The position numbers and the translations under genes are program-made. Under the pieces are notes generated by a model. That model saw only the letters and a list, made by a program, of their open reading frames with translations. It did not search any database and was not told the DNA's origin. Shown piece after piece: positions 1-64,000 of a stretch of 64,000 bases of DNA. This stretch comes from Chloroflexia bacterium SDU3-3 (GTDB lineage: Bacteria > Chloroflexota > Chloroflexia > Chloroflexales > Roseiflexaceae): positions 124,001 to 188,000 of the forward strand of contig WBOU01000006.1 in the NCBI GenBank assembly GCA_009268125.1. Reading direction: 5' to 3'. Each line of letters begins with the position of its first letter. Positions within the stretch are counted from its first letter, which is position 1.

Positions 1-1
1 T

Positions 2-499
2 GCAGCAACATACCTCATCGCACAGCTCGGCACCACCGATGAACTACCGAATATCCTCAACAGGATCCCTGAGGCAAAGCAGTTCATTGCTAGGCTCCAG
101 GAGCAGTATCAGTCACGTAAACTCACGAGTCACCGCTACGCCCCCAACCGCCAGATGACCATCCAGCAACTGGAGGATGAGCTGCGCGCCACGCTGATCG
201 AGACCTGCTTCCCAGACCATCGGATCGAGCCGGTAATCGCAAGCCTACGAGCAGAAGGGTTCGCGCTCCCTGGCTATGACACACCTGCGGCGGGCTGGCT
301 GCTCCCCGTCGAGGTAGAGCACGCTGTGACCATCCGCGATGGCGTCGAATTCGACCAAAGATTTTATACGAGTACTGCTATTGCGATTGAACCAGGTATA
401 GATACGCATATTCGATGCTTGCCTTTACGAATTAAATATAGAGAAGGGATATTTATCGAATATATGACGGGCGTGCTTTATCTTACTATGTCTAGATAA
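2..499 (+). CDS. unrecognised protein, 3' part only (possible Mu-transposase-like C-terminal barrel)
   Basis: The reading frame is open from the window edge, so the N-terminus is missing; a Met at 155 is internal to this frame and need not be the start. About 165 residues are visible. I do not recognise the protein with confidence. Residues encoded at about 310-470 (…RDGVEFDQR.Y.S…PG…IR.LP…IFIEYMTG) resemble the C-terminal beta-barrel of Mu/TnsB/TniA transposases in spacing and hydrophobic pattern; this is an inference from pattern only. Base composition changes inside the gene: GC-rich before about 345 and clearly AT-rich after, like the downstream transposase genes. It stops 38 bp before the DDE transposase on the same strand, so it probably belongs to the same element. 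It could instead be a TnsA-like or unrelated accessory protein. Confidence 0.5.
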   Translation, partial: AATYLIAQLGTTDELPNILNRIPEAKQFIARLQEQYQSRKLTSHRYAPNRQMTIQQLEDELRATLIETCFPDHRIEPVIASLRAEGFALPGYDTPAAGWLLPVEVEHAVTIRDGVEFDQRFYTSTAIAIEPGIDTHIRCLPLRIKYREGIFIEYMTGVLYLTMSR

Positions 500-537
500 T
501 GCGAGTATATAACGCGAATTAAGAAAAGGAGAATCCC

Positions 538-2478
538 ATGAAGGCAGATCAAGAAAACATTTCAACCAATGAATGCAAATCTATTCTCTCAACGTATACT
601 ACTTCTCGCACCACTAAGAGTATTCACACATTGACAGAAGATGAGATGAAAAAGCTAGAAGAGAGGAATAAGGGATTACCTAGACTAATGCTTATAATGA
701 AAACTATTGAGGAGCTAATCGTTTTAGAAAAACAGAATGGTGGCAATCTTCGAGGTACAGGAGCAAGAAAAGCTGCGGCGGAAAAACTGAATGTATCAGT
801 ATGGACAATTGATAATTATATAAAAAGGTATAAGGAGAATCCAAGCATTGATGCATTTATCGATAAGAAGCGAGGTAGGAATATTGGAGACACGTTCACA
901 TTAGAACAACAGCAGGTAATATCTTGGTTCTATCTCAATCGTCAAAAGTATATTATTACATCTGATAATGAAAAGATTATTCTTGAAGGGCTTGAAGATA
1001 CGATATATATAAAGAGTGTATTGGATATCTTATTACCCCTACCATATCATAGCTATGCTTCAATAAGACGATTCATAAGAATATTAGACAAAGATAAGGC
1101 TTTGATGAGTGAGTTCGCTCGTCATGGTGAGAGGCATGTTGCTTCTAAGATTCTTCCAGCACGTCGTAATGATGCTGCCTATGTTAATGAGCGTTGGCAG
1201 ATTGATGCTCGACCACTACCAATTTATATTATACATGATGGTATTAAATGCACTGTTACGCTATTACTTATTATTGATGATCTTTCTCAATATCCTATTC
1301 GTGCAAGGCTTATTCCTCGCAAAATACGTGACGAGGAAGGAATTCCAAGAAAATCTGATTTCACCGCAGCAGATGTTGGCATCTTGCTTGCGAGTGCGAT
1401 TTATTACAGTGGTATATGCCCCTCTGTTCTCTATAATGATCATGGAAGTCAACTTATTGCTATGGAAGATTTTCTTGGCGACATGTCGGAACAAAATCTT
1501 GCGGTTATACGAATGGCAAAGAGCATCCCTCGTCGTCCTCGAGGTCGAGGTAAAATCGAGAACATGCTGAAGCGATTTGACGAGCTTATATGTAACATTT
1601 ACGGTAACACTCTAAAGGTAACTGGGAAAGAGAGCCTATTTGATCTAGTAGAACGCGGTCATGATGCACTGGTTCATATTTCGCTTGAAGACTTTCAGAT
1701 ACGATGTGATGAGTTTATCAAGTTTCTCCGTGAAGAGCCACGTCGTCGTGGAGAAAAACAAACACGAGCCGAACTATGGTCAGCTTCAGAAAACATCCAA
1801 AAAGCACCGCCTATACGCGACCTTATGCGGCTTGTTCCGAACCGTATTACACGTGATACAGCTATCGATTATTGGAAGTTTCAGCTTGCGAATGAAGAAT
1901 ATGAGCCACGTCTTAAATCGGAGGAAGATCTCTATCAATGGGCCGTAGCAAGTGCTCGCAAAGAAAAAGTCCCTCTCCGCGCCGCAGAGCTGGACCAGGG
2001 ATGGGAATGCGATATATGCCTTGATCGAGAAGCGAATTATTGGGCTGAAGGCATCTTAAAAACAACACGATATCTTTCGCAACAAGATTTCCCGCCTATG
2101 CTCAGTCGGGTCCTCAAACGCATGAATGACGAACATTCAGATTTCGTTGAAGGGGCAAAGATAGCAGTCCAGAAGATCAGTAATGGACAAGTATTCAAAC
2201 ACCAGATCACAAGACAACCTATTATCGTGAATACATTGTCTTCAAATATGGAGATGCTTCCAGCCACGGACGACAAACCAGAGTCTGCGGTGGAGCATAC
2301 TTCTAACACATCGGTAATACCTCAACCAAAAGTAGCTCCTTCAAATGTGTCGATTCGGAAAGCACCTGAGAGGAAGGGACCAGAACCCGCTAAACGAAAG
2401 TTTGATTGGAGCCGCGCACCTAAGGCGCAGGAGACGCTCAAACGTATTGAAGGTGAACTCCATCAGGAGCAGGAATAA
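538..2478 (+). CDS. Tn7/Mu-like DDE transposase (TnsB/TniA type)
   Basis: A 646-residue protein with an N-terminal helix-turn-helix region (about residues 60-110, ARKAAAEKLNVSVWTIDNYIKR) and an rve/integrase-type catalytic core. Three acidic residues sit in the correct contexts: D223 (WQIDARP), D301 (YNDHGSQ) and E341 (GRGKIEN), a DD39E arrangement. The tail of about 150 residues is long, basic and proline-rich, as expected for a part that contacts the partner ATPase. Family knowledge: TnsB/TniA cuts and joins the transposon ends after binding repeated terminal sites. The start is supported by AAAAGGAGAATCCC upstream of the ATG. The gene is AT-rich against the GC-rich chromosome, a sign of transfer. 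The ATPase gene begins 2 nt after its stop. IS21 IstA is a less likely alternative because of the length and terminal-repeat layout. Confidence 0.85.
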   Translation: MKADQENISTNECKSILSTYTTSRTTKSIHTLTEDEMKKLEERNKGLPRLMLIMKTIEELIVLEKQNGGNLRGTGARKAAAEKLNVSVWTIDNYIKRYKENPSIDAFIDKKRGRNIGDTFTLEQQQVISWFYLNRQKYIITSDNEKIILEGLEDTIYIKSVLDILLPLPYHSYASIRRFIRILDKDKALMSEFARHGERHVASKILPARRNDAAYVNERWQIDARPLPIYIIHDGIKCTVTLLLIIDDLSQYPIRARLIPRKIRDEEGIPRKSDFTAADVGILLASAIYYSGICPSVLYNDHGSQLIAMEDFLGDMSEQNLAVIRMAKSIPRRPRGRGKIENMLKRFDELICNIYGNTLKVTGKESLFDLVERGHDALVHISLEDFQIRCDEFIKFLREEPRRRGEKQTRAELWSASENIQKAPPIRDLMRLVPNRITRDTAIDYWKFQLANEEYEPRLKSEEDLYQWAVASARKEKVPLRAAELDQGWECDICLDREANYWAEGILKTTRYLSQQDFPPMLSRVLKRMNDEHSDFVEGAKIAVQKISNGQVFKHQITRQPIIVNTLSSNMEMLPATDDKPESAVEHTSNTSVIPQPKVAPSNVSIRKAPERKGPEPAKRKFDWSRAPKAQETLKRIEGELHQEQE

Positions 2479-2480
2479 AA

Positions 2481-3383
2481 ATGCAACGGGATGCATTTGT
2501 TGTTAGTGCTGCTATGATTTCACGTATCCGTAAAATCAATCAGGCAATCCACGAGCAGGGAATACTATTTATCCTTGCGCCTAGCGGGTCAGGAAAAGAT
2601 CGTTTCTTGGACTGGTGGTGGCAAGAAGGATGTGCTCATGTATCTCTTGATGCCACGCAGCGCATTTCCCCCGAAGATATCATCTTCGGAAGCCTTGTTC
2701 CACCGCCGAGTAGATCCGTTCCACCAACGTGCGTTGCCTTCAGCAAAATATGGCATGGGCTTCGCGAACGAGAACGAGAGAGACGAAATAACTATCACCA
2801 ACCCGCTACGAAGATTCGCTCTTGGTACACAGAACAACAGGCATTATCTCTGGTGTATGACCATGTTCACCCACTAGCGAATCAAATAGATCCAAAAGCT
2901 ATTGTCCTGCTCAATGGGGAATATCTTGATAAACGTGCCCTCCTGTATCTCCTTGAGTTGCGAAACCCATTTCAACGGGGGCGTCCCCACCTGCCTCGTA
3001 GAGCACTTGTCATTTCAGTAACTGCTAATCCTGAATCGCTGGAAGAGAATAAGTTTGGGAAAATGGTTAATGAGATCAAGGAGCTACGCCGCTTTTGGAG
3101 CGACCACATGGTAATTGATTTCATGGATGCGCCCGAATTTCAAGAGGTTCTCCTCATCTTCATTCGGAGAAACCTCCAGGCCGTCTTTGCAAATGATATT
3201 GATCATGATATGGTCATCCAAGAAGCAGCAGAATGGACACAAGGAGATTGGCGTTTATTAGCAAAACAGCTCATCCCTCTTATCGATCAAGAACTCGGCC
3301 CACAAATCGGTACCACTCCACGTCAATTCACTCATAGTACTTGGCAACGAGTGCGGAATCGCTGGCAGAAGCGTCTCTGGTAG
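2481..3383 (+). CDS. transposition AAA ATPase (TnsC/TniB type)
   Basis: A 300-residue P-loop ATPase with Walker A at residues 33-40 (APSGSGKD) and a Walker B-like strand near 140-147 (AIVLLNGE). A sensor-like strand follows at about 176-184 (ALVISVTAN). The Walker B carries Asn where Asp is usual, while the following Glu is kept. Its immediate coupling to the DDE transposase (2 nt gap, shared RBS region GGAGCAGGAATAAAA) is the standard layout of TnsB-TnsC and TniA-TniB. In those systems the ATPase selects the target and activates the transposase. No TniQ/TnsD target-selector gene is visible on this side; it would have to lie left of the window. The palindromic terminator and element end follow directly. 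Confidence 0.8.
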   Translation: MQRDAFVVSAAMISRIRKINQAIHEQGILFILAPSGSGKDRFLDWWWQEGCAHVSLDATQRISPEDIIFGSLVPPPSRSVPPTCVAFSKIWHGLRERERERRNNYHQPATKIRSWYTEQQALSLVYDHVHPLANQIDPKAIVLLNGEYLDKRALLYLLELRNPFQRGRPHLPRRALVISVTANPESLEENKFGKMVNEIKELRRFWSDHMVIDFMDAPEFQEVLLIFIRRNLQAVFANDIDHDMVIQEAAEWTQGDWRLLAKQLIPLIDQELGPQIGTTPRQFTHSTWQRVRNRWQKRLW

Positions 3384-3402
3384 ATCCGTGCCTACAAAAA
3401 AT

Positions 3403-3430
3403 GCCCATCCCACAAGCTTGTGGGATGGGC
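3403..3430. terminator. perfect 28-bp palindromic terminator after the ATPase gene
   Basis: The sequence is a perfect dyad (GCCCATCCCACAAGCTTGTG and its completion), 20 bp after the ATPase stop and followed by a short T-rich stretch. It probably ends the transposition operon inside the element. Confidence 0.75.
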
Positions 3431-3438
3431 GTTTCTCG

Positions 3439-3504
3439 ATGTAGAAGAATTAATTTCTTCCATGTAGAAGAATTAATGCATCCATGTAGAAGAATAAACG
3501 AACA
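3439..3504. repeat. transposon end with three direct repeats (putative transposase-binding sites)
   Basis: The motif ATGTAGAAGAATTAAT occurs at 3439 and 3462, and as ATGTAGAAGAATAAAC at 3484, giving a 22-23 bp period. Tn7-like ends carry 22-bp TnsB sites in such arrays. The sequence after the third copy ends in AACA at 3504, so read from outside the element the terminus would be 5'-TGTTCG…, a typical TGT start. The exact boundary is inferred. The other end is not in the window. Confidence 0.7.
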
Positions 3505-3507
3505 GCA

Positions 3508-3529
3508 GCACCGAATGGGTGTTTTTTTC
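3508..3529 (+). terminator. weak hairpin plus T-run between element end and tRNA
   Basis: A 4-bp stem (CACC/GGTG) is followed by seven T residues reading rightward. It could stop read-through from the element into the tRNA antisense strand. The stem is short, so the call is tentative. Confidence 0.35.
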
Positions 3530-3606
3530 TGGTGACCCGGGAGGGATTCGAACCCCCGACACTTGGTTCCGAAGACCAATGCTCTAATCCACTGAGCTAC
3601 CGGGCC
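3530..3606 (-). tRNA. tRNA-Arg (anticodon TCG)
   Basis: On the minus strand the sequence folds as a 77-nt tRNA. The acceptor is GGCCCGG/CCGGGTC with A73 and an encoded CCA. The anticodon stem is TTGGT/ACCAA with loop CTTCGGA, giving TCG; the T-loop is TTCGAAT. The tRNA is intact. The transposon terminus lies only 25 bp beyond its 3' end, so this tRNA is probably the reference point for insertion. Confidence 0.93.
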
Positions 3607-3616
3607 AGCGGGGCAC

Positions 3617-3645
3617 AGTCTACCACAGCTTGGCGATCTTGGCAA
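3617..3645 (-). promoter_or_regulatory. sigma70-type promoter of tRNA-Arg
   Basis: On the minus strand TTGCCA (3645-3640), a 17-bp spacer and TAGACT (3622-3617) precede the tRNA 5' end by about 10 bp. Confidence 0.7.
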
Positions 3646-3669
3646 TCTGGCGCGGCGCGGGGGCCATTT

Positions 3670-3805
3670 TCACCACGAAGGCGCGAAGGCACCAAGGCAA
3701 CAAAAGAACCGTTTCACCACGAAGACGCGAAGACGCGAAGGGAACACGGGAACGAACACCACGAAGGCACGAAGGCGCGAAGGGAAGGAAAGGCCATGAA
3801 AGAGG
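3670..3805. repeat. dispersed 'caccacgaaggcgcgaag' repeats
   Basis: At least three tandem-like variants of CACCACGAAG(A/G)CGCGAAG occur at about 3671, 3716 and 3759. The same motif is found, in either orientation, near 7348-7362 and 31662-31765. It is noncoding; reading frames through it are low-complexity. Such modules are widespread intergenic repeats in some Chloroflexi and Planctomycetes; their function is unknown. Confidence 0.7.
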
Positions 3806-4001
3806 ATGGTGAGCCAGCCCTACCCACCCGGCCCATACGGCGAAGGTGCCGCTCGGGTTTTGATGGCCATATGCACGAAGGCCAGCCACCAAGAAACAGC
3901 ATAGGAACGCCGAATATTGGGGGTTTCGAAGGGGGTGACACCCCCTCGCGGGGTTCCTAGGGGCTGGCCCCTAGGCGCTGCCCGCGCAGGGCATCCACCC
4001 A
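3806..4001 (+). repeat. composite intergenic repeat, copy A
   Basis: This copy runs from ggtgagccagccctaccc to gggcatccaccca and contains two strong dyads, GGGGGTGACACCCCC and CTAGGGGCTGGCCCCTAG. A near-identical copy (about 80-90 percent by eye) lies in inverted orientation at 7140-7336. In both copies the outer side abuts the 'cacgaaggcgcgaag' module, so the unit is composite. It could be a MITE- or REPIN-like sequence. Confidence 0.8.
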
Positions 4002-4400
4002 ACAAACATCTACCACCGCCATCGCTCATGGAAAAAAGCCCAGCGCCGACGGGAAAAGCGACACCATGTGAGGGGCGCGGCCCCCTTGCGGAGGTTCCGC
4101 CGCCCACGCAGGGCATCCACTCATAGCACAAGCACCACCGCCAGCAATGAAAGAGAAGCACGCAGGAAGCAGCGGCTTCGTGGCACATGGGGTCGTTTTG
4201 CCCCTTGGTGTCTTGATGCCCTGGCGGTAGAACCATACTACCGAACCAGAGCACAGCGGCCCTGGGCGAGGGTCAGCGCGCCATCAGCAGAATCTCATAC
4301 CCAGGCCGCTTGCAAATGTGGCCGCTACGGGTAAGATGGTGCCACATTTGTCGGCTGCCAACGCCGTTTCTTCTGCCATGAAGCAGCACAACGAGGTCAT
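4002..4400. other. noncoding stretch with a partial third copy of the composite repeat
   Basis: Around 4068-4112 the order (G-rich dyad, gttcc, gcgcagggcatccac) repeats the inner part of copy A in shortened form. Otherwise I see no gene. Possible frames here are GC-rich shadows without ribosome binding sites. The MFS promoter must lie near the right end but no clear -35/-10 pair is visible. Confidence 0.5.
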
Positions 4401-5723
4401 ATGCGGTTTCCTGCACGCCCCCGCCCCGCCCGCCCCCGCCCGCCCGCCCCACCATCCCCCGCCGAACGGCCCCCGCTCAGCCCCGCCGAGGTGCGGCGCG
4501 GCCTGCGCTGCTCCACCATCGAGGGCGCGCTGGCCAACGTGCACATCAGCATCACCACCGGCGCGTTCGTCACCGGCTTCGCCCTGCTGCTGGGCGCGCG
4601 CGACTTCGAGCTGGGCGTGATGGGCGCGCTGCCCTTCCTGGGCCAGCTGTTCCAGTTCATCGGCGCGTACCTGGAGGAGCGCTGGGGCACCCGCAAGCAG
4701 ATGGTGCTCTACAGCGCGCTGGTGAGCCGCTGCCTGTGGGCGATCATCGCCGCGCTGCCGTTCATGCGCTGGCTGGGCGCGGGGCAGCTGCTGGCCTTCC
4801 TGGTGGTGCTGGGGGCCTCGCAGGCCGTGATGGGCATCAGCTCGAACGCCTGGACCAGCTGGATGAGCGACCTAGTGCCGCCGCGCGAGCGCGGGCGCTA
4901 CTTCGGCGTGCGCAACACCGTGGCGGCGGTGAGCGTGATGCTGAGCACATGGCTGGCGGGCATGGCGCTCGACCACTTCCGGGGCGCGGGCAGCGAGCCG
5001 CTGGGCTACACCGTGATCTTCAGCGTGGCGGTGGTCTTCGCGATCATCGCGGGCTGCGTGCTGACGCTGCAGCCCGAGCCGCCCATGCAGCGGCGCGCCG
5101 AGCAGCTGCGCGTGGGCAACCTGTTCAGCGCGCCGCTGCGCCACGCGCGCTTCCGCTCGTTCACGCTGGCCGCCACCGGCTGGGCGGTGGCCACCGGCGT
5201 GGCCTCGTCGTTCTTCAACGCCTACGGCCTGCAGAACCTGCATGTGTCATACCAGACCCTGGCGCTGTTCGGCATCGCCACCAGCGCGGTCAACCTGTTC
5301 ACCCAGCCCTACATCGGCCAGCTGCAGGACAAGTTTGGCGACAAGACGGTGCTGATCATCTCGGTGCTGGGCACGGTGGCGCTGCCGTGGGGCTGGGTCT
5401 TCTCCACCCCCGACTTCCTGCTGCCGGTCTGGCTCACCTCGATCTTCTCGGGGGTGTTCTGGCCGGGCATCAACCAGGGGCTGATGAACCTGCTGATGGA
5501 CCGCGCGCCCGCCGAGGGGCGGGGGGCCTACGTGGCGGCCTTCGGCGCGGTGAACGGCGCGGGCACCTTCGCGGCCTCGCTGCTGGGCGGCGTGCTGGCC
5601 ACCGCGCTCAGCGGCACCGTGCTGCACCTGGGCGGGCTGGAGATCGGGCACTACGCGGTGCTGTTCGTGATCTCCAGCGTGGGGCGGCTGGCCATGGCCT
5701 GGGTGTTCAGCCGGGCGCTCTAG
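4401..5723 (+). CDS. MFS transporter
   Basis: A 440-residue integral membrane protein with about 12 hydrophobic segments in two halves. A proline-rich N-terminal tail of about 30 residues precedes the first segment. The loop EERWGTRKQ after segment 2 and RERGRYFGVRN in the first half match the usual MFS cytoplasmic loop signatures. The substrate cannot be read from the sequence. The start follows AACGAGGTCAT. A Crp/Fnr regulator gene follows 135 bp downstream on the same strand, with a possible separate promoter. The DNA is GC-rich like the chromosome. Confidence 0.85.
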   Translation: MRFPARPRPARPRPPAPPSPAERPPLSPAEVRRGLRCSTIEGALANVHISITTGAFVTGFALLLGARDFELGVMGALPFLGQLFQFIGAYLEERWGTRKQMVLYSALVSRCLWAIIAALPFMRWLGAGQLLAFLVVLGASQAVMGISSNAWTSWMSDLVPPRERGRYFGVRNTVAAVSVMLSTWLAGMALDHFRGAGSEPLGYTVIFSVAVVFAIIAGCVLTLQPEPPMQRRAEQLRVGNLFSAPLRHARFRSFTLAATGWAVATGVASSFFNAYGLQNLHVSYQTLALFGIATSAVNLFTQPYIGQLQDKFGDKTVLIISVLGTVALPWGWVFSTPDFLLPVWLTSIFSGVFWPGINQGLMNLLMDRAPAEGRGAYVAAFGAVNGAGTFAASLLGGVLATALSGTVLHLGGLEIGHYAVLFVISSVGRLAMAWVFSRAL

Positions 5724-5858
5724 CCTGGCACAAGGGCGCTGCAAGGCGGCGCGCGGCCCTAGCGCGGAAGGGGACTGGCTTCCTATTGCCTAGCGGCGGT
5801 TTTCACGTACCCTATGGTACAATGATTGCACACAGCGAGCTAGATGGGGGAGAAGGCT

Positions 5859-6515
5859 ATGGGAAGGCGACCGCAACCGGTGAACGAAATTTTTGGCGCG
5901 TGGCGCAGGCTGTTCCAGGGCCGCGCCCCCGAGCGGCTGCCCAAGGGCGCGCTGATCTACTCCCCAGATCAGCGGGCCGAGGATCTGCTGCTGCTGACCG
6001 ACGGCGAGGTAGGGCTGTACCTGCAGGCCCCCGAGGGCCGGACGCTGATGGTGCGGGTGGTGCAGCCGGGCCAGATCTTCGGGCATATGGCCGTGGGCGA
6101 GCCGGGCAGCTACGACACCTTCGCCGAGGCCCAGTCGCCCGCCCGCGTGTACCGCGTGGGCCGCGAGCAGCTGGCCCAGCTGGTGCAGCAGGAGCCAGAG
6201 CTGGGGCTGGAGCTGCTGGATGACCTGGGCGAGCACCGCCTGGGCGTGAGCCGCATGCTCGACGAGGTGGCGTTCAAGTCGGTGCCGGCGCGGCTGGCCA
6301 CGCTGCTGCTCGACCTGGCCAACCGCCACGGGGCGCACTCGCTGCAGTTCCCGCGCCAGTCGCACCGCCAGCTGGCCGAGATGGTGAACGCCTACCGCGA
6401 GACGGTGACGAAGGTGATCAACCAGTTCCGCGCCGACCACCTGCTGGAGATCGACCGCTCGACCATCCGCCTGCTGAACCTGCGGGTGCTGGAGGAGCTG
6501 GCCCACGGGGTGTAG
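5859..6515 (+). CDS. Crp/Fnr-family transcriptional regulator
   Basis: A 218-residue protein with an N-terminal cyclic-nucleotide-binding-type beta-roll (about residues 15-120) and a C-terminal winged helix. The recognition region (about 165-195) reads HRQLAEMVNAYRETVTKVINQF, as in Crp/Fnr proteins. No Fnr-type cysteine cluster is present, so it is probably not an Fe-S oxygen sensor. The start at 5859 is chosen over an ATG at 5844 because GGGGGAG lies 7 bp upstream. A TACAAT hexamer at 5817 may be its -10. Confidence 0.85.
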   Translation: MGRRPQPVNEIFGAWRRLFQGRAPERLPKGALIYSPDQRAEDLLLLTDGEVGLYLQAPEGRTLMVRVVQPGQIFGHMAVGEPGSYDTFAEAQSPARVYRVGREQLAQLVQQEPELGLELLDDLGEHRLGVSRMLDEVAFKSVPARLATLLLDLANRHGAHSLQFPRQSHRQLAEMVNAYRETVTKVINQFRADHLLEIDRSTIRLLNLRVLEELAHGV

Positions 6516-6526
6516 CGGGTGCGGCG

Positions 6527-6566
6527 AAGCGGCAGGGACGGGCGCTGTGGCCCGTCCCTGCCGCTT
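6527..6566. terminator. bidirectional terminator between convergent genes
   Basis: A 17-bp perfect stem (AAGCGGCAGGGACGGGC) with a 6-nt loop, flanked by A/T on both sides, lies between the Crp-family gene and the convergent repeat protein. Confidence 0.85.
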
Positions 6567-6573
6567 TGTGTTG

Positions 6574-6987
6574 CTAGGGCCGCTTGGTGCGGCGCTCGCC
6601 GGGGCGCTCGGCGCGCCGCTCGCGGGTGCGGCGATCCAGCTCGCCAGGGCGCTCGCGGGTGCGGCGATCCAGCTCGCCGGGGCGCTCGGCGCGCCGCTCG
6701 CGGGTGCGGCGCTCTAGCTCGCCGCCGTAGCGCTCGCGCCCCTGGGCCGCCCGCCGCCCGCGCTCGACCATGATCTGCCAGGCGGTCTCCTGGTCCATGT
6801 CGGCGCGGATGAAGCGGTCGCTCATGCGGTTGGACTGGCGCTCGTTCAGGGCGGCCAGCCGCCGGTCGAAGGCCTCGTCCTCGGGCGAGCGCTGCGAGAT
6901 CGAGTCCCAGTAGCGCCACAGCGCCACGATCACGGCGAGGATGACCAGCGCCACCCCGACAAATAAGATCACAAGCCCGCTTGGCAT
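6574..6987 (-). CDS. membrane-anchored protein with arginine/glutamate-rich repeats
   Basis: A 137-residue protein. Residues 4-25 form one transmembrane helix (LVILFVGVALVILAVIVALW). A charged middle part follows. The last 50 residues consist of four imperfect copies of RTRERxxxRPGELDR. The repeat is visible in the DNA as near-identical GC-rich blocks at 6595-6720, so copy number may vary. I do not recognise a family. A cytoplasmic, strongly charged tail on a single-pass anchor suggests a structural or nucleic-acid-near role, but that is a guess. The start follows AGGGAGAGAAGCT. Confidence 0.6.
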   Translation of the reverse strand: MPSGLVILFVGVALVILAVIVALWRYWDSISQRSPEDEAFDRRLAALNERQSNRMSDRFIRADMDQETAWQIMVERGRRAAQGRERYGGELERRTRERRAERPGELDRRTRERPGELDRRTRERRAERPGERRTKRP

Positions 6988-7139
6988 AGCTTCTCTCCCT
7001 CACGCATACAGTGCTGCCGCTATTATACAGGGCCTGGGCGCGCCGCGCGGGGCGGGCCAATCAGCGATGCTGGTGGTTTTGATGGGGTGGGGCAGCCACG
7101 CTTCTTCCCTTCGCATATGAAAGCGGCTCTGCTCGGCTG

Positions 7140-7336
7140 GTGGGTGGATGCCCTGCGCGGGCGGCGACTAGGGGCCAGCCCCTAGAAACCCCGCCTGGGG
7201 GTGTACCCCCTTCGAAACCTCCAATGTTCGGCGTTCCGATGCTCTCGGCTGGCTGCTGGTGTTCGTGCATATGGCCAGTTTGCGCGAGCGGCATCTTCGC
7301 CGCATGGGCCAGGTGGGTAGGGCTGGCTCCTCACCC
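7140..7336 (-). repeat. composite intergenic repeat, copy B (inverted)
   Basis: This is the reverse complement of copy A at 3806-4001, with the same dyads and the same adjoining 'caccacgaag' module (7337-7362). Between them the two copies bracket the MFS, Crp-family and repeat-protein genes. Confidence 0.8.
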
Positions 7337-7379
7337 ATTTTCGCGCGCCTTGGTGGTGAAAACGGCGCTCTGGGCGGTG

Positions 7380-7408
7380 TTGACAGCGCCGGGACATGCT
7401 GCTATACT
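7380..7408 (+). promoter_or_regulatory. consensus sigma70-type promoter of the T-box leader
   Basis: TTGACA (7380-7385), a 17-bp spacer and TATACT (7403-7408) lie just upstream of the T-box. Transcription should start near 7415. Confidence 0.85.
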
Positions 7409-7429
7409 CGGTGCGAAGTTCAGAGCAGC

Positions 7430-7723
7430 AAAGACATTGAACGGGAAGAGTACGCGGTAGCGCACCAAGCAGAGAGTCGGCGGTCTGGTGAAAAGCCGAC
7501 AAGAGTCGCTTCGCAGAATGGGCCCGCGAGTCGCAGCGCGAACCGCCGCACGGCGCAGTAGCACCTGCCGGAGACGCCACCGTTACCTGGGCGCAGGGTA
7601 TTCGGCCCCATCCTATGGGCCACGTACCTGGTGAGTGCGCGAAGCCCGCGAGGGCGCGCGAACAAGGGTGGTATCGCGAGATGCTTTTTCGGCTCTCGTC
7701 CCTTTTTGGGACGGGGGCTTTTT
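7430..7723 (+). promoter_or_regulatory. T-box riboswitch specific for tryptophan
   Basis: The leader carries the hallmark T-box sequence AACAAGGGTGGTATCGCGAG at 7661-7680. It also has the Stem I elements AGAGAGTCGGCGG and GGTGAAAAGCCGAC near 7470-7501. In the specifier loop AGAATGGG, the triplet TGG at 7519-7521 reads as the Trp codon. An intrinsic terminator follows at 7692-7723. Known mechanism: uncharged tRNA-Trp pairs with the specifier and T-box and prevents termination, raising expression of the tautomerase gene and trpS when tryptophan is short. Confidence 0.93.
7692..7723 (+). terminator. T-box-controlled intrinsic terminator
   Basis: An 11-bp stem with G-U pairs (GCTCTCGTCCC/GGGACGGGGGC), a TTTTT loop and a T-tract follow the T-box motif. 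Confidence 0.9.
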
Positions 7724-7743
7724 GCTGTGCTGAAAGGTGAGCT

Positions 7744-8136
7744 ATGGCTCAGATCAAGATCTACGGCCTGCGCGATCAGCTCGGCCCGCTGCGCGCCGCC
7801 ATCTCGGACGCTATCCACGCCTGCGCGGTGGAGGCGCTGGGGCTGCCGGAGGAGAAGCGCTTCCACCGCTTCCTGCTGCTGGACGCCGAGGATTTCATCT
7901 ACCCACCCGACCGCTCGGCGCGCTACACCATCATCGAGGTGAGCATGTTCGAGGGCCGCTCGGCCAACGTCAAGAAGCGCTTCATCCGCGCGCTGTTCGA
8001 TCGGCTCTGGCGCGACTGCGCGCTGGCCCCGCAGGATGTGGAGATCACCATCACCGAGACGCCGCGCGAGAACTGGGGCATCCGCGGCCAGCCCGGCGAT
8101 GAGCTTTCGCTCGGATACACCGTGACGCTCGTATAG
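7744..8136 (+). CDS. tautomerase-family protein
   Basis: A 130-residue protein of the 4-oxalocrotonate tautomerase superfamily (Tautomerase_2 type), recognisable from [23 protein letters not shown] and [11 protein letters not shown]. It begins MAQIK, so the catalytic Pro-2 of classic tautomerases is absent; activity may differ or be lost. It is the first gene after the T-box and therefore under tryptophan control with trpS, 37 bp downstream. A role linked to aromatic keto-enol chemistry is conceivable but not shown. AAAGGTGAGCT precedes the ATG. Confidence 0.8.
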
Positions 8137-8173
8137 CGGCGCACCCGCCGCACCAGATAAAGGAATAGCAACC

Positions 8174-9184
8174 ATGGCTCAGAAACGGATATTGACCGGC
8201 GACCGCCCGACGGGCAAGCTGCACCTGGGGCACTACGTCGGCTCGCTAGTGAACCGCGTGAAGCTGCAGGACCAGTACGAGTGCTTCTTCATCATCGCCG
8301 ACCTGCACACGCTCACCACCAAGCCCAGCAAGGAGGAGATCGCCCAGGTGAAAGAGCACATCCGCAGCCTGGTGCTCGACCACCTGTCGGTGGGCATCGA
8401 CCCCGAGAAGGCCACGTTCTATGTGCAGTCGAGCGTGCGCGAGATCTACCAGATCAACCTGATCTTCGAGATGATGGTGACGGTGCCGCGGCTCTCGCGC
8501 ATGCCCAGCCTGAAGGAGATGGCGCGCAACGCCCACATCGACGACGAGCAGATGCCCTTCGGGCTGCTGGGCTACCCCGTGCTGCAGGCCGCCGACATCC
8601 TGATGCCGCGCGCGCACCTGGTGCCGGTGGGCAAGGACAACGAGGCCCACGTGGAGATCGCCCGCGAGATCGCCCGCCGCTTCAACGGCCTGTACGGCGA
8701 GGTCTTCCCCGAGCCGGATGTGCTGGTGCCGGATGTGGGCACGCTGCCGGGCACCGATGGCCAGGGCAAGATGTCGAAGAGCGCGGGCAACGCGATCATG
8801 CTCTCGGATGACGCCAAGACCGTGGAGCAGAAGGTGCGCGGGATGTACACCGACCCCAACCGCATCCGCGCCGACATCCCCGGCAAGGTCGAGGGCAACC
8901 CAGTGTTCGTGTACCACGACATGTTCAACCCGAATATCGACGAGGTAAACGACCTGAAGGAGCGCTACCGCGCGGGCAAGGTGGGCGACGTGGAGGTGAA
9001 GCGCAAGCTGGCCGCCGCGATCAACGCCTTCCTCGACCCGTTCCGCGAGCGCCGCGCCGCCTACGAGGCCAAGCCCGGCCTGGTGGACGAGATCGTGGAG
9101 GGCGGCAACGCCAAGATGCGCGCCATCGCCGCCGAGACCGTGCGGATGATGGAGGACGCGATGGGCATGACCTACTACCGCTAG
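8174..9184 (+). CDS. trpS: tryptophan--tRNA ligase
   Basis: A 336-residue class I aminoacyl-tRNA synthetase that charges tRNA-Trp in the cytoplasm. The HIGH-type motif is LHLGHYVG (about residues 17-24) and the KMSKS loop is present in full ([11 protein letters not shown], about 197-207). The length fits bacterial TrpRS. It follows the tautomerase gene in the T-box transcript; AAGGAATAGCAACC provides the ribosome site. A strong GC hairpin follows at 9202-9220. Confidence 0.95.
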
Positions 9185-9201
9185 GCAGCCAGCCGCGCTC
9201 G

Positions 9202-9220
9202 CTCGGGCGGCCCGCCCGAG
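9202..9220 (+). terminator. GC-rich hairpin after trpS
   Basis: CTCGGGC and GCCCGAG pair around GGCCC; no T-tract follows, so attenuation of read-through into trpE may be partial. Confidence 0.5.
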
Positions 9221-9340
9221 CGCGCCCGCCCGGCGCACCACCGCACACCGACGCAGCACCACGCCACGCGACCACAGGCAGACTGATCACACGCCAACCG
9301 GGAGCGCGCTCCCCCGACTCCCACAGCTGGAGCAACTTTT

Positions 9341-10828
9341 ATGAAGATCAAGCCTACACTGGATGATGTCCGCGCCCTCCGCGAGCAGGGGAACCTCTGC
9401 CCGATCTACGGCGAGATCCTCGCCGATCTTGAGACCCCGGTCTCGGCCTTCCTGAAGGTGGCGCGGGGGCCATGGGCCTTTTTGCTCGAATCGGTCGAGG
9501 GCGGGCGCAACATCGGGCGCTACTCGTTCATCGGCACCGACCCCTACCTGACGCTGCGCTTCGACGGCGGTACGGCCCACGCCGTGCAGGGCGGCTACAA
9601 GCAGACCATGGCCTACACCGACCCGCTGACGGTGCTCGGCTCGTACCTGCGCGACTACCGCCCGGTGCGCCTGCCCGACCTGCCGCTGTTCCTGGGCGGC
9701 GCGGTGGGCTACTTCGGCTACGAGACGGTGGCCTGCTTCGAGCGGCTGCCCATCCCCCAGCCACGCGGCTACGAGATGCCGCTGGGCATGTGGCAGTTTG
9801 TCGACACGCTGCTGGCCTTCGACCACCTGACCCACAAGATCAATGTGATCACGCATGTGCACCTGGACGCCGACGACCTAGAGGCCGAGTACCAGCGCGC
9901 GGTGGCCAAGATCCAGGCGCTGGCCGAGCGCCTAGCGGCCCCGCTGGATGGCCAGAACCTGAAGATCCGCCCGCAGAGCGGCGAGACGCCGACCCCGCCG
10001 ACATCCAACGTGCCCCAGCCCGAGTATGAGCGGCGGGTGCGCGCCGCCCAGGAGTACATCGCCGCTGGCGACATCTTCCAGGTGGTACCATCGCAGCGCT
10101 TCAGCCGCCCGATCAGCGTGGACGCCTTCACGATCTACCGCGCGCTGCGCACGATCAACCCCTCGCCCTATATGTTCTACATCCGCACCCCCGAGGGCGA
10201 GCTGGTGGGCGCGTCGCCCGAACTGCTGGTGCGCGTCGAGGAGGGGCTGGTCTCCACCCACCCGATCGCAGGCACCAGGCCGCGCGGCAAAGATGAGGAC
10301 GAGGACCGCGCCCTGGCCGAGGAGCTGATCGCCGACGAGAAGGAGCGCGCCGAGCACCTGATGCTGGTGGATCTGGGCCGCAACGACATCGGGCGCGTCT
10401 CGGCCCCCGGCACGGTGCGCGTGCCCGACTTTATGTTCGTGGAGAAGTTCAGCCACGTGATGCACTTGGTGAGCCACGTGACCGGCAGGCTGCGCGACGA
10501 CATGAGCGCCCTGGATGCGCTGCGGGCCACCTTCCCCGCCGGGACAGTGAGCGGCGCGCCCAAGATCCGCGCGATGGAGATCATCGCCGAGCTGGAGGGC
10601 ACGCAGCGCGGGGTCTACTCGGGCGCGGTGGGCCATGTGGGCTTCAACGGCGACCTGGACACCTGCATCGCGCTGCGGACTATGGTGGTGAAGGATGGCG
10701 TGGCCTACGTGCAGGCGGGCGGCGGCGTGGTGGCCGATAGCAACCCCACCGCCGAGTACCAGGAGAGCTGCAACAAGGCGGCGGCGCTGCTGCGCGCCAT
10801 CGAGCTGGCCGAGTCGCTGGGGCGCTAG
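9341..10828 (+). CDS. trpE: anthranilate synthase component I
   Basis: A 495-residue chorismate-utilising enzyme that forms anthranilate from chorismate with TrpG, the first committed step of tryptophan synthesis. The N-terminal tryptophan-binding region contains the LLES motif (AFLLESVEGG, near residue 47), so feedback inhibition by tryptophan is likely. The C-terminal chorismate-binding core has GTVSGAPKIRAME and GDLDTCIALRT. The gene lies 156 bp after trpS, and I see no second T-box; it may be transcribed by read-through. GGAGCAACTTTT precedes the ATG. trpG and trpD are 2.8 kb away, beyond a minus-strand operon. Confidence 0.95.
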   Translation: MKIKPTLDDVRALREQGNLCPIYGEILADLETPVSAFLKVARGPWAFLLESVEGGRNIGRYSFIGTDPYLTLRFDGGTAHAVQGGYKQTMAYTDPLTVLGSYLRDYRPVRLPDLPLFLGGAVGYFGYETVACFERLPIPQPRGYEMPLGMWQFVDTLLAFDHLTHKINVITHVHLDADDLEAEYQRAVAKIQALAERLAAPLDGQNLKIRPQSGETPTPPTSNVPQPEYERRVRAAQEYIAAGDIFQVVPSQRFSRPISVDAFTIYRALRTINPSPYMFYIRTPEGELVGASPELLVRVEEGLVSTHPIAGTRPRGKDEDEDRALAEELIADEKERAEHLMLVDLGRNDIGRVSAPGTVRVPDFMFVEKFSHVMHLVSHVTGRLRDDMSALDALRATFPAGTVSGAPKIRAMEIIAELEGTQRGVYSGAVGHVGFNGDLDTCIALRTMVVKDGVAYVQAGGGVVADSNPTAEYQESCNKAAALLRAIELAESLGR

Positions 10829-11211
10829 GGCCGCGCGTCCTCGCAGGTGATCGCATCCTCGCCGCCGCCGCCCAGGCAGACATCATCGCCCAGGCCGCCG
10901 TCGATGCTGTCGGCCCCGCCGCCGCCGAGAATGCAGTCGTCGCCGCCGCCGCCGTCGATTATGTCGATGCCAGCGCTGCCGAGGATGAGGTCGCTGCCCG
11001 GCGTGCCGGTGATCGTGCCATCGCCCGCCACCAGCGAGGTGAGGCCGAGCGCGGCGCACTGCGGCGGGCGCAGGCTGCTGGCCGTGACCGCGCGGCTGTC
11101 CATGTCCAGCCCCGAGCTGGGCACGGTCAGCGAGGCGGCCTGGGCCGAGGCCAGCCCCAGCAGCACCAGCGCGGCAACAAAGCAGAGCAGAGTGGAGAGC
11201 GGGCGTGGCAT
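10825..11211 (-). CDS. small secreted RTX-like calcium-binding protein
   Basis: A 128-residue protein with a signal peptide (residues 1-25, ending ASAQA). The C-terminal half consists of GGxGxD-type nonapeptides (DIIDGGGGDDCILGGGGADS and similar), the calcium-binding beta-roll of hemolysin-type proteins. Several cysteines lie within or near the repeats. The start at 11211 is fixed by GAGGTGATACCT. It is the last gene of the minus-strand operon with the signal peptidase (5 bp gap), and its stop overlaps the trpE stop by 4 nt. It may be a substrate or partner of the peptidase upstream. Confidence 0.75.
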   Translation of the reverse strand: MPRPLSTLLCFVAALVLLGLASAQAASLTVPSSGLDMDSRAVTASSLRPPQCAALGLTSLVAGDGTITGTPGSDLILGSAGIDIIDGGGGDDCILGGGGADSIDGGLGDDVCLGGGGEDAITCEDARP

Positions 11212-11216
11212 AGGTA

Positions 11217-12971
11217 TCACCTCAGCTGCGCGAGTGCGCGGGTGCGGGCGGCATCCCACGCGCTGGCAAAGCGCCGATCGGTCTCGCGCTGGCGGTAGGC
11301 GGCCACCAGGCTCACCCCGGCGGCGCGGCTGGCCTCGGATGCCAGGCCGCTCTGCTCAAGGGTGGAGAGGAACACATCCTGCCAGGATGGAAACACCACG
11401 GCGGCTGGCTCTGCCGCGACCGGCTGGGAAAACGTGGGCGGGGCCGGGTCGTCGGCAAGGTAGACGTAGGTCTGCTCGCCGACGATCGTGAAGTAGCGGT
11501 GCTGCCCTGGGCCCTGCTCGTGCAGCAGCGGCGCGCCGGAGCGCTCGGCCAGCCGGGCCAGCGCCTCGATGCTGCCCAGCTCGATGGCCTGGGCGAGCGA
11601 GCGGGCGGGGGCGGCCACATCGCAGATCTGGCCGCCGTAGCGCAGCCGGATCTGCGCGGCGGGGTCGCCCCGCAGCCGCCGCAGCAGCGGGCCAGCCAGC
11701 GCCGCCAGCGCCCCGCCCGAGATCAGCAGGCCCAGCGCGGCCAGCCAGCGGGCGGGCACCACGCCCAGCGGCACCCCGGGGAAGATCTGCTCGTTGCCGA
11801 TGGATGTGCGGGTGAGCGCACCCGCCTTGGCCGGGGCCAGCGCGTCGCGCTCGGGGTCGCGCACCATGCGCAGCTGGTACTCGTCGCTCTGGAAGGTGAG
11901 CGCAGGCGCGAAGCTCTCGTGGAGGGGCTGCCCGCCCAGCGCACCGTCGACCGTGACGGTGGGGCGGATGCGCAGGGTGTACTCGCGCTTGGGCAGCTCG
12001 GCCTGGCGCTCCAGCTCGGCGACCATGGCCTTGACCGAGGCCAGATCAACCTGGCCGCGCAACTCGACCGCGCCGCCAGCGAACGAGCGCGCCGGGCTGA
12101 GCGCGAGGGTGCGGTGCCAGCCATCGGCGCTGCCAAGCTCGGCATCTAGGCGGGCCGTCCCACGGATGTCGGCGGGGGCGTCGGACGTGAGCGTGTAGGC
12201 GAAGGCCACATCCAGCGTATCGGAGAGCTTCCAGAACACCGGCTCGCCGGTGGCGGCCGCACCGCCATCGTAGATGCCGGGGGGCGCGGCGGCGGTGTAG
12301 CTGAAGCGCCCGGCCTGCTGGTAGGGCAGCTCGACGCTGGTGGCCCGCTGGGCCGGGCGCACCAGCGCCGCCACGCCCAGCGCCAGCGAGAGCAGAAGGC
12401 CAGCCGCCGTCACCACCAGCCCAGCCTGCGCGGGGATGCGGGCGGCGGCGGGGGTGGGCCGCGCCCGGCCCGGCCTGCGGGTGCTGTGGATCTGTACCAT
12501 AAGAAGCCCCATACCAAATGCTAGCGCCGCCGCGACCGCCGGGGTGCGCAGCCAGATCAGCGGGCTGCCCAGCGCCGGAACCCAGAGCACGGCGCGGCCT
12601 ATCAGATCGGAGGTGTGTGGCCGATACGGATCGATAAAGGTGTTGTGGTCGCCCTGGAACACCCAGAGCGCGCCATCCCTGCCGATCGCGCGGTGGATGA
12701 CCGGGCCGATCTCGGGGTGGCGGTAGGCCAGCACCTGGCCCACTTGGTACTGCGGCTCGGCCCGCAGCAGCACTAGGTCGCCACGGTGGTACAGCGGCTC
12801 CATGCTGTTGCCGTTCACCACCAGCCACGACACCTGCCCGCCCAGCTGGGTCGGCGCAAGCAGCAGCCAGGCGGCGGCCAGCAGCGCCAGCGTGATCAGG
12901 CTAGAGCGGAGCGAGCGTGGCAGCAGGGTGGCCATGGCGACACCAGTGCGGCGGTACGGGCATTCCCGCAC
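11217..12971 (-). CDS. SipW/ER-type signal peptidase I fused to a large extracytoplasmic domain
   Basis: A protein of up to 584 residues (alternative start at 12935, MATLLPRS). After an N-terminal membrane helix it carries the S26 peptidase domain. The catalytic Ser is in GNSMEPLY, and the second conserved box reads VIHRAIG, with His in place of the usual Lys; this is the Ser-His dyad of SipW/archaeal/ER-type enzymes. Further membrane helices lie near residues 155-175 and 190-210. A domain of about 190 residues resembling DUF5305 follows, then a helix and a cytoplasmic C-terminal part. It sits between a small secreted protein and an RTX-like protein, the usual SipW-plus-substrate layout. Confidence 0.8.
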   Translation of the reverse strand: MRECPYRRTGVAMATLLPRSLRSSLITLALLAAAWLLLAPTQLGGQVSWLVVNGNSMEPLYHRGDLVLLRAEPQYQVGQVLAYRHPEIGPVIHRAIGRDGALWVFQGDHNTFIDPYRPHTSDLIGRAVLWVPALGSPLIWLRTPAVAAALAFGMGLLMVQIHSTRRPGRARPTPAAARIPAQAGLVVTAAGLLLSLALGVAALVRPAQRATSVELPYQQAGRFSYTAAAPPGIYDGGAAATGEPVFWKLSDTLDVAFAYTLTSDAPADIRGTARLDAELGSADGWHRTLALSPARSFAGGAVELRGQVDLASVKAMVAELERQAELPKREYTLRIRPTVTVDGALGGQPLHESFAPALTFQSDEYQLRMVRDPERDALAPAKAGALTRTSIGNEQIFPGVPLGVVPARWLAALGLLISGGALAALAGPLLRRLRGDPAAQIRLRYGGQICDVAAPARSLAQAIELGSIEALARLAERSGAPLLHEQGPGQHRYFTIVGEQTYVYLADDPAPPTFSQPVAAEPAAVVFPSWQDVFLSTLEQSGLASEASRAAGVSLVAAYRQRETDRRFASAWDAARTRALAQLR

Positions 12972-12992
12972 CGCCGCGATAGAGAGCGGAGG

Positions 12993-13382
12993 CTACTGGG
13001 CCGCGACCACGCGCAGCGAGTCGACCGAGAGCGCCGTAACATTGGCCGAGCTGAGGTCGAGCGACCAGGCCGTGCCGCTGCCGTGGGTGGCGGTGTACCA
13101 GGTGCCACCGGCGATCACCTGAACTTTCACCGTGGTCGGCTGCGAGTTCGTTCCAGCCGGGGTGATCGTGAAGTCCACCGTATCGATCAGCGAGGGGTCG
13201 GTGGCATTCAGCACATAGGTGATGCCGCCCACAGTGTAGCCGCTGATCGCGCCCGCGCCATCGCCAGCGCCGCTGGTGGGCACCGTGTTGCTGGCCGCGA
13301 AGCCGTAGGCCGTACCTGCGAGGATAAGCGCAAACAGCGCACCGAGCACCCAGCGGATGTTGAGGAAGGATGAGACGTTCAT
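12993..13382 (-). CDS. small secreted protein, probable substrate of the adjacent signal peptidase
   Basis: A 129-residue protein with an N-terminal signal sequence (residues 10-30, VLGALFALILAGTAYGFAAS) and a beta-rich, Thr/Ser/Gly-rich mature part lacking cysteine. TasA/camelysin-like proteins processed by SipW have this size and layout, but no clear family motif is visible, so the link rests on the operon. AAAGAGGATATCCCACC precedes the ATG. The signal peptidase gene begins about 20 bp after its stop. Confidence 0.6.
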   Translation of the reverse strand: MNVSSFLNIRWVLGALFALILAGTAYGFAASNTVPTSGAGDGAGAISGYTVGGITYVLNATDPSLIDTVDFTITPAGTNSQPTTVKVQVIAGGTWYTATHGSGTAWSLDLSSANVTALSVDSLRVVAAQ

Positions 13383-13654
13383 GGTGGGATATCCTCTTTG
13401 CGAAAAGTTGTTACGAGATCCGGCGATCTCATAGCGATAACTCTAGTCCTACGCCAAACGATAGTACAACAAGGCATTAGTCCACACCGCGCACGCCCAA
13501 CGGGCTAGGTGCAGGAAGACGAAAGGTGAGCAAAGGTACTAGCCTGTCGCCCGTATCCACCCACGGCGCGATATCGTAGATGACAGAACGGAAACAGAAT
13601 CTGCTGGGCAATACACAGGCCGCACCTACAAGCCGCGCGGCAAAGGAGAAAACC
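13383..13654. other. intergenic region between divergent secretion operon and trpGD
   Basis: These 270 bp must hold divergent promoters. I see AT-richer stretches near 13400-13475 but no convincing -35/-10 pair, and no second T-box. Confidence 0.4.
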
Positions 13655-14239
13655 ATGATTCTACTGCTCGACAACTATGACAGCTTCACCTACAACCTGT
13701 ACCAGTACCTCTGCGAGCTTGGGGCCGAGGTGGTGGTCAAGCGCAACGACGAGCTGACTGTGGCCGAGGTGGCCGCGCTGCAGCCCGAGAAGATCGTGAT
13801 CTCGCCCGGCCCGTGCACGCCCACCGAGGCCGGGATCAGCGTGCCGATCATCCGCGAGCTGGGCGACCAGTTCCCCATCCTGGGCGTGTGCCTGGGCCAC
13901 CAGTCGATCGGCCAGGCCTACGGCGGCGCGGTGGTGCGCGCCCCCCACGTGATGCACGGCAAGATCTCGCAGATCCACAACGAGGGCAAGGGCATCTTCG
14001 CCGGGCTGCCCAAGGCCTTCCCCGCCACCCGCTACCACTCGCTGATCGTGCGCCGCGACGATCTGCCCGACTGCCTAGAGATCACCGCCTGGACCGAGGA
14101 TGGCCTGATCATGGGCCTGCGCCACCGCGACCTGCCGGTGGAGGGCCTGCAGTTCCACCCCGAGTCGATCATGACCGAGGCCGGCAAGCAGCTGCTGTCC
14201 AACTTCCTCGCGCAGAACAGCCACGCCGCCAAGGCGTAG
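13655..14239 (+). CDS. trpG: anthranilate synthase component II (glutamine amidotransferase)
   Basis: A 194-residue class I glutamine amidotransferase that supplies ammonia to TrpE. The nucleophile Cys lies in [11 protein letters not shown] (about residue 80) and the His-Glu pair in [11 protein letters not shown] near the C-terminus. The start at 13655 is set by AAAGGAGAAAACC. It is followed 32 bp later by trpD. It could also serve p-aminobenzoate synthesis, as many TrpG proteins do; no pabB is visible here. Confidence 0.93.
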
Positions 14240-14271
14240 GCCCGCGCCCCTGAAACGACCGGAGTTTCCCT

Positions 14272-15291
14272 ATGCCCATCCGCGACTCTATCATCGCCGT
14301 CGCACGCGGCACCCACCTGACCCAAGAGCAGGCCGCCGACGTTATGGAAGAGATCATGACCGGCGTGGCCACGCCCGCCCAGGTGGCCGCGTTCCTCACC
14401 GCGCTGCACCTGAAGGGCGAGACCGAGGCCGAGATCGCAGGCATGGCCGAGGTGATGCGGGCCAAGGCCGTGCCCGTCGCCTTCGACGGCCCTGTGCTCG
14501 ACACATGCGGCACCGGCGGCGACTCGTCGGGCACCTTCAACATCTCCACCACGGCCTCGTTCATCGCCGCCGGGGCGGGGGCCACGGTGGCCAAGCACGG
14601 CAACCGCGCCATGTCTAGCACGTGCGGCTCCGCCGATGTGCTGGAGGGCCTGGGCGTGAACATCGAGCTGGACGCCGACGGGGTGGCGCGCTGCCTGCGC
14701 CAGGCCGGGATCGGCTTCATGTTCGCCCAGAAGTTCCACCCGGCCATGCGCTACGTCGGCCCAGTGCGGCGCGAGATCGGCATCCGCACCGTGTTCAACG
14801 TGCTGGGGCCGCTGACAAACCCAGCCCGCGCCCGCCACCAGGTGCTGGGCGTGGCCAGCGTGGCCCTGGCCGAGAAGCTGGCCCACGCCCTGGCGCGGCT
14901 GGGCAGCGCCCACGCCCTAGTGATCCACGGCAACGGCGGGCTGGATGAGCTGGCCCTGACCGGCCCCAACCTGATCTACGAGGTGCGCAACGGCCAGGTG
15001 AGCCAGTGGGAGCCGCTGGCCCCCACCGACCTGGGGCTGCAGGCGGCCCCGCGCGAAGCCGTGCTGGGCGGCAGCGTGGCCGAGAACGTGGCGCTGGTGC
15101 GCGGCATCCTCTCGGGCGAGGTGCGCGGCCCCAAGCGCGACATCGTGCTGCTGAACGCCGCCGCCGCTATCTACGCCGCCGACCTAGCCGCCAGCCTGCC
15201 CGAGGCGCTGGCCCTGGCCACCGCCAGCGTCGATGGGGGCCGCGCCCACGAGCGGCTGGAGCGCATGCTCGCGGCCAGCGCGCAGGGCTAG
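14272..15291 (+). CDS. trpD: anthranilate phosphoribosyltransferase
   Basis: A 339-residue enzyme that transfers phosphoribose from PRPP to anthranilate, the second step of tryptophan synthesis. The glycine-rich PRPP motif is DTCGTGGDSSGTFNIST (about residues 78-94). NRAMSS and the GPLTNPARAR segment are also typical. GACCGGAGTTTCCCT precedes the ATG. It ends the trpGD unit and is followed by a strong hairpin. Confidence 0.95.
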   Translation: MPIRDSIIAVARGTHLTQEQAADVMEEIMTGVATPAQVAAFLTALHLKGETEAEIAGMAEVMRAKAVPVAFDGPVLDTCGTGGDSSGTFNISTTASFIAAGAGATVAKHGNRAMSSTCGSADVLEGLGVNIELDADGVARCLRQAGIGFMFAQKFHPAMRYVGPVRREIGIRTVFNVLGPLTNPARARHQVLGVASVALAEKLAHALARLGSAHALVIHGNGGLDELALTGPNLIYEVRNGQVSQWEPLAPTDLGLQAAPREAVLGGSVAENVALVRGILSGEVRGPKRDIVLLNAAAAIYAADLAASLPEALALATASVDGGRAHERLERMLAASAQG

Positions 15292-15305
15292 CGCCCCACA
15301 CACAC

Positions 15306-15342
15306 GCGGCGGGCGCACCCAGCTGGTGGGTGCGCCCGCCGC
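15306..15342. terminator. strong hairpin between trpD and the convergent SH3 gene
   Basis: A perfect 15-bp GC stem (GCGGCGGGCGCACCC) with a 7-nt loop; no clear T-tract on either side. Confidence 0.7.
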
Positions 15343-15366
15343 ACAGCACGCCGCCTTGGCGCGATT

Positions 15367-15741
15367 CTAGCCCGTCATTGCGATCAGCTCCAGGTGATTC
15401 TTGGGCACCCAGCCCCGCTCGCCGCAGCCATTCTCGGCCCAGTACCAACCGCCCTCCTCATCGAGCAGCACCAAGATCTCGCCCATATCGACCGTCAGCT
15501 CGCGGGCGTCGTAGTCGCGCCGCGCCTGCCCCGCGTCGCCGCGGATCTCTAGGTAGCTCTCGGGCACCCAGCCGCCCAGGCCCTGGCCGTTGGTGCACCA
15601 CACATAGGCGGGCCACTGGGCATCGTTGGCCACCACCGTCACAACCTCGCCCGCGCAGAGAGTCAGCGGGTTGGGATAGATCATCTGATATGGTGTCGTC
15701 ACACGAGCACGCTGTCCGGGTAGTGAAAGTATCAGGGTCAT
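15367..15741 (-). CDS. protein with two SH3-like domains
   Basis: A 124-residue protein without a signal peptide, containing two tandem SH3-like repeats. The first (about 25-65) ends WCTNGQGLGGWVPESYLE and the second (about 75-118) ends WAENGCGERGWVPKNHLE. The paired ALYDY-like lead-ins (ARVTTPYQMIYPNPLTLC, ARRDYDARELTVDMG) support duplication of one unit. The likely role is a small binding adaptor; ligands are unknown. It stands alone, convergent with trpD. Confidence 0.7.
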   Translation of the reverse strand: MTLILSLPGQRARVTTPYQMIYPNPLTLCAGEVVTVVANDAQWPAYVWCTNGQGLGGWVPESYLEIRGDAGQARRDYDARELTVDMGEILVLLDEEGGWYWAENGCGERGWVPKNHLELIAMTG

Positions 15742-16184
15742 AGTGGTACTTCTTTCACACGTCTGTCTGTACGCCGCGATCGCGTGGCCCTACAGGAACG
15801 GTAGCAGCCAATGATGTAGGGCGCATCATAGCTCTCACGAGATGCTGCTATAAGCCATCCCTTTGCTCTATAGCGGATTCCGTACCATTAGGTTGCGAAT
15901 CGATCGTACAGGTTGCCGCATGTCTCCAGCGGGCCTCGCCGAGTGACACCCGTGAGCGGGAGCCTGCGCTGCCCAGCTGCGCGCCCCGCCCATGGGCCAG
16001 CCAGCGAGCGCCGCGCTACAAGGCCATGCACACAGGCCAGTCGGCAGTACGCCCTGGAAAAGGCCCGAGCCACAAGCTTGCTGCGCCGCGTACTACTGAG
16101 TATACCGTTTTTTGGCCCAAGTTCTATCCCTCTTGCCGCAATATGGTACTATTTGGCCAAGTGTGCCAGAAGTGGAGAGCTACT
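15742..16184. other. 443-bp intergenic region
   Basis: This region separates divergent genes. It is AT-richer at 15800-15900 and 16080-16170, where promoters should be. I found no tRNA, riboswitch or convincing coding frame. A frame open through 16026-16184 in phase with the downstream gene lacks a ribosome site and is not taken as coding. Confidence 0.4.
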
Positions 16185-17039
16185 GTGAACGTAACAAAAG
16201 CTGTTATCACCAGCGCCGCGCCTAACCAGCGCACCCTGCCGCTCCAGCGCCTCGTCGACCGCGACGGGGCCGCCAAGACGGTGCTCCAGATCATTGTAGA
16301 GGAAGCGATCAGCGCCGAGATCGACGAGATCGGCGTGGTGGTCGCCCCTGGCGATACATCCTCGTTTGCCGAGGCTGCGGGCGAGTACCGCAGCAGGCTG
16401 CGCTTTATCGAGCAGGCCGAGCCGCTGGGCTACGGCCACGCGGTGCTGTGCGCCCGCCCCTTCGTGGGCGACCAGCCCTTCCTGCACCTGGTGGGCGACC
16501 ACCTGTATATGAGCCACACCGCCAAGGGCTGCGCCCAGCAGCTGGTCGAGCTGGCCCGCGCCGAGAGCTGCGCGGTCTCGGCGGTGCAGCCCTCGCGCGA
16601 GAGCCTGCTGCCCTACTACGGCGTGGTCGGCGGGCACCTGGTGGCTGGCCAGCAGAACCTCTACCTAGTGGATCAGGTGGCCGAGAAGCCCACGCCCACC
16701 GAGGCCGAGCAGCGGCTGAACGTGCCCGGGCTGCGCGTGGGCCACTACCTGTGCTTCTTCGGGATGCACGTGCTGACGCCGCAGGTGATGGACATCCTCG
16801 ACCGGCAGCTGGCCGAGGCGGGCGGCGCGCCCATCCAGCTCTCGCCCGCGCTAGATGCGCTGGCCAAGCACGAGCGCTACCTGGCCCTGGCCAACCTGGG
16901 CCGCCGCTACGATGTGGGCGTGAAGTACGGCCTGCTCACCGCCCAGCTGGCCCTGGCCCTGGGCGGCAGCGCCCGCGACGAGGTGCTGGCCATGCTCGTC
17001 GAGCTGCTGGCCACCCGCACGATCGAGTCCGCCCAGTAG
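16185..17039 (+). CDS. UTP--glucose-1-phosphate uridylyltransferase-like nucleotidyltransferase
   Basis: A 284-residue NTP_transferase-fold protein resembling bacterial GalU. It has VVAPGD, an [20 protein letters not shown] segment typical of GalU (E-x(4)-GxGHAV), and HLVGDHLY as the metal-binding Asp box. The N-terminal part is degenerate: [21 protein letters not shown] lacks the GxGTRxLP signature, so activity or substrate may differ. The GTG start at 16185 is chosen because GGAGAG lies 6 bp upstream. The next gene begins 39 bp downstream and also contains a nucleotidyltransferase, which suggests joint nucleotide-sugar metabolism. Confidence 0.75.
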
Positions 17040-17078
17040 CTGGTGCCCCACGCACCCGCCGTGACCCAGGAGCACGCC

Positions 17079-20000
17079 GTGTCTGTTCTCACCACGATCA
17101 TCACCTCGCCCACCCCCGAGGAGCGCGACCGCTCGCTCGACGCCTTCTGCCGCGACGCCACGGTGGATGCGCTGCTGCGCGAGTGCGCCGAGCTGGATGC
17201 GCTGCGCCGATCCAGCGACAACCTCTACCATCGGGTGCGCGCGCTGTTCTTTCTCTACGCGATCTACCGATTCTATCTACCGCGCCACGCCCAGGCCTCG
17301 TGCCGTGGCCTCATCCCCTTCGAGGGCTACGAGCACCTGCTCAACCGCCGCTTCGAGGAGGCGATCACGGTCTTCAGCGAGGCCGCCCAGGCCGAGGGGC
17401 CGACCGACGCGCTGTGCAGCGCGCTGGCCAACGCCTACCACCGGCTGGCCTTCCAGACCCTGGCCGACCAGGTGCGCCGCTCGGTGCGCTCGGTGCGCGG
17501 CAACCAGTGGATGTTCCGCGTCGGCCACCCGTTCGACCAGCCGCTGCGGGTGCGGCCCGAGCTGCTGCGCCCGCTGGATGCGCACGGCTACGCCTTCCCC
17601 GTGCTGCGCGAGACCACGCCGGTGCGCATGGATCTGACCCACAGCGGCTGGAGCGACATCTTCTTCCTGGGCATGGATTTCCCCGAGGGCGCGCAGGTGC
17701 TGAACGTCTCGATCGACCTGGGCGTGCACGGGCGCGACGCCGCCCCCAGGCCGCCGGTCGAGGCCTACTTCCGCGTGATCGACCAGCCGGTGCTGCGGCT
17801 CACCAGCATCGACCTGGCCACCACCGCCGACATCACCGACCTGTCCGAGGTCTTCGACTTCGCCCGCGACTACCTGGGCCTGCTCAAGGCCGCCCTGATC
17901 GCGGCAGGCGTGGTGCCGCCCGGGATCGAGGGGTCGGGCCAGAAGCTCTCGGATCTGCTGGCGCGGATGGTCGGCCAGGGGCGCGGCATCGAGCTGGTGA
18001 GCCAGGTCAACGACATCCCCAAAGGCTCGCGGCTGGCCGTTTCCACCAACCTGCTGGCCGCGCTGATCGCGGCGTGCATGCGCGCCACCGGGCAGGCCAC
18101 ATCGCTCACCGGCCAGCTGCGCGAGGACGAGCGGCGGCTGGTGGCCGCCCGCGCCATCCTGGGCGAGTGGCTGGGCGGCTCGGGCGGCGGCTGGCAGGAT
18201 TCAGGCGGCGTCTGGCCGGGGATCAAGCACATCCAGGGCACGCTGGCCACCGAGGGCGACCCCGAGCACGGCATTAGCCGGGGGCGGCTGCTGCCAAGCC
18301 ACCACATCCTCACCCGCGACCAGGCATCCGACGCCACACGCCAGGCCCTGCAGGATAGCCTGGTGCTGGTGCACGGCGGCATGGCCCAGAACGTCGGGCC
18401 GATCTTGGAGATGGTGACGGAGAAGTACCTGCTGCGCAGCGATGCCGAGTGGGTTGGCCGCCAGGACGCGATTAGCATCCTTGAGCACATCCTGGCCGCC
18501 CTGCGCGATGGCGACATCGCCGCCATCGGCGAGCTGACCACCCGCAACTTCTTCGGCCCGATCCAGACGATCATCCCCTGGGCATCCAACCTCTACACCG
18601 AGCAGCTGATCGCCCAGGCCCGCGAGCGCTTCGGCCAAGACTTCTGGGGCTTCTGGATGCTCGGCGGCATGTCGGGCGGCGGCATGGGCTTTATCTTCGC
18701 GCCCCACCGTAAGGCCGAGGCCCAAGAGTACCTGCAGACCATGATGCGCGAGACCAAGCGGCGGCTGGAAAACGCGCTGCCCTTCGCCATGGACCCGGTG
18801 GTCTACGACTTCGCGATCAACGAGCGCGGCACCTACGCCGACCTGCTGGAGGGCGACAGCGCGCTGATGCCGCCCGGCTACTACGCCCTAACGGTGCCGC
18901 AGATGCTGCGGGCCGACCCGCGCAGCCTCGCGCCCTCGCGCCGCGCCGAGCTAGAGCGCTTCGGGATGGCGGTGCGCACCCAGCCCCAGCTCTCCACCAT
19001 GGTGCCCAAGCTGTTCGACCTGCTGCTGCCGCGCGCCCAGGAGGACGGCGGCGGCGCGCAGACGCTCCAGGCCCTGCTTGAGCAGAATGGCTTCGACCGG
19101 CTCCAGCACGAGCAGATCCGCGCCGACCTGCGCGCCGGGCGCATCGGGCTACTGCAGAACCGGCTCGCGCCCACCACCGACATCCGCGACGTGGAGCAGG
19201 GCGATGTGGTGGACGCCACCGGCGGCCTGCCCGACGAGCTGCGCGCCCTCGGCGCGGCAGCGCTCCAGCGCGGCGAGGTGGCCGTGGTGTCGCTGGCGGC
19301 GGGCGCAGGCAGCCGCTGGACCCAGGGCGCAGGCGTGGTGAAGGCGCTCCACCCCTTCGCCAAGCTAGGCGGCAGGCACCGCACCTTCATCGAGACCCAC
19401 CTGGCCAAGAGCCGCCGCGCCAGCAGGCTGGCCGGAACGCCGGTGCCGCACATCTTCACCACCAGCTACCTGACCCACGGCCCCACCGAGGCCTACCTGC
19501 GCAGCGAGGCCAACTACGGCTACCAGGGGCCTCTGTTGCTCTCGCCGGGGCGCTCGGTGGGCCTGCGGCTGGTGCCCATGGCCCGCGACCTGCGCTTCGC
19601 CTGGGAGGAGACCGCCCAGCAGATCCTGGACGCACAGGCCCAGAAGATGCGCGACAGCCTGCACTCGGCCCTGATCGGCTGGGCGCTGGGCACTGGCGAG
19701 GGCAGCGACTACACCGACAACATGCCCAGCCAGTGCCTGCACCCCACCGGCCACTGGTTCGAGCTGCCCAACATGCTGCGCAACGGCACGCTGGCGCGGC
19801 TGCTGGCTGAGCGCCCCCAGCTGCGCTACCTGATGCTGCACAACATCGACACGCTCGGGGCCGACCTCGACCCGGCGCTGCTGGGCCTGCACATCCAGCG
19901 CGGCGGCGCGCTGACCTTCGAGGTGATCACCCGCCGGATCGAGGATCGCGGCGGCGGCCTCGCCCGCGTGGATGGCCAGCTGCGCCTGCTGGAGGGCCTG

Positions 20001-20402
20001 GCGATGCCGCGCGAGGAGGACGAGTTCACGCTCTCGTACTACAACACGCTCACCACCTGGATCAGCATCGACCAGCTGCTCGACGCCTTCGGGCTGCGCC
20101 GCGAGGATCTGGCCGATGAGGAAAAGGTCACGGCGGCGGTGCGGGCGCTGGGCGCGCGGCTGCCCACCTACATCACCCTGAAGGATGTAAAGAAGCGCTG
20201 GGGCCACGGCCAGGAGGACATATTCCCGGTGGCGCAGTTTGAAAAGCTGTGGGGCGATATGACCGCGCTGGCCGACCTGCGCAGCGTGTTCGTGGCGGTG
20301 CCCCGCCCGCGCGGCCAGCAGCTGAAGGATCAGGCCCAGCTCGACGGCTGGCTGCGCGACGGCACGGCGGCCTATGTCGAGGGCCTGTGCGAGTGGGACT
20401 GA
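17079..20402 (+). CDS. fusion of GHMP sugar-kinase-like region and UDPGP-type pyrophosphorylase
   Basis: A 1107-residue cytoplasmic protein. Residues about 1-330 are a helical region of unknown function. About 330-560 resembles GHMP kinases of the fucokinase/heptose-kinase type: [12 protein letters not shown]…PGIKHIQG near 367-386 and [12 protein letters not shown] near 528-539. The C-terminal part is UDPGP-like. It has a nucleotide loop [12 protein letters not shown] near 734-745, a distant Lys, then [10 protein letters not shown] and a [12 protein letters not shown] box. This order is reversed compared with the known bifunctional Fkp (pyrophosphorylase first). It may phosphorylate a free sugar and activate it to an NDP-sugar; the sugar is unknown. 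The GTG at 17079 is preferred because of CCAGGAG 6 bp upstream. Confidence 0.7.
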
Positions 20403-20410
20403 TCGAGCGG

Positions 20411-20439
20411 GGGCTAGGTGACCAATGGCCACCTAGCCC
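20411..20439 (+). terminator. hairpin after the kinase/pyrophosphorylase gene
   Basis: A 10-bp perfect stem (GGGCTAGGTG/CACCTAGCCC) with a 9-nt loop. Confidence 0.65.
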
Positions 20440-20512
20440 AGCCCCCAACGGCAATCGCGGCATGGTAGAATACGGCCACTAGGCACATACCCGTAGCCCC
20501 AAGGCCAGCCCT

Positions 20513-21952
20513 ATGAAGCCCACCGCCGAGCAGCGCAACGCCGCATCCCCAACCCAACAGCACGCCCGCAAGATGGCCGAGCAGCGCGCCGAGCTTCAGC
20601 GGCGGCAGATCGCCGAGCTGGCCACGCTCGCGTGCTTCCAGGGCGTGCCCACCGCGGTGCTGCAGGGGCTCGCCCCGCACTGCACCCTGCGCATCCTCAC
20701 GCCGGGCGGGCCAAGCCTTGAGCAGGGCCGCCAGCCAAGCCTCTACATCGTGCTGCAGGGCCAAGCCGACCTGGCCCTGATCGACCAGCACCACCGCACT
20801 GTGGAGATCGGAACCTATAGCCGGGGCGCGTGCTTTGGCGAGGGGCCGCTGTTCGGCGCGATCTTCCGGGGGGTCTACGCCGAATCCAGCGAGCTATGCT
20901 CGCTGCTGCAAATCTCGATCGAGGCCGTGCGCACCGCCAGCGCGGCCAGCCCCGCGCTGGCGGCCAACCTGCGCGAGGTCTACCGACACCACCTGGCCGC
21001 CCACGCGCTCAGCCGCACCCAGCTCTTCCAGTCGCTCGCCCCCGCCGAGCGCGACCAGATCGCCCAGATGCTCACGCCGCACACCTACGAGCACGGCCAG
21101 CAGATCATCGCCCTCGGCGAGCCGGGGTCGGCGCTCTACCTGATCGAGTCGGGCCAGTGCGTGATCAGCCGCGACGGCGCGCTGATCGCCCAGCTGGAAG
21201 ATGGCGCATTCTTCGGCGAGATCTCGCTGCTGACCGGCAGCAGACACACCGCCGACGTCCACGCCATCACGCCCACCACTGTGCTTGAGCTGCCGCGCTC
21301 CACCTTCCTCGATCTGATCGAGCGCCACGCCGAGCTGTCCCAGCAGCTCCACCACCTCGTCGAGCAGCGGCTGCAGGCGCAGTCATCCCAGAGCCACGAT
21401 GGCCACCTGGCGCTGGTGGGCAGCGCCATACCGCACGGGCTGCTGCGCGGCTCGCACCTGCTGGTGCGCGACACCACGCGCTGCCCCGATGGCTGCTCGC
21501 TCTGCACCCAGGCCTGCGCCGAGCGGCACGGCCAGCCGCGCCTGCGGCCAAACGGCGTGGCCTACAAGCACCTCGACCTGATGGACGCGTGCCGCCAGTG
21601 CAGCAGCCAGCCCGAGTGCGTAGCCGCCTGCCCGCACGATGCCATCCAGCGCGCTCCCAACGGCGCGCTGATCATCACCGGCAGCTGCGATGGGTGTGGC
21701 AAATGTGCCCCGGCCTGCCCCTACGATGCCATCACGATGATCGACCACCCCTTCACCCCGCAGCCCCAGCTGCAAAAGCTCTGGCAGCGCCTCATCCGCC
21801 GCAATGGCGAGATCGCGCTCGACCCTGTGCGCCCGGCCCAGAGCCCCGACAAATGCGATCTCTGCCACGGCCACAGCGACCTCGCCTGCGTCGAGGGCTG
21901 CCCGACCGGGGCGCTCCGGCTCATCCCCGTCGACGAGATCTTCCCGTTCTAG
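20513..21952 (+). CDS. two cyclic-nucleotide-binding domains fused to a multi-cluster ferredoxin
   Basis: A 479-residue cytoplasmic protein. Residues about 45-150 and 165-285 are two cNMP-binding beta-rolls; the second is well preserved (GEPGSALYLIESGQCVI, DGAFFGEISLLTGSRHTADV). Residues about 320-475 hold four cysteine groups: CPDGCSLCTQAC, CRQC…CVAACP, CDGCGKCAPACP and CDLC…CVEGCPTGAL. This suggests up to four [4Fe-4S] clusters of the DMSO-reductase B-subunit/HycB type. No DNA-binding domain is present. A plausible role is a ligand-gated electron-transfer module; the partner oxidoreductase is not nearby. A TAGAAT hexamer at 20465 may be the -10. Confidence 0.8.
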   Translation: MKPTAEQRNAASPTQQHARKMAEQRAELQRRQIAELATLACFQGVPTAVLQGLAPHCTLRILTPGGPSLEQGRQPSLYIVLQGQADLALIDQHHRTVEIGTYSRGACFGEGPLFGAIFRGVYAESSELCSLLQISIEAVRTASAASPALAANLREVYRHHLAAHALSRTQLFQSLAPAERDQIAQMLTPHTYEHGQQIIALGEPGSALYLIESGQCVISRDGALIAQLEDGAFFGEISLLTGSRHTADVHAITPTTVLELPRSTFLDLIERHAELSQQLHHLVEQRLQAQSSQSHDGHLALVGSAIPHGLLRGSHLLVRDTTRCPDGCSLCTQACAERHGQPRLRPNGVAYKHLDLMDACRQCSSQPECVAACPHDAIQRAPNGALIITGSCDGCGKCAPACPYDAITMIDHPFTPQPQLQKLWQRLIRRNGEIALDPVRPAQSPDKCDLCHGHSDLACVEGCPTGALRLIPVDEIFPF

Positions 21953-22060
21953 CCCAAACGGGCAGCGGGCATGGGACCGCTGGGGCATACAGCGAGGCCG
22001 CGCGCGCGGCTATACTGAGCGCGGTATGCATCGATACCGCAGCTACCACCACCCACGCCT

Positions 22061-22699
22061 ATGATCGCACAGCTTATCGAGTCACTCCTCGCCCTGCTGT
22101 TCCCCGAGCGCTGCGCGGGCTGCGGCGCCCTGGGCGAGCCGCTCTGCGAGCGCTGCCGCAGCGCCCTGGACATCTACCCCGACCATGTGCGCGGCATCCC
22201 CGCGCTCGATGCCATCAGCATCGGCTACATCTACCAGCGGCCCATCCGCGAGGCCATCCACCAGCTCAAGTACCGCCGCCGCAGGCGCGTGGCCCAGCCC
22301 CTTGGGCAGCTGCTGGCCGAGCTAGCCCGCCCCCACGCCCCCGACATCGACGCGGTCATGCCGGTGCCAATGCACGCCAGCCGCCTCGCCGAGCGTGGCT
22401 TCAACCAGGCCGAGCTGCTGGCCAGCGCGGCGGCGCGCGGGGCTGGGCTGCCATGCGTTGCCGCGGGGCTGGTGCGCACTCGCGCCACCAGCCAGCAGGC
22501 CCACCTCAACGCCCAGCAGCGCCAAGCAAACATGCGCGGCGTGTTTGCCTGGCAGGCCGCTGCACCGCCACCCGCACGAATTCTGCTAGTCGACGATGTG
22601 CTCACCACCGGCGCGACCATGAGCGCCTGCGCCATAGCGCTGCGTGAGGCGGGCAGCCGCGAGGTCTATGGCCTCGCGCTGGCCCGCAGCATCCGCTAG
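22061..22699 (+). CDS. comF: ComF family phosphoribosyltransferase-like protein
   Basis: A 212-residue protein with an N-terminal zinc-ribbon (CAGCGALGEPLCERC) and a C-terminal PRTase-fold domain. The PRPP-type loop ILLVDDVLTTGATM is clear near residue 172. ComF proteins are linked to DNA uptake in competent bacteria, but many free-living bacteria carry one without proven competence. It is followed by a bidirectional hairpin and the convergent cpaF-like gene. Confidence 0.9.
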   Translation: MIAQLIESLLALLFPERCAGCGALGEPLCERCRSALDIYPDHVRGIPALDAISIGYIYQRPIREAIHQLKYRRRRRVAQPLGQLLAELARPHAPDIDAVMPVPMHASRLAERGFNQAELLASAAARGAGLPCVAAGLVRTRATSQQAHLNAQQRQANMRGVFAWQAAAPPPARILLVDDVLTTGATMSACAIALREAGSREVYGLALARSIR

Positions 22700-22710
22700 G
22701 GCGCAAAAAA

Positions 22711-22738
22711 GGGCGCGCCGGGTTTCCCCAGCGCGCCC
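22711..22738. terminator. bidirectional terminator between comF and the convergent ATPase gene
   Basis: An 8-bp outer stem (GGGCGCGC/GCGCGCCC) with an inner GGG/CCC pair, preceded by AAAAAA on the comF side. Confidence 0.75.
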
Positions 22739-22757
22739 CACCTGCGGCAGCCAGCAG

Positions 22758-24272
22758 CTACCAGCGCCCGCTCTGGCCCGGCACTGTCGCACCGAAGATG
22801 CTAGGCGGCAGCTTGAAGCCATGGGCCTCCAGCTTACTGGTGAAGCGCGGGCGCGTACCCGTCGGCTTCAGATCGCATATGATCTTACCCTCGGGCGTCT
22901 TACCCTTGATGTCTAGGATGAAGATATCCTGTAGCACCACGGTGTCGCCCTCCATGCCCTGCACCTCGGTGATATAGGCCACCTTGCGCTGGCCATCGTC
23001 GAGGCGGGTCTGCTGCACAATCAGGTCGATAGCCGAGGCGATCTGCTCGCGGATAACCTTGAGCGGCATATCCATACCGGCCATCATCGCCATTGTCTCC
23101 ATACGCGAGATAGCATCGCGCGGGGTGTTGGCGTGCAGTGTGGTGAGCGAGCCGTCGTGACCGGTGTTCATGGCCTGGAGCATGTCCATCGTCTCGCCGC
23201 CGCGGCACTCGCCGATCACCACGCGCTCGGGGCGCATACGCAGCGAGTTAATCACCAGGTCGCGAATGCTCACGCGGCCCGAGCCATCGATCTCGGCGGG
23301 CTTCGACTCAAGCCGCACCACGTGATCCTGGCCCAGCTTCAGCTCGGCGCTGTCCTCGATCGTCACGATTCGCTCATCCTGCGGGATGAAGTTGGAGAGC
23401 ACGTTGAGCAGCGTAGTCTTACCAGAGCCAGTGCCACCGGACACCACCACGTTCAGGCGGCTCACCACACAGGCGCGCAGGAACTCGGCCATCTCGTTCG
23501 TGACCGAGCCAAACCGCACGAGATCCTCGATCTGCAGCTTGTTCTTGGAAAACTTACGGATGGTGATCGAGGGGCCATCGATCGCGCAGGGCGGGATGAT
23601 GGCATTGACGCGGCTGCCATCAGGCAGGCGGGCATCCACCATCGGCCATTTGCGGTCGACGCGGCGGCCCAGCGGGCGGATGATGCGGTCAATCACCTTC
23701 AGCACGTGCTCGTCGTTGGCAAACTGCACGGGCGTCATGATCAGCTTGCCCTTCTGCTCGATGTAGACTTGCTTGGGGCCATTGACCATGACCTCGCTCA
23801 CCGTCTCATCGCGCAGCAGCGGCTCCATCGGCCCGAAGCCGAACAGCTCATCGAGCACCATGTCGTAGAGCTGGCGCACCTGCGGCTCGCTCAGGCTGGT
23901 GTTGCTCTGGCGGTAGTAGTTGCCAAAGCGCTCCTGCAGCATGCGCTCGGACTCGGGGGTGCGCTTCAGCTCTTGGTTGTTCAGCGAGCCTTGGATGCGG
24001 TCGACGATCCAGAGCGACAGCTCGATGATCTTCTGCTGTGTTGCGGTGTCGCTCGTGCCGTATGAAACAGCGCCGCCGGCTCCGACCGTCGCGCTCGACA
24101 CGCGCTCCTCCAGGGCCGAGCGCTGGGGCGCAGGCGCGGCGTTCGGCGGTGGCGGTGGCACTGCGGTGCCCAGCTGCGAGCCGCGCGGCTCGGCGGGCGG
24201 GGCGGGCTGTGGGGCAGGGGCCGCATTCTCGGCAGGCTGTGGGGTGTTTCCAATACGCTTCAGAAGCGACAT
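22758..24272 (-). CDS. CpaF/TadA-type secretion ATPase
   Basis: A 504-residue ATPase of the type II/IV secretion superfamily. A Pro/Ala-rich N-terminal stretch (about 1-60) precedes the N-domain (NYYRQSN…LYDMVLDELFGFGPMEPLL, common in CpaF). Walker A is GGTGSGKTTLLN near residue 279, followed by an Asp/Glu box (RIVTIEDSAEL) and Walker B-like VIGECRGGETMDMLQAMNTGH. It powers assembly of Tad-type pili or related filaments at the inner membrane. No TadB/TadC or pilin gene is nearby; instead an AAA ATPase gene lies 50 bp upstream in the same run. Confidence 0.9.
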   Translation of the reverse strand: MSLLKRIGNTPQPAENAAPAPQPAPPAEPRGSQLGTAVPPPPPNAAPAPQRSALEERVSSATVGAGGAVSYGTSDTATQQKIIELSLWIVDRIQGSLNNQELKRTPESERMLQERFGNYYRQSNTSLSEPQVRQLYDMVLDELFGFGPMEPLLRDETVSEVMVNGPKQVYIEQKGKLIMTPVQFANDEHVLKVIDRIIRPLGRRVDRKWPMVDARLPDGSRVNAIIPPCAIDGPSITIRKFSKNKLQIEDLVRFGSVTNEMAEFLRACVVSRLNVVVSGGTGSGKTTLLNVLSNFIPQDERIVTIEDSAELKLGQDHVVRLESKPAEIDGSGRVSIRDLVINSLRMRPERVVIGECRGGETMDMLQAMNTGHDGSLTTLHANTPRDAISRMETMAMMAGMDMPLKVIREQIASAIDLIVQQTRLDDGQRKVAYITEVQGMEGDTVVLQDIFILDIKGKTPEGKIICDLKPTGTRPRFTSKLEAHGFKLPPSIFGATVPGQSGRW

Positions 24273-24322
24273 TGTGCAGATCTCCTCTCAGGAGGCAAGC
24301 TCATGGGTTAGAAACGGTGTGC

Positions 24323-25711
24323 CTAGTTAAACTTCACAAAGTACGCCTCGCAGGCGCGGTCGATCAGCTCTTTCGACATGGTGGGCGTTGCGCCGCGGTA
24401 GCGCGACTCATCCAAGATCTGGTCGCACAGGTCGCGCGGGTGGCAGGAGCGCAGGTCGCGCCGCACCTTCATATAGTGCTCCTGGATCAGGTAGCGCAGC
24501 CCATCATCCGAGTAGGGCACGCCCTTGGCCTTGGCCACGCGCCGGAAGATCTCGCGGTACTCATCGGGCGTGGGATTGGGCACCTCGATCTTGTGGCGGA
24601 TGCGCCGCAGGAAGGCATCATCGACCAGATCTTTCGGCGAGAGATTGGTTGAGAACACGATCAGCACATCGAAGGGCACCTGCAGCTTCTTGCCGGTCTG
24701 CAGCGCCAGATAGTCGATCTTCTTCTCCAGCGGCACGATCCAGCGGTTCAGCAGATCCTGCGGGCGGATCTTCTGCCGCCCGAAGTCGTCGATCAGGAAC
24801 AGCCCGCCGTTAGCCTTCAGCTGGTAGGGGGCCTCGTACACCTTCGAGATCGGGTCGAAGATCAGCTCCAGCTGCTCCATGATCAGCTCGCCGCCGACCA
24901 CCACCTGCGGTCGCTTGCACACCACCCAGCGGCGGTCGGGCACGAACTCGTGATGCTGGGGGGCGCCGCCAAACGCCGCGTTTGGCTCGCTGCGCGTCAC
25001 CGGGGGCTGCGGGATGGGCTTGTGGTTCAGCGGGTCGAAGACCTTGATCACCTGACCGTCGATCTCCACCGCGTAGGGGATGAGGATCTGGCCGCCCATC
25101 ATGTTGGCGATGCCCTCGGCGATCGTGGTCTTGCCGTTGCCGGGCGGGCCATACAGGAAGAGCGACCGGGCCGAGTTGGCGGCGGGGCCGATCTTGTCGA
25201 GCATGGTCTGGTTCACCACCAGGTGGCTGAAGGCATCATTGACCACGCGGCCATCCACCACCATATTGCCCACCGACTGGCGCTGCACGATATCGATGTA
25301 CACCGCCAGCGGCACCGGGGCCGGGCCTGCATACTGCGAGCGCGCCAGCACCTCGTTGATCTTCAGGCGACCCTTGTTGGCGATCACATACTGGAAGGCG
25401 CGCTCGTTGAAGCCGCCCTGCGCGCCGGTGATATCAACATACTCCTCAAGCTTGAGGAACTCCAGCGCCTTGTCGATCACGCCCAGGAAGGGCAGCTTGG
25501 TCTCGTCTTCGATCTGCTGGCCGGTGATGCTGCCGTTGAAGTAGACGATCTTCAGCACCAGATCGTTGATGAAGCCCATGCCCAGGCCCGTCTCGCTGAT
25601 CGAGGTCGGCTCGGGGGGGATCGGAACGACCGGGCCGCCGCCACCGCCGCCAGAACCAGCGGTCGGGCCCTGGTTGGATGCACTCGTAAACTCGCGTAGT
25701 TGAAAGCTCAT
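24323..25711 (-). CDS. AAA ATPase with N-terminal winged-helix-like region
   Basis: A 462-residue protein. A Gly/Pro-rich linker (about 15-35) is followed by a winged-helix-like segment (about 45-125, FINDLVLKIVYFNGSITGQQ…). The AAA domain has Walker A GPPGNGKTT near residue 189, Walker B GGLFLIDDFGR near 310, and sensor strand VLIVFSTNLSP followed by RIRHKIEVPNPTPDEYREIF. Sequence logic resembles MoxR/ClpX-like remodelling ATPases rather than a secretion motor. It is cotranscribed with the CpaF-like gene downstream and a small unknown gene upstream (4-bp overlap), suggesting a shared role in assembling a surface machine. Confidence 0.75.
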   Translation of the reverse strand: MSFQLREFTSASNQGPTAGSGGGGGGPVVPIPPEPTSISETGLGMGFINDLVLKIVYFNGSITGQQIEDETKLPFLGVIDKALEFLKLEEYVDITGAQGGFNERAFQYVIANKGRLKINEVLARSQYAGPAPVPLAVYIDIVQRQSVGNMVVDGRVVNDAFSHLVVNQTMLDKIGPAANSARSLFLYGPPGNGKTTIAEGIANMMGGQILIPYAVEIDGQVIKVFDPLNHKPIPQPPVTRSEPNAAFGGAPQHHEFVPDRRWVVCKRPQVVVGGELIMEQLELIFDPISKVYEAPYQLKANGGLFLIDDFGRQKIRPQDLLNRWIVPLEKKIDYLALQTGKKLQVPFDVLIVFSTNLSPKDLVDDAFLRRIRHKIEVPNPTPDEYREIFRRVAKAKGVPYSDDGLRYLIQEHYMKVRRDLRSCHPRDLCDQILDESRYRGATPTMSKELIDRACEAYFVKFN

Positions 25712-26049
25712 AGTGGTATCTGTGGGATAGGGCGATCTGCCAGCCAGGGCACATCGCGGATGAAAATATGGTCGCTCAGCGGGCTGAGAAGCACAATATG
25801 CGCAGCGGCGACAAGCATCTGCGCGCTGTGGTAGATCAGGGTTTCCTCGGATGCGCTATAGACATGTGCATCGATAATGGTGAGGAACGAGGCGCGGTTG
25901 GCATCGATCACATCTTTCAGCCACTGATCGGGGCCAGTATGGATGCTGCCAATGATAACATGCTCGGGGGTGCGAATAAAGACCCGAATCGCGCCCGAGT
26001 CTGTTGGCGGGGGAGAATACGTGCCCGTGTCGTCCGCATGCGGTTCCAT
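25708..26049 (-). CDS. small unknown protein coupled to the AAA ATPase
   Basis: A 113-residue protein, start at 26049 fixed by GGGAGGTGAG. No signal peptide or membrane helix. The pattern IRVFIRTPEHVIIGSIH…FLTIIDAHVYSASEE…AAAHIVLLSPLSDHIFI suggests a small beta-rich fold of Sm-like or PilZ-like size. I do not recognise a family. Its stop overlaps the AAA ATPase start by 4 nt, so the two are translationally coupled. A consensus promoter lies 120 bp upstream, making this the first gene of the ATPase operon. Confidence 0.6.
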   Translation of the reverse strand: MEPHADDTGTYSPPPTDSGAIRVFIRTPEHVIIGSIHTGPDQWLKDVIDANRASFLTIIDAHVYSASEETLIYHSAQMLVAAAHIVLLSPLSDHIFIRDVPWLADRPIPQIPL

Positions 26050-26168
26050 CTCACCTCCCACAGGTTTCCTCGGCCCCGTGCGCCATGTGGTGGCGAGACA
26101 AGAGACCCCGAGGCTCGACAGGAACAGACCATACAAAAACGCCAAGCGATACGATATCGCTCGGCTCT

Positions 26169-26197
26169 AGTATACGGTCCGAGGGCTTGGATGGCAA
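26169..26197 (-). promoter_or_regulatory. sigma70-type promoter of the AAA/CpaF operon
   Basis: On the minus strand TTGCCA (26197-26192), a 17-bp spacer and TATACT (26174-26169). The leader would be about 110 nt long. Confidence 0.75.
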
Positions 26198-26244
26198 TAG
26201 TACAAGAGAGCTAGTCTCTCACGGTATCGTTACCAGCCCGGGGT

Positions 26245-26276
26245 GTCGGCTGGGGGCGCGGGGCCGCCCAGCCGAC
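26245..26276 (-). terminator. terminator of the TPR gene
   Basis: A perfect 10-bp stem (GTCGGCTGGG/CCCAGCCGAC) with a GC-rich loop, 12 bp after the TPR gene stop. Confidence 0.7.
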
Positions 26277-26288
26277 GCGGGGAAACAG

Positions 26289-27137
26289 CTACTCTTCGTT
26301 GATATCGTCGTCCTCGCCGATATCCTGCTCGATATCGTCCAGGCCCAGCTCCTCGTCATCGCCGCCGAAGGTGTCGTCCTCCTCGATCTCGACATCGTCG
26401 TTCGAGTCGTCGTCCTCCAGCATATCGCCATCCAGATCCTCGTAGGTGCCGGTAGCCACATAGCCGCGCAGCGAGCCCTCGCCGAACTTGCCGGGGAACG
26501 AGATGCGGCCGCGCTGCGAGGGATCCTGGTAGATCTCGCGGATGAGAATGCGCAGCTGCTTTGAGTCGATCTGCACCACCGCCGCGATATAGCGGTTGCC
26601 GCCGTTCATCAGCTCCATCAGGCGCTGGGCTAGCTTCGGCTCGATGCGGCCCAGCACGTTACCGGTGGCGTCCAGCACCACCACGTTGCGGCCTTCGACC
26701 ACCACATCGACCTTCTCGCCCGTGACCACGGCATCCACCATCGGCCCGCGCTGGATGTCCACCAGCGGGGTGACGGCGGTCTTGCCGGTCTCGGTAATGA
26801 ACAGGCGCAGGTCGACCAGCTCGCGGCTCGACCGATCGACCACCTGGGGCGTCACCGCGCGGGCGATCAGGCTCTCCAGCCGGTCGTAGTTCTTGCGGGC
26901 GATGATGTTGGTGGGCATGATCCGCAGCGCCGAGCCATAGGCCTTGTGGGCCTCATCGAACTGGCCAAGCTCGAAATAGGCCTTGCCAAGGCGGTTGTAC
27001 GCATCGGCATCCTCGCCAAGCTCGATAATCTGGCGGTTCACATCCACTGCCTCGGTCCAGCTGTTGCGCGAGGCCATCTCGATCGCACGATCCTGGAGCC
27101 GCCGCCGCTGGCGCAATTTTTCATCCTGCTTGGTCAA
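26289..27137 (-). CDS. TPR-repeat protein with acidic tail
   Basis: A 282-residue cytoplasmic protein. Residues about 15-85 contain two TPR units (DAYNRLGKAYFELGQFDEAH is typical). A middle domain of about 150 residues, beta-rich and unrecognised (VVVEGRNVVVLDATGNVLGRIEP…), follows. The last 45 residues are almost wholly Asp/Glu. The likely role is a protein-interaction scaffold. It precedes the AAA/CpaF operon on the same strand but is separated from it by a terminator and a promoter. TAAAAGGAGCGAGA precedes the ATG. Confidence 0.65.
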   Translation of the reverse strand: MTKQDEKLRQRRRLQDRAIEMASRNSWTEAVDVNRQIIELGEDADAYNRLGKAYFELGQFDEAHKAYGSALRIMPTNIIARKNYDRLESLIARAVTPQVVDRSSRELVDLRLFITETGKTAVTPLVDIQRGPMVDAVVTGEKVDVVVEGRNVVVLDATGNVLGRIEPKLAQRLMELMNGGNRYIAAVVQIDSKQLRILIREIYQDPSQRGRISFPGKFGEGSLRGYVATGTYEDLDGDMLEDDDSNDDVEIEEDDTFGGDDEELGLDDIEQDIGEDDDINEE

Positions 27138-27224
27138 CTCTCGCTCCTTTTATCCATAGGGCTATGCGGGGCGCGGGGCTTCCTGCCGCGCTGGCCCGCC
27201 GCGAAGGTGGTACAGTAGCCGCCG

Positions 27225-28064
27225 CTAGATGGGGCAGCCGAGCGCCGGTACGTTCACGCACACCAGCAGGCCCAGCACCCCTAAACTGTTAAACATCATA
27301 TGGGCGATAATGCCGGGCAAGATGCTCTTGGTCAGGTAGGCCCCGCCAACAAACACCAGCCCCAGCAGAAAGATCGGCACAACCAGCGCTATCTGGCCCT
27401 GGGTGACATTAAAGAGGTGCACTGCCGAGAACAGGCCCGCGCTGAACGCCATGGCCAGCCCCAGCTGCCATGGCCGATCGCTGCCCCGCAGCGCGTGGAA
27501 CAGATAGCCGCGGAAGAGCGTCTCCTCGCCCAGCGGCGCGATCACCACGGCCATGATCGCAAACAGCAGCTGGCCGAAGTAGTCGCCCCGGCTGATCAGC
27601 GCGCCAAACTGCGCCGACTGGTTCTGCTCGATATGCAGCACCTGGCTAAAAAACAGCCCCAGCCCAACATTCATCAACAGCGCCAGGATGCCCATCCCCA
27701 CGCTCGCGCCGATCAGAATAGGCCAGGCGGGCAAGCCGATGCCGATGCTGGCCAGCGGGCTGCGGCGCAGCAGGCGCACGCGCACCAGCGGCACCGCGAT
27801 AAAGATCAGGTTCTGCAGCAGGGTGGAGATAAAGATCCAGCGGATGCCCAGCAGCCTCAGCAGGCCAGACTCATCCATGCCGCGCAGCTGATCGGGGGTC
27901 AGGCCCTGCGCGCGCGCAGCGATGCCTAGCCCCAGACCTTGCACCAGCGCCGAGGTGAGCAGCACCAGCGCCACCACGATCGCCAGATCGATCCACACCA
28001 CCACCGCCAGCGGCCAGCGCCCGCGCGGGGCTGGGGCAGCGATCTCTGCAGCATTGTCTGTCAT
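27225..28064 (-). CDS. CPBP-family intramembrane metalloprotease
   Basis: A 279-residue membrane protein with about 7-8 helices and the three CPBP (Rce1-like) motifs in order: EETLFRGYLF, FSAVHLFN and HMMFNSLG. The glutamates and histidines are the metal/water ligands of this family. Substrates are unknown; members process prenylated proteins or bacteriocins or act in stress signalling. The start at 28064 overlaps the miaB stop by one nucleotide (TAATG), so translation is coupled to miaB. Confidence 0.88.
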   Translation of the reverse strand: MTDNAAEIAAPAPRGRWPLAVVVWIDLAIVVALVLLTSALVQGLGLGIAARAQGLTPDQLRGMDESGLLRLLGIRWIFISTLLQNLIFIAVPLVRVRLLRRSPLASIGIGLPAWPILIGASVGMGILALLMNVGLGLFFSQVLHIEQNQSAQFGALISRGDYFGQLLFAIMAVVIAPLGEETLFRGYLFHALRGSDRPWQLGLAMAFSAGLFSAVHLFNVTQGQIALVVPIFLLGLVFVGGAYLTKSILPGIIAHMMFNSLGVLGLLVCVNVPALGCPI

Positions 28065-29446
28065 TAGGCCGGGGTTCCTTCGCCTACAAGGTCGCCCTGC
28101 AGCGACCACGCGCCCGTGTGGCGCACGCGCACCAGCGCCAGCCGCCCGGTCCAATCCTGGGCATCGCTGAAGAACACCAGCTTGTTCTGCGGCGAGCGAC
28201 CGCGCCACTTGCCCTTGCTCTCGCCCTCCACCAGCACCTCGACGGTCTGGCCAAGGTAGGCGGTGTTCTGCTGGGCCGAGATCTCCTCCTGCAGGCGCTC
28301 AAGCTCGACGCGTCGGGCCTGCTTCTCCTCCTCGGGCACGGCGAAGGCCGGGTCCTGCTCCATGTCGCCGGCGCGGGTGCCGGGCCGCCACGAGTAGGCG
28401 GCGATGTGCACCTTGCCAAAGCCAATCTCGCGCACCAGATCCACGGTGCCCTCGAAGTGGTGGCGCTGCTCGGCGGGGTGGCCCACGATGATATCGGTGG
28501 TCATCGACACGTGGGGGATGGCCGCGCGGATGCGCCCGATCAGGTCGCGGTAGCGCTGTACGGTGTAGCCGCGCCGCATGATCTTCAGAATCTCGTCGTG
28601 GCCAGCCTGCACCGGCAGGTTGATCTCGGGCATGCAGCGGGGTAGCTCGGCCACAGTCTGGATGAGCTTGTCGGTCATCCACGCGGGGTGCGATGTGAGG
28701 AAGCGCAGCCGCACCAGGCCGGGAACCTCGTGCACCGCCCGCAGCAGGTCGGCCAGGGTCGGGCGGCCCGGCAGGTCGTGCCCCCACGAGTCGACGATCT
28801 GGCCCAGCAGCACGATCTCCTTCGCGCCGCGCGCCACGATCCGCGCCACCTCATCCACGATCTCCTCCAGCGGGCGGCTGCGCTCGCGGCCACGGCGAGA
28901 TGGGATGACGCAGAAGGCGCAGTTCATGTTGCAGCCGTACTGGATGGGCACGTGCACCGACACGGGCGGGTGCTCCCAGCTGGCCACCGGCAGCGCGGGG
29001 TCTTCAAGCTGGTAGACCGGGTTCGGCGCGAGCGCCAGCACCTCATCCACCGCCGAGGGCGAGACGAAGTGGTCGACCACCGGCAGCTTCTGGCGGAAGA
29101 TCGACTGGTTGTTCGGCCCCACCATGCAGCCCCAGAGGACGATGCGGGTATCGGGCTGCTCGCGCTTAACGCGCTGCAGCTCGCCCAGCTTGCCGATGAT
29201 GCGCTCCTCGGCAGAAGCGCGCACGCTGCACGAGTTCAGCACGATAAAGCTGGCCTCCTCGGGCCGCTCGGCGGGTGCGTAGCCGACCCCCTGGAGGGCC
29301 GACTCAAGGCGCTCGGAGTCGGAGATATTCATCTGACATCCGACCGTCCAGACGTAGTAGCGGCGCTCGCGGGGCGTGGTATCGCGCGATGTCGCCGGAG
29401 CCGTGTTCTGGAAGGCCTCAAAAGGCATCAGCGTGAGATCTGGCAT
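28064..29446 (-). CDS. miaB: tRNA-2-methylthio-N6-dimethylallyladenosine synthase
   Basis: A 460-residue radical-SAM methylthiotransferase acting on A37 of tRNAs reading UNN codons. It has the N-terminal MTTase domain with three cluster cysteines (VGCQMN, NSCSVRASAEE, WGCMVG). The SAM-binding motif is CNMNCAFCVIP, followed by the C-terminal TRAM domain. Two Fe-S clusters are expected. The start at 29446 is chosen over upstream codons because of CAGGAATGGAACG and the nearby promoter. The close relative MtaB is excluded by the motif set. Confidence 0.93.
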   Translation of the reverse strand: MPDLTLMPFEAFQNTAPATSRDTTPRERRYYVWTVGCQMNISDSERLESALQGVGYAPAERPEEASFIVLNSCSVRASAEERIIGKLGELQRVKREQPDTRIVLWGCMVGPNNQSIFRQKLPVVDHFVSPSAVDEVLALAPNPVYQLEDPALPVASWEHPPVSVHVPIQYGCNMNCAFCVIPSRRGRERSRPLEEIVDEVARIVARGAKEIVLLGQIVDSWGHDLPGRPTLADLLRAVHEVPGLVRLRFLTSHPAWMTDKLIQTVAELPRCMPEINLPVQAGHDEILKIMRRGYTVQRYRDLIGRIRAAIPHVSMTTDIIVGHPAEQRHHFEGTVDLVREIGFGKVHIAAYSWRPGTRAGDMEQDPAFAVPEEEKQARRVELERLQEEISAQQNTAYLGQTVEVLVEGESKGKWRGRSPQNKLVFFSDAQDWTGRLALVRVRHTGAWSLQGDLVGEGTPA

Positions 29447-29480
29447 CGTTCCATTCCTGGGTTTTAGATAGCAGCCGCGC

Positions 29481-29509
29481 ATTATAGCGCATCTGAATGC
29501 CCCGCGCAA
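29481..29509 (-). promoter_or_regulatory. consensus promoter of miaB
   Basis: On the minus strand TTGCGC (29509-29504), a 17-bp spacer and a perfect TATAAT (29486-29481), about 35 bp before the start codon. Confidence 0.8.
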
Positions 29510-29620
29510 GCACTGCTATGCCGGGGGAGATCGCGGGAGCGCGGCGCGGCTGCGCGCCGGTTTCCGAAGGGGCCAGCACCTCCCCGCGCTGCGGGGAGGT
29601 GCGGTGGGCCGAGATCAATA

Positions 29621-29655
29621 AAGAACGTGTGCCAGCGCACTCGGCACACGTTCTT
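29621..29655 (-). terminator. terminator of the acidic protein gene
   Basis: A 13-bp perfect stem (AAGAACGTGTGCC) with a 9-nt loop, followed on the minus strand by TTTATT. Confidence 0.85.
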
Positions 29656-29670
29656 CTGAGTGAGGAAAAC

Positions 29671-30339
29671 CTACCAGACGACGATCGGCAGGTTGTTGGC
29701 CACGCTCTGGTCGGCGGCGGTGCGCAGCACGCTGAGGCAGCGGTAGGCCGGGTGGCTGCTGGGCACGCTCGCACCCTTCAGCAGGCCCTCCAGCTCCACC
29801 AGCTCGCGCTGCAGCGCCACCGAGGAGCCGAAGCTGACCACGCTGTCCTCTTCCTCGTACTCATCGTGGTCGTGATCGTGGTCGTGGTGGTGCTCCTCGC
29901 TCTCCTCATCCACCTCCAGCCACACCGGCTCGGCGAAGTCGACCGGCAGGTAGTAGCCGCCGTCGGCCTGGTGGTTGATCAGGTGCGGGAAGCGGGTGCT
30001 GGCCTCGCCCTCCCAGATCGACGTCAGCGCGTCATCCGGCTCGGCGTCCAGCTCCTCGGGCAGGGTCAGCACCGAGGCGATGCCCTTGCCCTGCTCCAGG
30101 TAGGCCGCGAACAGCCGCAGCTGGTAGAGATCCATGAAGCGGCTGATGCCGCCCTCCCAGATCTCCACGCCGGGCTGGGCCAGCAGGTCAACCTCGACGC
30201 CCTCTTCGCGAAGCAGATCCTGAATGTCGGAGAGCCACTCGCGCTCCTCTTCAAAAAGCTCGCGATCCTCCTCTGGTCGGGTGGTAAAGATCGAACCAAC
30301 CAGCAGGTCTAGCTCTGTCGGATCTGTCGTGTCGCTCAT
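29671..30339 (-). CDS. acidic protein with His/Asp-rich tract
   Basis: A 222-residue strongly acidic protein without signal peptide or membrane helix. A tract at about residues 148-165 alternates His and Asp (EEHHHDHDHDHDEYEEED), a plausible divalent-metal buffer site. The rest is not recognised. AGGAGCGTTGC precedes the ATG, and an extended -10 (TGGTATACT on the minus strand, near 30405) may drive it. It stands alone with its own terminator. A metal-storage or metallochaperone role is only a guess. Confidence 0.6.
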   Translation of the reverse strand: MSDTTDPTELDLLVGSIFTTRPEEDRELFEEEREWLSDIQDLLREEGVEVDLLAQPGVEIWEGGISRFMDLYQLRLFAAYLEQGKGIASVLTLPEELDAEPDDALTSIWEGEASTRFPHLINHQADGGYYLPVDFAEPVWLEVDEESEEHHHDHDHDHDEYEEEDSVVSFGSSVALQRELVELEGLLKGASVPSSHPAYRCLSVLRTAADQSVANNLPIVVW

Positions 30340-30481
30340 GCAACGCTCCTATGTTCGTATCATTCTCAATCATACGCTCGGTATCAAAAGCGCATGAAGT
30401 ATACCACGTTCGCGGCGATCGCCGGGAGCGCGGCGGCTCATTCTTCCGCATGATAAAGGATATCGGACGCAGGTCGCAGGC

Positions 30482-30510
30482 TTGACGCTAGGTATCGTGG
30501 GGGGTAGAAT
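30482..30510 (+). promoter_or_regulatory. sigma70-type promoter of the PDZ gene
   Basis: TTGACG (30482-30487), a 17-bp spacer and TAGAAT (30505-30510). Transcription would begin at about the upstream ATG at 30518, which supports the later start at 30545. Confidence 0.8.
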
Positions 30511-30544
30511 CCGCGCTATGTCACAAAACAATCGGGAGCATTCC

Positions 30545-31009
30545 ATGGGCTGGCTTCGTCGGCTGCCGCGGCAGGCCTGGTATATGATCGGCGGGCTGGT
30601 ATTCGTGTGGTGTGTGGCGGGCAGCGCGCTGGCGGGCTGGGCGGTGGGGCAGAGCGCCGCGCGCTACCAGGGTAAGATCGAGCTGGCCACCGCCGTAGCG
30701 CGCGCGATGCAGCTGCCCGACCTGGGCGTGCTAGTCACGAGGCTCGACCGCAGCGGCCCGGCGGCCAGCTCGGGCGTGCGGCGCGGCGATGTGATCGTGG
30801 CGGTCAACCGCAGCTCGGTGCAGGATGGGCAGGATCTGGCCGAGCGGATCAAGATCTTCCACCCCGGCGACAGCGTGAGCCTGCAGATCATCCGCGACGA
30901 CAGCGAGATATCGCTCGATATCACGCTCGCGCCCTTCCCAGGGGCCAAGGCGCGGCCCTACATGGGCATCTACTACACATCTCGCCCCGAAGCGCCAGGA
31001 GACCTATGA
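30545..31009 (+). CDS. membrane-anchored PDZ-domain protein
   Basis: A 154-residue protein with one N-terminal transmembrane helix (about residues 10-32) and a PDZ domain outside (about 45-135). The PDZ shows LVTRLDRSGPAASSGVRRGDVI and DLAERIKIFHPGDSVSLQIIRD, as in HtrA-type proteases, but there is no protease domain. It may be a peptide-sensing partner. The start at 30545 has CGGGAG 6 bp upstream; an ATG at 30518 would be leaderless. It overlaps the next gene by 4 nt. Confidence 0.8.
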   Translation: MGWLRRLPRQAWYMIGGLVFVWCVAGSALAGWAVGQSAARYQGKIELATAVARAMQLPDLGVLVTRLDRSGPAASSGVRRGDVIVAVNRSSVQDGQDLAERIKIFHPGDSVSLQIIRDDSEISLDITLAPFPGAKARPYMGIYYTSRPEAPGDL

Positions 31010-31623
31010 TACCCGATAGCCCGCCCACCAGGCCCAGCGGCCTGCGGGGCATCACCATCCGCCGCCCCATGCTGCTGCTGGCCACCGCCGCCGGCCTGTG
31101 CTGGGCCTCGGTGTTGGCCATCCTGATCTCGCCCAACCTGGGCACGCTGCCGCCCTTCGCACCGCTGCGCGTGATCTTCTACGCGCTGGTGCTGGCGGCG
31201 GCGCTGCTCACCTTCGTGCCGGTGCAGATGGCCATGCGCACGCCGGGGGTGGCGTTCCAGGGGGCCTGCGGCAGCCTGGTGCTGCTCTACGCGCTGGCGT
31301 TCATCCCCCCGCCCACCGGCCCGATCTACTTCCTGCCCGATCTGCCAGTGTACCTAATCTTCCTCGGCGGGCTGTTTGCGCTCGGCTCGGCGCTGGCGCT
31401 GCCTGCGGCCTACCTGATCGGCACCAAGATCTTCCACTACCGCGCCAAAAAGTACGACACGCGGCGCGCCTGGCGGCAGGCCCACGAGTTCGGCGCGGCG
31501 CTGGCGGCCTGCGGTGCGCTGGCCGGGCTGCGGGTGCTCAACCCGCTCTCGGCGGTGGTGGTGCTGCTGATCGCGGTGGTGAGCGAGATTCTGTTCCTCG
31601 CCTATGTCAAGCCCCCAGCCTAG
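31006..31623 (+). CDS. unknown integral membrane protein
   Basis: A 205-residue protein with about six hydrophobic segments and a basic cytoplasmic loop near residues 140-165 (FHYRAKKYDTRRAWRQ). I do not recognise a family. It begins inside the stop of the PDZ gene (ATGA overlap, AGGAGACCT upstream), so the two are coupled and probably act together at the membrane. Confidence 0.65.
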   Translation: MIPDSPPTRPSGLRGITIRRPMLLLATAAGLCWASVLAILISPNLGTLPPFAPLRVIFYALVLAAALLTFVPVQMAMRTPGVAFQGACGSLVLLYALAFIPPPTGPIYFLPDLPVYLIFLGGLFALGSALALPAAYLIGTKIFHYRAKKYDTRRAWRQAHEFGAALAACGALAGLRVLNPLSAVVVLLIAVVSEILFLAYVKPPA

Positions 31624-31659
31624 CGGCCAGGGCCGATGCGTTCTTGATTCACCTAAGCC

Positions 31660-31770
31660 TCTTTACCACGAAGACGCGACGGCTCGAAGGCTTGTATCTT
31701 TTTCCTTCGAATCTTCGAGCCTTGGTGGTTATTGCCCCCTTTTCCTTTGGTGCCTTGGTGGTGAAAAATT
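31660..31770. repeat. dispersed 'ccacgaag/cttggtgg' repeat pair
   Basis: TACCACGAAGACGCGACGGC and its near-inverse CGAGCCTTGGTGGT face each other around 31662-31732; a third module, CCTTGGTGGTGAAA, lies near 31750. This belongs to the same family as 3670-3805 and 7337-7362. It fills the gap before tyrA; no gene is seen in 31624-31910. Confidence 0.65.
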
Positions 31771-31910
31771 GGTGCTCTGTTGAGAGCGCATAGACCCTAC
31801 CATATGATGGGGATAGCCCTACAGCACGCCCGGTCGAACCGGCAGAAACATCTTGTACAATAGACCGCAGTAGTACGTGCTCTGACGCGCACGTCGGAAA
31901 GGATCGCGCC

Positions 31911-32882
31911 ATGCTTCATATCTCCATCCTTGGAATGGGACTGATCGGCACATCGCTTGGGATGGCGCTCCGCTCGGCGCCAGAGCAGGCCGCGCCGCTC
32001 GGTGCCACGGCGATCATCGGCTACGACAGCAACCCCAAGGCCACCGCCGACGCGCGCGGGCGGCTGGCGATCGACCGCCAGGCCCGCACCCTGGAGGAGG
32101 CGGTGCGCGAGGCCGATCTGGTGGTGGTGGCCGTTCCCGCGCTGGCCGCCCGCGCGGTCTTCACCGAGATCGCCCCGCTGCTGCGCCATGGCGCGATCGT
32201 CACCGACGTGACCAGCACCAAGGCCCAGATTGCGGCCTGGGCCGCCGAGCTGCTGCCTAGCACCGCCACCTTTGTGGGCGGGCACCCCATGGCGGGCAGC
32301 GAGCAGTCGGGCGCGCACGCGGCCAGCCCCGACCTCTTCAAGGATGCCATCTACTGCCTGACGCCCACCGCCAAGGCCCGCCCCGAGGCGGTGCAGGTGC
32401 TGGATGCGATGGTGCGCCAGGCGGGCGCGAAGCCCTACTACCTCGACCCCGCCGAGCACGACAGCTACGTGGCGGGGGTCTCGCACCTGCCCTTCCTGCT
32501 CTCCACCGCGCTGGTGCAGACCACCACCGCCAGCCCCAGCTGGCGCGAGATGGCCACCCTCGCGGCCAGCGGCTACCGCGACATCAGCCGCCTGGCCTCG
32601 GGCGATGTGGCCATGCACCGCGACATCTGCCTCACCAACCGCGAGGCGCTGCTGCGCTGGATCGACGAGGCCAGCGCCTGGCTCGGCGCTCTGCGCGAGC
32701 AGATCGCCAGCGAAGATCAGCAGGCGCTGCTGGCCACCTTCCAGCAGGCCAAGGCCGCCCGCGACCAGTGGGTGGGCACCAAGCCAGGCCGCCCCGGCGA
32801 GGATGACTTTGTCTCGCTCAGCCCGCCGGTGGAGCGGCGCGGGCTGCTGGGCCTTGGTACCAAAAAGCGCGAGCAGCGCTAG
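31911..32882 (+). CDS. tyrA: prephenate dehydrogenase
   Basis: A 323-residue NAD-dependent enzyme converting prephenate to 4-hydroxyphenylpyruvate in tyrosine synthesis. The Rossmann motif is GMGLIGTSLG (residues 8-17). GGHPMAGSEQSG (about 123-134) and the HD pair in DPAEHDSYVAGVSHLPF are family hallmarks. No chorismate mutase or ACT domain is attached. GGAAAGGATCGCGCC precedes the ATG. The B12-protein and meaB follow closely on the same strand, an unusual but compact run. Confidence 0.93.
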   Translation: MLHISILGMGLIGTSLGMALRSAPEQAAPLGATAIIGYDSNPKATADARGRLAIDRQARTLEEAVREADLVVVAVPALAARAVFTEIAPLLRHGAIVTDVTSTKAQIAAWAAELLPSTATFVGGHPMAGSEQSGAHAASPDLFKDAIYCLTPTAKARPEAVQVLDAMVRQAGAKPYYLDPAEHDSYVAGVSHLPFLLSTALVQTTTASPSWREMATLAASGYRDISRLASGDVAMHRDICLTNREALLRWIDEASAWLGALREQIASEDQQALLATFQQAKAARDQWVGTKPGRPGEDDFVSLSPPVERRGLLGLGTKKREQR

Positions 32883-32915
32883 CATCCGCACGCCCTAACG
32901 ACAAGGAGCAACCCC

Positions 32916-33326
32916 ATGGAGCGAAAGATCCGCGTTCTGGTGGCCAAGCCCGGCCTCGACGGCCACGACCGTGGCGCGAAGGTGGTGGCCCGCGCCCTGC
33001 GCGACGCCGGGATGGAGGTGATCTACACCGGCCTCCAGCAGACCCCATCCATGATCGTCGAGGCCGCCATCCAAGAAGATGTGGACGCCATCGGCCTCTC
33101 CATTCTCTCCGGCGCACATATGACCCTGCTGCCCAAGATCACCAGCCTGCTGCGCGAACAGGGGGCCGACGACGTGCTGGTGGTGGCGGGCGGCATCATC
33201 TCCGACGCCGACGCCGCCACGCTGGTGCGCGACCACGGCATCGCCGCCGTATATGGCCCCGGCTCGCCCACCCACGATGTGGTGGACTTCATCCAGACCC
33301 ACGTCGCCGCATCGCGAGAACTGTGA
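32916..33326 (+). CDS. methylmalonyl-CoA mutase, B12-binding C-terminal domain protein
   Basis: A 136-residue free cobalamin-binding subunit. The DxHxxG motif that supplies the axial His is [12 protein letters not shown] (residues 14-25), followed by SILSGAH and the GG…D tail typical of the family. It pairs with a separate large catalytic subunit, not present here, to isomerise methylmalonyl-CoA and succinyl-CoA. The stop overlaps the region just before the meaB start, and MeaB is its known chaperone partner, which strengthens the call. Confidence 0.92.
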
Positions 33327-33334
33327 GGCAGCCC

Positions 33335-34273
33335 ATGGCAGAACAGCCGACCCTGGCCAGCCAGCTGCTGTCCGGCAACCGCCGCGCCCTGGCCCGCGCC
33401 ATCACCCTGGTGGAGACCGGCGGCCCCGCCGCGCGCGAGCTGATGGGGGCCATCTACCCCAGCACGGGCCGCGCCCACATCCTGGGCGTCACCGGCTCGC
33501 CCGGTGCGGGCAAATCCACCCTGGTCAACGCCCTAGCCCAGCACTGGCGGCGCGCGGGCAAGACTGTGGGCATCGTGGCTGTCGACCCGACCTCGCCCTT
33601 CACCGGCGGGGCCATCCTGGGCGACCGTATCCGCATGCAGCCCCTGGGCGGCGACGCGGGCGTGTTCGTGCGCAGCATGGCCAGCCGAGGACGGCTGGGC
33701 GGCATCGCCCGCGCCACCGACGACAGCCTAGCCCTGCTCGACGCCGCAGGCTTCGACATGGTGATCGTGGAGACTGTGGGCGCGGGCCAGAGCGAGATCG
33801 AGGTGCACGGCGTGGCCCACACCACCATCGTGGTGGAGACGCCGGGCGCGGGCGACGATGTGCAGAGCATCAAGGCTGGCATCCTGGAGATCGCCGACCT
33901 CTACGTGGTGAACAAGGCCGACCGCGAGGGCGCCGAGGTGGTGATGCGCCAGCTGCGCGCCATGCTGAACCTAGGCGAGCGCAAGCCCGGGGCATGGCAG
34001 CCGCCCGTGCTGCCCGCCGTGGCCCAGCAGGGCCAGGGCATCGCCGAGATCGCCGCCGCCGTCGAGCGCCACCGCGCCCACCTGAGCCAGGACGGGCACA
34101 TGGCCGCGCTCAACCAGCGCCGCGCCGACCGCGCCCTAGCCCACAGCGTGCAGGAGCTGGCCCTGGCCCGCGCCACCGCCGACCGCGCCCGCTGGGACGC
34201 GCTGCTGGCCCAGATCGCCGACCGCAGCGCCGACCCCTACACCGCCGCGCTGGCGCTGCTAGATGAGCGCTAG
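33335..34273 (+). CDS. meaB: methylmalonyl-CoA mutase-associated GTPase MeaB
   Basis: A 312-residue G3E-family GTPase that protects and reloads methylmalonyl-CoA mutase with adenosylcobalamin. The P-loop is GSPGAGKSTL (about residue 54), switch region VDPTSPFTGGAILGDRIRM, G3 box VETVGAGQSE and the base-recognition NKAD. The ATG at 33335 is preferred over a GTG at 33323 because GAGG lies 6 bp upstream. It is followed by a GC-rich terminator. Confidence 0.93.
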   Translation: MAEQPTLASQLLSGNRRALARAITLVETGGPAARELMGAIYPSTGRAHILGVTGSPGAGKSTLVNALAQHWRRAGKTVGIVAVDPTSPFTGGAILGDRIRMQPLGGDAGVFVRSMASRGRLGGIARATDDSLALLDAAGFDMVIVETVGAGQSEIEVHGVAHTTIVVETPGAGDDVQSIKAGILEIADLYVVNKADREGAEVVMRQLRAMLNLGERKPGAWQPPVLPAVAQQGQGIAEIAAAVERHRAHLSQDGHMAALNQRRADRALAHSVQELALARATADRARWDALLAQIADRSADPYTAALALLDER

Positions 34274-34282
34274 ACCCATGCC

Positions 34283-34304
34283 GGGGCGGGCCGCATCCCG
34301 CCCC
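34283..34304 (+). terminator. terminator after meaB
   Basis: An 8-bp GC stem (GGGGCGGG/CCCGCCCC) around CCGCAT. The following 34310-34400 is distinctly AT-rich and includes a TATAAT at about 34382 that may belong to the next promoter. Confidence 0.7.
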
Positions 34305-34521
34305 ACATGCCCCCTTCCCAAAAAAGAATCAAACTATAACAGAACTCTTATCATTTCTTCCCCCATCTGGTAATTCGCAAAGTATAATATTCTCCTACAA
34401 CAGAACAGGACCGATAGGGTATGGCCCGCCATACCGCCGCGTGCTATAACAAAGTCCAACGAGCGCTGCCTCACGCGCCAGCGCCACAACAGTGACACCA
34501 CCCATGTCCGGAGGTTTTTCT

Positions 34522-35016
34522 GTGGACGACCTGATCGAAGACCTACTCCACCACCCCAAGGTTCTTGAGACCCGCCAGCACATGCACCACAGCATCCCCA
34601 AGCACGATCACCTGCTGCGCTCGGTAAAATTCTCCTACCGCCTCTCGCGCTGGATGAAGGCCGACACCCGCGTCTGTGTCCGCGCCGCGCTCATCCACGA
34701 CATCGACTCGCGCGAGGGCACGCTCACCAGCCACGGCGGCGTGGCGGCGCGCTGGGCGGCGGCGCAGGGCGAGTGCGACGAAGTGTGCGAGGCGATCGTC
34801 AGCCACATGTACCCGTTCGGCCCGGCCCCCACCTCGCGCGAGGCCTGGGTGCTGGTGCTGGCCGACAAGGCCGCATCGCTGGGCGACATGAAGCAGTTCG
34901 TGGCGGGGCTGATCAGCGGCAAGAGCATACGGGTGCGGCGCGAGCTGATGGAGAGCGACCCCTACTACAGCGCCAAGCCACGGCGGCGGATCTTCTCCCG
35001 CAAGGTCGCAGCCTAG
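34522..35016 (+). CDS. HD-domain protein (putative phosphohydrolase)
   Basis: A 164-residue protein with an HD-type metal-binding pattern: H near residue 27, H-D in ALIHDIDS (about 57-64), and a late D in LVLADKAAS. HD proteins hydrolyse phosphoesters, often nucleotides or cyclic nucleotides; the substrate is unknown. The GTG at 34522 is chosen because CGGAGG lies 7 bp upstream; ATG at 34504 has no such site. It is convergent with the AI-2E-family gene across a bidirectional terminator. Confidence 0.75.
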   Translation: MDDLIEDLLHHPKVLETRQHMHHSIPKHDHLLRSVKFSYRLSRWMKADTRVCVRAALIHDIDSREGTLTSHGGVAARWAAAQGECDEVCEAIVSHMYPFGPAPTSREAWVLVLADKAASLGDMKQFVAGLISGKSIRVRRELMESDPYYSAKPRRRIFSRKVAA

Positions 35017-35052
35017 CCAACATCGATCACTATAGCCACTGAAGGCATGAAA

Positions 35053-35080
35053 AAAGCCCAGCGTTTGCTCGCTGGGCTTT
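35053..35080. terminator. bidirectional terminator
   Basis: An 11-bp perfect stem (AAAGCCCAGCG/CGCTGGGCTTT) with A-run and T-run on the two sides. Confidence 0.9.
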
Positions 35081-35135
35081 CCTTATGCGCTCAATACACT
35101 GGCAACAAGCGCGGCCTCGACCAGCCCCGCCCGCG

Positions 35136-36416
35136 CTACTGCGCCGCCAGCGGCGGCGGGGCGGCGGGCGGCACAGGCGGCTCGGGGGCAGCGCGGCTAT
35201 GCGCCCGATCGATCGCCGCCTCGGGCGTGGCCCCGCCCAGCCGCGCGTAGGTGTACACAAACAGGTCGCGGGCGATCGCCGTCAGCGGGGCCGAGAGGAT
35301 CACGCCCAGCAGGCCGAACACCTGCCCCATCGCGATCAGCACCACCGTGAGAATGGCCGGGTGCACGCCCACGCTATCGCCCACGATGCGCGGCACCAGG
35401 ATGTTATTTTCCAGCTGCTGCACCACCACGTACACCACCAGGGCGGCCAGCGCGCCCTGCGGCCCCGCGCTGATCAGCGCCACCAGAATGCCCGGGATCG
35501 CGCCGATCACCGGCCCCAGCACCGGGATAAACTCGGTAATACCCGCCACAATCGCCAGCAGCAAAATATAGCTCACCTTGATGTGCAGCAGCTCCAGGAT
35601 CAGCAGGCCGATGCCCACCGCAAGCCCAACGGCAAAGCAGAGGATGATCTGGCCACGTATGTAGTCGCTAAACACCTTGTCGATCATCGTCCAGACGTTC
35701 CAAAAATCTGCACGGATGCGGCGATGCAGCATGCGATCGACAAAATCCTGGCCCTTGCGCTGATCATTTAACACATAGAACAGCCAGATCGGAATGATCA
35801 GGAAGCCGACCAAGAAGGTGATCGTGCTGACGATTGTGCTGATCTGGGTAAACAAAAAGGTGGTGATCTGCTGGATGTTCGAGCCGATGGCGGTGCGCAG
35901 GCTCTGCAGCGAGCTAGCGATCGCCGGATCGATCTGGGCCTGCAGCTGGGGCGGCACGCGCTCGCGATACAGTGTGTTCAGCGAGCTGAGCCGCTGCTCC
36001 AGCTCGGAGATGGATGGCACGCTGTCGGCCAGCTGATCGATCTGCTGGACCACCGGCGGCACCACATAGGCGAAGCTGATCACCAGCATCACGATCATGG
36101 CCACATACACGGTGAGGATGGCCAGCCAGCGCGGCATCTTGCGGTCCAGCCGGTTCACAAAGGGCGTGAGGATATAGGCCAGCACCAGCCCCATGATAAA
36201 GGGCGTCAGCGCCGCGAACGACTGCCAGAGCAGCCAGCCGATGCCATACAGCACCAGCGCCACTAGCAGCCACTGGGCCAGCCGCCCAGCCGAGGGCAGG
36301 CTGGGAGCGGCGAGCGGGGCTGGCTGGACCAGCTCGGGCGGCGCGGCGGGCAGAAAAGGCGGGGTTGGCTCCCCGCCCTGCGGTGGGTCAAGAGAGGGCG
36401 GTTGACTCATCGCCAC
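35136..36416 (-). CDS. AI-2E family transporter (PerM-like)
   Basis: A protein of about 426 residues with 8 hydrophobic segments and Pro/Ala-rich tails at both ends. Family features are GLVLAYILTPFVNRLDR, VPPVVQQIDQL, the GITEFIPVLGPVIGAIPGIL loop and a VVYVVVQQLENNILVPRIVG segment. Members export autoinducer-2 or act as Na+/H+-type exchangers; the substrate here is unknown. GTG at 36416 has AAAGGAA 6 bp upstream; the ATG at 36410 is the alternative. It is last in the run with PBP, S41 protease and hisB. Confidence 0.88.
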   Translation of the reverse strand: MAMSQPPSLDPPQGGEPTPPFLPAAPPELVQPAPLAAPSLPSAGRLAQWLLVALVLYGIGWLLWQSFAALTPFIMGLVLAYILTPFVNRLDRKMPRWLAILTVYVAMIVMLVISFAYVVPPVVQQIDQLADSVPSISELEQRLSSLNTLYRERVPPQLQAQIDPAIASSLQSLRTAIGSNIQQITTFLFTQISTIVSTITFLVGFLIIPIWLFYVLNDQRKGQDFVDRMLHRRIRADFWNVWTMIDKVFSDYIRGQIILCFAVGLAVGIGLLILELLHIKVSYILLLAIVAGITEFIPVLGPVIGAIPGILVALISAGPQGALAALVVYVVVQQLENNILVPRIVGDSVGVHPAILTVVLIAMGQVFGLLGVILSAPLTAIARDLFVYTYARLGGATPEAAIDRAHSRAAPEPPVPPAAPPPLAAQ

Positions 36417-36458
36417 AGGCAGTTCCTTTACATTCAAAAGCGGGCAGGCCGCGCCGAT

Positions 36459-37049
36459 CTAGAGCGTGCCCTTCGTGCTCGGCACCGCCCCATCGAGGCG
36501 CGGGTCGATGCGCGTGGCCGCATCCAGGGCGCGCCCAAATGCCTTAAACAGGCCCTCCACCTTATGGTGGTCGTTGCGTCCATACTCGACACGGGCGTGC
36601 AGGTTCATGCGCGCGTTAAACGCGATGCTCTCGAACAGGTGAAAGATCAGATCGGTGCCCAGCTGGCCGATGCGCGGCGTATCAAACGCGGCGTTAAACA
36701 CGCAGTAGGGTCGCCCGCCCAGATCGACCGCCACTAGGGCCAGCGCCTCATCCATGGGCACATAGCTGTGGGCGGTGCGCACGATCCCGCGCCGCTCGCC
36801 CAGCGCCTGGTCGAGCGCCTTGCCCAGGCAGATGCACACATCCTCGGCGGTGTGGTGCTCGTCGATATGCAGGTCGCCATCGGCCCTCACCGCCAGGTCG
36901 AACAGGCCGTGCTTGGCAAACAGCGTCAGCATATGGTCAAGAAAGCCCACGCCCGTCGCAACATCCGCATGGCCCGTGCCATCGATCGAAAAGGTCAGCG
37001 TGATCGCCGTCTCGCCCGTCGTGCGGGTGATCGTCCCAGTGCGTGTCAT
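36459..37049 (-). CDS. hisB: imidazoleglycerol-phosphate dehydratase
   Basis: A 196-residue enzyme of histidine synthesis that dehydrates imidazole glycerol phosphate. The two manganese-binding histidine clusters are present ([13 protein letters not shown]…DEHHTAEDV and [20 protein letters not shown]). The length fits a monofunctional HisB. The start at 37049 has GGAGAGCTTGGGAACC upstream. It sits 26 bp after the S41 protease gene, apart from other his genes. Confidence 0.93.
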
Positions 37050-37075
37050 GGTTCCCAAGCTCTCCATTCAATCGC

Positions 37076-38446
37076 CTACTTTGGGCCAGCGCCCAGCAGG
37101 CGCAGCGCCTCAAGAATCTGCGGGTCGTCCTCTTCGCTATAGCGCTTCCAGTCCACATCCACCAGCGAGTCTGGCTGCACGCCGCGGCCCTCCAGGTTCG
37201 CACCGCTGCGCAGCTTGAAGTTCTCCTGGGCCAGCCACAGCCGCGAGCCGTCGCGCAGCGAGTAGACATAGATCGACTCGGTGTTGCCCGCCGAGGGCAC
37301 GCCCACCACCTTGGCCCCGCCCTCCTGAAGCACCGCCGCCAGCACCTCGGCGTAGGACTGCGTGTCGCCATCGATCAGGATGATCAGCGGGATGCGGCGC
37401 ACATCCGGCCCCGCCGAGGATGTGACGTTCAGCGTGCGCGACGAGCGCTGGTCGTAGAACGTGCCGACCGGGCCGCGCACAAAGTGCCCCAGGATGCCCG
37501 CCAGCACATGCTCCCAGCCGCCGCCATTGCCGCGCAGATCCACGATCATGCCGCTCATGGGCCCAGCCGCCACCAGCTCGGTGATCGCGCCGCTCACCTG
37601 CGCATCCATATCCTCCACCCACAGCGTCGGGATGCTCAGATAGCCGATGTCGCCGTGCATACGCTTGTAGGTCGGCACAACCCGCCCCTGCACCTCCTGG
37701 CGCACCACCACCACATCGTAGGGCTTCTCGCCTGGCCGCTGGATGTTCAGGCGCACCGTCGTGCCCGCCAGCCCCTGCAGGTCGCCGTCGTCCTGGGTGT
37801 AGGGGTGACCATCTACCGCGATGATCCGGTCGCGCGGGCGGATGTCGGCCAGCGCCGCCGGGCTATCGGGGAACACCGTGCTGATATAGCCGCTGTCACG
37901 CTCGTAGGATGCGATGATGCCGATGCCCACCGTGGTCTCCACGCCCGTGTTGGATGTGTCCTGGCTCTGTGCGGCGGCGGGCGGCAGAAAGCGCGAGTGG
38001 TGGTCATCCAGCAGCGCGATCATCTCGGAGAGATCGGCGTAGAAGTCATCGTTCGACTGGGCCTGCTCGATCCTGGGCAGGTACTCGTCGTAGATATTGG
38101 CCCAGTTCAGCCCGTTGAAATCGGGGTAGAGGTACTTCTCATCCACCAGCTCCCAGACCTTATCGTAGACCTGGCGACGCAGCGTGGCGCTCAGCGGCGT
38201 CGGCTGCACGCTGGTGGGCGGGGCCGCGCTGGCGGGCAGCGGCGTCGGCTCGGGGGTGATGGTGGGCAGCGGCGTGGGCGTGGGGAAGCGGGTGGGGGTG
38301 GCCAGCGCCGTCTCGCTCAGCGCAGGCTGGGCCAGCATGGGCTGCGGCTCGTGGGCCAGCTGGGGCGCGCAGCCCGCCAGCGCCCCAGCGACCAGGCCAA
38401 GGCGCACCGAGCGCCTGAGCATCACAAGATGTCGACGGTAGCGCAC
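37076..38446 (-). CDS. S41-family (C-terminal processing) peptidase-like lipoprotein
   Basis: A 456-residue exported protein. The lipobox LVAGALAGC at about residues 18-26 and the Pro-rich linker after it point to a lipoprotein. A PDZ domain (about 180-255, GIGIIASYERDSGYISTVFP…ALADIRPRDRIIAVDG) precedes the S41 core. The nucleophile region is DGDTQSYAEVLAAVLQE, with DLRGNGGG before it. In classic CtpA the general base is a Lys in GxxTxGK about 25 residues later; here that place reads GVPSAGNTE, so Lys is absent. It may use another base or be inactive. GTG start with GAGCAGTAGAGG upstream. Confidence 0.8.
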   Translation of the reverse strand: MRYRRHLVMLRRSVRLGLVAGALAGCAPQLAHEPQPMLAQPALSETALATPTRFPTPTPLPTITPEPTPLPASAAPPTSVQPTPLSATLRRQVYDKVWELVDEKYLYPDFNGLNWANIYDEYLPRIEQAQSNDDFYADLSEMIALLDDHHSRFLPPAAAQSQDTSNTGVETTVGIGIIASYERDSGYISTVFPDSPAALADIRPRDRIIAVDGHPYTQDDGDLQGLAGTTVRLNIQRPGEKPYDVVVVRQEVQGRVVPTYKRMHGDIGYLSIPTLWVEDMDAQVSGAITELVAAGPMSGMIVDLRGNGGGWEHVLAGILGHFVRGPVGTFYDQRSSRTLNVTSSAGPDVRRIPLIILIDGDTQSYAEVLAAVLQEGGAKVVGVPSAGNTESIYVYSLRDGSRLWLAQENFKLRSGANLEGRGVQPDSLVDVDWKRYSEEDDPQILEALRLLGAGPK

Positions 38447-38449
38447 CCT

Positions 38450-40258
38450 CTACTGCTCCAGGCTAAATGCGGCGGCCAGCACCTCGCCCGCCGCCCGCGC
38501 CCCGACGCTCGAACCCTCGCCGCCATTCTCGATCATCACCGCCACCGCGTAGCGCGGGTTGTCCACCGGCGCGATGGCGATAAACCACGCGTGCGGGGTT
38601 GCGCCGGGCACATTCTCGGCGGTGCCCGACTTGCCGCCCACCAGCGCCACCGATGGGTCGACCTGCTGCGCCGCCTTGCCAAAGCCGTACTCGACGCCAG
38701 CCCGCATGTTCACCCGCATCTTGGCCGCCGTCTCCGAGGACATCACGCGGCGGATGGCGCTGGGGCCGTGGGTGTAGATCGTCGCGCCGTCGGGCCGCGT
38801 GATATGGTCAACCAGATAGGGGCGCATCATCACGCCATCGTTCGCGACCGAGGCCGCCACCATCGCCATCTGCAGCGGCGTCACCAGCAGCTGGCCCTGG
38901 CCGTAGCCGGTGTCGGCCACCGCCGCCTTGGTGTTCAGAAAGCCCGGGTCGACGTAGATCTGGCTGGCCCGCGTGGGCAGGTCGGTAAAGCCGCTGTAGC
39001 TGTCGGGCGTATCCTGCGGGCGGTAGATATCGAAGCGCTCGGCGATCTCCACCTCTTTCTCCTGTCCCAGCCGCATGGCATATTCTGCAAACGCGGTGTT
39101 GCACGAGAAGGCGTAGACATGCTCCAGATTCGATGGGTTGCCGGTGCGCGTAAACAGGTCGTTGACCGCATTCACCACCGGCGGCGCGCCCTCGTCGGTG
39201 TAGCGCTCGTTCGGGCAGTCGATCTCATCCGGGCGGCCAAGCTGCGGGTTCTCCAGCGCGCCGATGGCCGTCACGGTCTTATAGGTCGATCCCGGCGGGT
39301 AGCGGCCCTGCACCGGACGGTTGATCAGCGGCTGGCCCGAGGCATCGCTGGTGATCTCATTCCAGTAGGCCCCCACCCGGCTATTATCGGCGGCGCTATC
39401 CTCGGCGTCGTTGTTGGTGGCCAGCCCGCGCGGGTCAAAGTTCGGGCCGCTGGCCATGGCCAGCACCGCGCCCGTCTTGGGGTTCAGCACCACGATCGAC
39501 CCGGTGCGGCCCGCCAAGATCTGGCCCGCCGCCGCCTGCAGCGGCGCGCTGAGCGTCAGATGCAGGTCGCTGCCCACACGCGGGTTGCCCAGCATCCAAT
39601 CCTGCCAGCGGCTCCAGGCGTCGTGCTCGCCGCTGAGGTAGTCGCTATAGGTCAGCTCTAGCCCACTCTGGCCGAAGCGGCTGCTGAAATAGCCCAGCAC
39701 ATTGCCAAAGGAGGTGGGGTCGAACTCCTGCTCGATCGGGTAGGTGCGCGTGGCGAAGCCGTTGGTCACCCGGCTGCTGGCCAGCACCCGCCCGGTGCTA
39801 TCCACGATCTTGCCGCGCTGCACGCGCTCGGCATCAATAATCGGGCGCACATTGCTGGTCGACTGGCCAGTCTGGTCATCGGTATAGATGAAGTTGTAGA
39901 TCTCATGCGAGCGGACAAACTGCTGCCGCAGCAGCTCGAAGCTGAGCAGCGAGAAGCCCACCGCCACCACAATCGCCAGGTTCTGGATGCTGCGCGCGAC
40001 ACCGTGCGGCGCCTTCGGCAGCGAGAAGCGAATTGTCAGCAGCAGCAGGGGCGCGGCCAGCCACAGCGACAGGATCCAGCGCGAGTCCTGCTCCACCGGC
40101 TGGAGCATGCCGTAGATCAGCAGCAGGGCCGCGCCGATCATGGATGCGATGCTCACCGCCTGGCGTACGGTCACCGTCTGCCGACGCGAGGAGAGATCGA
40201 CCGTGCCGCCGCGCTTGCGGGCAAATGCTGCTTTTGGATGTCGAACAGAGCGTTTCAT
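38450..40258 (-). CDS. class B penicillin-binding protein (PBP2/FtsI-like transpeptidase)
   Basis: A 602-residue membrane-bound peptidoglycan transpeptidase. Residues about 30-120 contain three or four hydrophobic segments, more than the usual single anchor. The dimerisation/pedestal region follows (RGKIVDSTGRVLA). The active-site motifs are PGSTYKT (SxxK), FSCNT (SxN) and GGKSGTAE (KSG). It probably acts in elongation or division. It leads a tight run with the S41 peptidase (3-bp gap), hisB and the AI-2E-family gene. Confidence 0.92.
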   Translation of the reverse strand: MKRSVRHPKAAFARKRGGTVDLSSRRQTVTVRQAVSIASMIGAALLLIYGMLQPVEQDSRWILSLWLAAPLLLLTIRFSLPKAPHGVARSIQNLAIVVAVGFSLLSFELLRQQFVRSHEIYNFIYTDDQTGQSTSNVRPIIDAERVQRGKIVDSTGRVLASSRVTNGFATRTYPIEQEFDPTSFGNVLGYFSSRFGQSGLELTYSDYLSGEHDAWSRWQDWMLGNPRVGSDLHLTLSAPLQAAAGQILAGRTGSIVVLNPKTGAVLAMASGPNFDPRGLATNNDAEDSAADNSRVGAYWNEITSDASGQPLINRPVQGRYPPGSTYKTVTAIGALENPQLGRPDEIDCPNERYTDEGAPPVVNAVNDLFTRTGNPSNLEHVYAFSCNTAFAEYAMRLGQEKEVEIAERFDIYRPQDTPDSYSGFTDLPTRASQIYVDPGFLNTKAAVADTGYGQGQLLVTPLQMAMVAASVANDGVMMRPYLVDHITRPDGATIYTHGPSAIRRVMSSETAAKMRVNMRAGVEYGFGKAAQQVDPSVALVGGKSGTAENVPGATPHAWFIAIAPVDNPRYAVAVMIENGGEGSSVGARAAGEVLAAAFSLEQ

Positions 40259-40476
40259 GTATCTTTCAACCTTAAGCTATGGCTCAGGCGCTCGGCAGCG
40301 CTGGGGTGCTGTGTACAACGACCACTAGCGATCGCCCCTGCGCGAGGCGACCACATCTGGCAGCACATCCTACCACAACTTATTGGCGGGGCATACCAAC
40401 GAGCAAGGGGCCGCGCCGGGCAGCGCCCAGCATGTGCGAGCCTGGCGGTGGAAACAGGCGGCAGCCCGAAGGCGCG

Positions 40477-41625
40477 CTACGGCTCAAGCGGCGCGGTGGC
40501 ACGCACCGTCACGCCGCTGCCCTCGGTCTCGAACACATCGAGCCGTCCGCCCAGCTCGGCAAAGCGATACTGCATGGCGCGCAGCGCATGCAGCCGTGGG
40601 CGCTCAAAGCTGCCATCAAGCAGACCGATCCCATTATCCTGGATCAGCAGCGCGATCGAGAGCGGATCGTAGCGGAGGGTCACATCGACTTTGGTGGCGT
40701 GCGCGTGCTGGTGGATGTTCAGCAGCGACTCCTGCAGCAGGCGCTGCAGCACAACCTGGTGAGGGTAGCGGAGCGCGTGAGGGCGGCCAAGCACCGTCAC
40801 ACGGGCGGTGGCACCGGTATAGTCGCTAAAGCGGGTGATGCAGATCTGCATCCAGCGCTGAAAATCCATATCGAGCTGGGGCATGGGCGCGTAGAGCATC
40901 CGCCGCAGATCCTCGACATGCGGCTCGGCGGCGGTGCGGATGGCGGGGCCAGCGCCGCCCTGCGGATGGCCGCCCAGCGCCAGGCTACGGTCGGCGGTAC
41001 GGGCCGGCCCACCGCCCCGCCGGATACCGCCGATATCGCCGCGCTCGCCGCCGCTCGGCTCGTCGAAGTAGGAGCGCGGGGCGCGGCGCGGCGCGGCGCG
41101 GCGCGCGCTGCGGTGGCGCAGATACTCGACCGCCACGGGAAAGCACAGGCCAAAGCACGGGGCCAGCAGCAGCATGGCCAGCAGCTCCACATTGCGCTCT
41201 TGGGCGACCAGCAGCGTGGGCTGCTGGCCATTGCGCAGGTAGAGCGCCAGCGTGAGCGAGACGGTGAGCAGCCCGGCCATAAACCCGCCGCGCCAGCCAA
41301 ACAGCAGCGCAGGCAGCACCACGCCGCTCAAGGCATAGAAGCTGAGCGGCCCGGCCCAGCCGCCGGTCACCATCAGCATGGCCACACAGTAGACAATATC
41401 GAGGCTGAGGATCGCGGGGTAGCGCTGGGAAACCTGGGCGTACTGGCGCGAGAGCACGGCGGCGAGCAGATTCAGCAGCGCGGCGGCCATCAGCGGCAGG
41501 ATGTACTGCTGGGTGACCCCTTGCCAGACAACCGCAGCCCCGGCCAGCAGCCAGGTGAGCCATCGGTAGGAGAGAAAGACAGAGGTATCAGCAAGCGCAG
41601 GCTGATGTGGGCATTGGTTGCTCAC
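40477..41625 (-). CDS. membrane sensor histidine-kinase-like protein lacking a visible phosphoacceptor
   Basis: A 382-residue protein. Five to six membrane helices occupy about residues 20-165. A basic, low-complexity linker (about 168-235, RRAAPRRAPR…) follows. A GHKL ATPase domain is at the C-terminus, with N-box ESLLNIHQHAHATKV, G1 box IQDNGIGL and GSGVTVRA. The HisKA_3-type H-box that normally lies before LRRML is not recognisable, so it may act as an ATP-binding partner or a divergent NarX/DesK-type kinase. GTG start after GAGGTGACAG. No response regulator is adjacent. Confidence 0.75.
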   Translation of the reverse strand: MSNQCPHQPALADTSVFLSYRWLTWLLAGAAVVWQGVTQQYILPLMAAALLNLLAAVLSRQYAQVSQRYPAILSLDIVYCVAMLMVTGGWAGPLSFYALSGVVLPALLFGWRGGFMAGLLTVSLTLALYLRNGQQPTLLVAQERNVELLAMLLLAPCFGLCFPVAVEYLRHRSARRAAPRRAPRSYFDEPSGGERGDIGGIRRGGGPARTADRSLALGGHPQGGAGPAIRTAAEPHVEDLRRMLYAPMPQLDMDFQRWMQICITRFSDYTGATARVTVLGRPHALRYPHQVVLQRLLQESLLNIHQHAHATKVDVTLRYDPLSIALLIQDNGIGLLDGSFERPRLHALRAMQYRFAELGGRLDVFETEGSGVTVRATAPLEP

Positions 41626-41866
41626 CTGTCACCTCGTGGGTAGGTTTCATAGGCATGCCCCTCGATCGCAGAGCGCAGCGCAAGACAGTGGCAAGGGAAG
41701 GGCGGCATGGCGCATACGGTGCATCGCATATGATGCAGAAATGCGTATGGAATGCTATTTTGCAGGTATAGTGTAGCAGAAAGCGTTTCGTGCAGCAAGG
41801 ATCAGCAGGGCCAAAAATGTGCACAATCGCCAGATTTAAACGGGGATGTCGTAGAGAAAATACAAA

Positions 41867-41897
41867 GACGCCGCCTTGGGTTATCCAAGGCGGCGTC
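41867..41897 (-). terminator. terminator of the tRNA operon
   Basis: A perfect 13-bp stem (GACGCCGCCTTGG) with a 5-nt loop and TTTGTATTTTC on the minus strand, right after the last tRNA. Confidence 0.88.
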
Positions 41898-41902
41898 TCG
41901 GC

Positions 41903-41976
41903 TGGCTGGGGAACAGGGACTCGAACCCCAACTACTGGAGCCAGAATCCAGCGTTCTACCGTTAAACTATTCCCCA
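41903..41976 (-). tRNA. tRNA-Gln (CTG), copy 1
   Basis: 74 nt on the minus strand: acceptor TGGGGAA/TTCCCCA (U1-A72, typical of tRNA-Gln), G73, encoded CCA. The anticodon stem CTGGA/TCCAG with loop TTCTGGC gives CTG. Identical to copy 2 by eye. Confidence 0.93.
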
Positions 41977-41999
41977 ATACACCACAAGCCAAAGCTTGT

Positions 42000-42086
<87 letters not shown>

Positions 42087-42159
42087 AAATTGTCAATGTG
42101 CCCGCGCCCCGCGCGGTGGGTATTTCGCGTAGCGGTAACAAGCGTTGCCGCTACGCAGT

Positions 42160-42233
42160 TGGCTGGGGAACAGGGACTCGAACCCCAACTACTGGAGCCA
42201 GAATCCAGCGTTCTACCGTTAAACTATTCCCCA
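42160..42233 (-). tRNA. tRNA-Gln (CTG), copy 2
   Basis: Same 74-nt sequence as the copy at 41903-41976, including the encoded CCA. Confidence 0.93.
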
Positions 42234-42263
42234 ATACCTACAAGCCATAGCCAAAGGACTTGT

Positions 42264-42350
<87 letters not shown>

Positions 42351-42424
42351 AAGTGGTTCACGAGCTTTCTGATGCCTTCTGCGCTGTTTCGCTTCGGCGT
42401 TTCTACTCGCTCGCGACGGGGTGC

Positions 42425-42453
42425 ATATTAGCACGGGTCTCAGTATTTGTCAA
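42425..42453 (-). promoter_or_regulatory. strong promoter of the four-tRNA operon
   Basis: On the minus strand TTGACA (42453-42448), a 17-bp spacer and TAATAT (42430-42425). The -35 overlaps the last codons of the upstream sigma-like gene. Confidence 0.85.
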
Positions 42454-43196
42454 ATGCCGACAAGGCGGCGCAGCTGCTGGTTGCGGCCAAGCCGCTCAAG
42501 CAGGTTGCGCTTGAGGTTGTAGACCACGCTGACGGTGGCAAATAGGTCGCTGTGACGAGAGAAAATGTCGCCGGGCTTCATGCCAAGCACGAAGGACTCG
42601 TAGAGGATGATGCGCTCGGAGGGGTCGTTCAGCAGGGTGGTGATGCACGACCAGATCTCCTCGCGGTGCGCGCGGTCGAGCACCATCTCGTCAGGCGAGG
42701 CCTGATCATCCTGGGCGGTGGCCAGCGCCTCCTCGGGCAGCACCTCGGCCCACGACTGGGCGCGCACACTGTCGATCACCACGCAGTTGGTGCAGAGCTG
42801 CAGGTAGTGCAGCAGGGCCGCTAGGCTAGGGAACGACTCGAAGGATTTCGAGCGCATAGCCTTCCAGAACTTGGTGAAGGCCGACACCACAAAAAACTCG
42901 CTGCTCTCGCCTGTCTGCGAGAACGCGCCGCAGCGGCGAACCCAGCTCTCGACCAGTGGCGAGTAGTGCTGGTACATATACTCCCAGGCGATCTCGCACT
43001 CGTCGACCAGGGCGCGGCGGAACAGCTCGTAGGCGTAGGATGTGTCGTTGACCTGGCCGCGGTAGAAGCGCTCGCTCTCGGCGGCGCAGCGCTGGATGAG
43101 GATTGACAGATCCATCTGCGCCAGAAGGGGGGTCTCGCTCGCGAACATCGGCTCGGCGGTGTGGCGGGAAACAGTGGTGGTCTGGTGCATATACAT
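42450..43196 (-). CDS. sigma-70-family-like protein
   Basis: A 248-residue cytoplasmic protein. The region CEIAWEYMYQHYSPLVESWVRRCG…SAFTKFWKAM resembles sigma region 2. The C-terminal part (EIWSCITTLLNDPSERIILYESFVLGMKPGDIFSRHS…NLKRNLLERLGRN) resembles region 4 of ECF-type factors. The recognition helix is not clearly conserved, so specificity cannot be inferred. Similar sigma-like proteins are numerous in Chloroflexi. GAGGAGATAGCGCAG precedes the ATG. A Crp-family regulator gene lies upstream on the same strand with a 150-bp AT-rich gap. Confidence 0.65.
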   Translation of the reverse strand: MYMHQTTTVSRHTAEPMFASETPLLAQMDLSILIQRCAAESERFYRGQVNDTSYAYELFRRALVDECEIAWEYMYQHYSPLVESWVRRCGAFSQTGESSEFFVVSAFTKFWKAMRSKSFESFPSLAALLHYLQLCTNCVVIDSVRAQSWAEVLPEEALATAQDDQASPDEMVLDRAHREEIWSCITTLLNDPSERIILYESFVLGMKPGDIFSRHSDLFATVSVVYNLKRNLLERLGRNQQLRRLVGI

Positions 43197-43349
43197 CTGC
43201 GCTATCTCCTCTGCACCCGCGGCTGGCGGGGATCAGTACTAGTCAGAACTATTTCGTAGCTCTACTCTACCCGACCGATGAAGGATACGCAGTTAAATAC
43301 TTTACAGGGGAGCTGTTAACTTAAAAACAGATGAGGAACACCCGGTTAA

Positions 43350-44042
43350 TTACTGGCAGCGCTGGGCGAGGGCATCCTGGTTGAGCACCGTGATGCGAGA
43401 ATCTTGGTCGACCGCCACGTAGCCCTGCTGGCGGTAGAAGGCCAGCACCTGGTTGACCCGCACGCGCGATGCGCCGACCATGCCGGCCAGATCGGTCTGG
43501 CTGAGCCGCAGGGGGATGAGCACACCCAGCTGCTGGGGCTGGCCGTACTCGTTGGCGAAGGCCAGCAGCTGGCGCGCGACCCTCCCAAATACATCTAACG
43601 TCGCCAGGGCCTGAATTTGGGCATTGGCCAGGCGCAGCCGCCGCGAGAAGATGCGCACGAGATTAGAGTTCATCTCGGGGATGCGCTGGATACTTTGCTC
43701 GAAGCTGCGGCCATCCATCCACAGCACCTGCGAGTCTTCGAGGGTCTCGACGGTGGCCGAGCGCCCGATGTTCTCGAGCACGCTCATCTCGCCCACCAGC
43801 TCGCCTGGCCCGAGGATGGCCAGGATCACGCTGCTGCCATCAACCTGCTCGGCGTGGATCTTGACCGTGCCTGAGAGGATGATGTAGACCACCTCGCCGG
43901 GCTGCTCGGCGGTGGCGATATCGGTGCCCGCCGACACCTGGCGGCGGCGGAGAATGGTGTTGAGGTGTTGAAGCTGCTCAAGCCCAAGGTTATGAAAAAG
44001 TGGTAGCTTTCCTAACGTTTGTGGATCGGAGACAGCTGGCAT
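43350..44042 (-). CDS. Crp/Fnr-family transcriptional regulator
   Basis: A 230-residue regulator. The N-terminal beta-roll (about 15-125) has PGEVVYIILSGTVKI and GELVGEMSVLENIGRSATVE, close to canonical cNMP-binding boxes, although the Arg-Ser pair that binds cAMP reads RSATVE, which is compatible. The C-terminal winged helix is RLSQTDLAGMVGASRVRVNQVLAFYRQQGYV. The ATG at 44042 has GAGG 7 bp upstream. It stands upstream of the sigma-like gene and may control it. Confidence 0.9.
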   Translation of the reverse strand: MPAVSDPQTLGKLPLFHNLGLEQLQHLNTILRRRQVSAGTDIATAEQPGEVVYIILSGTVKIHAEQVDGSSVILAILGPGELVGEMSVLENIGRSATVETLEDSQVLWMDGRSFEQSIQRIPEMNSNLVRIFSRRLRLANAQIQALATLDVFGRVARQLLAFANEYGQPQQLGVLIPLRLSQTDLAGMVGASRVRVNQVLAFYRQQGYVAVDQDSRITVLNQDALAQRCQ

Positions 44043-44167
44043 TACCAAACCTCATCAACAGCTTGCGTCAGACAACGACGCAATCATCTTCCGCACATTT
44101 GCCGATGCCGGTATGGTATCATATATTTCACGATGTTTATACCAGAGAATTGCGCTTTCAGCCCCGC

Positions 44168-44863
44168 TTATTGCGGCGCAGTTCGCCTTCTGCCCCGCCA
44201 AAGGGCCGCTGCTAGCCAGCCCAGCAGGTTGGCCAGCACATCGCCCACGGTATCCTCGACGCTCCACTGCATATTGATCGCGCTCACATCGCCGCGCTTG
44301 GCCAGCTCGTAGCGGTGGGTCCGGTACTCGGCCAGCTCCCACAGGGCCGTGACCACCGCCAGCCCGGCCAGGGCGGTCAGCGCACGATGCCGAGCGGCCC
44401 AGCCCGCCACACCCGCCGCCACCGCGCTAGGCGCGAGGTGCCGATCAAGCGCGCTGGCCGCATCCATGGCGGTGGCGCTGAGCGCAAAACCGGCGGCGGC
44501 GTGGGGCAGCGCATCGAAGCCAAGCCCCGCCAGCCGCATCTCGCCCCACGCGCCCTTGTAGATGTTGAACTGCGGGTGCGAGAGCATGTAGCCCGCCGCC
44601 AGCGGCGCGGCGTAGGCGGCGTAGGCAGGCCGCTCACAGGCGATTTCGCGGGCGGTGGCGGCCAAGGCAGATGGCAGGCCACCCTGGCCCTGGGAGGCGC
44701 TGGGAAGGGCACGGCGCAGCAGATCGGGCAGCAGCAGGGCGGCGGCGTTCAGCGCCAGGTGGGGGAGCCAGGTGGTGCGCATACGGTAGTGGCGGCGGTT
44801 GGCCTCGGCGGTGGCGGCGACCCCGGCCAGCAGCGCGTAGCGGGCAAGATCGGGCAGGTTCAT
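44168..44863 (-). CDS. unknown integral membrane protein
   Basis: A 231-residue protein with several moderately hydrophobic, Ala-rich segments and conserved-looking His residues (DALPHAAAGF, EYRTHRYE). The C-terminal ending AINMQWSVEDTVGDVLANLLGW resembles DUF2238/YjdF- or VanZ-like membrane proteins, in which a DT..D motif near the C-terminus is common; this is tentative. AGAAAGGCCCGCC precedes the ATG. It diverges from the EEP phosphatase gene. Confidence 0.55.
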   Translation of the reverse strand: MNLPDLARYALLAGVAATAEANRRHYRMRTTWLPHLALNAAALLLPDLLRRALPSASQGQGGLPSALAATAREIACERPAYAAYAAPLAAGYMLSHPQFNIYKGAWGEMRLAGLGFDALPHAAAGFALSATAMDAASALDRHLAPSAVAAGVAGWAARHRALTALAGLAVVTALWELAEYRTHRYELAKRGDVSAINMQWSVEDTVGDVLANLLGWLAAALWRGRRRTAPQ

Positions 44864-44946
44864 GGCGGGCCTTTCTGCTATCGGGTGTTCTGCCCCTGCC
44901 GATGCAACCCGCGTGCCGCTGGCACCACATGTGCTTGTTGGCCAGC

Positions 44947-45747
44947 ATGAGCACATTTTCACTGATCACATTCAACTGCTTTGGCGTGCCCGGCCCGGTG
45001 ACCCACCTGCGGCTGCGCGCGCTGGCGCAGCAGCTCGATGCGGTAGGGCCCGACGTGGTCTGCCTGCAGGAGGTGCAGGTCTGGCCATACCACCGGCTGC
45101 TGCGGGCCGCGTGCGCCCCGCACTTCCCGCACAGCGCATCCGCGCCGCACATCCACGCCCCGCGCGGCGGGCTGCTCAGCCTCGCCCAGCAGCCGATCGG
45201 CGGCCACAGCTTTATACCCTACCGCGACCGTGGCCTGTGGTACAGCCCGGCGCTGGCCGATGTGGCGCTTTCCAAAGGCATACTGCGCACCGAGCACTGG
45301 TGCGGCGCGCAGCGCGTGGTGGTGCTGAACACCCACCTGAGCGCCAACTACCGCGGCGACTGGCAGAGCGAAAACCCCTACCTGCAGACCGAGCGCCGCC
45401 AGCTGGAACAGCTGGCCGAGGTGATGCGGCACCAGCCCGAGGATGCCCTGGTGGTGGCCTGCGGCGATTTCAACGTGCCGCGCGGCACGGCCCTGTACGA
45501 CGAGTTTGTGCAGGCCAGCGGCGCGCTCGACCCGCTGGCCCACGACCAGCGGCCAAGCTACCGCCCGCTGCCGGGCATCCCCGCGCGGTTTGCGCTGCCG
45601 ATCGACTACACCTTTGTGCGCGCGCCCGCGCTGCCGGGGCTGGCGGTGCAGAGCGACCTGTGCTTTGGCGAGCGAGTGCAGCTGGGACGAGGTATGGGCT
45701 TCCTGTCGGATCACATCGGGGTGCGGCTGGATGTGCGCTGGGGCTAG
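44947..45747 (+). CDS. endonuclease/exonuclease/phosphatase-family protein
   Basis: A 266-residue EEP-fold enzyme. Motifs in order: TFNCFG, DVVCLQEVQVW (metal Glu), THLSANY, ACGDFNVPRG (catalytic DxN) and a terminal SDHIGV (catalytic His). Secreted DNases and sphingomyelinases share this fold, but no signal peptide is present here, so a cytoplasmic phosphodiesterase is likely. The ribosome site is weak. Its stop overlaps by 4 nt the stop of the convergent ABC ATPase gene. Confidence 0.85.
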   Translation: MSTFSLITFNCFGVPGPVTHLRLRALAQQLDAVGPDVVCLQEVQVWPYHRLLRAACAPHFPHSASAPHIHAPRGGLLSLAQQPIGGHSFIPYRDRGLWYSPALADVALSKGILRTEHWCGAQRVVVLNTHLSANYRGDWQSENPYLQTERRQLEQLAEVMRHQPEDALVVACGDFNVPRGTALYDEFVQASGALDPLAHDQRPSYRPLPGIPARFALPIDYTFVRAPALPGLAVQSDLCFGERVQLGRGMGFLSDHIGVRLDVRWG

Positions 45748-46790
45748 GGCGCAAGCAGGCTTATGGCGTCGGGGCGCAGCTGGAGCGTGATCGGCTGGCC
45801 TGATGCGGGCAGGTCGGCTGCATCCAGCTCGAAGGTGAGCACGGGGCCAGCGGCTGGCTGCACCTGGATGCGCGAGCTACCGCCGCGAAACAGCCGATCG
45901 ATCACCGTGCAGGCCAGCAGATTCGGCCCGGCGCTGCTGGGGTGGGCCAGCTGGGCAGCCTCGGGGCGGATGACAATAGACGTTAGGGTTTCGGCGGCTG
46001 AACCTTTTGCATACAACACCCCAAGCGCAGTGTCGACCCGCACCAGATCAGCCTCCTGCCCGCCCACCGTGGCCGCAAGCACATTCGAGAAGCCGAGAAA
46101 GCGCGCCACAAACAGCGTGCGCGGCTGGCGGTAGACCTGCTCGGGCGTGCCAACCTGCTCGATCTGGCCGGCGTTCATCAGCACGACCCGATCGGCGATC
46201 GCAAAGGCCTCGGCCTGATCGTGTGTGACATACAGGCTGGTCTGGCCAAGCCGCCGCAGGATACCCGCCAGATCGTCGAGCAGGCGCTCTCGCAATGCGC
46301 GGTCGAGCGCCCCCAGCGGCTCGTCGAGCATCAGCAGGCGCGGGGCGGGCGCAAGGCTGCGGGCCAGGGCCACGCGCTGCCGCTCGCCGCCCGAGAGCGC
46401 ATCCACCCGGCGCGGGCCGTAGCCAGCCAGCCCCACCAGATCCAGCAGCTCGGCCACGCGGCGCTGGGTCTCATCCCTGGCGGCGCGGCGCATCTGCAGG
46501 CCAAAAGCCACATTCTCGGCCACCGTGCGGTGCGGAAACAGCGCGTAGTCTTGAAACATCAGGCCGAAGCCGCGCTGGTGCGTGGGGGTGGCATCCACCG
46601 CCTGGCCAGCAAAGCGGATAGCGCCAGCATCCTGCTGCTCTAGCCCGGCCACGAGCCGCAGCAGGGTCGATTTTCCGCAGCCCGATGGGCCAAGCAGGCA
46701 GACCACATGTCCCTGCTCGGCGGTTAGGCTCACGCCTCGTAGCGCGGCGATCTGACCGTAGTGTTTAAAAAGCTGATCGATGTCTAGCAT
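45744..46790 (-). CDS. ABC transporter ATP-binding protein (CysA/PotA/FbpC-like)
   Basis: A 348-residue ABC ATPase. Walker A is GPSGCGKSTLL (about residue 35), signature LSGGERQRVALARSL, Walker B LLMLDEPLGALD and the H-loop VTHDQAEAF. A C-terminal TOBE-like region (about 235-345) marks the importer class for spermidine, iron, sulfate or maltose-type substrates. No permease or binding protein gene is adjacent, so it is an orphan. The start at 46790 gives the canonical N-terminus; the ribosome site is weak. Confidence 0.88.
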   Translation of the reverse strand: MLDIDQLFKHYGQIAALRGVSLTAEQGHVVCLLGPSGCGKSTLLRLVAGLEQQDAGAIRFAGQAVDATPTHQRGFGLMFQDYALFPHRTVAENVAFGLQMRRAARDETQRRVAELLDLVGLAGYGPRRVDALSGGERQRVALARSLAPAPRLLMLDEPLGALDRALRERLLDDLAGILRRLGQTSLYVTHDQAEAFAIADRVVLMNAGQIEQVGTPEQVYRQPRTLFVARFLGFSNVLAATVGGQEADLVRVDTALGVLYAKGSAAETLTSIVIRPEAAQLAHPSSAGPNLLACTVIDRLFRGGSSRIQVQPAAGPVLTFELDAADLPASGQPITLQLRPDAISLLAP

Positions 46791-46881
46791 GCAGCCACAG
46801 CCGTAAGGCAGCAAACGCGCACAAAGTGCTATAATTCGGCGCGCTTTTCTTGAACAACGCGCCTTTCGCGCCATTCCTTGT

Positions 46882-46887
46882 TATAAT
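46882..46887 (+). promoter_or_regulatory. -10 hexamer candidate before the tRNA nucleotidyltransferase fusion
   Basis: A perfect TATAAT lies 31 bp before the start codon. No good -35 stands 16-18 bp upstream. A second TATAAT is at about 46830. Confidence 0.4.
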
Positions 46888-46918
46888 GCAACCCATCGGA
46901 TACCACGTCAGGCGAAGC

Positions 46919-49483
46919 ATGGAACTGATTGTAACACACAGCAACACCGACTTCGACGGCCTCGCGGCGCAGCTGGCGGCCCAGAAGCTCTACCCACGCG
47001 CGATCGCGGTGCTCAACCACCGCCTGCGCGACAACGTGGCCGAGTTCGAGTCGCTGCACCACCAGCACCTCCCCTTCGTGCGCGAAGAGGATCTGCCCGA
47101 GCGCCCGGTCAGCCGACTGATCGTGGTAGACACGCCCAGCGCGCCATCGCTGCCCGGCCTGGACGATGAGCAGATCCCCACGCTGATCATCGACCACCAC
47201 CCGCGCAGCCAGCCGCCGCGCCCCCACGAGGAGCTGATCCACGCCGAGCTGGGCGCGACCACATCGCTGCTGGTGGCCCGCCTGATCGAGCGCGGCTGCG
47301 GGCTGAGCGCCACCGAGGCCACCCTGATGCTGCTGGGCATCTACGAGGACACCGGCCACCTTTCCTACCCCACCACCCGCCAAGAGGATGTGGCCGCCGC
47401 CGCATGGCTGCTGGGCCAGGGTGCGCAGATCGAGGCCGTCGGCGAGTTCCTGCACCGCCCACTCACCGCCGAGCAGGAGCGGATCTTCCGCCAGATCGAG
47501 TCGCGCATGCAGATCCTGACGATCGACGGCTGGAGCATCCTGCTGGCCTCGGCGGCCATCCAGGGCGACGCTCCCCAGCTGGCGGTGCTGGCCGAGAAGC
47601 TGGCCGACCTCTACGCGCCATCGGTGATCGGCCTAGCGATCAGCACCAACCACCACGGCACGCAGATCATCCTGCGCGCCGCCACCGATGCGATCGACGC
47701 CGGGGCGATCGCGCGGGGCTTCGGCGGCGGCGGGCACGCGGCGGCGGCGGCGGCGTTTGTGCGCGGGCAGGGCTGCGAGTCGGTGCAGGCCGACCTTGAG
47801 CGGGCCATCCGGCGCATGCTGCGGCCCAGCACCGCTGCCGAGCAGCTGATGTCGCGCGTGGTGCGCTGCCTGCCCACCACCGCCACCATGGCCGAGGCCA
47901 GCGCCGCGCTGGAGCGCAGCGGGCATAGCGCGCTGCCGCTGGTGGATGCCCAGCAGGCCCCGCGCGGCATCCTGACGCGCCAAGATGCCGACACGGCCAT
48001 GCGCCACGGCCTGGGCGGCGCGGCGGTCAGCGCGTTTATGTGGCCATGCCCGCCGACCGTGGCCCCGCACACCATGATTGGCGAGGTGCGACGACTGCTG
48101 GCCGACCGCCAGGGCAGCCCCCATGGCAAGCTGCTGGTGACCGACATGGGCGGGCGGCTGATGGGCATCATCACGCGGGCCGATCTGCCGGTGGATGATG
48201 CCGATACATACCACCCCAACGATGCGGAGGAGCTAGAGCACTTTTTGGCCCCACGGCTGCTGGAGCTACTGCGCACCGCCGCCGAGCAGGCCGAGCAGCA
48301 GGGCTGCTGGCTCTACCTGGTGGGCGGCACCGTACGCGACATGCTGCTGGGGCGGGCGCAGGGCGACCTCGACCTGCTGGTTGAGGGCAACGCCATCCGC
48401 CTGGCCGAGGCGCTGGCCAACCGGCTGGGTGGCCAGGCGACCAGCTACCGCCAGTTCGGCACGGCCACGCTGGCGCTGGATGACCCGCAGATCGACACGC
48501 GCTCGCTCGACTTTGTGACCGCCCGCAGCGAGTTCTACGCCGCACCGGGCGCGCTGCCGCAGATCGAGCCTGCGGGGCTGCGCCACGACCTGCGGCGGCG
48601 CGATTTCACTATCAATACGCTGGCGATCTGCCTCAACGCCTCGCGCTACGGCTGGCGCTACGACCTGCACGGCGGCGAGCGCGATCTGGAAACCAAGCAG
48701 ATCCGCGTGCTGCACAGCCTGAGCTTCATTGACGACCCGACCCGCATCCTGCGCGCCGCCCGCTTCGCCGCGCGGCTGGGCTTCACTATCGAGCCGCACA
48801 CCCGCGCCCTGATCGGCGACGCGCTGGATCGCGGCCTGCTGGGCGTGATCTCGCCCCAGCGCCTCTTCAACGAGCTGAGCCTGGTGCTGCACGAGCCGCA
48901 GCCCCCGCTGGCCCTGGAGCTACTGGACGAGCTGGGCGCGCTGCAGGCCATCTACCCGACGCTAGGCTGGGGCGCGGCGCAGAGCCGCCAGGCCCAGGCC
49001 GCCCGCGCGGCGGCGCTGGGCGAGACGCCATACGCACTGGTGGTGCTGGGGCTGCTGATCTACCCGCTTGCAGATGCTGACCGCGCCGAGCTGCTCGCCC
49101 GCTACCAGCCGCCCGCGAACATCGTGCGGCTGGCCGAGGATGTGGGCGCGGTCCGGCGCGCTATGGGCCAGATCCATAATGCCGCCCTGGCCGACAGCGC
49201 ACTGGATCGGCTGCTGAACGGGATTGGCGCAGCGGCCCTGCACACCGCCGCCTGCGCCGAGGGCGGCGCGGCTGCCGCCCAGATCCGCCGCTACATCCAG
49301 GCCCTACGGCCCACCCGCATCGCGCTGAACGGGCGCGATCTGCAGCAGCTGGGCTTCCCGCCTGGGCCGCGCATCGGCCAGATGCTCGCCGAGCTGCGCG
49401 CGGCCAAGCTCGATGGGCTGGTCTCCAGCCGCGCAGATGAGGAGGCGTGGGTGCTCCACACCTTTGCCAACCCAACGATATAG
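46919..49483 (+). CDS. DHH/CBS/tRNA nucleotidyltransferase fusion (CCA-adding or poly(A) polymerase-like)
   Basis: An 854-residue protein. Residues about 1-300 form a DHH phosphoesterase unit (THSNTDFDGLA, IIDHHPRS, and the DHHA1 motif RGFGGGGHAAAAAAF). Two CBS domains follow at about 310-430. The nucleotidyltransferase head starts near 460 with LVGGTVRDMLLGRAQGDLDLL (catalytic Asp pair). It continues with RRRDFTINTLAI and DDPTRILRAARFAARLG. This architecture is known in several deep-branching bacteria and acts in adding CCA or part of it to tRNA 3' ends. The tRNAs in this window all encode CCA, so the role may be repair. The start at 46919 gives the first DHH strand directly. Confidence 0.88.
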   Translation: MELIVTHSNTDFDGLAAQLAAQKLYPRAIAVLNHRLRDNVAEFESLHHQHLPFVREEDLPERPVSRLIVVDTPSAPSLPGLDDEQIPTLIIDHHPRSQPPRPHEELIHAELGATTSLLVARLIERGCGLSATEATLMLLGIYEDTGHLSYPTTRQEDVAAAAWLLGQGAQIEAVGEFLHRPLTAEQERIFRQIESRMQILTIDGWSILLASAAIQGDAPQLAVLAEKLADLYAPSVIGLAISTNHHGTQIILRAATDAIDAGAIARGFGGGGHAAAAAAFVRGQGCESVQADLERAIRRMLRPSTAAEQLMSRVVRCLPTTATMAEASAALERSGHSALPLVDAQQAPRGILTRQDADTAMRHGLGGAAVSAFMWPCPPTVAPHTMIGEVRRLLADRQGSPHGKLLVTDMGGRLMGIITRADLPVDDADTYHPNDAEELEHFLAPRLLELLRTAAEQAEQQGCWLYLVGGTVRDMLLGRAQGDLDLLVEGNAIRLAEALANRLGGQATSYRQFGTATLALDDPQIDTRSLDFVTARSEFYAAPGALPQIEPAGLRHDLRRRDFTINTLAICLNASRYGWRYDLHGGERDLETKQIRVLHSLSFIDDPTRILRAARFAARLGFTIEPHTRALIGDALDRGLLGVISPQRLFNELSLVLHEPQPPLALELLDELGALQAIYPTLGWGAAQSRQAQAARAAALGETPYALVVLGLLIYPLADADRAELLARYQPPANIVRLAEDVGAVRRAMGQIHNAALADSALDRLLNGIGAAALHTAACAEGGAAAAQIRRYIQALRPTRIALNGRDLQQLGFPPGPRIGQMLAELRAAKLDGLVSSRADEEAWVLHTFANPTI

Positions 49484-49504
49484 TTAGGTGCGCAGCGCCG
49501 CACG

Positions 49505-50686
49505 ATGAAAAGTGAAAGCTCGATGATCTACGACACAACCGCCACCCTGAGCCCCTGGATCAGCAGCCCCCTCGCCCAGCGAGCCGCCGAGCAGCTCGAC
49601 CACAGCGCCGACGTGATCGAGACCGCCATCCGCATCCAGCAGATCGCCGCGCCCACCTTCAGCGAGGGGGCGCGCGCCGAGGCCGTGCGCCAGCTGATGC
49701 TGGAGTATGGGCTGGCCGATGTGGATGTGGATGCGATCGGCAACGTATACGGGCGCGTGCCGGGCCGCGAGCCGCAGGGAGGCCTGCTGATCGCCGCGCA
49801 TATGGACACAGTGTTCCCCGCAGCCACCGACCTAGCCATCCGCCGCGAGGGCCAGCGGATCTACGGCCCCGGACTGGGCGATAACAGCCTGGGCGTGGCC
49901 GCGCTGCTGCACCTAGGCAAGGCGCTGATCGCGCAGCAGATCGTGCCCGCCCACGACCTGTGGCTGGTAGCCGATGTGGGCGAGGAGGGCCTGGGCGACC
50001 TGCGCGGCATGCGCGCGGCGGTGGGGCGGCTGCGCGGCAGCATCCGTCGCGCGATCGCCCTGGAGGGCACCGGCCACGACCGGATCGTGCACGAGGCCAT
50101 CGGGGTGCGGCGCTACCGGATCACGGCCAAGGCCCCTGGCGGCCACTCGTGGCAGAACTTCGGCGCGCCGAGCGCTATCCACAGCCTGGTGCGTCTGGCC
50201 GAGCGCCTCACCCACCTGGAGCTTCCCAAGGCCCACAGCAGCTACAACATCGGTGTGATCGAGGGCGGCACCAGCATCAACGCGATCGCCGAGCACGCCT
50301 CGCTGCTGCTCGACCTGCGCTCGGTCGAGTCCGACGCGCTTGGCCACCTCATCCGCCAGGCCGAGCGCATCGTGGCCACGGCCCAGGCCGCCGAGCCGCA
50401 GGTGACGATCAGCGCCGAGGTGGTGGGCGACCGCCCCGCAGGCCGGATCGGCCACGACCACCCGCTGGTGCGGCTGGCCCAGGCGGCCTACAAGGCCGTG
50501 GGCACCACCACCTCATCCGGCGTGGGCAGCACCGACGCCAATATCCCGCTGAGCATGGGCATCCCCGCCGTGTGCATCGGCGTGACCGATGGGGCCAACG
50601 CCCACCGGCTCGACGAGTATATCGAGACCACCAGGGTGGGCCAGGGTATGCGCGCCCTGCTCTGGCTGGCGCTGGCCGCAAGTTAG
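49505..50686 (+). CDS. M20-family metallopeptidase
   Basis: A 393-residue zinc peptidase/amidohydrolase. The metal ligands and catalytic residues lie in LLIAAHMDTVF, GPGLGDNSLG, VGEEGLGDLRG and the late NAHRLDEY. A dimerisation lid domain (about 190-290, APGGHSWQNFG…YNIGVIEGGTSINAIAE) is present. It resembles tripeptidase T-like/PepT-like or acetylornithine-type enzymes; the substrate cannot be fixed. It lies 21 bp after the tRNA nucleotidyltransferase gene. Confidence 0.88.
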   Translation: MKSESSMIYDTTATLSPWISSPLAQRAAEQLDHSADVIETAIRIQQIAAPTFSEGARAEAVRQLMLEYGLADVDVDAIGNVYGRVPGREPQGGLLIAAHMDTVFPAATDLAIRREGQRIYGPGLGDNSLGVAALLHLGKALIAQQIVPAHDLWLVADVGEEGLGDLRGMRAAVGRLRGSIRRAIALEGTGHDRIVHEAIGVRRYRITAKAPGGHSWQNFGAPSAIHSLVRLAERLTHLELPKAHSSYNIGVIEGGTSINAIAEHASLLLDLRSVESDALGHLIRQAERIVATAQAAEPQVTISAEVVGDRPAGRIGHDHPLVRLAQAAYKAVGTTTSSGVGSTDANIPLSMGIPAVCIGVTDGANAHRLDEYIETTRVGQGMRALLWLALAAS

Positions 50687-50712
50687 GCAAAACACAGCTT
50701 TCCTAACCACAT

Positions 50713-50735
50713 GGGCGCACCGCTATGGTGCGCCC
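50713..50735 (+). terminator. terminator after the M20 peptidase gene
   Basis: A perfect 9-bp stem (GGGCGCACC/GGTGCGCCC) around GCTAT. Confidence 0.75.
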
Positions 50736-50768
50736 GCCCCATACGATCCCCGCTCGCACCCCCAACAA

Positions 50769-50807
50769 TTAACCAAGGCTTGCCGCTGCGTTAACACAGA
50801 TTTAATT
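50769..50807 (+). promoter_or_regulatory. Pho-box-like array of four 11-bp-spaced repeats
   Basis: TTAACC (50769), TTGCCG (50780), TTAACA (50791) and TTAATT (50802) recur at exactly 11-bp steps. PhoP of Gram-positives and PhoB-like regulators bind TTAACA-type direct repeats with this spacing. The array ends 52 bp before the PstS-like gene; TATAGC at 50822 could be the -10. Confidence 0.65.
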
Positions 50808-50859
50808 ATTCTCCCGTAGGCTATAGCCATACCAGCGTCCAGTGCTATAAGGAACAACC

Positions 50860-51944
50860 GTGGAACGTCGCCTACGCGGACTACTCCTGATCGCGATCTT
50901 CGGCAGCATGACGGCGTGCAGTGATCCGAATGCGGTCGCATCGTCAACCGATATTGCCACGATCCCGGCAGCCACCGCACCAGCGGCACCATCGGTGTCG
51001 GCGGCCACCATCCCCGCCGACGCGTCGCTGGTGGGCACGATCGTGATCGACGGGTCGAGCACGGTCTTCCCGATCACCGAGGCGATCACCAGCCAGTTTC
51101 AGCAGCAGGCCCCCAATGTGCATGTGCAGCTGGGCGTCAGCGGCAGCGGCGCGGGGTTCAAAAAGTTCTGCCTGGGCGAGCTGACCATCGCCGACGCATC
51201 GCGCCCGATCAGCAGCGAGGAGATCCAGCAGTGCGCGGCAAATACGATCGAGTTTATCGAGCTTCCGGTCGCCTTCGATGGCATCTCGGTGGTGGTCAAC
51301 AATAGCAACACCTGGGTCGAGTGCGTCACCACCGACGAGCTGAAGCGCATGTGGGAGCCAGCCGCCGAGAAGACGATCACACGCTGGAAGCAGATCCGCC
51401 CTGGCTGGCCCGACGAAGAGCTGAAGCTCGAAGGCCCCGGCGTCGACTCGGGCACCTACGACTACTTCACCAGCGCCGTGGTGGGAACCGAGCACCTGAG
51501 CCGCAGCGACTACACCGGCAGCGAGGATGACTACCTGATCGTGCAGGATATCATCAGCAACCGCTATGCGCTGGGCTTCTTCGGCTACGCCTACTACCGC
51601 GAGTTTCAAGATCAGCTCAAGGTGCTGGCCATCGACGCCGGGCACGGCTGCGTAAAGCCCAACGAGCAGACGATCGCCGACGGCAGCTACCAGCCGCTCG
51701 CGCGCCCGCTGTTCATCTACGTACGAAAGGATGCGCTGGCGCGGCCCGAGGTCAGCACCTTTGTGGAAACCTACCTGGCCCACGCGAGCCAGGCCGTGGC
51801 CAATGTGAAATATGTGCCGCTGACGCCAAACGTGGCCGCGCTGGTACGCGCCCGCGCCCAACAGCAGAAGACAGGCTCGGTGTTTGGCGGCAAGCTCCAG
51901 ATCGGCGTCTCCATTGAGCAGCTGCTCAACCTTGAGGAGAACAG

Positions 51945-51948
<4 letters not shown>
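50860..51948 (+). CDS. PstS-like phosphate-binding lipoprotein
   Basis: A 362-residue exported solute-binding protein. The lipobox is FGSMTAC (Cys near residue 20), followed by a Thr/Ala/Pro-rich linker. The phosphate-loop signatures are [31 protein letters not shown] and [10 protein letters not shown], as in the PstS family. The C-terminal 40 residues extend beyond the usual fold. GTG start after AAGGAACAACC. It overlaps by 4 nt the histidine kinase gene that follows. No pstCAB genes are adjacent, so it may deliver a phosphate signal to the kinase and not to a transporter. Confidence 0.88.
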
Positions 51949-53645
<1,697 letters not shown>

Positions 53646-53675
53646 TAATCTTACGTCAACACAAGGGTAGCACTT

Positions 53676-54041
53676 ATGAGCACAAAAACCGTCCTGGTTG
53701 CGGATGACAACCACGACAACCGCTATATCATCGGCCAGATGCTTGAGGTCAACGGGTTCAAGGTGATCTACGCCCGCAATGGCCGCGAGGCCATCGAGCA
53801 GGTGAGCGCCCAGCGGCCCTCGCTGGTGTTCATGGATCTTTCCATGCCCGAGGTGGATGGCTGGACTGCCACCCGCACGATCAAGGCCGAGCCAGCGATC
53901 GCCCACACGCCGATCATCGCTGTGACCGGCCACGTGACGCCCGCCGACATCCAGCACGCCAGCAGCGTGGGCTGCTCGGATGTGCTGACCAAGCCCTTCG
54001 AGTACGACGACCTGATCCGCAAGGTTCGCAAGCTGATCTAG
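53676..54041 (+). CDS. single-domain response regulator (CheY-like receiver)
   Basis: A 121-residue receiver domain only. The acidic pair is DDN near residue 9, the phosphoacceptor D54 is in VFMDLSMPEVDG, and the Thr/Lys switch is in VTGH and TKPFEYDD. With no output domain it must act through protein contact or as a phosphate relay. It follows the kinase gene by 30 bp and ends with a very strong terminator. Confidence 0.93.
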   Translation: MSTKTVLVADDNHDNRYIIGQMLEVNGFKVIYARNGREAIEQVSAQRPSLVFMDLSMPEVDGWTATRTIKAEPAIAHTPIIAVTGHVTPADIQHASSVGCSDVLTKPFEYDDLIRKVRKLI

Positions 54042-54051
54042 GGCCTGTTCA

Positions 54052-54102
54052 GGGCAGCAGAAAGCGGCGGTCGCACGGTGCGACCGCCGCTTTCTGCTGC
54101 CC
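54052..54102. terminator. very strong bidirectional terminator
   Basis: A 24-bp perfect stem (GGGCAGCAGAAAGCGGCGGT and continuing) with a 3-nt loop between the receiver gene and the convergent efflux adaptor gene. Confidence 0.9.
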
Positions 54103-54110
54103 GAGGGTGG

Positions 54111-55610
54111 CTACTTCTTGCTGGATGTGATGATATCCACCCGCGCGCTCATGCCTGCGCGCATGCCCTCGATCGTGTCGACCGTCACGCGCACCAGGTA
54201 GGTGCGCAGCGTGCCCTGCACCGAGGCGGCGGGGGCGATATAGCTGACGGTGCCGGTGATCACCTGATCGGGCAGGGCATCTAGGCGCAGCTCGGCCTGC
54301 TGGCCCTCCTTCACCTTGCCGATATCCACATCGCTGATCTGCACATCCACGTGCATCGAGCTGGTGTCCACCACGCGCACCACCGGCCCGCCGCTGACCG
54401 TGCTGGAGTCGCCCGGGTCCACATTCACCACCGAGACCACGCCATCGAAGGGGGCGCGCAGCTCGGCGCGCGAGCGGCTGATCTTGGCTAGCTCCAGCGC
54501 CGCCGTGGCCTGGGCCACCGCGCCGCCCGCCTGGGCCTTCTGCGAGTTGTTGGGCGAGGGCTGCAGCTTGGCCTGGTTAGCCTTGGCCTGGGCCAGCGCT
54601 GCCTGGGCCGAGGCCAGATCGGCGACATCGGCGTCGGCGTTGACCTTGTCGGTGGCGGCCTGGGCCTGCACCACCTGCTGGTCGGCGGCCTGCACGCCCG
54701 TGACCTCGGACTGCCGCGCGGTCTCGGCGGCGGCCTGGGCCACGGCCACATTCTCCTCGGCCTGCTTCAGCGCGGCCTCGGCCTGCTGGAACTGGGCCGC
54801 GTAGTTCTGCCGCCCGCCCTCGGAGAGTTTGTTGGGCGACTTCTTGCCAGCGCTGGAGGTCACGTTTGGCGTGATCGGGTCATTCCCAGTCTCCTGCACG
54901 TAGTCCCAGTTGTACTTGGCCTGGGCATACCTAGCCTGGGCCGCCGTCAGCGCCTGCACCGCCTGCTCCAGCTGCGACTCCGCCTGAGTCTTGGCCAGCG
55001 ACAGCTTGTCCTTGGTGGACTGCAGGTTGGCCTTGGCCGCCTCAAGCGCGGCCTGGGCCGACTGGCGATCCTGCGCCTTCGCGCCCTGCCTCACGCGGTT
55101 CAGCGCGGCCTCGGCCTGGGCCACGGCGGCGCGGGCGGCGGAGACATCGGCGGACTTGGGGGCCTCGGTCAGCGCGCTCTCCTGCGCCCTAGCGATGGTC
55201 AGCGCGGCCTCGGCCTGGGCCACCTGCTGATCAAAGGTGCTGGTATCGAGCACCACCAGCGTGTCGCCCTGCTTCACGCGGTCGCCCTCTTTCACCAGCA
55301 CCTGGGCCACCGGCCCCTGCACCAGGAACACCAGATCGGCATCGCGGGCGGCTTTCACCTCGCCCACGCCGCTCACGCCAAAGTCAATGGTCATGCTGCC
55401 AGCCTGGGCGGTCGCGCTCTCCAGCGACAGCGGGGTGGGCGAGGGCGCGGCGGCAGCGCCTCCAGCGGTGGCCTGGGCCAGCGGCGCGGCGGTGGGCGCG
55501 TGCGATGTCTCGCCGCAGCCGCTCAGGCCGGTGGCCGCCCCAGCCAGCGCCAAAATAGCAACACCTGTAACAACTATCCGTTCCACGGGTCTATTTCTCC
55601 TTCGTGACAT
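54111..55610 (-). CDS. RND efflux periplasmic adaptor (HlyD/MacA-like) lipoprotein
   Basis: A 499-residue exported lipoprotein; lipobox GLSGC near residue 31. The biotinyl-lipoyl half motifs frame an unusually long alpha-helical hairpin of about 250 residues, rich in Ala/Gln (repeated QAEAAL and AQAA). The beta-barrel part follows (RAELRAPFDGVVSVVNVDPGD, MHVDVQISDVDIGKVKEGQ). It links the inner-membrane pump with the cell surface. It lies 29 bp after the RND permease gene and shares its promoter. Confidence 0.9.
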   Translation of the reverse strand: MSRRRNRPVERIVVTGVAILALAGAATGLSGCGETSHAPTAAPLAQATAGGAAAAPSPTPLSLESATAQAGSMTIDFGVSGVGEVKAARDADLVFLVQGPVAQVLVKEGDRVKQGDTLVVLDTSTFDQQVAQAEAALTIARAQESALTEAPKSADVSAARAAVAQAEAALNRVRQGAKAQDRQSAQAALEAAKANLQSTKDKLSLAKTQAESQLEQAVQALTAAQARYAQAKYNWDYVQETGNDPITPNVTSSAGKKSPNKLSEGGRQNYAAQFQQAEAALKQAEENVAVAQAAAETARQSEVTGVQAADQQVVQAQAATDKVNADADVADLASAQAALAQAKANQAKLQPSPNNSQKAQAGGAVAQATAALELAKISRSRAELRAPFDGVVSVVNVDPGDSSTVSGGPVVRVVDTSSMHVDVQISDVDIGKVKEGQQAELRLDALPDQVITGTVSYIAPAASVQGTLRTYLVRVTVDTIEGMRAGMSARVDIITSSKK

Positions 55611-55639
55611 GCTGCAATATGCGGGAAGAGGCCGCCGCG

Positions 55640-58600
55640 CTAGTCGGCAGAGCCGCGCACCTCGGGCGACGCGCCCACGGCGGCGGTTGCGCGCTCGCGC
55701 CGAAACATGCGCGTGAATCGCGTGGTGATCGAGTCGAGCAGCGAGTAAGCCACCGGCACCACCAGCAGCGTCAGGAACATCGATGTGATCAGGCCACCGA
55801 TCAGCACCACCGCCAGGCCACGCCGGAACTCGGTGCCCTGGCCGCTGGAGAACAGGTGGATGCTGAGCGCGGTGGGCAGCGAGCCGGCCACGATCGCCAG
55901 CGTGGTCATCAGAATGGGGCGCAGGCGCACCGAGCCAGAGCGCTCGATCGCCATGTGCTTGGGCATCCCGGCCTTACGCAGGCGGTTGGTGAAATCGACC
56001 AGCAGAATCGAGTTTTTCGTCACCAGACCCAGCAGCATGATCAGGCCGATCATGCCGGTGATGTCCATCTCGATGCCGGTGAGGATCAGCGAGATAAACG
56101 CGCCGATGAAGCTGAACGGCATGGCCAGCATGATCACCAGCGGCTGCGTGAACGAGCCGAACTGCGAGGCAAGCACCATATACACAAACAGCACCGAGAG
56201 GCCCATGGCGATAAATAGCGTCGAGAAGCCCTCGGACTGCATCTGCGCGGTGCCTACAAAGCTGAAGATCAGGTCGCCCGAGATATCCGGCGGCAGCGAA
56301 CTCTTGACCGCATCAACACGCGCCTGGATGTCCTTCTGCACCTCGGCGGATGTGCGCCCGACCACGTTTGCGCCGATCAGCACCTGGTTCATGCGGTCGT
56401 AGCGGCGGATGCTGGTGGGGCTGGCCCCGCCCTCGGCGGTGACAAGCGCGCTCAGCGGCACGCTGCCCGCCGCCGTCGGCACAGCGATGCCGCGCAGGTC
56501 GTCGGTCGAGGCGCGGTCGCCGGGCTGCAGCTGCACAAACACATCCACATCATCGCCGTTCTGGCGGAAGACGGTGGCGGTGTCGCCGTTGATCAGCGCC
56601 CGCACCGAGATAGCGATGCTCTGGTTAGTGATGCCCAGATTGCCGGTCTTGGCCGGGTCGGCGTGGAACTGTAGCTCGGGCTTGCCCGGCTTGTACGAGG
56701 TATCGACATCCACCAGGCCCGGGATGCTGTTGGCCTCGCCCTGCAGCTTCAGCAGCACCGGCGCGATCTCCTCGACCTGCTTGGTGGTCTGCACGCTCAT
56801 CTGGATGGTGCGGCTGGTCACATCGGCGCTGCTGCCGCCCTGGTAGGAGGGCTGCGCGAAGGCCAGCTTGCGCAGGAAGCCCAGCTGGGGGCGCAGCTCA
56901 TCCTGGGTCTCGACCGTGGGCGTGCCCGGCTTCAGCTTCACAAAGAAGCTGGCGCGCTCGGCGTTGCCGGTGAAGCCCACCGTCGAGATCACCGCATCCA
57001 CACGCGGATCGTTCAGCAGCACCTGCTCGGCCTGGCGGGCCAGCTTATCGGTCTGGGCCAGCGCGGTGCCTGGCTCCAGCTCGAACTGCATGGTGAACGA
57101 GCTGCTCTCCTGGCCGGGGAAGAACGAGAACTTGAGGTGGGTGGCGACCCAGCCGCTCAGCAGCAGCACCACCACGGCGATCACCACCACCAGCCCACGG
57201 TGCAAGAGCGCCCAGCCCAGCACCCGCCCGTAGAAGCGGCCCAGCGCGCCGGGGTCGTCCTCGGCCTCCAGCATGGCGTGGTCGGCCTCGGCATCCGCCG
57301 TGGGCGGCACCGTCTCGGCGCGGGTCGACTCGGCCTGCGGCTGGCCCTTCAGCTTGCGGGCCGCGATCTCGGCCAGCGAGCCGTGGGGCAGGCGCTGCTT
57401 GAACAGATAGGCCGAGAGCATGGGGGCCAGCGTGAACGCCTCGATCAGCGAGAGCGCCATGGCCGAGGCCACCGTAAGGCCAAACGACTTGAAGATGATG
57501 CCGGTGATGCCCGATGTGAACGTGACCGGCAGGAACACCGAGATGATCGTGAGCGTCATGGCCAGCACCGACAGCGCCACCTCGGCGGTGCCGCGGCTGG
57601 AGGCCACACGCGGGGTCTCGCCGCGCTCCATGTGGCGGAAGATGTTCTCGCGCACCACGATCGCGTCGTCGATCACCAGGCCCACCGAGAGCGAGAGCGC
57701 CAGCAGCGTGATCAGGTTGATCGACAGCCCAAAGGCCTGCAGCGCCACAAACGTGCCGATCATGATCACCGGCAGGCCGGAGATAGTGACCAGGGTGTTG
57801 CGGATGTCGCGGAAGAAGATCAGCACGATCAGCATGGCCGACACCGCCGCGATCAGCAGCTCCTCGATCGCGCTCTCGACCGAGCTGCGCACGGCATCCG
57901 ACTGGTCGTTGGGGATGTAGTACTTCAGGTCGGTGCGATTGGCGAAGATCGCGGTCAGCTCGGCCTTCACCGCCTCGGCCACCGACACCGTGTTGGTGCC
58001 CGACTGCTTGCGCACCGCTAGGCTGATCGCATCCTGGCCATTCAGGCGCGCGTAGCTCTTCTGCTCGGCGATGCCATCCACCACCCGCGCCACATCGCCC
58101 ACCCGAAACGCTGTGCCGGTGATCTGGATGCGCTCGATGTCCTTCGGCTCCTGGATCATGCTGGGCGCGCGCAGGCTGATGTCGCGCTCGCCATCGCCGA
58201 TCGAGCCAAGGCCATAGTTGGTGTTGGCCGCCTGGAGCGAGCTGATGATCTGCGACGGCAGGATCTGCCGCGTCTTCAGCTGATCCAGGTTCATCTGCAC
58301 GTTCAGCTGGCGCTTCTGGCCGCCGTTCACATCCACCGCGCCCACGCCGGGGATGCGCTGCAGGCGCGGCACGATGTCGTCATCCACCAGCTTGCGCAGC
58401 TCCAGCGGCGAGCGGCTGCCGTCGGAGGCGACCGCCACCGTGAGGATGGCCTGATCGTTCGGGTCGAACTTCAGGTAGGTCGGGTCGCCCACATCGCTGG
58501 GCAGGCGCGGCAGCAGCGCGTTAACCTTCTCGCGCACATCCTGCTCGGCCCGGTCGACATCCACACCGGCCTGGAACTCGACCACAATTGTGGCGGTGCC

Positions 58601-58897
58601 CTCGCTGGAGGTTGAGGTGATGTGCTTGACGCCGTTGATCGTGTTGATGCGATCCTCGATCGGCTCGGCAACCTGATCGGCCACGCTCTGCGGGCCAGCG
58701 CCGGTGTAGGGCACGGTCACCGCAACAATGGGGATGTTGAAATCGGGCAGCAGGTTCACTGGCAGCGCGCTGTACGCTATCAGGCCCGTCACCACCGCCA
58801 GCAGCATCAGCATGGTGATGAATACTGGCTGGCGGATTGAGGTATCGGCAATGATATTGCCATCCAGCCCGTCGTTCCGTGCGGGTTTCGCCATCAT
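55640..58897 (-). CDS. RND efflux permease (AcrB/HAE1-like)
   Basis: A 1085-residue proton-driven exporter with the standard two-fold layout: TM1 near residue 25, a large loop, TM2-6, TM7 after an inserted acidic linker (about 530-560), a second loop, and TM8-12. FSINLITLLALSLSVGLVIDDAIVV carries the paired Asp residues of the proton relay in TM4. The C-terminal half ends with MLLGLVTKNSILLVDFTN and LRPILMTTLAIVAGSLPTAL. The substrate is unknown. The start codon is ATG 58897 or 58894, with GAGG upstream. Divergent TetR control is likely. Confidence 0.93.
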   Translation of the reverse strand: MMAKPARNDGLDGNIIADTSIRQPVFITMLMLLAVVTGLIAYSALPVNLLPDFNIPIVAVTVPYTGAGPQSVADQVAEPIEDRINTINGVKHITSTSSEGTATIVVEFQAGVDVDRAEQDVREKVNALLPRLPSDVGDPTYLKFDPNDQAILTVAVASDGSRSPLELRKLVDDDIVPRLQRIPGVGAVDVNGGQKRQLNVQMNLDQLKTRQILPSQIISSLQAANTNYGLGSIGDGERDISLRAPSMIQEPKDIERIQITGTAFRVGDVARVVDGIAEQKSYARLNGQDAISLAVRKQSGTNTVSVAEAVKAELTAIFANRTDLKYYIPNDQSDAVRSSVESAIEELLIAAVSAMLIVLIFFRDIRNTLVTISGLPVIMIGTFVALQAFGLSINLITLLALSLSVGLVIDDAIVVRENIFRHMERGETPRVASSRGTAEVALSVLAMTLTIISVFLPVTFTSGITGIIFKSFGLTVASAMALSLIEAFTLAPMLSAYLFKQRLPHGSLAEIAARKLKGQPQAESTRAETVPPTADAEADHAMLEAEDDPGALGRFYGRVLGWALLHRGLVVVIAVVVLLLSGWVATHLKFSFFPGQESSSFTMQFELEPGTALAQTDKLARQAEQVLLNDPRVDAVISTVGFTGNAERASFFVKLKPGTPTVETQDELRPQLGFLRKLAFAQPSYQGGSSADVTSRTIQMSVQTTKQVEEIAPVLLKLQGEANSIPGLVDVDTSYKPGKPELQFHADPAKTGNLGITNQSIAISVRALINGDTATVFRQNGDDVDVFVQLQPGDRASTDDLRGIAVPTAAGSVPLSALVTAEGGASPTSIRRYDRMNQVLIGANVVGRTSAEVQKDIQARVDAVKSSLPPDISGDLIFSFVGTAQMQSEGFSTLFIAMGLSVLFVYMVLASQFGSFTQPLVIMLAMPFSFIGAFISLILTGIEMDITGMIGLIMLLGLVTKNSILLVDFTNRLRKAGMPKHMAIERSGSVRLRPILMTTLAIVAGSLPTALSIHLFSSGQGTEFRRGLAVVLIGGLITSMFLTLLVVPVAYSLLDSITTRFTRMFRRERATAAVGASPEVRGSAD

Positions 58898-58939
58898 CTA
58901 CCTCAGAAAATCATCCTTCAAGATCTTGTAACAAGCTTA

Positions 58940-58968
58940 ACTATAGAGTAAACTATTCTAACACGCAA
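58940..58968 (-). promoter_or_regulatory. RND pump promoter with embedded TetR operator candidate
   Basis: On the minus strand TTGCGT (58968-58963), a 17-bp spacer and TATAGT (58945-58940). The inverted repeat TAGAGTA-AAC-TATTCTA (58944-58960, one mismatch) fills the spacer and touches the -10, the usual place for a repressor. Confidence 0.7.
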
Positions 58969-59097
58969 GTAGCTATTTGGTCGTATTCGTTTACTTTTCA
59001 GCAAGAGATCCTACTACCCCGGCTACACCCGATCAAGCGACCAAGCGCACCCTTCAGCATGCAACCAATAGCGGGGGCTCAGCATAAGGCAAAACAC

Positions 59098-59718
59098 ATG
59101 AGACACTCACTCCGCGAGCGACGAAAGCAGCAGCTACGCGACGAGATCCTCGATGCGGCCCGTACCCTGCTCGATCAGAACGGCATGGCCGCCGTGGTGA
59201 TGGACGAGCTGGCCACGCTGGCGGGCATCTCCAAGCCCACGCTCTACAACCACTTCCCCAGCGGCAAAGATGAGGTGATCGCCGCCCTGATCGCGCGCGA
59301 GATCCACCGCATCCTCGCCATCACCGACCCGAAAGACTGTGTCGGCACCCCGCTGCAAGAGCTGGGGCGCATCCTTGAGATGATTGTGCAGAAGCAGATC
59401 AACGACCAGCGGCAGCCCACGCGCATCTGGTTCCCCGAGATGAATCGACTGATCTACGATCACCCCGAGATGATGGATGCCTTCAGCAAGCTGGAAGAGC
59501 GTATGAGCACGCTCATCCAGGCCGCGCTCGACATGGGCGAGATCGACCCGCGCTTCGACACGCCCACGATCATGCGCGCCTTCTACGCCCTGGTCACCTG
59601 CCTGCACTTCCAGCCCAGCAGCATGATCGGCATCCCCAACCCGCAGAGCACGCCGCAAAACCTGGCGCGGCTGTTCTGCCGTGGCGTGCAATCTGCAGTG
59701 GGCACAGCCAAAGGCTAG
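59098..59718 (+). CDS. TetR-family transcriptional regulator
   Basis: A 206-residue regulator. The N-terminal HTH (about 8-55) reads RDEILDAARTLLDQNGMAAVVMDELATLAGISKPTLYNHFPSGKDE, the TetR pattern. The C-terminal ligand domain is helical and not assignable to a drug class. The start at 59098 is preferred (ATAAGG upstream); an ATG at 59059 is an alternative. It diverges from the RND pump and probably represses it and itself. The endonuclease V gene follows by 14 bp. Confidence 0.9.
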   Translation: MRHSLRERRKQQLRDEILDAARTLLDQNGMAAVVMDELATLAGISKPTLYNHFPSGKDEVIAALIAREIHRILAITDPKDCVGTPLQELGRILEMIVQKQINDQRQPTRIWFPEMNRLIYDHPEMMDAFSKLEERMSTLIQAALDMGEIDPRFDTPTIMRAFYALVTCLHFQPSSMIGIPNPQSTPQNLARLFCRGVQSAVGTAKG

Positions 59719-59732
59719 AAGAGGGACTATCT

Positions 59733-60440
59733 ATGAATACCGATGAGATTCTGGAAGCCTGGCCCGCCACGCTAGAAGAGGCTGAGCAGATCCAGCAGAT
59801 GCTGCGTCACCAGGTGATCGCCAGCGACGACTTTGGCCAGATCCGCACGATCGCGGGGGTGGATGCGGGCTACCAGGGCGATCAGGCCAAGGCCGCGATC
59901 GTGGTGCTGTCGTACCCCGACCTGCGCCCGCTGGCCTACACGCTGGCCTACGCGCCAGCGCCCTTCCCCTACATCCCGGGCTTTCTCTCGTTCCGCGAGG
60001 CCCCGGCGGTGCTGCGCGCCCTGGACGAGATCGCGATCAAGCCCGACATGCTGGTGGTGGATGGCCAGGGCATCGCCCACCCGCGCCGCCTGGGCATCGG
60101 CGCGCACCTGGGCGTGCTCACGGGCATCCCCACGATTGGCTGCGCCAAATCGCTGCTGTGTGGCCGCCACGACCCGCTGCCCGACGAACGCGGCGCGTCG
60201 GTGCCGCTCACCCACCGCGGCGAGCAGATCGGCGCGGTGCTGCGCAGCAAGGTGGGCGTGAAGCCGCTGTACATCTCGGTGGGCCACCGCATCAGCCTAC
60301 CCACCGCGCTAGATGTGGTGATGAGCTGCGTGACCAAGTACCGCCTGCCCGAGACCACCCGCGCCGCCGACGGGCTGGCATCCCACGGGCGCATCCCCCA
60401 GATCGACCTGCAGGCCCCCCAGCAGCAGCTGCTGCTCTAG
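59733..60440 (+). CDS. nfi: endonuclease V
   Basis: A 235-residue deoxyinosine-specific nuclease that nicks DNA one base 3' to deaminated adenine. Family motifs: IAGVDAGY (first metal Asp), PYIPGFLSFREAP, DMLVVDGQGIAHPRRLGIGAHLGV and PTIGCAKS. The length is usual. AGAGGGACTATCT precedes the ATG. It probably shares the TetR transcript and ends with a clear hairpin. Confidence 0.95.
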   Translation: MNTDEILEAWPATLEEAEQIQQMLRHQVIASDDFGQIRTIAGVDAGYQGDQAKAAIVVLSYPDLRPLAYTLAYAPAPFPYIPGFLSFREAPAVLRALDEIAIKPDMLVVDGQGIAHPRRLGIGAHLGVLTGIPTIGCAKSLLCGRHDPLPDERGASVPLTHRGEQIGAVLRSKVGVKPLYISVGHRISLPTALDVVMSCVTKYRLPETTRAADGLASHGRIPQIDLQAPQQQLLL

Positions 60441-60465
60441 CCCGCGCGGGCGCGCAAAACGACCA

Positions 60466-60492
60466 CAGGCGTGGCACATGCTGCCACGCCTG
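60466..60492 (+). terminator. terminator after nfi
   Basis: A perfect 11-bp stem (CAGGCGTGGCA/TGCCACGCCTG) with a CATGC loop. Confidence 0.8.
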
Positions 60493-60530
60493 CGAGATAG
60501 ACTGTTTGCATAAAGATGTGGGGCTAGTGA

Positions 60531-60806
60531 CTAGCGGTCGTGTCGATCGAGGAAGCCCTCGGGGTTGACGCGCATCTCGACCACCGTCAGGATGATCAGG
60601 CCGACCAGGCCGGCGAGGATAGTGTGGATGATCAGGCCGATGATCGGGTCGGGGCGGCCCGCCGTCAGATCCATCTGCCAGTGGAAGAAGGCAAAACCGA
60701 TCACAAACAGCGTCCAGCCCATCCACAGGGCCACCTGCTTACCTTTGCCGCCGTTGTCGTTCGTGGCTGCCTCCTTCGCGCTCACGTCGTTCGCTTTGAT
60801 CAGCAT
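60531..60806 (-). CDS. small two-helix membrane protein, MerR-linked
   Basis: A 91-residue protein with two transmembrane helices (about 27-44 and 55-77) joined by a loop DLTAGRPDP. No family is recognised. The start is well supported by AGGAGTGAGAG. A dyad nearly identical to the one before merR lies 65 bp upstream, so it is a likely MerR target. The role may be a small stress-membrane protein. Confidence 0.65.
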   Translation of the reverse strand: MLIKANDVSAKEAATNDNGGKGKQVALWMGWTLFVIGFAFFHWQMDLTAGRPDPIIGLIIHTILAGLVGLIILTVVEMRVNPEGFLDRHDR

Positions 60807-60870
60807 CTCTCACTCCTGACTCCTGCCAGTGCTGGGCGGTTGTCGGCCCGCCCGACTGACAGATGTAACT

Positions 60871-60886
60871 TTAACGTTAACGTCAA
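60871..60886 (-). promoter_or_regulatory. MerR operator candidate before the two-helix membrane protein
   Basis: TTAACGT-TA-ACGTCAA, an inverted repeat with one mismatch, nearly identical to the site at 61306-61321. Confidence 0.65.
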
Positions 60887-60903
60887 GTTTGCGGTAAAAA
60901 AAA

Positions 60904-61296
60904 CTAGTCGCTTACCGGAATAGCAGCGATCGACTCCTCGATGCGAGTGATGCTCGCCTGCAGGTCGTCGCGGAACTGCTGGAGGGTGTAGAGCTTCTCG
61001 TCGGTCTCGGCCAGGTGCTCGTGTAGGATCTCGAGCACACGCCGCTTGCCGCGGATGCCGGTCGAATCTTCGCAGTAGAGCGGGATGACTTCGACGATAT
61101 CCTCAAGCCGCAGCCCGAGCTGCTTGAGCATGTCGATTTTATGAAGCCGCGCTACCTCTGCGTCGGAGTAGTAGCGGAAGCCCTGGCCCTCGCGCTCGCA
61201 GGGGCCGAGCAGGCCAAGGGATTCGTAGTAGCGGATCGTCCGAGGCGTGACGCCGGCCACTTCAGCCAGCTCGCCTATACGCATCTTGTCTTTCAT
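60904..61296 (-). CDS. MerR-family transcriptional regulator
   Basis: A 130-residue regulator. The N-terminal winged helix is MRIGELAEVAGVTPRTIRYYESLGLL…FRYYSDAEVARL (about 5-50), followed by a long dimerisation coiled coil. The effector-binding end is short and has a single Cys (YCED, near residue 74), so it does not show the metal-binding cysteine pair of MerR/CueR. CAAGGTACAATC precedes the ATG. A perfect dyad lies directly upstream, implying autoregulation. Confidence 0.9.
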   Translation of the reverse strand: MKDKMRIGELAEVAGVTPRTIRYYESLGLLGPCEREGQGFRYYSDAEVARLHKIDMLKQLGLRLEDIVEVIPLYCEDSTGIRGKRRVLEILHEHLAETDEKLYTLQQFRDDLQASITRIEESIAAIPVSD

Positions 61297-61305
61297 GATT
61301 GTACC

Positions 61306-61321
61306 TTGACGTAAACGTCAA
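61306..61321 (-). promoter_or_regulatory. MerR operator candidate before merR-family gene
   Basis: TTGACGT-AA-ACGTCAA, a perfect 7-2-7 dyad 10 bp before the start codon. On the minus strand TACAAT overlaps its downstream edge. Confidence 0.7.
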
Positions 61322-61425
61322 AGTGAGTATAGCAGGCTTGTGATGAAAACGCAAGCCTTTTTCGCTGAGATCTTGCTGGCATTTTGCTGGAGGGTTGCCC
61401 ACACCGCACGATTGATGTTATGACA

Positions 61426-61455
61426 AAGACCCAGCACCTTATGGTACTGGGTCTT
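61426..61455 (-). terminator. old terminator of the disrupted tRNA-Pro
   Basis: A 13-bp stem with one mismatch (AAGACCCAG.ACC) follows the tRNA-Pro fragment on the minus strand, with TTTGT after it. Confidence 0.7.
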
Positions 61456-61464
61456 CTCGGGTGA

Positions 61465-61487
61465 TGGTCGGGGCGAGAGGATTCGAA
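61465..61487 (-). other. attachment-site remnant: 3' end of a tRNA-Pro gene
   Basis: The minus strand reads TTCGAATCCTCTCGCCCCGA then CCA, exactly a T-loop, 3' T-stem, acceptor strand and CCA with the C1-G72/A73 type of tRNA-Pro. The expected 5' T-stem is missing (TTGGC in place of AGAGG), so homology stops at the T-loop. This is the usual scar of site-specific integration into a tRNA 3' end. The intact tRNA-Pro should lie at the other end, right of the window. Confidence 0.75.
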
Positions 61488-61767
61488 GCCAAACCCTAAC
61501 GATAAAGCCTGTTGCCTCTTTTCTGAGGCTTCAACAGGACATGTTTATGATCACCCTTTCAGAATACCCGCAAATCTTGCCTATTTCAAGCCTCCATGGG
61601 CCACCCACCACCGGCCCACGCACAGGGGCCGCAGCGCCCCCGCTCACTAGGCGCATGCCCATAGTGTAGCAGCCCACCACCCATCCAACCAACGGCCTTT
61701 TGCAGCACAGCACCCACTACCGTGGGTAGCCTTGCTGTGCTGCACTCTGAAACCATATGAGGCATGT
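61488..61767. other. element-end intergenic region with two long hairpins
   Basis: Hairpins lie at 61508-61538 (CCTGTTG…CAACAGG with an inner CCTC/GAGG) and 61702-61743 (GCAGCACAGCA…TGCTGTGCTGC with an inner CCCAC/GTGGG). They may be recombinase-accessory or regulatory structures of the integrated element. No gene is seen here. Confidence 0.5.
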
Positions 61768-62064
61768 ATGAGCATCACTACCCCCAAGACGATCACGATC
61801 ACCCTTGACGCATACACCCTGGAGCTGCTGAACGAATATAAGCGCCGCATGCTCAAGAGCTACAACGAAACCCCATGTGAGAGCGATTATGAATATGGGT
61901 ACTACCTGCAACAGGCCGCCCGCAGGCATATGAGCGAGGAAAACGAGCGCCCCGAACCGGAGGCCGGTGAGGGCCTGCGAGCTACAGAGGCCATGTGGCG
62001 CTTGGTTTCCGCTGCCGACGCCCAGCCCACGCCCGCCGCGCCGGAGGACGACCATGCAGCCTAG
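61768..62064 (+). CDS. small unknown protein of the integrated element
   Basis: A 98-residue protein. The N-terminal half (PKTITITLDAYTLELLNEYKRRML) resembles ribbon-helix-helix proteins (beta strand, then LDAYTLELLNEY helix), so a DNA-binding role is possible. The rest is acidic and Pro-rich. GAGGCATGT precedes the ATG. The stop overlaps the next gene by 11 nt. It is the first gene inside the element. Confidence 0.6.
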   Translation: MSITTPKTITITLDAYTLELLNEYKRRMLKSYNETPCESDYEYGYYLQQAARRHMSEENERPEPEAGEGLRATEAMWRLVSAADAQPTPAAPEDDHAA

Positions 62065-62389
62065 GCAGCATGAGCTACGCGAGCTGCTGCCGGGCACGCT
62101 GGGCGGGCTGGCGCTGGCCACGCGGCGCGGCGCGGCCCACCTGGCGGGCATCGGCCACGTGGGCGGGCTGCACACCGCCCAGCGCTACGGCGCGGCGTAC
62201 ATGCGCGAGCTAGGCCGCAAGGGCGCGCATGAGCGCTGGCGGCGCGCCCGCCAGCCGCGCACGGTCGAGGAGCACGCCACCGGCCAGCTCATCGCCGTCT
62301 ACCGCCGCGTGTGCTACCGCCGCCCGCGCAGCCGCGCCCGCCGCCCGCAGCCGGTCTTCATCCTCCTCTGGGAACCCGAACAGGATTAG
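62054..62389 (+). CDS. small basic unknown protein of the integrated element
   Basis: A 111-residue, very Arg-rich protein (RKGAHERWRRARQPR…YRRPRSRARRPQP), consistent with nucleic-acid binding; no family recognised. CGGAGGACGACC gives a strong ribosome site. It overlaps the previous gene and is followed 3 bp later by the primase gene, so the three are one operon. Confidence 0.6.
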   Translation: MQPRQHELRELLPGTLGGLALATRRGAAHLAGIGHVGGLHTAQRYGAAYMRELGRKGAHERWRRARQPRTVEEHATGQLIAVYRRVCYRRPRSRARRPQPVFILLWEPEQD

Positions 62390-62392
62390 CGC

Positions 62393-64000
62393 ATGCGACA
62401 GAACAGCTTCGATACCTATGAGATCGCCCAAGGCTATACCGCTGCGGGGTTAAGTGTCATCCCGATCCTGCGCGGCACCAAGGCCCCACATCCTGAGCTG
62501 CTGCCCAAAGAATGGGATGACGAGAAGCAGCAGCCCAGGGCCACATGGAAACCCTTCCAAGAGCGCCGCGCCTACCCCCAAGAGCTGAAGCGCTGGTTTA
62601 GCGGCACGGATGCGGGCATCGGCATCGTGGGCGGCGCGGTGAGCGGGGGCCTGGTGGTGATCGACCTGGAAAGCGTGGCCCTGGCCGACCAGTGGCGCGC
62701 GATCGCCGCCGACCTGGTGAGCGCCGATCTGCTCGACCGGCTGCCCGTGGTGGCCACCGGCAAGGGCAAGCATGTGTACTTCCGCATGCCCGACCCCATC
62801 GGCAACCGCAAACTGGCCAAGGTCGGCAAGACCATTTTGGCCGAGACACGCGGCGAGGGCGGCTATGTGCTGGCCCCGCCGTCTGTCCACCCCACCGGCG
62901 CAATTTACGAATGGTGCGCCGGAGACCCCGACGCCATCCCCATGCTCACGCTGGCCGAGGCCACCGCGCTGATCGACGCGGCGCGGGCCTTGGCCCCCAC
63001 CACCGAGCACCCCAACAGTCAGGGCGCGGCCACCGGCGACGGGCGCAGCGTGATCGACACCTTCAACCAGCGCCGCACGATTGCCGAGATCCTGACCGCC
63101 CACGGCTACCAGGCCGAGCGCGGCGGGCGCTTCATCCGCCCTGGCGGCGAGCGTTCGAGCGTGGTCATTCACGAGGGGCGCAGCACGCACTACAACCCCA
63201 CCGACACGCTCTACAGCGAGGCCCCAGGCGGTGGCTTGCATAGCCACTCGCCCTTTAGCGCGTGGTGCCAGCTGGCCCACGGCGGCGATCTCAAAACGGC
63301 CGTGCGGGCCGCTGCGGCGGAGCTGGGCATCAGCCGCCCGCCGCCCAGCCCTGCGGCGCTCTTGGAGCAAGGCAGGCGCTGGGGCGGGATGGAGCAGGAG
63401 AACACCAGTTGGCCCTACTTCCTGCACGAGGGCGGCATGTGGATGGAGCGCACCGACCGTGACGGCGGGCCAAAAGCGCCGCTGATGATGACCAACTGGA
63501 CGGCGCAGATCGTGGCCGAGGTCGCCCAGCACGATGGGGAAAACTGTACCGAGTTCTACCGCATCACGGCGCGCTGTGGGGCCAAGGCCCGCACGCTTGA
63601 GATGGAGTGCAGCGAGTACGAGGGCGAGGCCGCGCTGGGGCGGATCGTCGCTTCCCTGGGGGCAAAGGCGCGGGTCAACCCCGCCGCGCAGTCGCGCTAC
63701 ATCCTCGACGCGATCAAGAGCCTTTCCACCGACCTGACCGAACAGGTGATCCACAACCACACCGGCTGGGTCGACGGCCAATTTCTGCTGCAAAACGGCG
63801 CGGTGAGCGCGGCGGGCTGGCAGGGCGCGGCGGGCGACAGCCCCAACCGCGCCCACCTGCCGCAGCGGATCGAGCGCTACCGCCTGAACCCGCCCAGCGA
63901 CGCCAGCATGGTGGACGCCATGCGCCTGTTTGATGACCTGCTGCAGCTTGCGCCCAGCGCGGTGATGGTGCCCTTGGTCGGCGCGGTGCTGCTCTCGCCC
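62393..64000 (+). CDS. primase-polymerase (Prim-Pol) replication protein, 3' end beyond window
   Basis: The frame is open from 62393 to the window end (536 residues seen). The N-terminal AEP/Prim-Pol domain has the metal pair in GLVVIDLES (D91, E93), the nucleotide-binding H127 in TGKGKHVYF, and RGEGGYVLAPPSVHPTGAIYEW. A middle region (about 220-310) follows. The visible C-terminal part (SAVMVPLVGAVLLSP) resembles the start of a DUF927/helicase-like ATPase unit. Such proteins replicate plasmids, phages and integrative elements. ATG context is weak, but the preceding stop at 62387-62389 suggests coupling. Confidence 0.85.
   Translation, partial: MRQNSFDTYEIAQGYTAAGLSVIPILRGTKAPHPELLPKEWDDEKQQPRATWKPFQERRAYPQELKRWFSGTDAGIGIVGGAVSGGLVVIDLESVALADQWRAIAADLVSADLLDRLPVVATGKGKHVYFRMPDPIGNRKLAKVGKTILAETRGEGGYVLAPPSVHPTGAIYEWCAGDPDAIPMLTLAEATALIDAARALAPTTEHPNSQGAATGDGRSVIDTFNQRRTIAEILTAHGYQAERGGRFIRPGGERSSVVIHEGRSTHYNPTDTLYSEAPGGGLHSHSPFSAWCQLAHGGDLKTAVRAAAAELGISRPPPSPAALLEQGRRWGGMEQENTSWPYFLHEGGMWMERTDRDGGPKAPLMMTNWTAQIVAEVAQHDGENCTEFYRITARCGAKARTLEMECSEYEGEAALGRIVASLGAKARVNPAAQSRYILDAIKSLSTDLTEQVIHNHTGWVDGQFLLQNGAVSAAGWQGAAGDSPNRAHLPQRIERYRLNPPSDASMVDAMRLFDDLLQLAPSAVMVPLVGAVLLSP

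Follow-up and report, generated by a model that had tools for sequence, protein, structure and literature searches.

Gene and domain organization

The window, that is, the whole stretch of 64,000 nucleotides that was analysed, carries at positions 20513 to 21952 an open reading frame for a protein in which two cyclic-nucleotide-binding (CNB) domains are followed by a ferredoxin. The features of the gene, all on the forward strand, are as follows.

20513..21952, + strand: CNB-CNB-ferredoxin gene, from ATG to stop, 479 amino acids; the open reading frame has exactly the extent originally predicted
20690..20923, + strand: CNB domain 1 (CNB1), about residues 60-137 with approximate ends; second PF00027 stretch; PF00027 match in the organism's own genome at G000:C6:144717-144935; strands of the model at 57-135
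20834..20881, + strand: phosphate-binding-cassette segment of CNB1, residues 108-123, with E110 and R119; Glu and Arg in 29/45 order orthologs and 10/11 longer homologs
21080..21328, + strand: CNB domain 2 (CNB2), residues 190-272; best PF00027 stretch; modelled CNB fold match
21212..21259, + strand: phosphate-binding-cassette segment of CNB2, residues 234-249, with E236 and, by alignment to PKG, His245 at the expected Arg
21329..21427, + strand: residues 273-305, comprising the last helix of CNB2 (C-terminal) and a helical linker that leads into the ferredoxin; model helices at 273-291 and 296-305
21482..21517, + strand: Cys motif I, C324-x3-C-x2-C-x3-C335; kept in 45/45 and 11/11
21590..21631, + strand: Cys motif II, C360-x2-C-x5-C-x3-C373; kept in 45/45 and 11/11
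21686..21718, + strand: Cys motif III, C392-x2-C-x2-C-x3-C402; kept in 45/45 and 11/11
21854..21901, + strand: Cys motif IV, C448-x2-C-x7-C-x3-C463; kept in 45/45 and 11/11

Comparison with Pfam identified cNMP_binding (PF00027) in two stretches (E 6.2e-30; 103.5 bits against a cut-off of 27.5), and five 4Fe-4S families together with LdpA_Fe-S-bd and Fer4_2 exceeded their cut-offs. Neither a helix-turn-helix nor any other DNA-binding family matched the protein in Pfam at E ≤ 1. Its 16 cysteines fall into four groups (C324/328/331/335, C360/363/369/373, C392/395/398/402 and C448/451/459/463). The original prediction of two cNMP-type domains, with a four-cluster ferredoxin fused behind them and no DNA-binding domain, was thus borne out by the two conserved PF00027 stretches, by 16 conserved cysteines of the HycB/AorA kind and by the Pfam search. 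The CNB-CNB-ferredoxin architecture is real and far beyond chance, since the 16 cysteines are kept in all 45 order orthologs and in the 11 longer homologs described below.

A relation to encapsulins was rejected, the best NCBIfam row reaching 66.6 bits against a cut-off of 400 and covering the CNB part only. No promoter or terminator pattern was seen for the gene. Elsewhere in the window, two ordinary CRP/FNR-type regulators (CNB plus HTH_Crp_2) are encoded at 5844-6515 and 43350-44048. An open reading frame of 1119 amino acids occupies 17043-20402; only its residues 896-1015 match Pfam UDPGP, the first approximately 800 residues being without a family match.

Relatives of known structure

An AlphaFold2 model of the window protein, built with 37 sequences, had a mean pLDDT of 85.9 and a pTM of 0.77. 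By sequence, the nearest solved relatives of the N-terminal half were the regulatory domains of PKG and PKA. The best PDB relative of the ferredoxin half was HycB3 of the H2-dependent CO2 reductase (7qv7_A), with which all four cysteine groups align; this half also matched the Fe-S subunit of the aldehyde:ferredoxin oxidoreductase (AOR) of Aromatoleum (8c0z_C, E 8.8e-08). Tandem CNB regulatory subunits were the top matches when the model was submitted to Foldseek (best E 1.8e-17), and trypanosome PKAR structures occurred among the matches. Query TM-scores were only 0.22 to 0.32, so the domain arrangement of the window protein is not matched. With VIA-align, model residues 149-292 (CNB2) were superimposed on the CNB domain of the M. 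loti channel with a Z of 18.5 and an rmsd of 2.9 over 139 aligned residues.

Each of the known systems shares one half of the protein. HycB3 and HycB4 (7qv7) have the same four cysteine groups, but lack a CNB head and serve a different enzyme, and the window protein has C-x3-C instead of C-x2-C in motif I. The PKA regulatory subunits and PKG share the tandem CNB domains and give the best sequence and fold matches, whereas the window protein has no kinase partner segment, lacks the phosphate Arg in CNB2 and carries a ferredoxin as effector. PF00027 is likewise shared with the CRP/FNR transcription factors, which differ in their helix-turn-helix. FNR-type proteins combine a CNB fold with an Fe-S cluster. 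In bacteria there are also thioredoxin reductases that carry a fused CNB domain; here too the domain sits on a redox enzyme, but this is a flavoenzyme and not a multi-cluster ferredoxin.

Also related on the ferredoxin side is AorA (8c0z), which according to PMC10413684 likewise has four clusters, in a double-ferredoxin fold placed between AOR and the acceptor; it lacks a CNB head, however, and the match spans only residues 16-104 of the ferredoxin query. Neither "cyclic nucleotide" nor "Chloroflex" occurs in the main text of that paper. Among the open-licence papers listed, no title or abstract opening described a CNB-ferredoxin, a weak indication that none has been reported. Effectors regulated by CNB domains are known, as are ferredoxins with four clusters; what appears to be new is their conserved fusion, tied to AOR and to flavoprotein/cytochrome clusters.

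Conservation and distribution

The CNB-ferredoxin was present in 51 of 60 relatives and in 43 of the 47 better genomes. A search of 400 genomes of the phylum gave 54 matches at 1e-20, of which 38 came from the same family or order, 15 from one other family (f24) and one from a peptidase-CNB protein. The last, L069:8406-10541, is a protein of 711 amino acids that combines two CNB domains with an M50 peptidase domain. Matches in a contig scan came from Chloroflexus, Roseiflexus, Chloroploca, Oscillochloris, Kouleothrix and Herpetosiphon.

For the alignment, 45 orthologs from the order (the truncated L029 being left out) were combined with the longer f24 proteins, taken from 11 of the 15 genomes of that family. 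The 16 cysteines were all found in 45/45 order orthologs and 11/11 longer f24 homologs, and in a set of 21 further homologs each of them was kept in 20 or 21. In a quick tree of 63 rows, from which L139 had been dropped and L187-L189 lost to a motif filter, the 41 CNB-fused ferredoxins fell on one side and the 22 ferredoxins without CNB on the other with a support of 65, consistent with a single origin of the fused form. A record titled Gracilibacteria (L127) contains a copy that shares 34% identity with the window protein; the genome of this record is 5.8 Mb in size, and the contig is therefore probably misbinned.

Ligand pockets

Alignment with PKG places H245 of CNB2 on the phosphate Arg. 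Among the 45 order orthologs, CNB1 has the Glu in 34, the Arg in 34 and both in 29, and the window protein has both (E110 and R119); CNB2 has the Glu in 41, His at the Arg position in 40 and Arg in none. The longer f24 homologs have Glu and Arg in CNB1 in 10/11 cases and Glu in CNB2 in 0/11, and the 21 further homologs have both residues in CNB1 of 12 and in CNB2 of nine. The four aligned copies from genus g8 lack the Arg in CNB1 and both pocket residues in CNB2. Judged from these residues, the canonical phosphate site survives mostly in CNB1, with whole clades having lost it, and of the two domains of the window protein only CNB1 seems capable of holding a cyclic phosphate.

Class III cyclases were counted as PF00211 matches, which were found in 43 of 59 relatives, with seven in the organism's own genome. 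Eight g8 genomes have the CNB-ferredoxin and no PF00211 match, in three f2 genomes that likewise gave no match CNB1 retains its Glu and Arg, and the Herpetosiphon-type family lacks both pocket residues in CNB1 yet has at least 16 cyclase matches per genome. Cyclase presence does not follow the state of the pocket in these three groups, and cyclases were rejected as proof of a cAMP or cGMP ligand.

The PKA of trypanosomatids offers a precedent for another kind of ligand. PMC10959531 reports a phosphate Arg replaced by polar residues, a Glu in place of an Ala in the pocket and natural nucleosides bound at nanomolar affinity; there, loss of the Arg accompanies nucleoside binding, which cautions against assuming cAMP. 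The regulatory subunit described there (PMC10959531) shares with the window protein a CNB fold with a replaced phosphate Arg, but both of its sites are changed and a Glu has been gained, whereas here the Arg is absent only in CNB2 and no Glu has been gained. The position of the trypanosome Glu is taken by P112 in CNB1 and by S238 in CNB2.

The original prediction, that a small ligand gates electron flow directly, had been staked on pocket residues and cluster ligands. The cluster ligands held throughout (16/16 cysteines in 45/45) and CNB1 of this protein has its Glu and Arg; the pockets held only in part, the CNB2 Arg being found in 0/45 and whole clades being degenerate. Direct gating by a cyclic nucleotide is thus possible through CNB1, as far as pocket residues can indicate, and would not be general across the family.

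AOR as candidate partner

In family f4, an AFOR_N match divergently adjoins the CNB-ferredoxin gene, by coordinates, in 17 of the 18 genomes having the latter; the eighteenth (G051) has no AFOR_N match. The neighbour, a tungsten-type AOR, proved to be a full AFOR_N plus AFOR_C protein in 3/3 cases tested with Pfam. The start-to-start gaps were 67 to 327 bp in nine f4 loci, and in three further loci the longest open reading frames of the two genes overlap because of early start codons. Neighbour analysis of 29 order loci put AOR (cluster 1) in 12, all of f4. Once this recurrent neighbour was recognized as AOR, the reading of the CNB-ferredoxin as a solitary gene was overturned. Among the other neighbours, cluster 9, to which the downstream neighbour of the window gene belongs, occurred in five loci of the window's own family, and cluster 5, glycosyltransferase-like by eye, in seven loci of three families at varying places and strands.

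Both the CNB-ferredoxin and an AFOR_N match were found in 44 of the 60 relatives, the ferredoxin only in seven, AFOR_N only in six and neither in three. Both being near universal, these counts by themselves give no significant association. The ferredoxin-only genomes (G005, G024, G026, G029, G032, G035 and G051) include several nearly complete ones, and with the six AOR-only genomes they indicate that the pair is not obligate. AOR as the sole partner is ruled out by the 7/51 ferredoxin genomes without AFOR_N.

The organism's own genome has one AOR, at G000:C5 (L227:7830-9671), unlinked to the window gene. Its identity is 58% with the f4 neighbour and 30% with a second AOR type, and its four cluster cysteines (C299/302/306/504) are shared by 18 to 20 of the 20 AORs compared. 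No gene with a CxxCxxCxxxC motif was found within about 4.5 kb of it, or near the AOR loci of f1, f2 and f3 genomes (12 loci fetched, AOR flagged in eight). Outside f4 the two genes were not adjacent at the loci examined, and no redox gene was identified next to the window gene. An enzyme-less ferredoxin locus and a ferredoxin-less AOR locus thus coexist in this genome, and the sister family f4 has both together. The own-genome AOR is flanked by genes resembling tRNA-modification genes and not by a ferredoxin. In G007 (genus g8) the AFOR_N match lies in a different open reading frame of 1014 amino acids (L230:7072-10116), unlike the other AORs of the order.

In Aromatoleum, according to PMC10413684, AorA with its four clusters is the wire that connects AorB with AorC, an NAD-binding flavoprotein. 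This precedent, together with the f4 adjacency, makes AOR the best candidate, and it is probably the main partner of the CNB-ferredoxin in the order; in the organism's own genome, where the genes are unlinked, AOR is a putative partner.

Distant homologs and their gene cassettes

The window protein shares the CNB-CNB-16-Cys architecture with distant homologs. In 10/10 loci the genes flanking the longer f24 protein include members of a flavoprotein cluster and of a membrane-protein cluster, and Pfam gave Pyr_redox_2 plus two FHA domains for one member of the flavoproteins. At the eleventh locus (L061:2109-6263) Pyr_redox_2, two FHA and two CNB domains and the ferredoxin are all encoded in a single open reading frame of 1384 amino acids, which the membrane gene adjoins.

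Among 247 genomes around an Acidobacteriota record, a query of 720 amino acids gave 150 matches, most of them only to its NuoG-like end; the CNB-ferredoxin part was found in at least 18 genomes (20 loci) among the matches listed. The next gene at these 20 loci fits the membrane protein by His-x13-His in 13, and a same-strand gene with at least seven CxxCH motifs lies within 6 kb in 19. Pyr_redox_3 is fused to the CNB-ferredoxin in L184, and a Pyr_redox-FHA-Fer2 gene lies nearby in L181. Elsewhere the protein was rare, with one genome in 246 around an Actinobacteria record and two in 198 around a Desulfovibrionaceae record. The copy from the Actinobacteria search (L158:434-2596, 720 amino acids) has a NuoG-like Fer2_4 head before CNB-CNB-ferredoxin, and a second flavoprotein gene adjoins it; it is 62% identical to a sequence of the Acidobacteriota search, its closest group, and the contig may be misbinned.

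Four His with a spacing of 14 residues are invariant in 12/12 sequences of the membrane protein, which mostly has three to five hydrophobic segments; haem binding is predicted from these features. Its model had a pLDDT of 81.6, and the best PDB match in a fold search was only at E 0.21; Ferric_reduct stayed below the Pfam cut-off. We take the protein to resemble the NOX/ferric reductases. It matched in six f4 genomes at E ~1e-32 and in three more relatives only at E 0.003-0.009. The organism's own genome (G000) gave no match to it (A4) at E ≤ 0.01, and none of the matches listed from 30 relatives, G000 included, spans both parts of the Pyr_redox-FHA flavoprotein. The cassette of the distant homologs was therefore not carried over to this genome, from which the membrane protein is absent.

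The six f4 genomes (L197, L198, L199, L200, L201 and L202) have a separate cassette in which a Pyr_redox_2 flavoprotein and the four-His membrane protein are encoded together with a cytochrome c that has 15 CxxCH motifs. It is complete in five, L199 ending at a contig edge; none holds a CNB gene, and some are preceded by a small two-cluster ferredoxin gene.

Proposed function and alternatives

The ferredoxin half almost certainly serves to carry electrons, and its enzyme partner is most likely AOR in Chloroflexales and a flavoprotein in other lineages. For the whole protein we favour, at about even chances, an electron wire that serves mainly AOR and bears a ligand-responsive tandem CNB head. 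AOR would draw electrons from aldehydes and pass them through the four [4Fe-4S] clusters, which presumably assemble in the window protein, to a further acceptor; AorA plays a similar part between AorB and AorC. The CNB head would serve as a regulatory and docking module in which CNB1 binds a small ligand, most likely a nucleotide. On binding, the CNB helices and the linker (residues 136-168 and 273-305) may shift and so alter docking or electron flow.

The domains, the invariant cysteines, the matches to HycB3 and to the AOR subunit, the f4 neighbour and the co-occurrence of both genes in 44/60 argue for the wire, as do the electron-transfer genes beside the distant homologs; against AOR as its enzyme stand the 7/51 genomes without AFOR_N, the six AOR-only genomes and the lack of adjacency outside f4 at the loci examined. 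The responsive head is supported by CNB1 Glu plus Arg in 29/45, 10/11 and 12/21 and by the seven own-genome class III cyclase matches, and weakened by the CNB2 Arg in 0/45, by CNB1 degenerate in whole clades and by the eight g8 genomes without a cyclase match.

These last observations are what a CNB pair acting as a ligand-free structural or docking module would lead one to expect, for example in dimerisation or in holding AOR, the protein being an ordinary constitutive electron carrier. No CNB2 Arg occurs in the 45 orthologs, the CNB1 pocket has been lost in clades that keep the gene and its 16 cysteines, and the protein occurs in the eight g8 genomes that gave no class III cyclase match. Such a module has more difficulty with the retention of CNB1 Glu and Arg in 29/45 order orthologs, 10/11 longer homologs and 12/21 homologs from distant groups. 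It is the main rival and a possible explanation, and the ligand-responsive wire was preferred over it as the more probable of the two.

A head binding a ligand other than a cyclic nucleotide, such as a purine nucleoside in the manner of the trypanosomatid PKA regulatory subunits, is unlikely. The precedent in PMC10959531, the trypanosome PKAR among the Foldseek matches and the His for Arg in CNB2 of 40/45 would agree with it. CNB1 has its Arg here, however, and the Glu described for the trypanosome pocket corresponds to P112 in CNB1 and S238 in CNB2.

The reverse flow of information, with the Fe-S clusters sensing redox state or oxygen and the CNB domains acting as output onto another protein, recalls the CNB fold and Fe-S cluster of FNR-type proteins and agrees with the absence of an identified redox gene adjoining the window gene, but is very unlikely given four complete groups in HycB/AorA spacing that resemble a wire, the f4 AOR neighbour and relatives fused to or next to flavoproteins and next to multiheme cytochromes.

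Implications

Second messengers act on transcription, kinases and channels. Going beyond the ligand-responsive wire, the CNB-ferredoxins might form a family of second-messenger-gated wires, in which binding to CNB1 would open or close the flow of aldehyde-derived electrons in Chloroflexales and, elsewhere, the flow that leads from an NAD(P)H flavoprotein to multiheme cytochromes by way of a b-haem-type membrane protein, while FHA domains would add control by phospho-signals; so broad a scheme is doubtful. A signal-controlled electron carrier as such is plausible from the sequence evidence. The family spans the whole order, from Chloroflexus, Roseiflexus, Chloroploca and Oscillochloris to Herpetosiphon, and the f4 AOR neighbourhood supplies a concrete and assayable candidate partner for such a carrier. 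If true, its direct control would amount to a fast switch on cellular electron flow.

Follow-up and report, generated by a model that had tools for sequence, protein, structure and literature searches.

We analyzed a window of 64,000 nucleotides, C6:124001-188000 of the 6.76 Mb genome, in which a position on contig C6 equals the window position plus 124000. The right edge of the window holds the left end of a unit of 22.64 kb (about 22.6 kb; C6:185464-208126), which is almost certainly an integrated mobile element. The junctions, the replication operon, the cargo and the right end of the element contain the following features.

61427..61457, minus strand: original rho-independent terminator of tRNA-Pro, stranded outside attL (from its fold)
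61464..64000, no strand: part of the element inside the window, its left end; the other 20.1 kb lie beyond
61464..61487, minus strand: attL core, the final 23 nt of tRNA-Pro plus 1 nt, sequence ATGGTCGGGGCGAGAGGATTCGAA
61768..62064, plus strand: g01, acidic protein of 98 aa with an RHH-like look and no Pfam match
62054..62389, plus strand: g02, Arg-rich basic protein of 111 aa, net charge +12, overlapping g01 by 11 nt
62393..64000 and on to C6:189122 (window 65122), plus strand: g03, Prim-Pol with a DUF927-type helicase, 909 aa
C6:189146-189434: iteron array between the two prim-pol genes
C6:189525-190421, plus strand: g04, second Prim-Pol, 298 aa (PF09250 E=6.1e-22)
Replication operon, plus strand: g05, TM segments and a C-terminal winged-helix-like stretch
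C6:191471-195963, outside the window: cargo region of two AT-rich cassettes between convergent operons
Cargo cassette 1: g06, SLFN_AlbA_2
Cargo cassette 2: g07 (PIN_12) and g08 (PIN_8)
Right end of the element: g23, AT-rich, TM
Right end, less than 2 kb from attR: g24, tyrosine recombinase (Phage_integrase PF00589 E=7.8e-24)
Right end, between g24 and g26: g25
Right end, less than 2 kb from attR: g26, HTH_17 match, Xis-like
C6:208103-208126 (window 84103-84126 if extended): attR core, identical to attL over 24 nt
C6:208104-208180, minus strand: intact tRNA-Pro(cgg), its 3' end formed by the attR core

The target was a tRNA gene: we are nearly certain that the element was inserted in tRNA-Pro between two 24-bp att cores. 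The sequence-only reading had taken a tRNA-Pro 3' fragment as the left junction, had predicted the intact gene and an integrase further to the right, and had named the lack of a downstream core repeat or recombinase as the result that would speak against it. Extension to the right recovered the core 22.6 kb downstream, inside the intact tRNA-Pro(cgg), as well as the recombinase close to attR. A pattern search of the whole genome with 22 nt of the core returned two exact matches, attL and attR, and one further site with 2 mismatches in another tRNA-Pro-like gene. The old terminator noticed at the left junction was also borne out, as the hairpin-bearing stretch of 60 nt on the attL side folds at -25.3 kcal/mol while the attR side has weak structure only (-15.8). 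Since such a hairpin adjoins tRNA-Pro in all the family loci inspected (18/18), is present at attL and is weak at attR, we consider the hairpin at 61427-61457 to be the displaced terminator of tRNA-Pro itself. In the comparison with family relatives, the genes left of tRNA-Pro were not conserved and an exact empty site was not found. Therefore, we relied on the displaced terminator, together with the attP/attR pair of a sister element described below, in place of a same-species empty site.

Left of the element, inspection by eye of window positions 55640-61296 indicated an RND-type efflux gene, a TetR-like regulator, an endonuclease V-like gene and a MerR-family regulator. Further left, at 41903-42350, a tRNA-Gln(ctg)/tRNA-Leu(cag) pair occurs twice in tandem.

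The replication operon begins with the two small proteins that had been described as RHH-like and Arg-rich. The second description agrees with the charge of g02, for which the Pfam search gave no match; g01 does have the look of an RHH protein, but this assignment is unproven because a Pfam match is absent. The Prim-Pol with a downstream ATPase-like region, also predicted from the sequence, was confirmed in g03 by Pfam matches to PF09250 (E=3.2e-25) and to DUF927 (PF06048, E=8.4e-11), the DUF927 ATPase-like part starting at the window edge. By eye, g03 also shows DhE-like 'VVIDLE' and 'GKGKHVYF' motifs. The iteron array consists of 11 copies of CATGTGACA in both orientations within 290 bp, and this sequence is absent from the rest of the element and from the window left of it. 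The array is thus a candidate origin. By their families, the Prim-Pol and the iterons strongly suggest plasmid-like replication, which sharpens the earlier view of a plasmid- or phage-derived element.

The cargo genes have a GC content of 0.29-0.33, against about 0.67 for the backbone. At its left boundary each cassette carries a copy of the 3' end of g05 (83% identical over approximately 262 bp), which includes a palindromic terminator and a promoter-like TTGCAT...TATACT stretch; the right boundary of each repeats the 3' end of g08b, a small ORF (94% over 79 bp). The two cassettes seem to be two versions of one cargo interval, joined by recombination where the convergent operons meet. Their genes look like defence or toxin genes, and PADLOC gave no hit of weight on them.

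The opposite strand carries a membrane/FtsK operon with the following genes in reading order.

C6:205102 down to 196148, minus strand, outside the window: the whole operon
g22, g21, g20, g19, g18 and g17, minus strand: small proteins of 38-70 aa
g16, minus strand: signal peptide, NlpC/P60 domain (E=1e-13) and about six TM segments
g15, minus strand: 734 aa, signal peptide, Pro/Thr linkers and C-terminal membrane anchor
g14, g13 and g12, minus strand: small proteins
g11, minus strand: winged helix
g10, minus strand: FtsK_SpoIIIE (PF01580 E=1.5e-36)
g09, minus strand, last: two hydrophobic segments at the N-terminus, a long linker rich in Arg, Gln and Ala, and a ParB domain of ddrB-like type (E=1e-31)

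In a hydropathy scan, six of the nine tiny proteins (g12, g17, g18, g19, g20 and g22) had a clear hydrophobic segment, and g13, g14 and g21 were below the threshold. The Walker A and B motifs of g10 are intact. This motor matched FtsK (2e-38) better than the conjugative coupling protein TcpA (6o1w, 9e-27), and the TraB model with E=9e-12. In the tree, it grouped with the FtsKs of other Chloroflexales elements, apart from chromosomal FtsK (support 98/95); the sole TraB included, from pIJ101, sits elsewhere on a very long branch. Among the main ORFs, Pfam and NCBIfam gave no family match to a relaxase or to VirB4: the VirB4 P-loop was matched below the cutoff by g10 itself (E=0.09) and VirD1 at chance level by the PIN protein g07 (E=0.13). 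A Spd homologue was not recognised in the element. Tailed-phage terminase, portal, major capsid and tail genes were not detected as such with PHROGs, whose matches were limited to primase, integrase, FtsK and ddrB-type families and to tail proteins sharing the NlpC domain, with one weak terminase match by the FtsK motor (E=8e-4). By Pfam, the ATPase matches FtsK_SpoIIIE and not Zot, the Zot/pI-type morphogenesis ATPase being that of Inoviridae. The lack of detectable tailed-phage structural genes, together with a dedicated FtsK/membrane/surface module, narrows the origin of the element further.

When 158 genomes of the class were searched for the FtsK, the operon was recovered from four further genomes of Chloroflexales, giving five elements with that of SDU3-3. 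The four relatives come from Chloroflexaceae-type phototrophs.

Ca. Chloroploca asiatica B7-9: contig of 17,193 bp with 77-bp terminal direct repeats
Ca. Chloroploca sp. Khr17: contig of 18,363 bp with 77-bp terminal direct repeats
Oscillochloris sp. ZM17-4: contig of 14,949 bp, the operon leaving one end and resuming at the other
Oscillochloris MAG: contig of 16,640 bp, with other DNA

The terminal repeats indicate that both Chloroploca contigs are circular, and the ZM17-4 contig is probably circular as well, since its operon spans the contig ends. Full-length g16 was found in no other genome among 400 sampled from the phylum. Scans of IMG/VR with g10, g09, g16 and the g10 alignment returned nothing or the FtsK motor alone, the phage and plasmid records held no close relatives but only FtsK motors of less than 45% identity, and the operon was absent from all viral records searched. 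A literature search for a Chloroflexi ICE with FtsK found no paper.

The sister element of Ca. Chloroploca asiatica was present in two states. The ends of its circle (attP) contain the 3' end of tRNA-Lys; in contig C48, the same 77 nt continue into an intact tRNA-Lys, which is the attR of an integrated copy, and contig C18 joins foreign DNA, the core and the first left-end bases of the element, an attL beside another element. The attP and attR junctions thus coexist. The contig header gives a k-mer coverage of 843 for the circle, the published value for the genome being 86.3x (PMC6180586). This roughly tenfold excess of the circle over the chromosome, as judged from a k-mer header value in a metagenomic assembly, points to replication after excision, and the sister element appears to be multi-copy and already excised. 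The neighbour that abuts the tRNA-Lys attL (C18, L128, positions 1-6400) has an integrase, a rolling-circle Rep (PF23343, 5.8e-25) and a TM HerA/TrwB-like ATPase, and is possibly another small FtsK-HerA-type mobile element.

The replication gene is exchanged among the elements, being a Prim-Pol in SDU3-3, a DnaB-like helicase in Chloroploca and an HTH Rep in Oscillochloris. In the HTH Rep genes at L046 (12155-13006) and L047 (8771-9778), QIVDD is repeated in tandem, and these repeats are probably iterons inside the coding sequence. The g16, g10 and g09 proteins of the two Chloroploca elements share 90-95% identity; the ends of g15 are 93-100% identical and its central 240 aa or so only 17-38%. 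One small membrane protein (65 aa) has, in its Khr17 form, a signal peptide together with an ectodomain of BNR-type repeats, about 340 aa long. Judged from the sequences, the variation of the g15 centre and of this ectodomain is the mark of putative exchangeable recognition domains on an exposed surface. AlphaFold models of the Chloroploca NlpC/polytopic protein (mean pLDDT 40) and surface protein (mean pLDDT 32), both from shallow alignments, were too poor for a fold.

Overall, we propose, with a probability of about 0.57, that the element works like an AICE: an integrative, autonomously replicating circle for FtsK-type dsDNA conjugation, with its own surface module and outside Actinobacteria. 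Going by the protein families, the tyrosine recombinase and the Xis-like HTH_17 protein would excise the element, and the Prim-Pol/helicase would replicate the circle from the CATGTGACA array. The conserved opposite-strand operon would then act as a conjugation-like apparatus, by a transfer mechanism that we infer. The NlpC/P60 polytopic protein g16 would open the peptidoglycan, the secreted and C-terminally anchored g15 would recognise the partner cell through its swappable central domain, and the small membrane proteins may build a pore or junction. The FtsK translocase g10 would pump dsDNA into the neighbour in the manner of TraB of actinomycete ICEs, with neither relaxase nor T4SS, and the membrane-anchored ddrB/ParB-like g09 may tether or protect the DNA. 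Against this proposal, the FtsK lies in its own Chloroflexales clade and is nearer to FtsK than to TcpA; a membrane virus would also be consistent with the many tiny membrane proteins, with a spike-like protein and with sizes that, without cargo, fall in the narrow range of 15-18 kb.

Such a virus, temperate and infecting bacteria, either of membrane-vesicle (pleolipovirus-like) or of filamentous type, is the strongest competitor, unlikely in our estimate but serious. Its small TM and polytopic proteins would be virion membrane or coat and g15 the spike; during entry NlpC/P60 would breach the wall, and circular dsDNA would be loaded by the FtsK ATPase. The gene order (polytopic protein, spike, small ORFs, ATPase) is analogous to that of Pleolipoviridae (VP3-VP4-ORF6-ORF7-ATPase), a family in which some members have prim-pol and integrase and one provirus lies at a tRNA (PMC10599561). 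The hypervariable centre of the spike, the multi-copy circle of Ca. Chloroploca asiatica and the similar sizes of the elements fit as well. However, no viral structural family in PHROGs is matched by sequence, the IMG/VR contigs found share at most the FtsK motor, an FtsK/SpoIIIE translocase is not among the described pleolipovirus core genes, and bacterial pleolipoviruses are unreported. It is rather doubtful, in particular, that filamentous Chloroflexota have an undescribed family of temperate dsDNA viruses enclosed in a membrane, with the operon as their virion module. The plan of these viruses would be pleolipovirus-like, with an NlpC/P60 membrane protein that opens the wall, a spike whose receptor domain can be exchanged and a genome loader of the FtsK type.

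We regard as improbable a non-self-transmissible integrative plasmid or satellite, mobilised by other elements or by transformation, whose membrane module serves for example surface exclusion, cell-cell contact or partition. The membrane anchor of the ddrB/ParB protein and the mobile element abutting the sister copy would suit it, but the conservation of the operon in five elements despite swapped replication genes (Prim-Pol; DnaB-like; HTH Rep), which would be expected of a transmission module, and the intact Walker motifs of the FtsK argue against it. That the unit is a decayed, immobile remnant is highly improbable: it is single-copy in the SDU3-3 genome, foreign AT-rich genes are inserted and no circular form was seen for this genome, yet every core ORF is open and the att cores, integrase, translocase and Prim-Pol motifs are intact.

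The AICE-like reading was compared with known systems. AICEs are defined by Int, Rep (RepSA, RepAM or Prim-Pol) and a Tra of the FtsK type, and they had been reported from Actinomycetales only (PMC3218068); their TraB moves dsDNA without a T4SS, aided by Spd membrane proteins (PMC12857230). The element has an integrase with att repeats at a tRNA, a Prim-Pol Rep and an FtsK/SpoIIIE Tra (PF01580). It shares with pSAM2, SLP1 and pMEA300 the tRNA att site, the tyrosine integrase with an Xis-like protein, a similar size, Prim-Pol replication in some, a single FtsK/SpoIIIE translocase and the lack of relaxase and T4SS. By contrast, its host is a member of Chloroflexales within Chloroflexota rather than of Actinomycetales, its FtsK forms a separate clade outside the AICE clades (as compared with one long-branch TraB), and it has no recognised Spd homologues. 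Where AICEs have Spd membrane proteins and clt repeats bound by the Tra C-terminus, small membrane proteins and an iteron array are present as possible counterparts, with no homology recognised. It adds to the AICE plan the NlpC/P60 polytopic protein, the swappable secreted surface protein, many tiny membrane proteins and the TM-ddrB/ParB protein. Because of the host and the FtsK clade the element fails to qualify as an AICE; our preferred reading is that it works like one.

Other systems resemble the element in part. ICETh1 of Thermus thermophilus, which uses another FtsK-HerA ATPase, TdtA, for transjugation, is similar in its tRNA 3' end, recombinase, single FtsK-HerA-type dsDNA translocase, lack of T4SS and size of about 15 kb; in the excerpted account, TdtA is described without a detected DNA-binding domain, ICETh1 seems non-replicating whereas our element has a multi-copy relative, and an NlpC/surface module is not mentioned (PMC5365140). 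The haloarchaeal Pleolipoviridae share the order of polytopic protein, C-terminally anchored spike, small ORFs and ATPase and have modular replication genes; the element differs from them by the lack of detected sequence homology, the FtsK-type motor, the wall hydrolase and the bacterial host. The Gram-positive TcpA/pCW3-type systems have an FtsK-like coupling motor (6o1w, 9e-27), but the element is without VirB4, T4SS channel subunits and relaxase.

Conjugation of double-stranded DNA by FtsK alone has been described in mycelial actinomycetes, and the element would be its analogue in another phylum, in which some multicellular filamentous bacteria have cells joined by septal channels (PMC7332563). 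If DNA is indeed transferred, filamentous bacteria would offer a second example of an FtsK/SpoIIIE-type motor that serves as a cell-to-cell DNA pump. Since the Ca. Chloroploca asiatica sister appears multi-copy and excised, conjugation and virus can be directly told apart in the existing enrichment culture.

Three more distant elements (L053, L054 and L056) have an FtsK of 28-33% identity. L053 and L056 carry a g16-related polytopic protein without NlpC/P60 and large secreted proteins with conserved C-termini, and a direct-repeat search of the ends of L054 gave none convincing. In all three, a tRNA-Thr gene with an encoded CCA lies in or beside the transfer operon (L053 5125-5198, L054 12009-12083 and L056 5398-5470).
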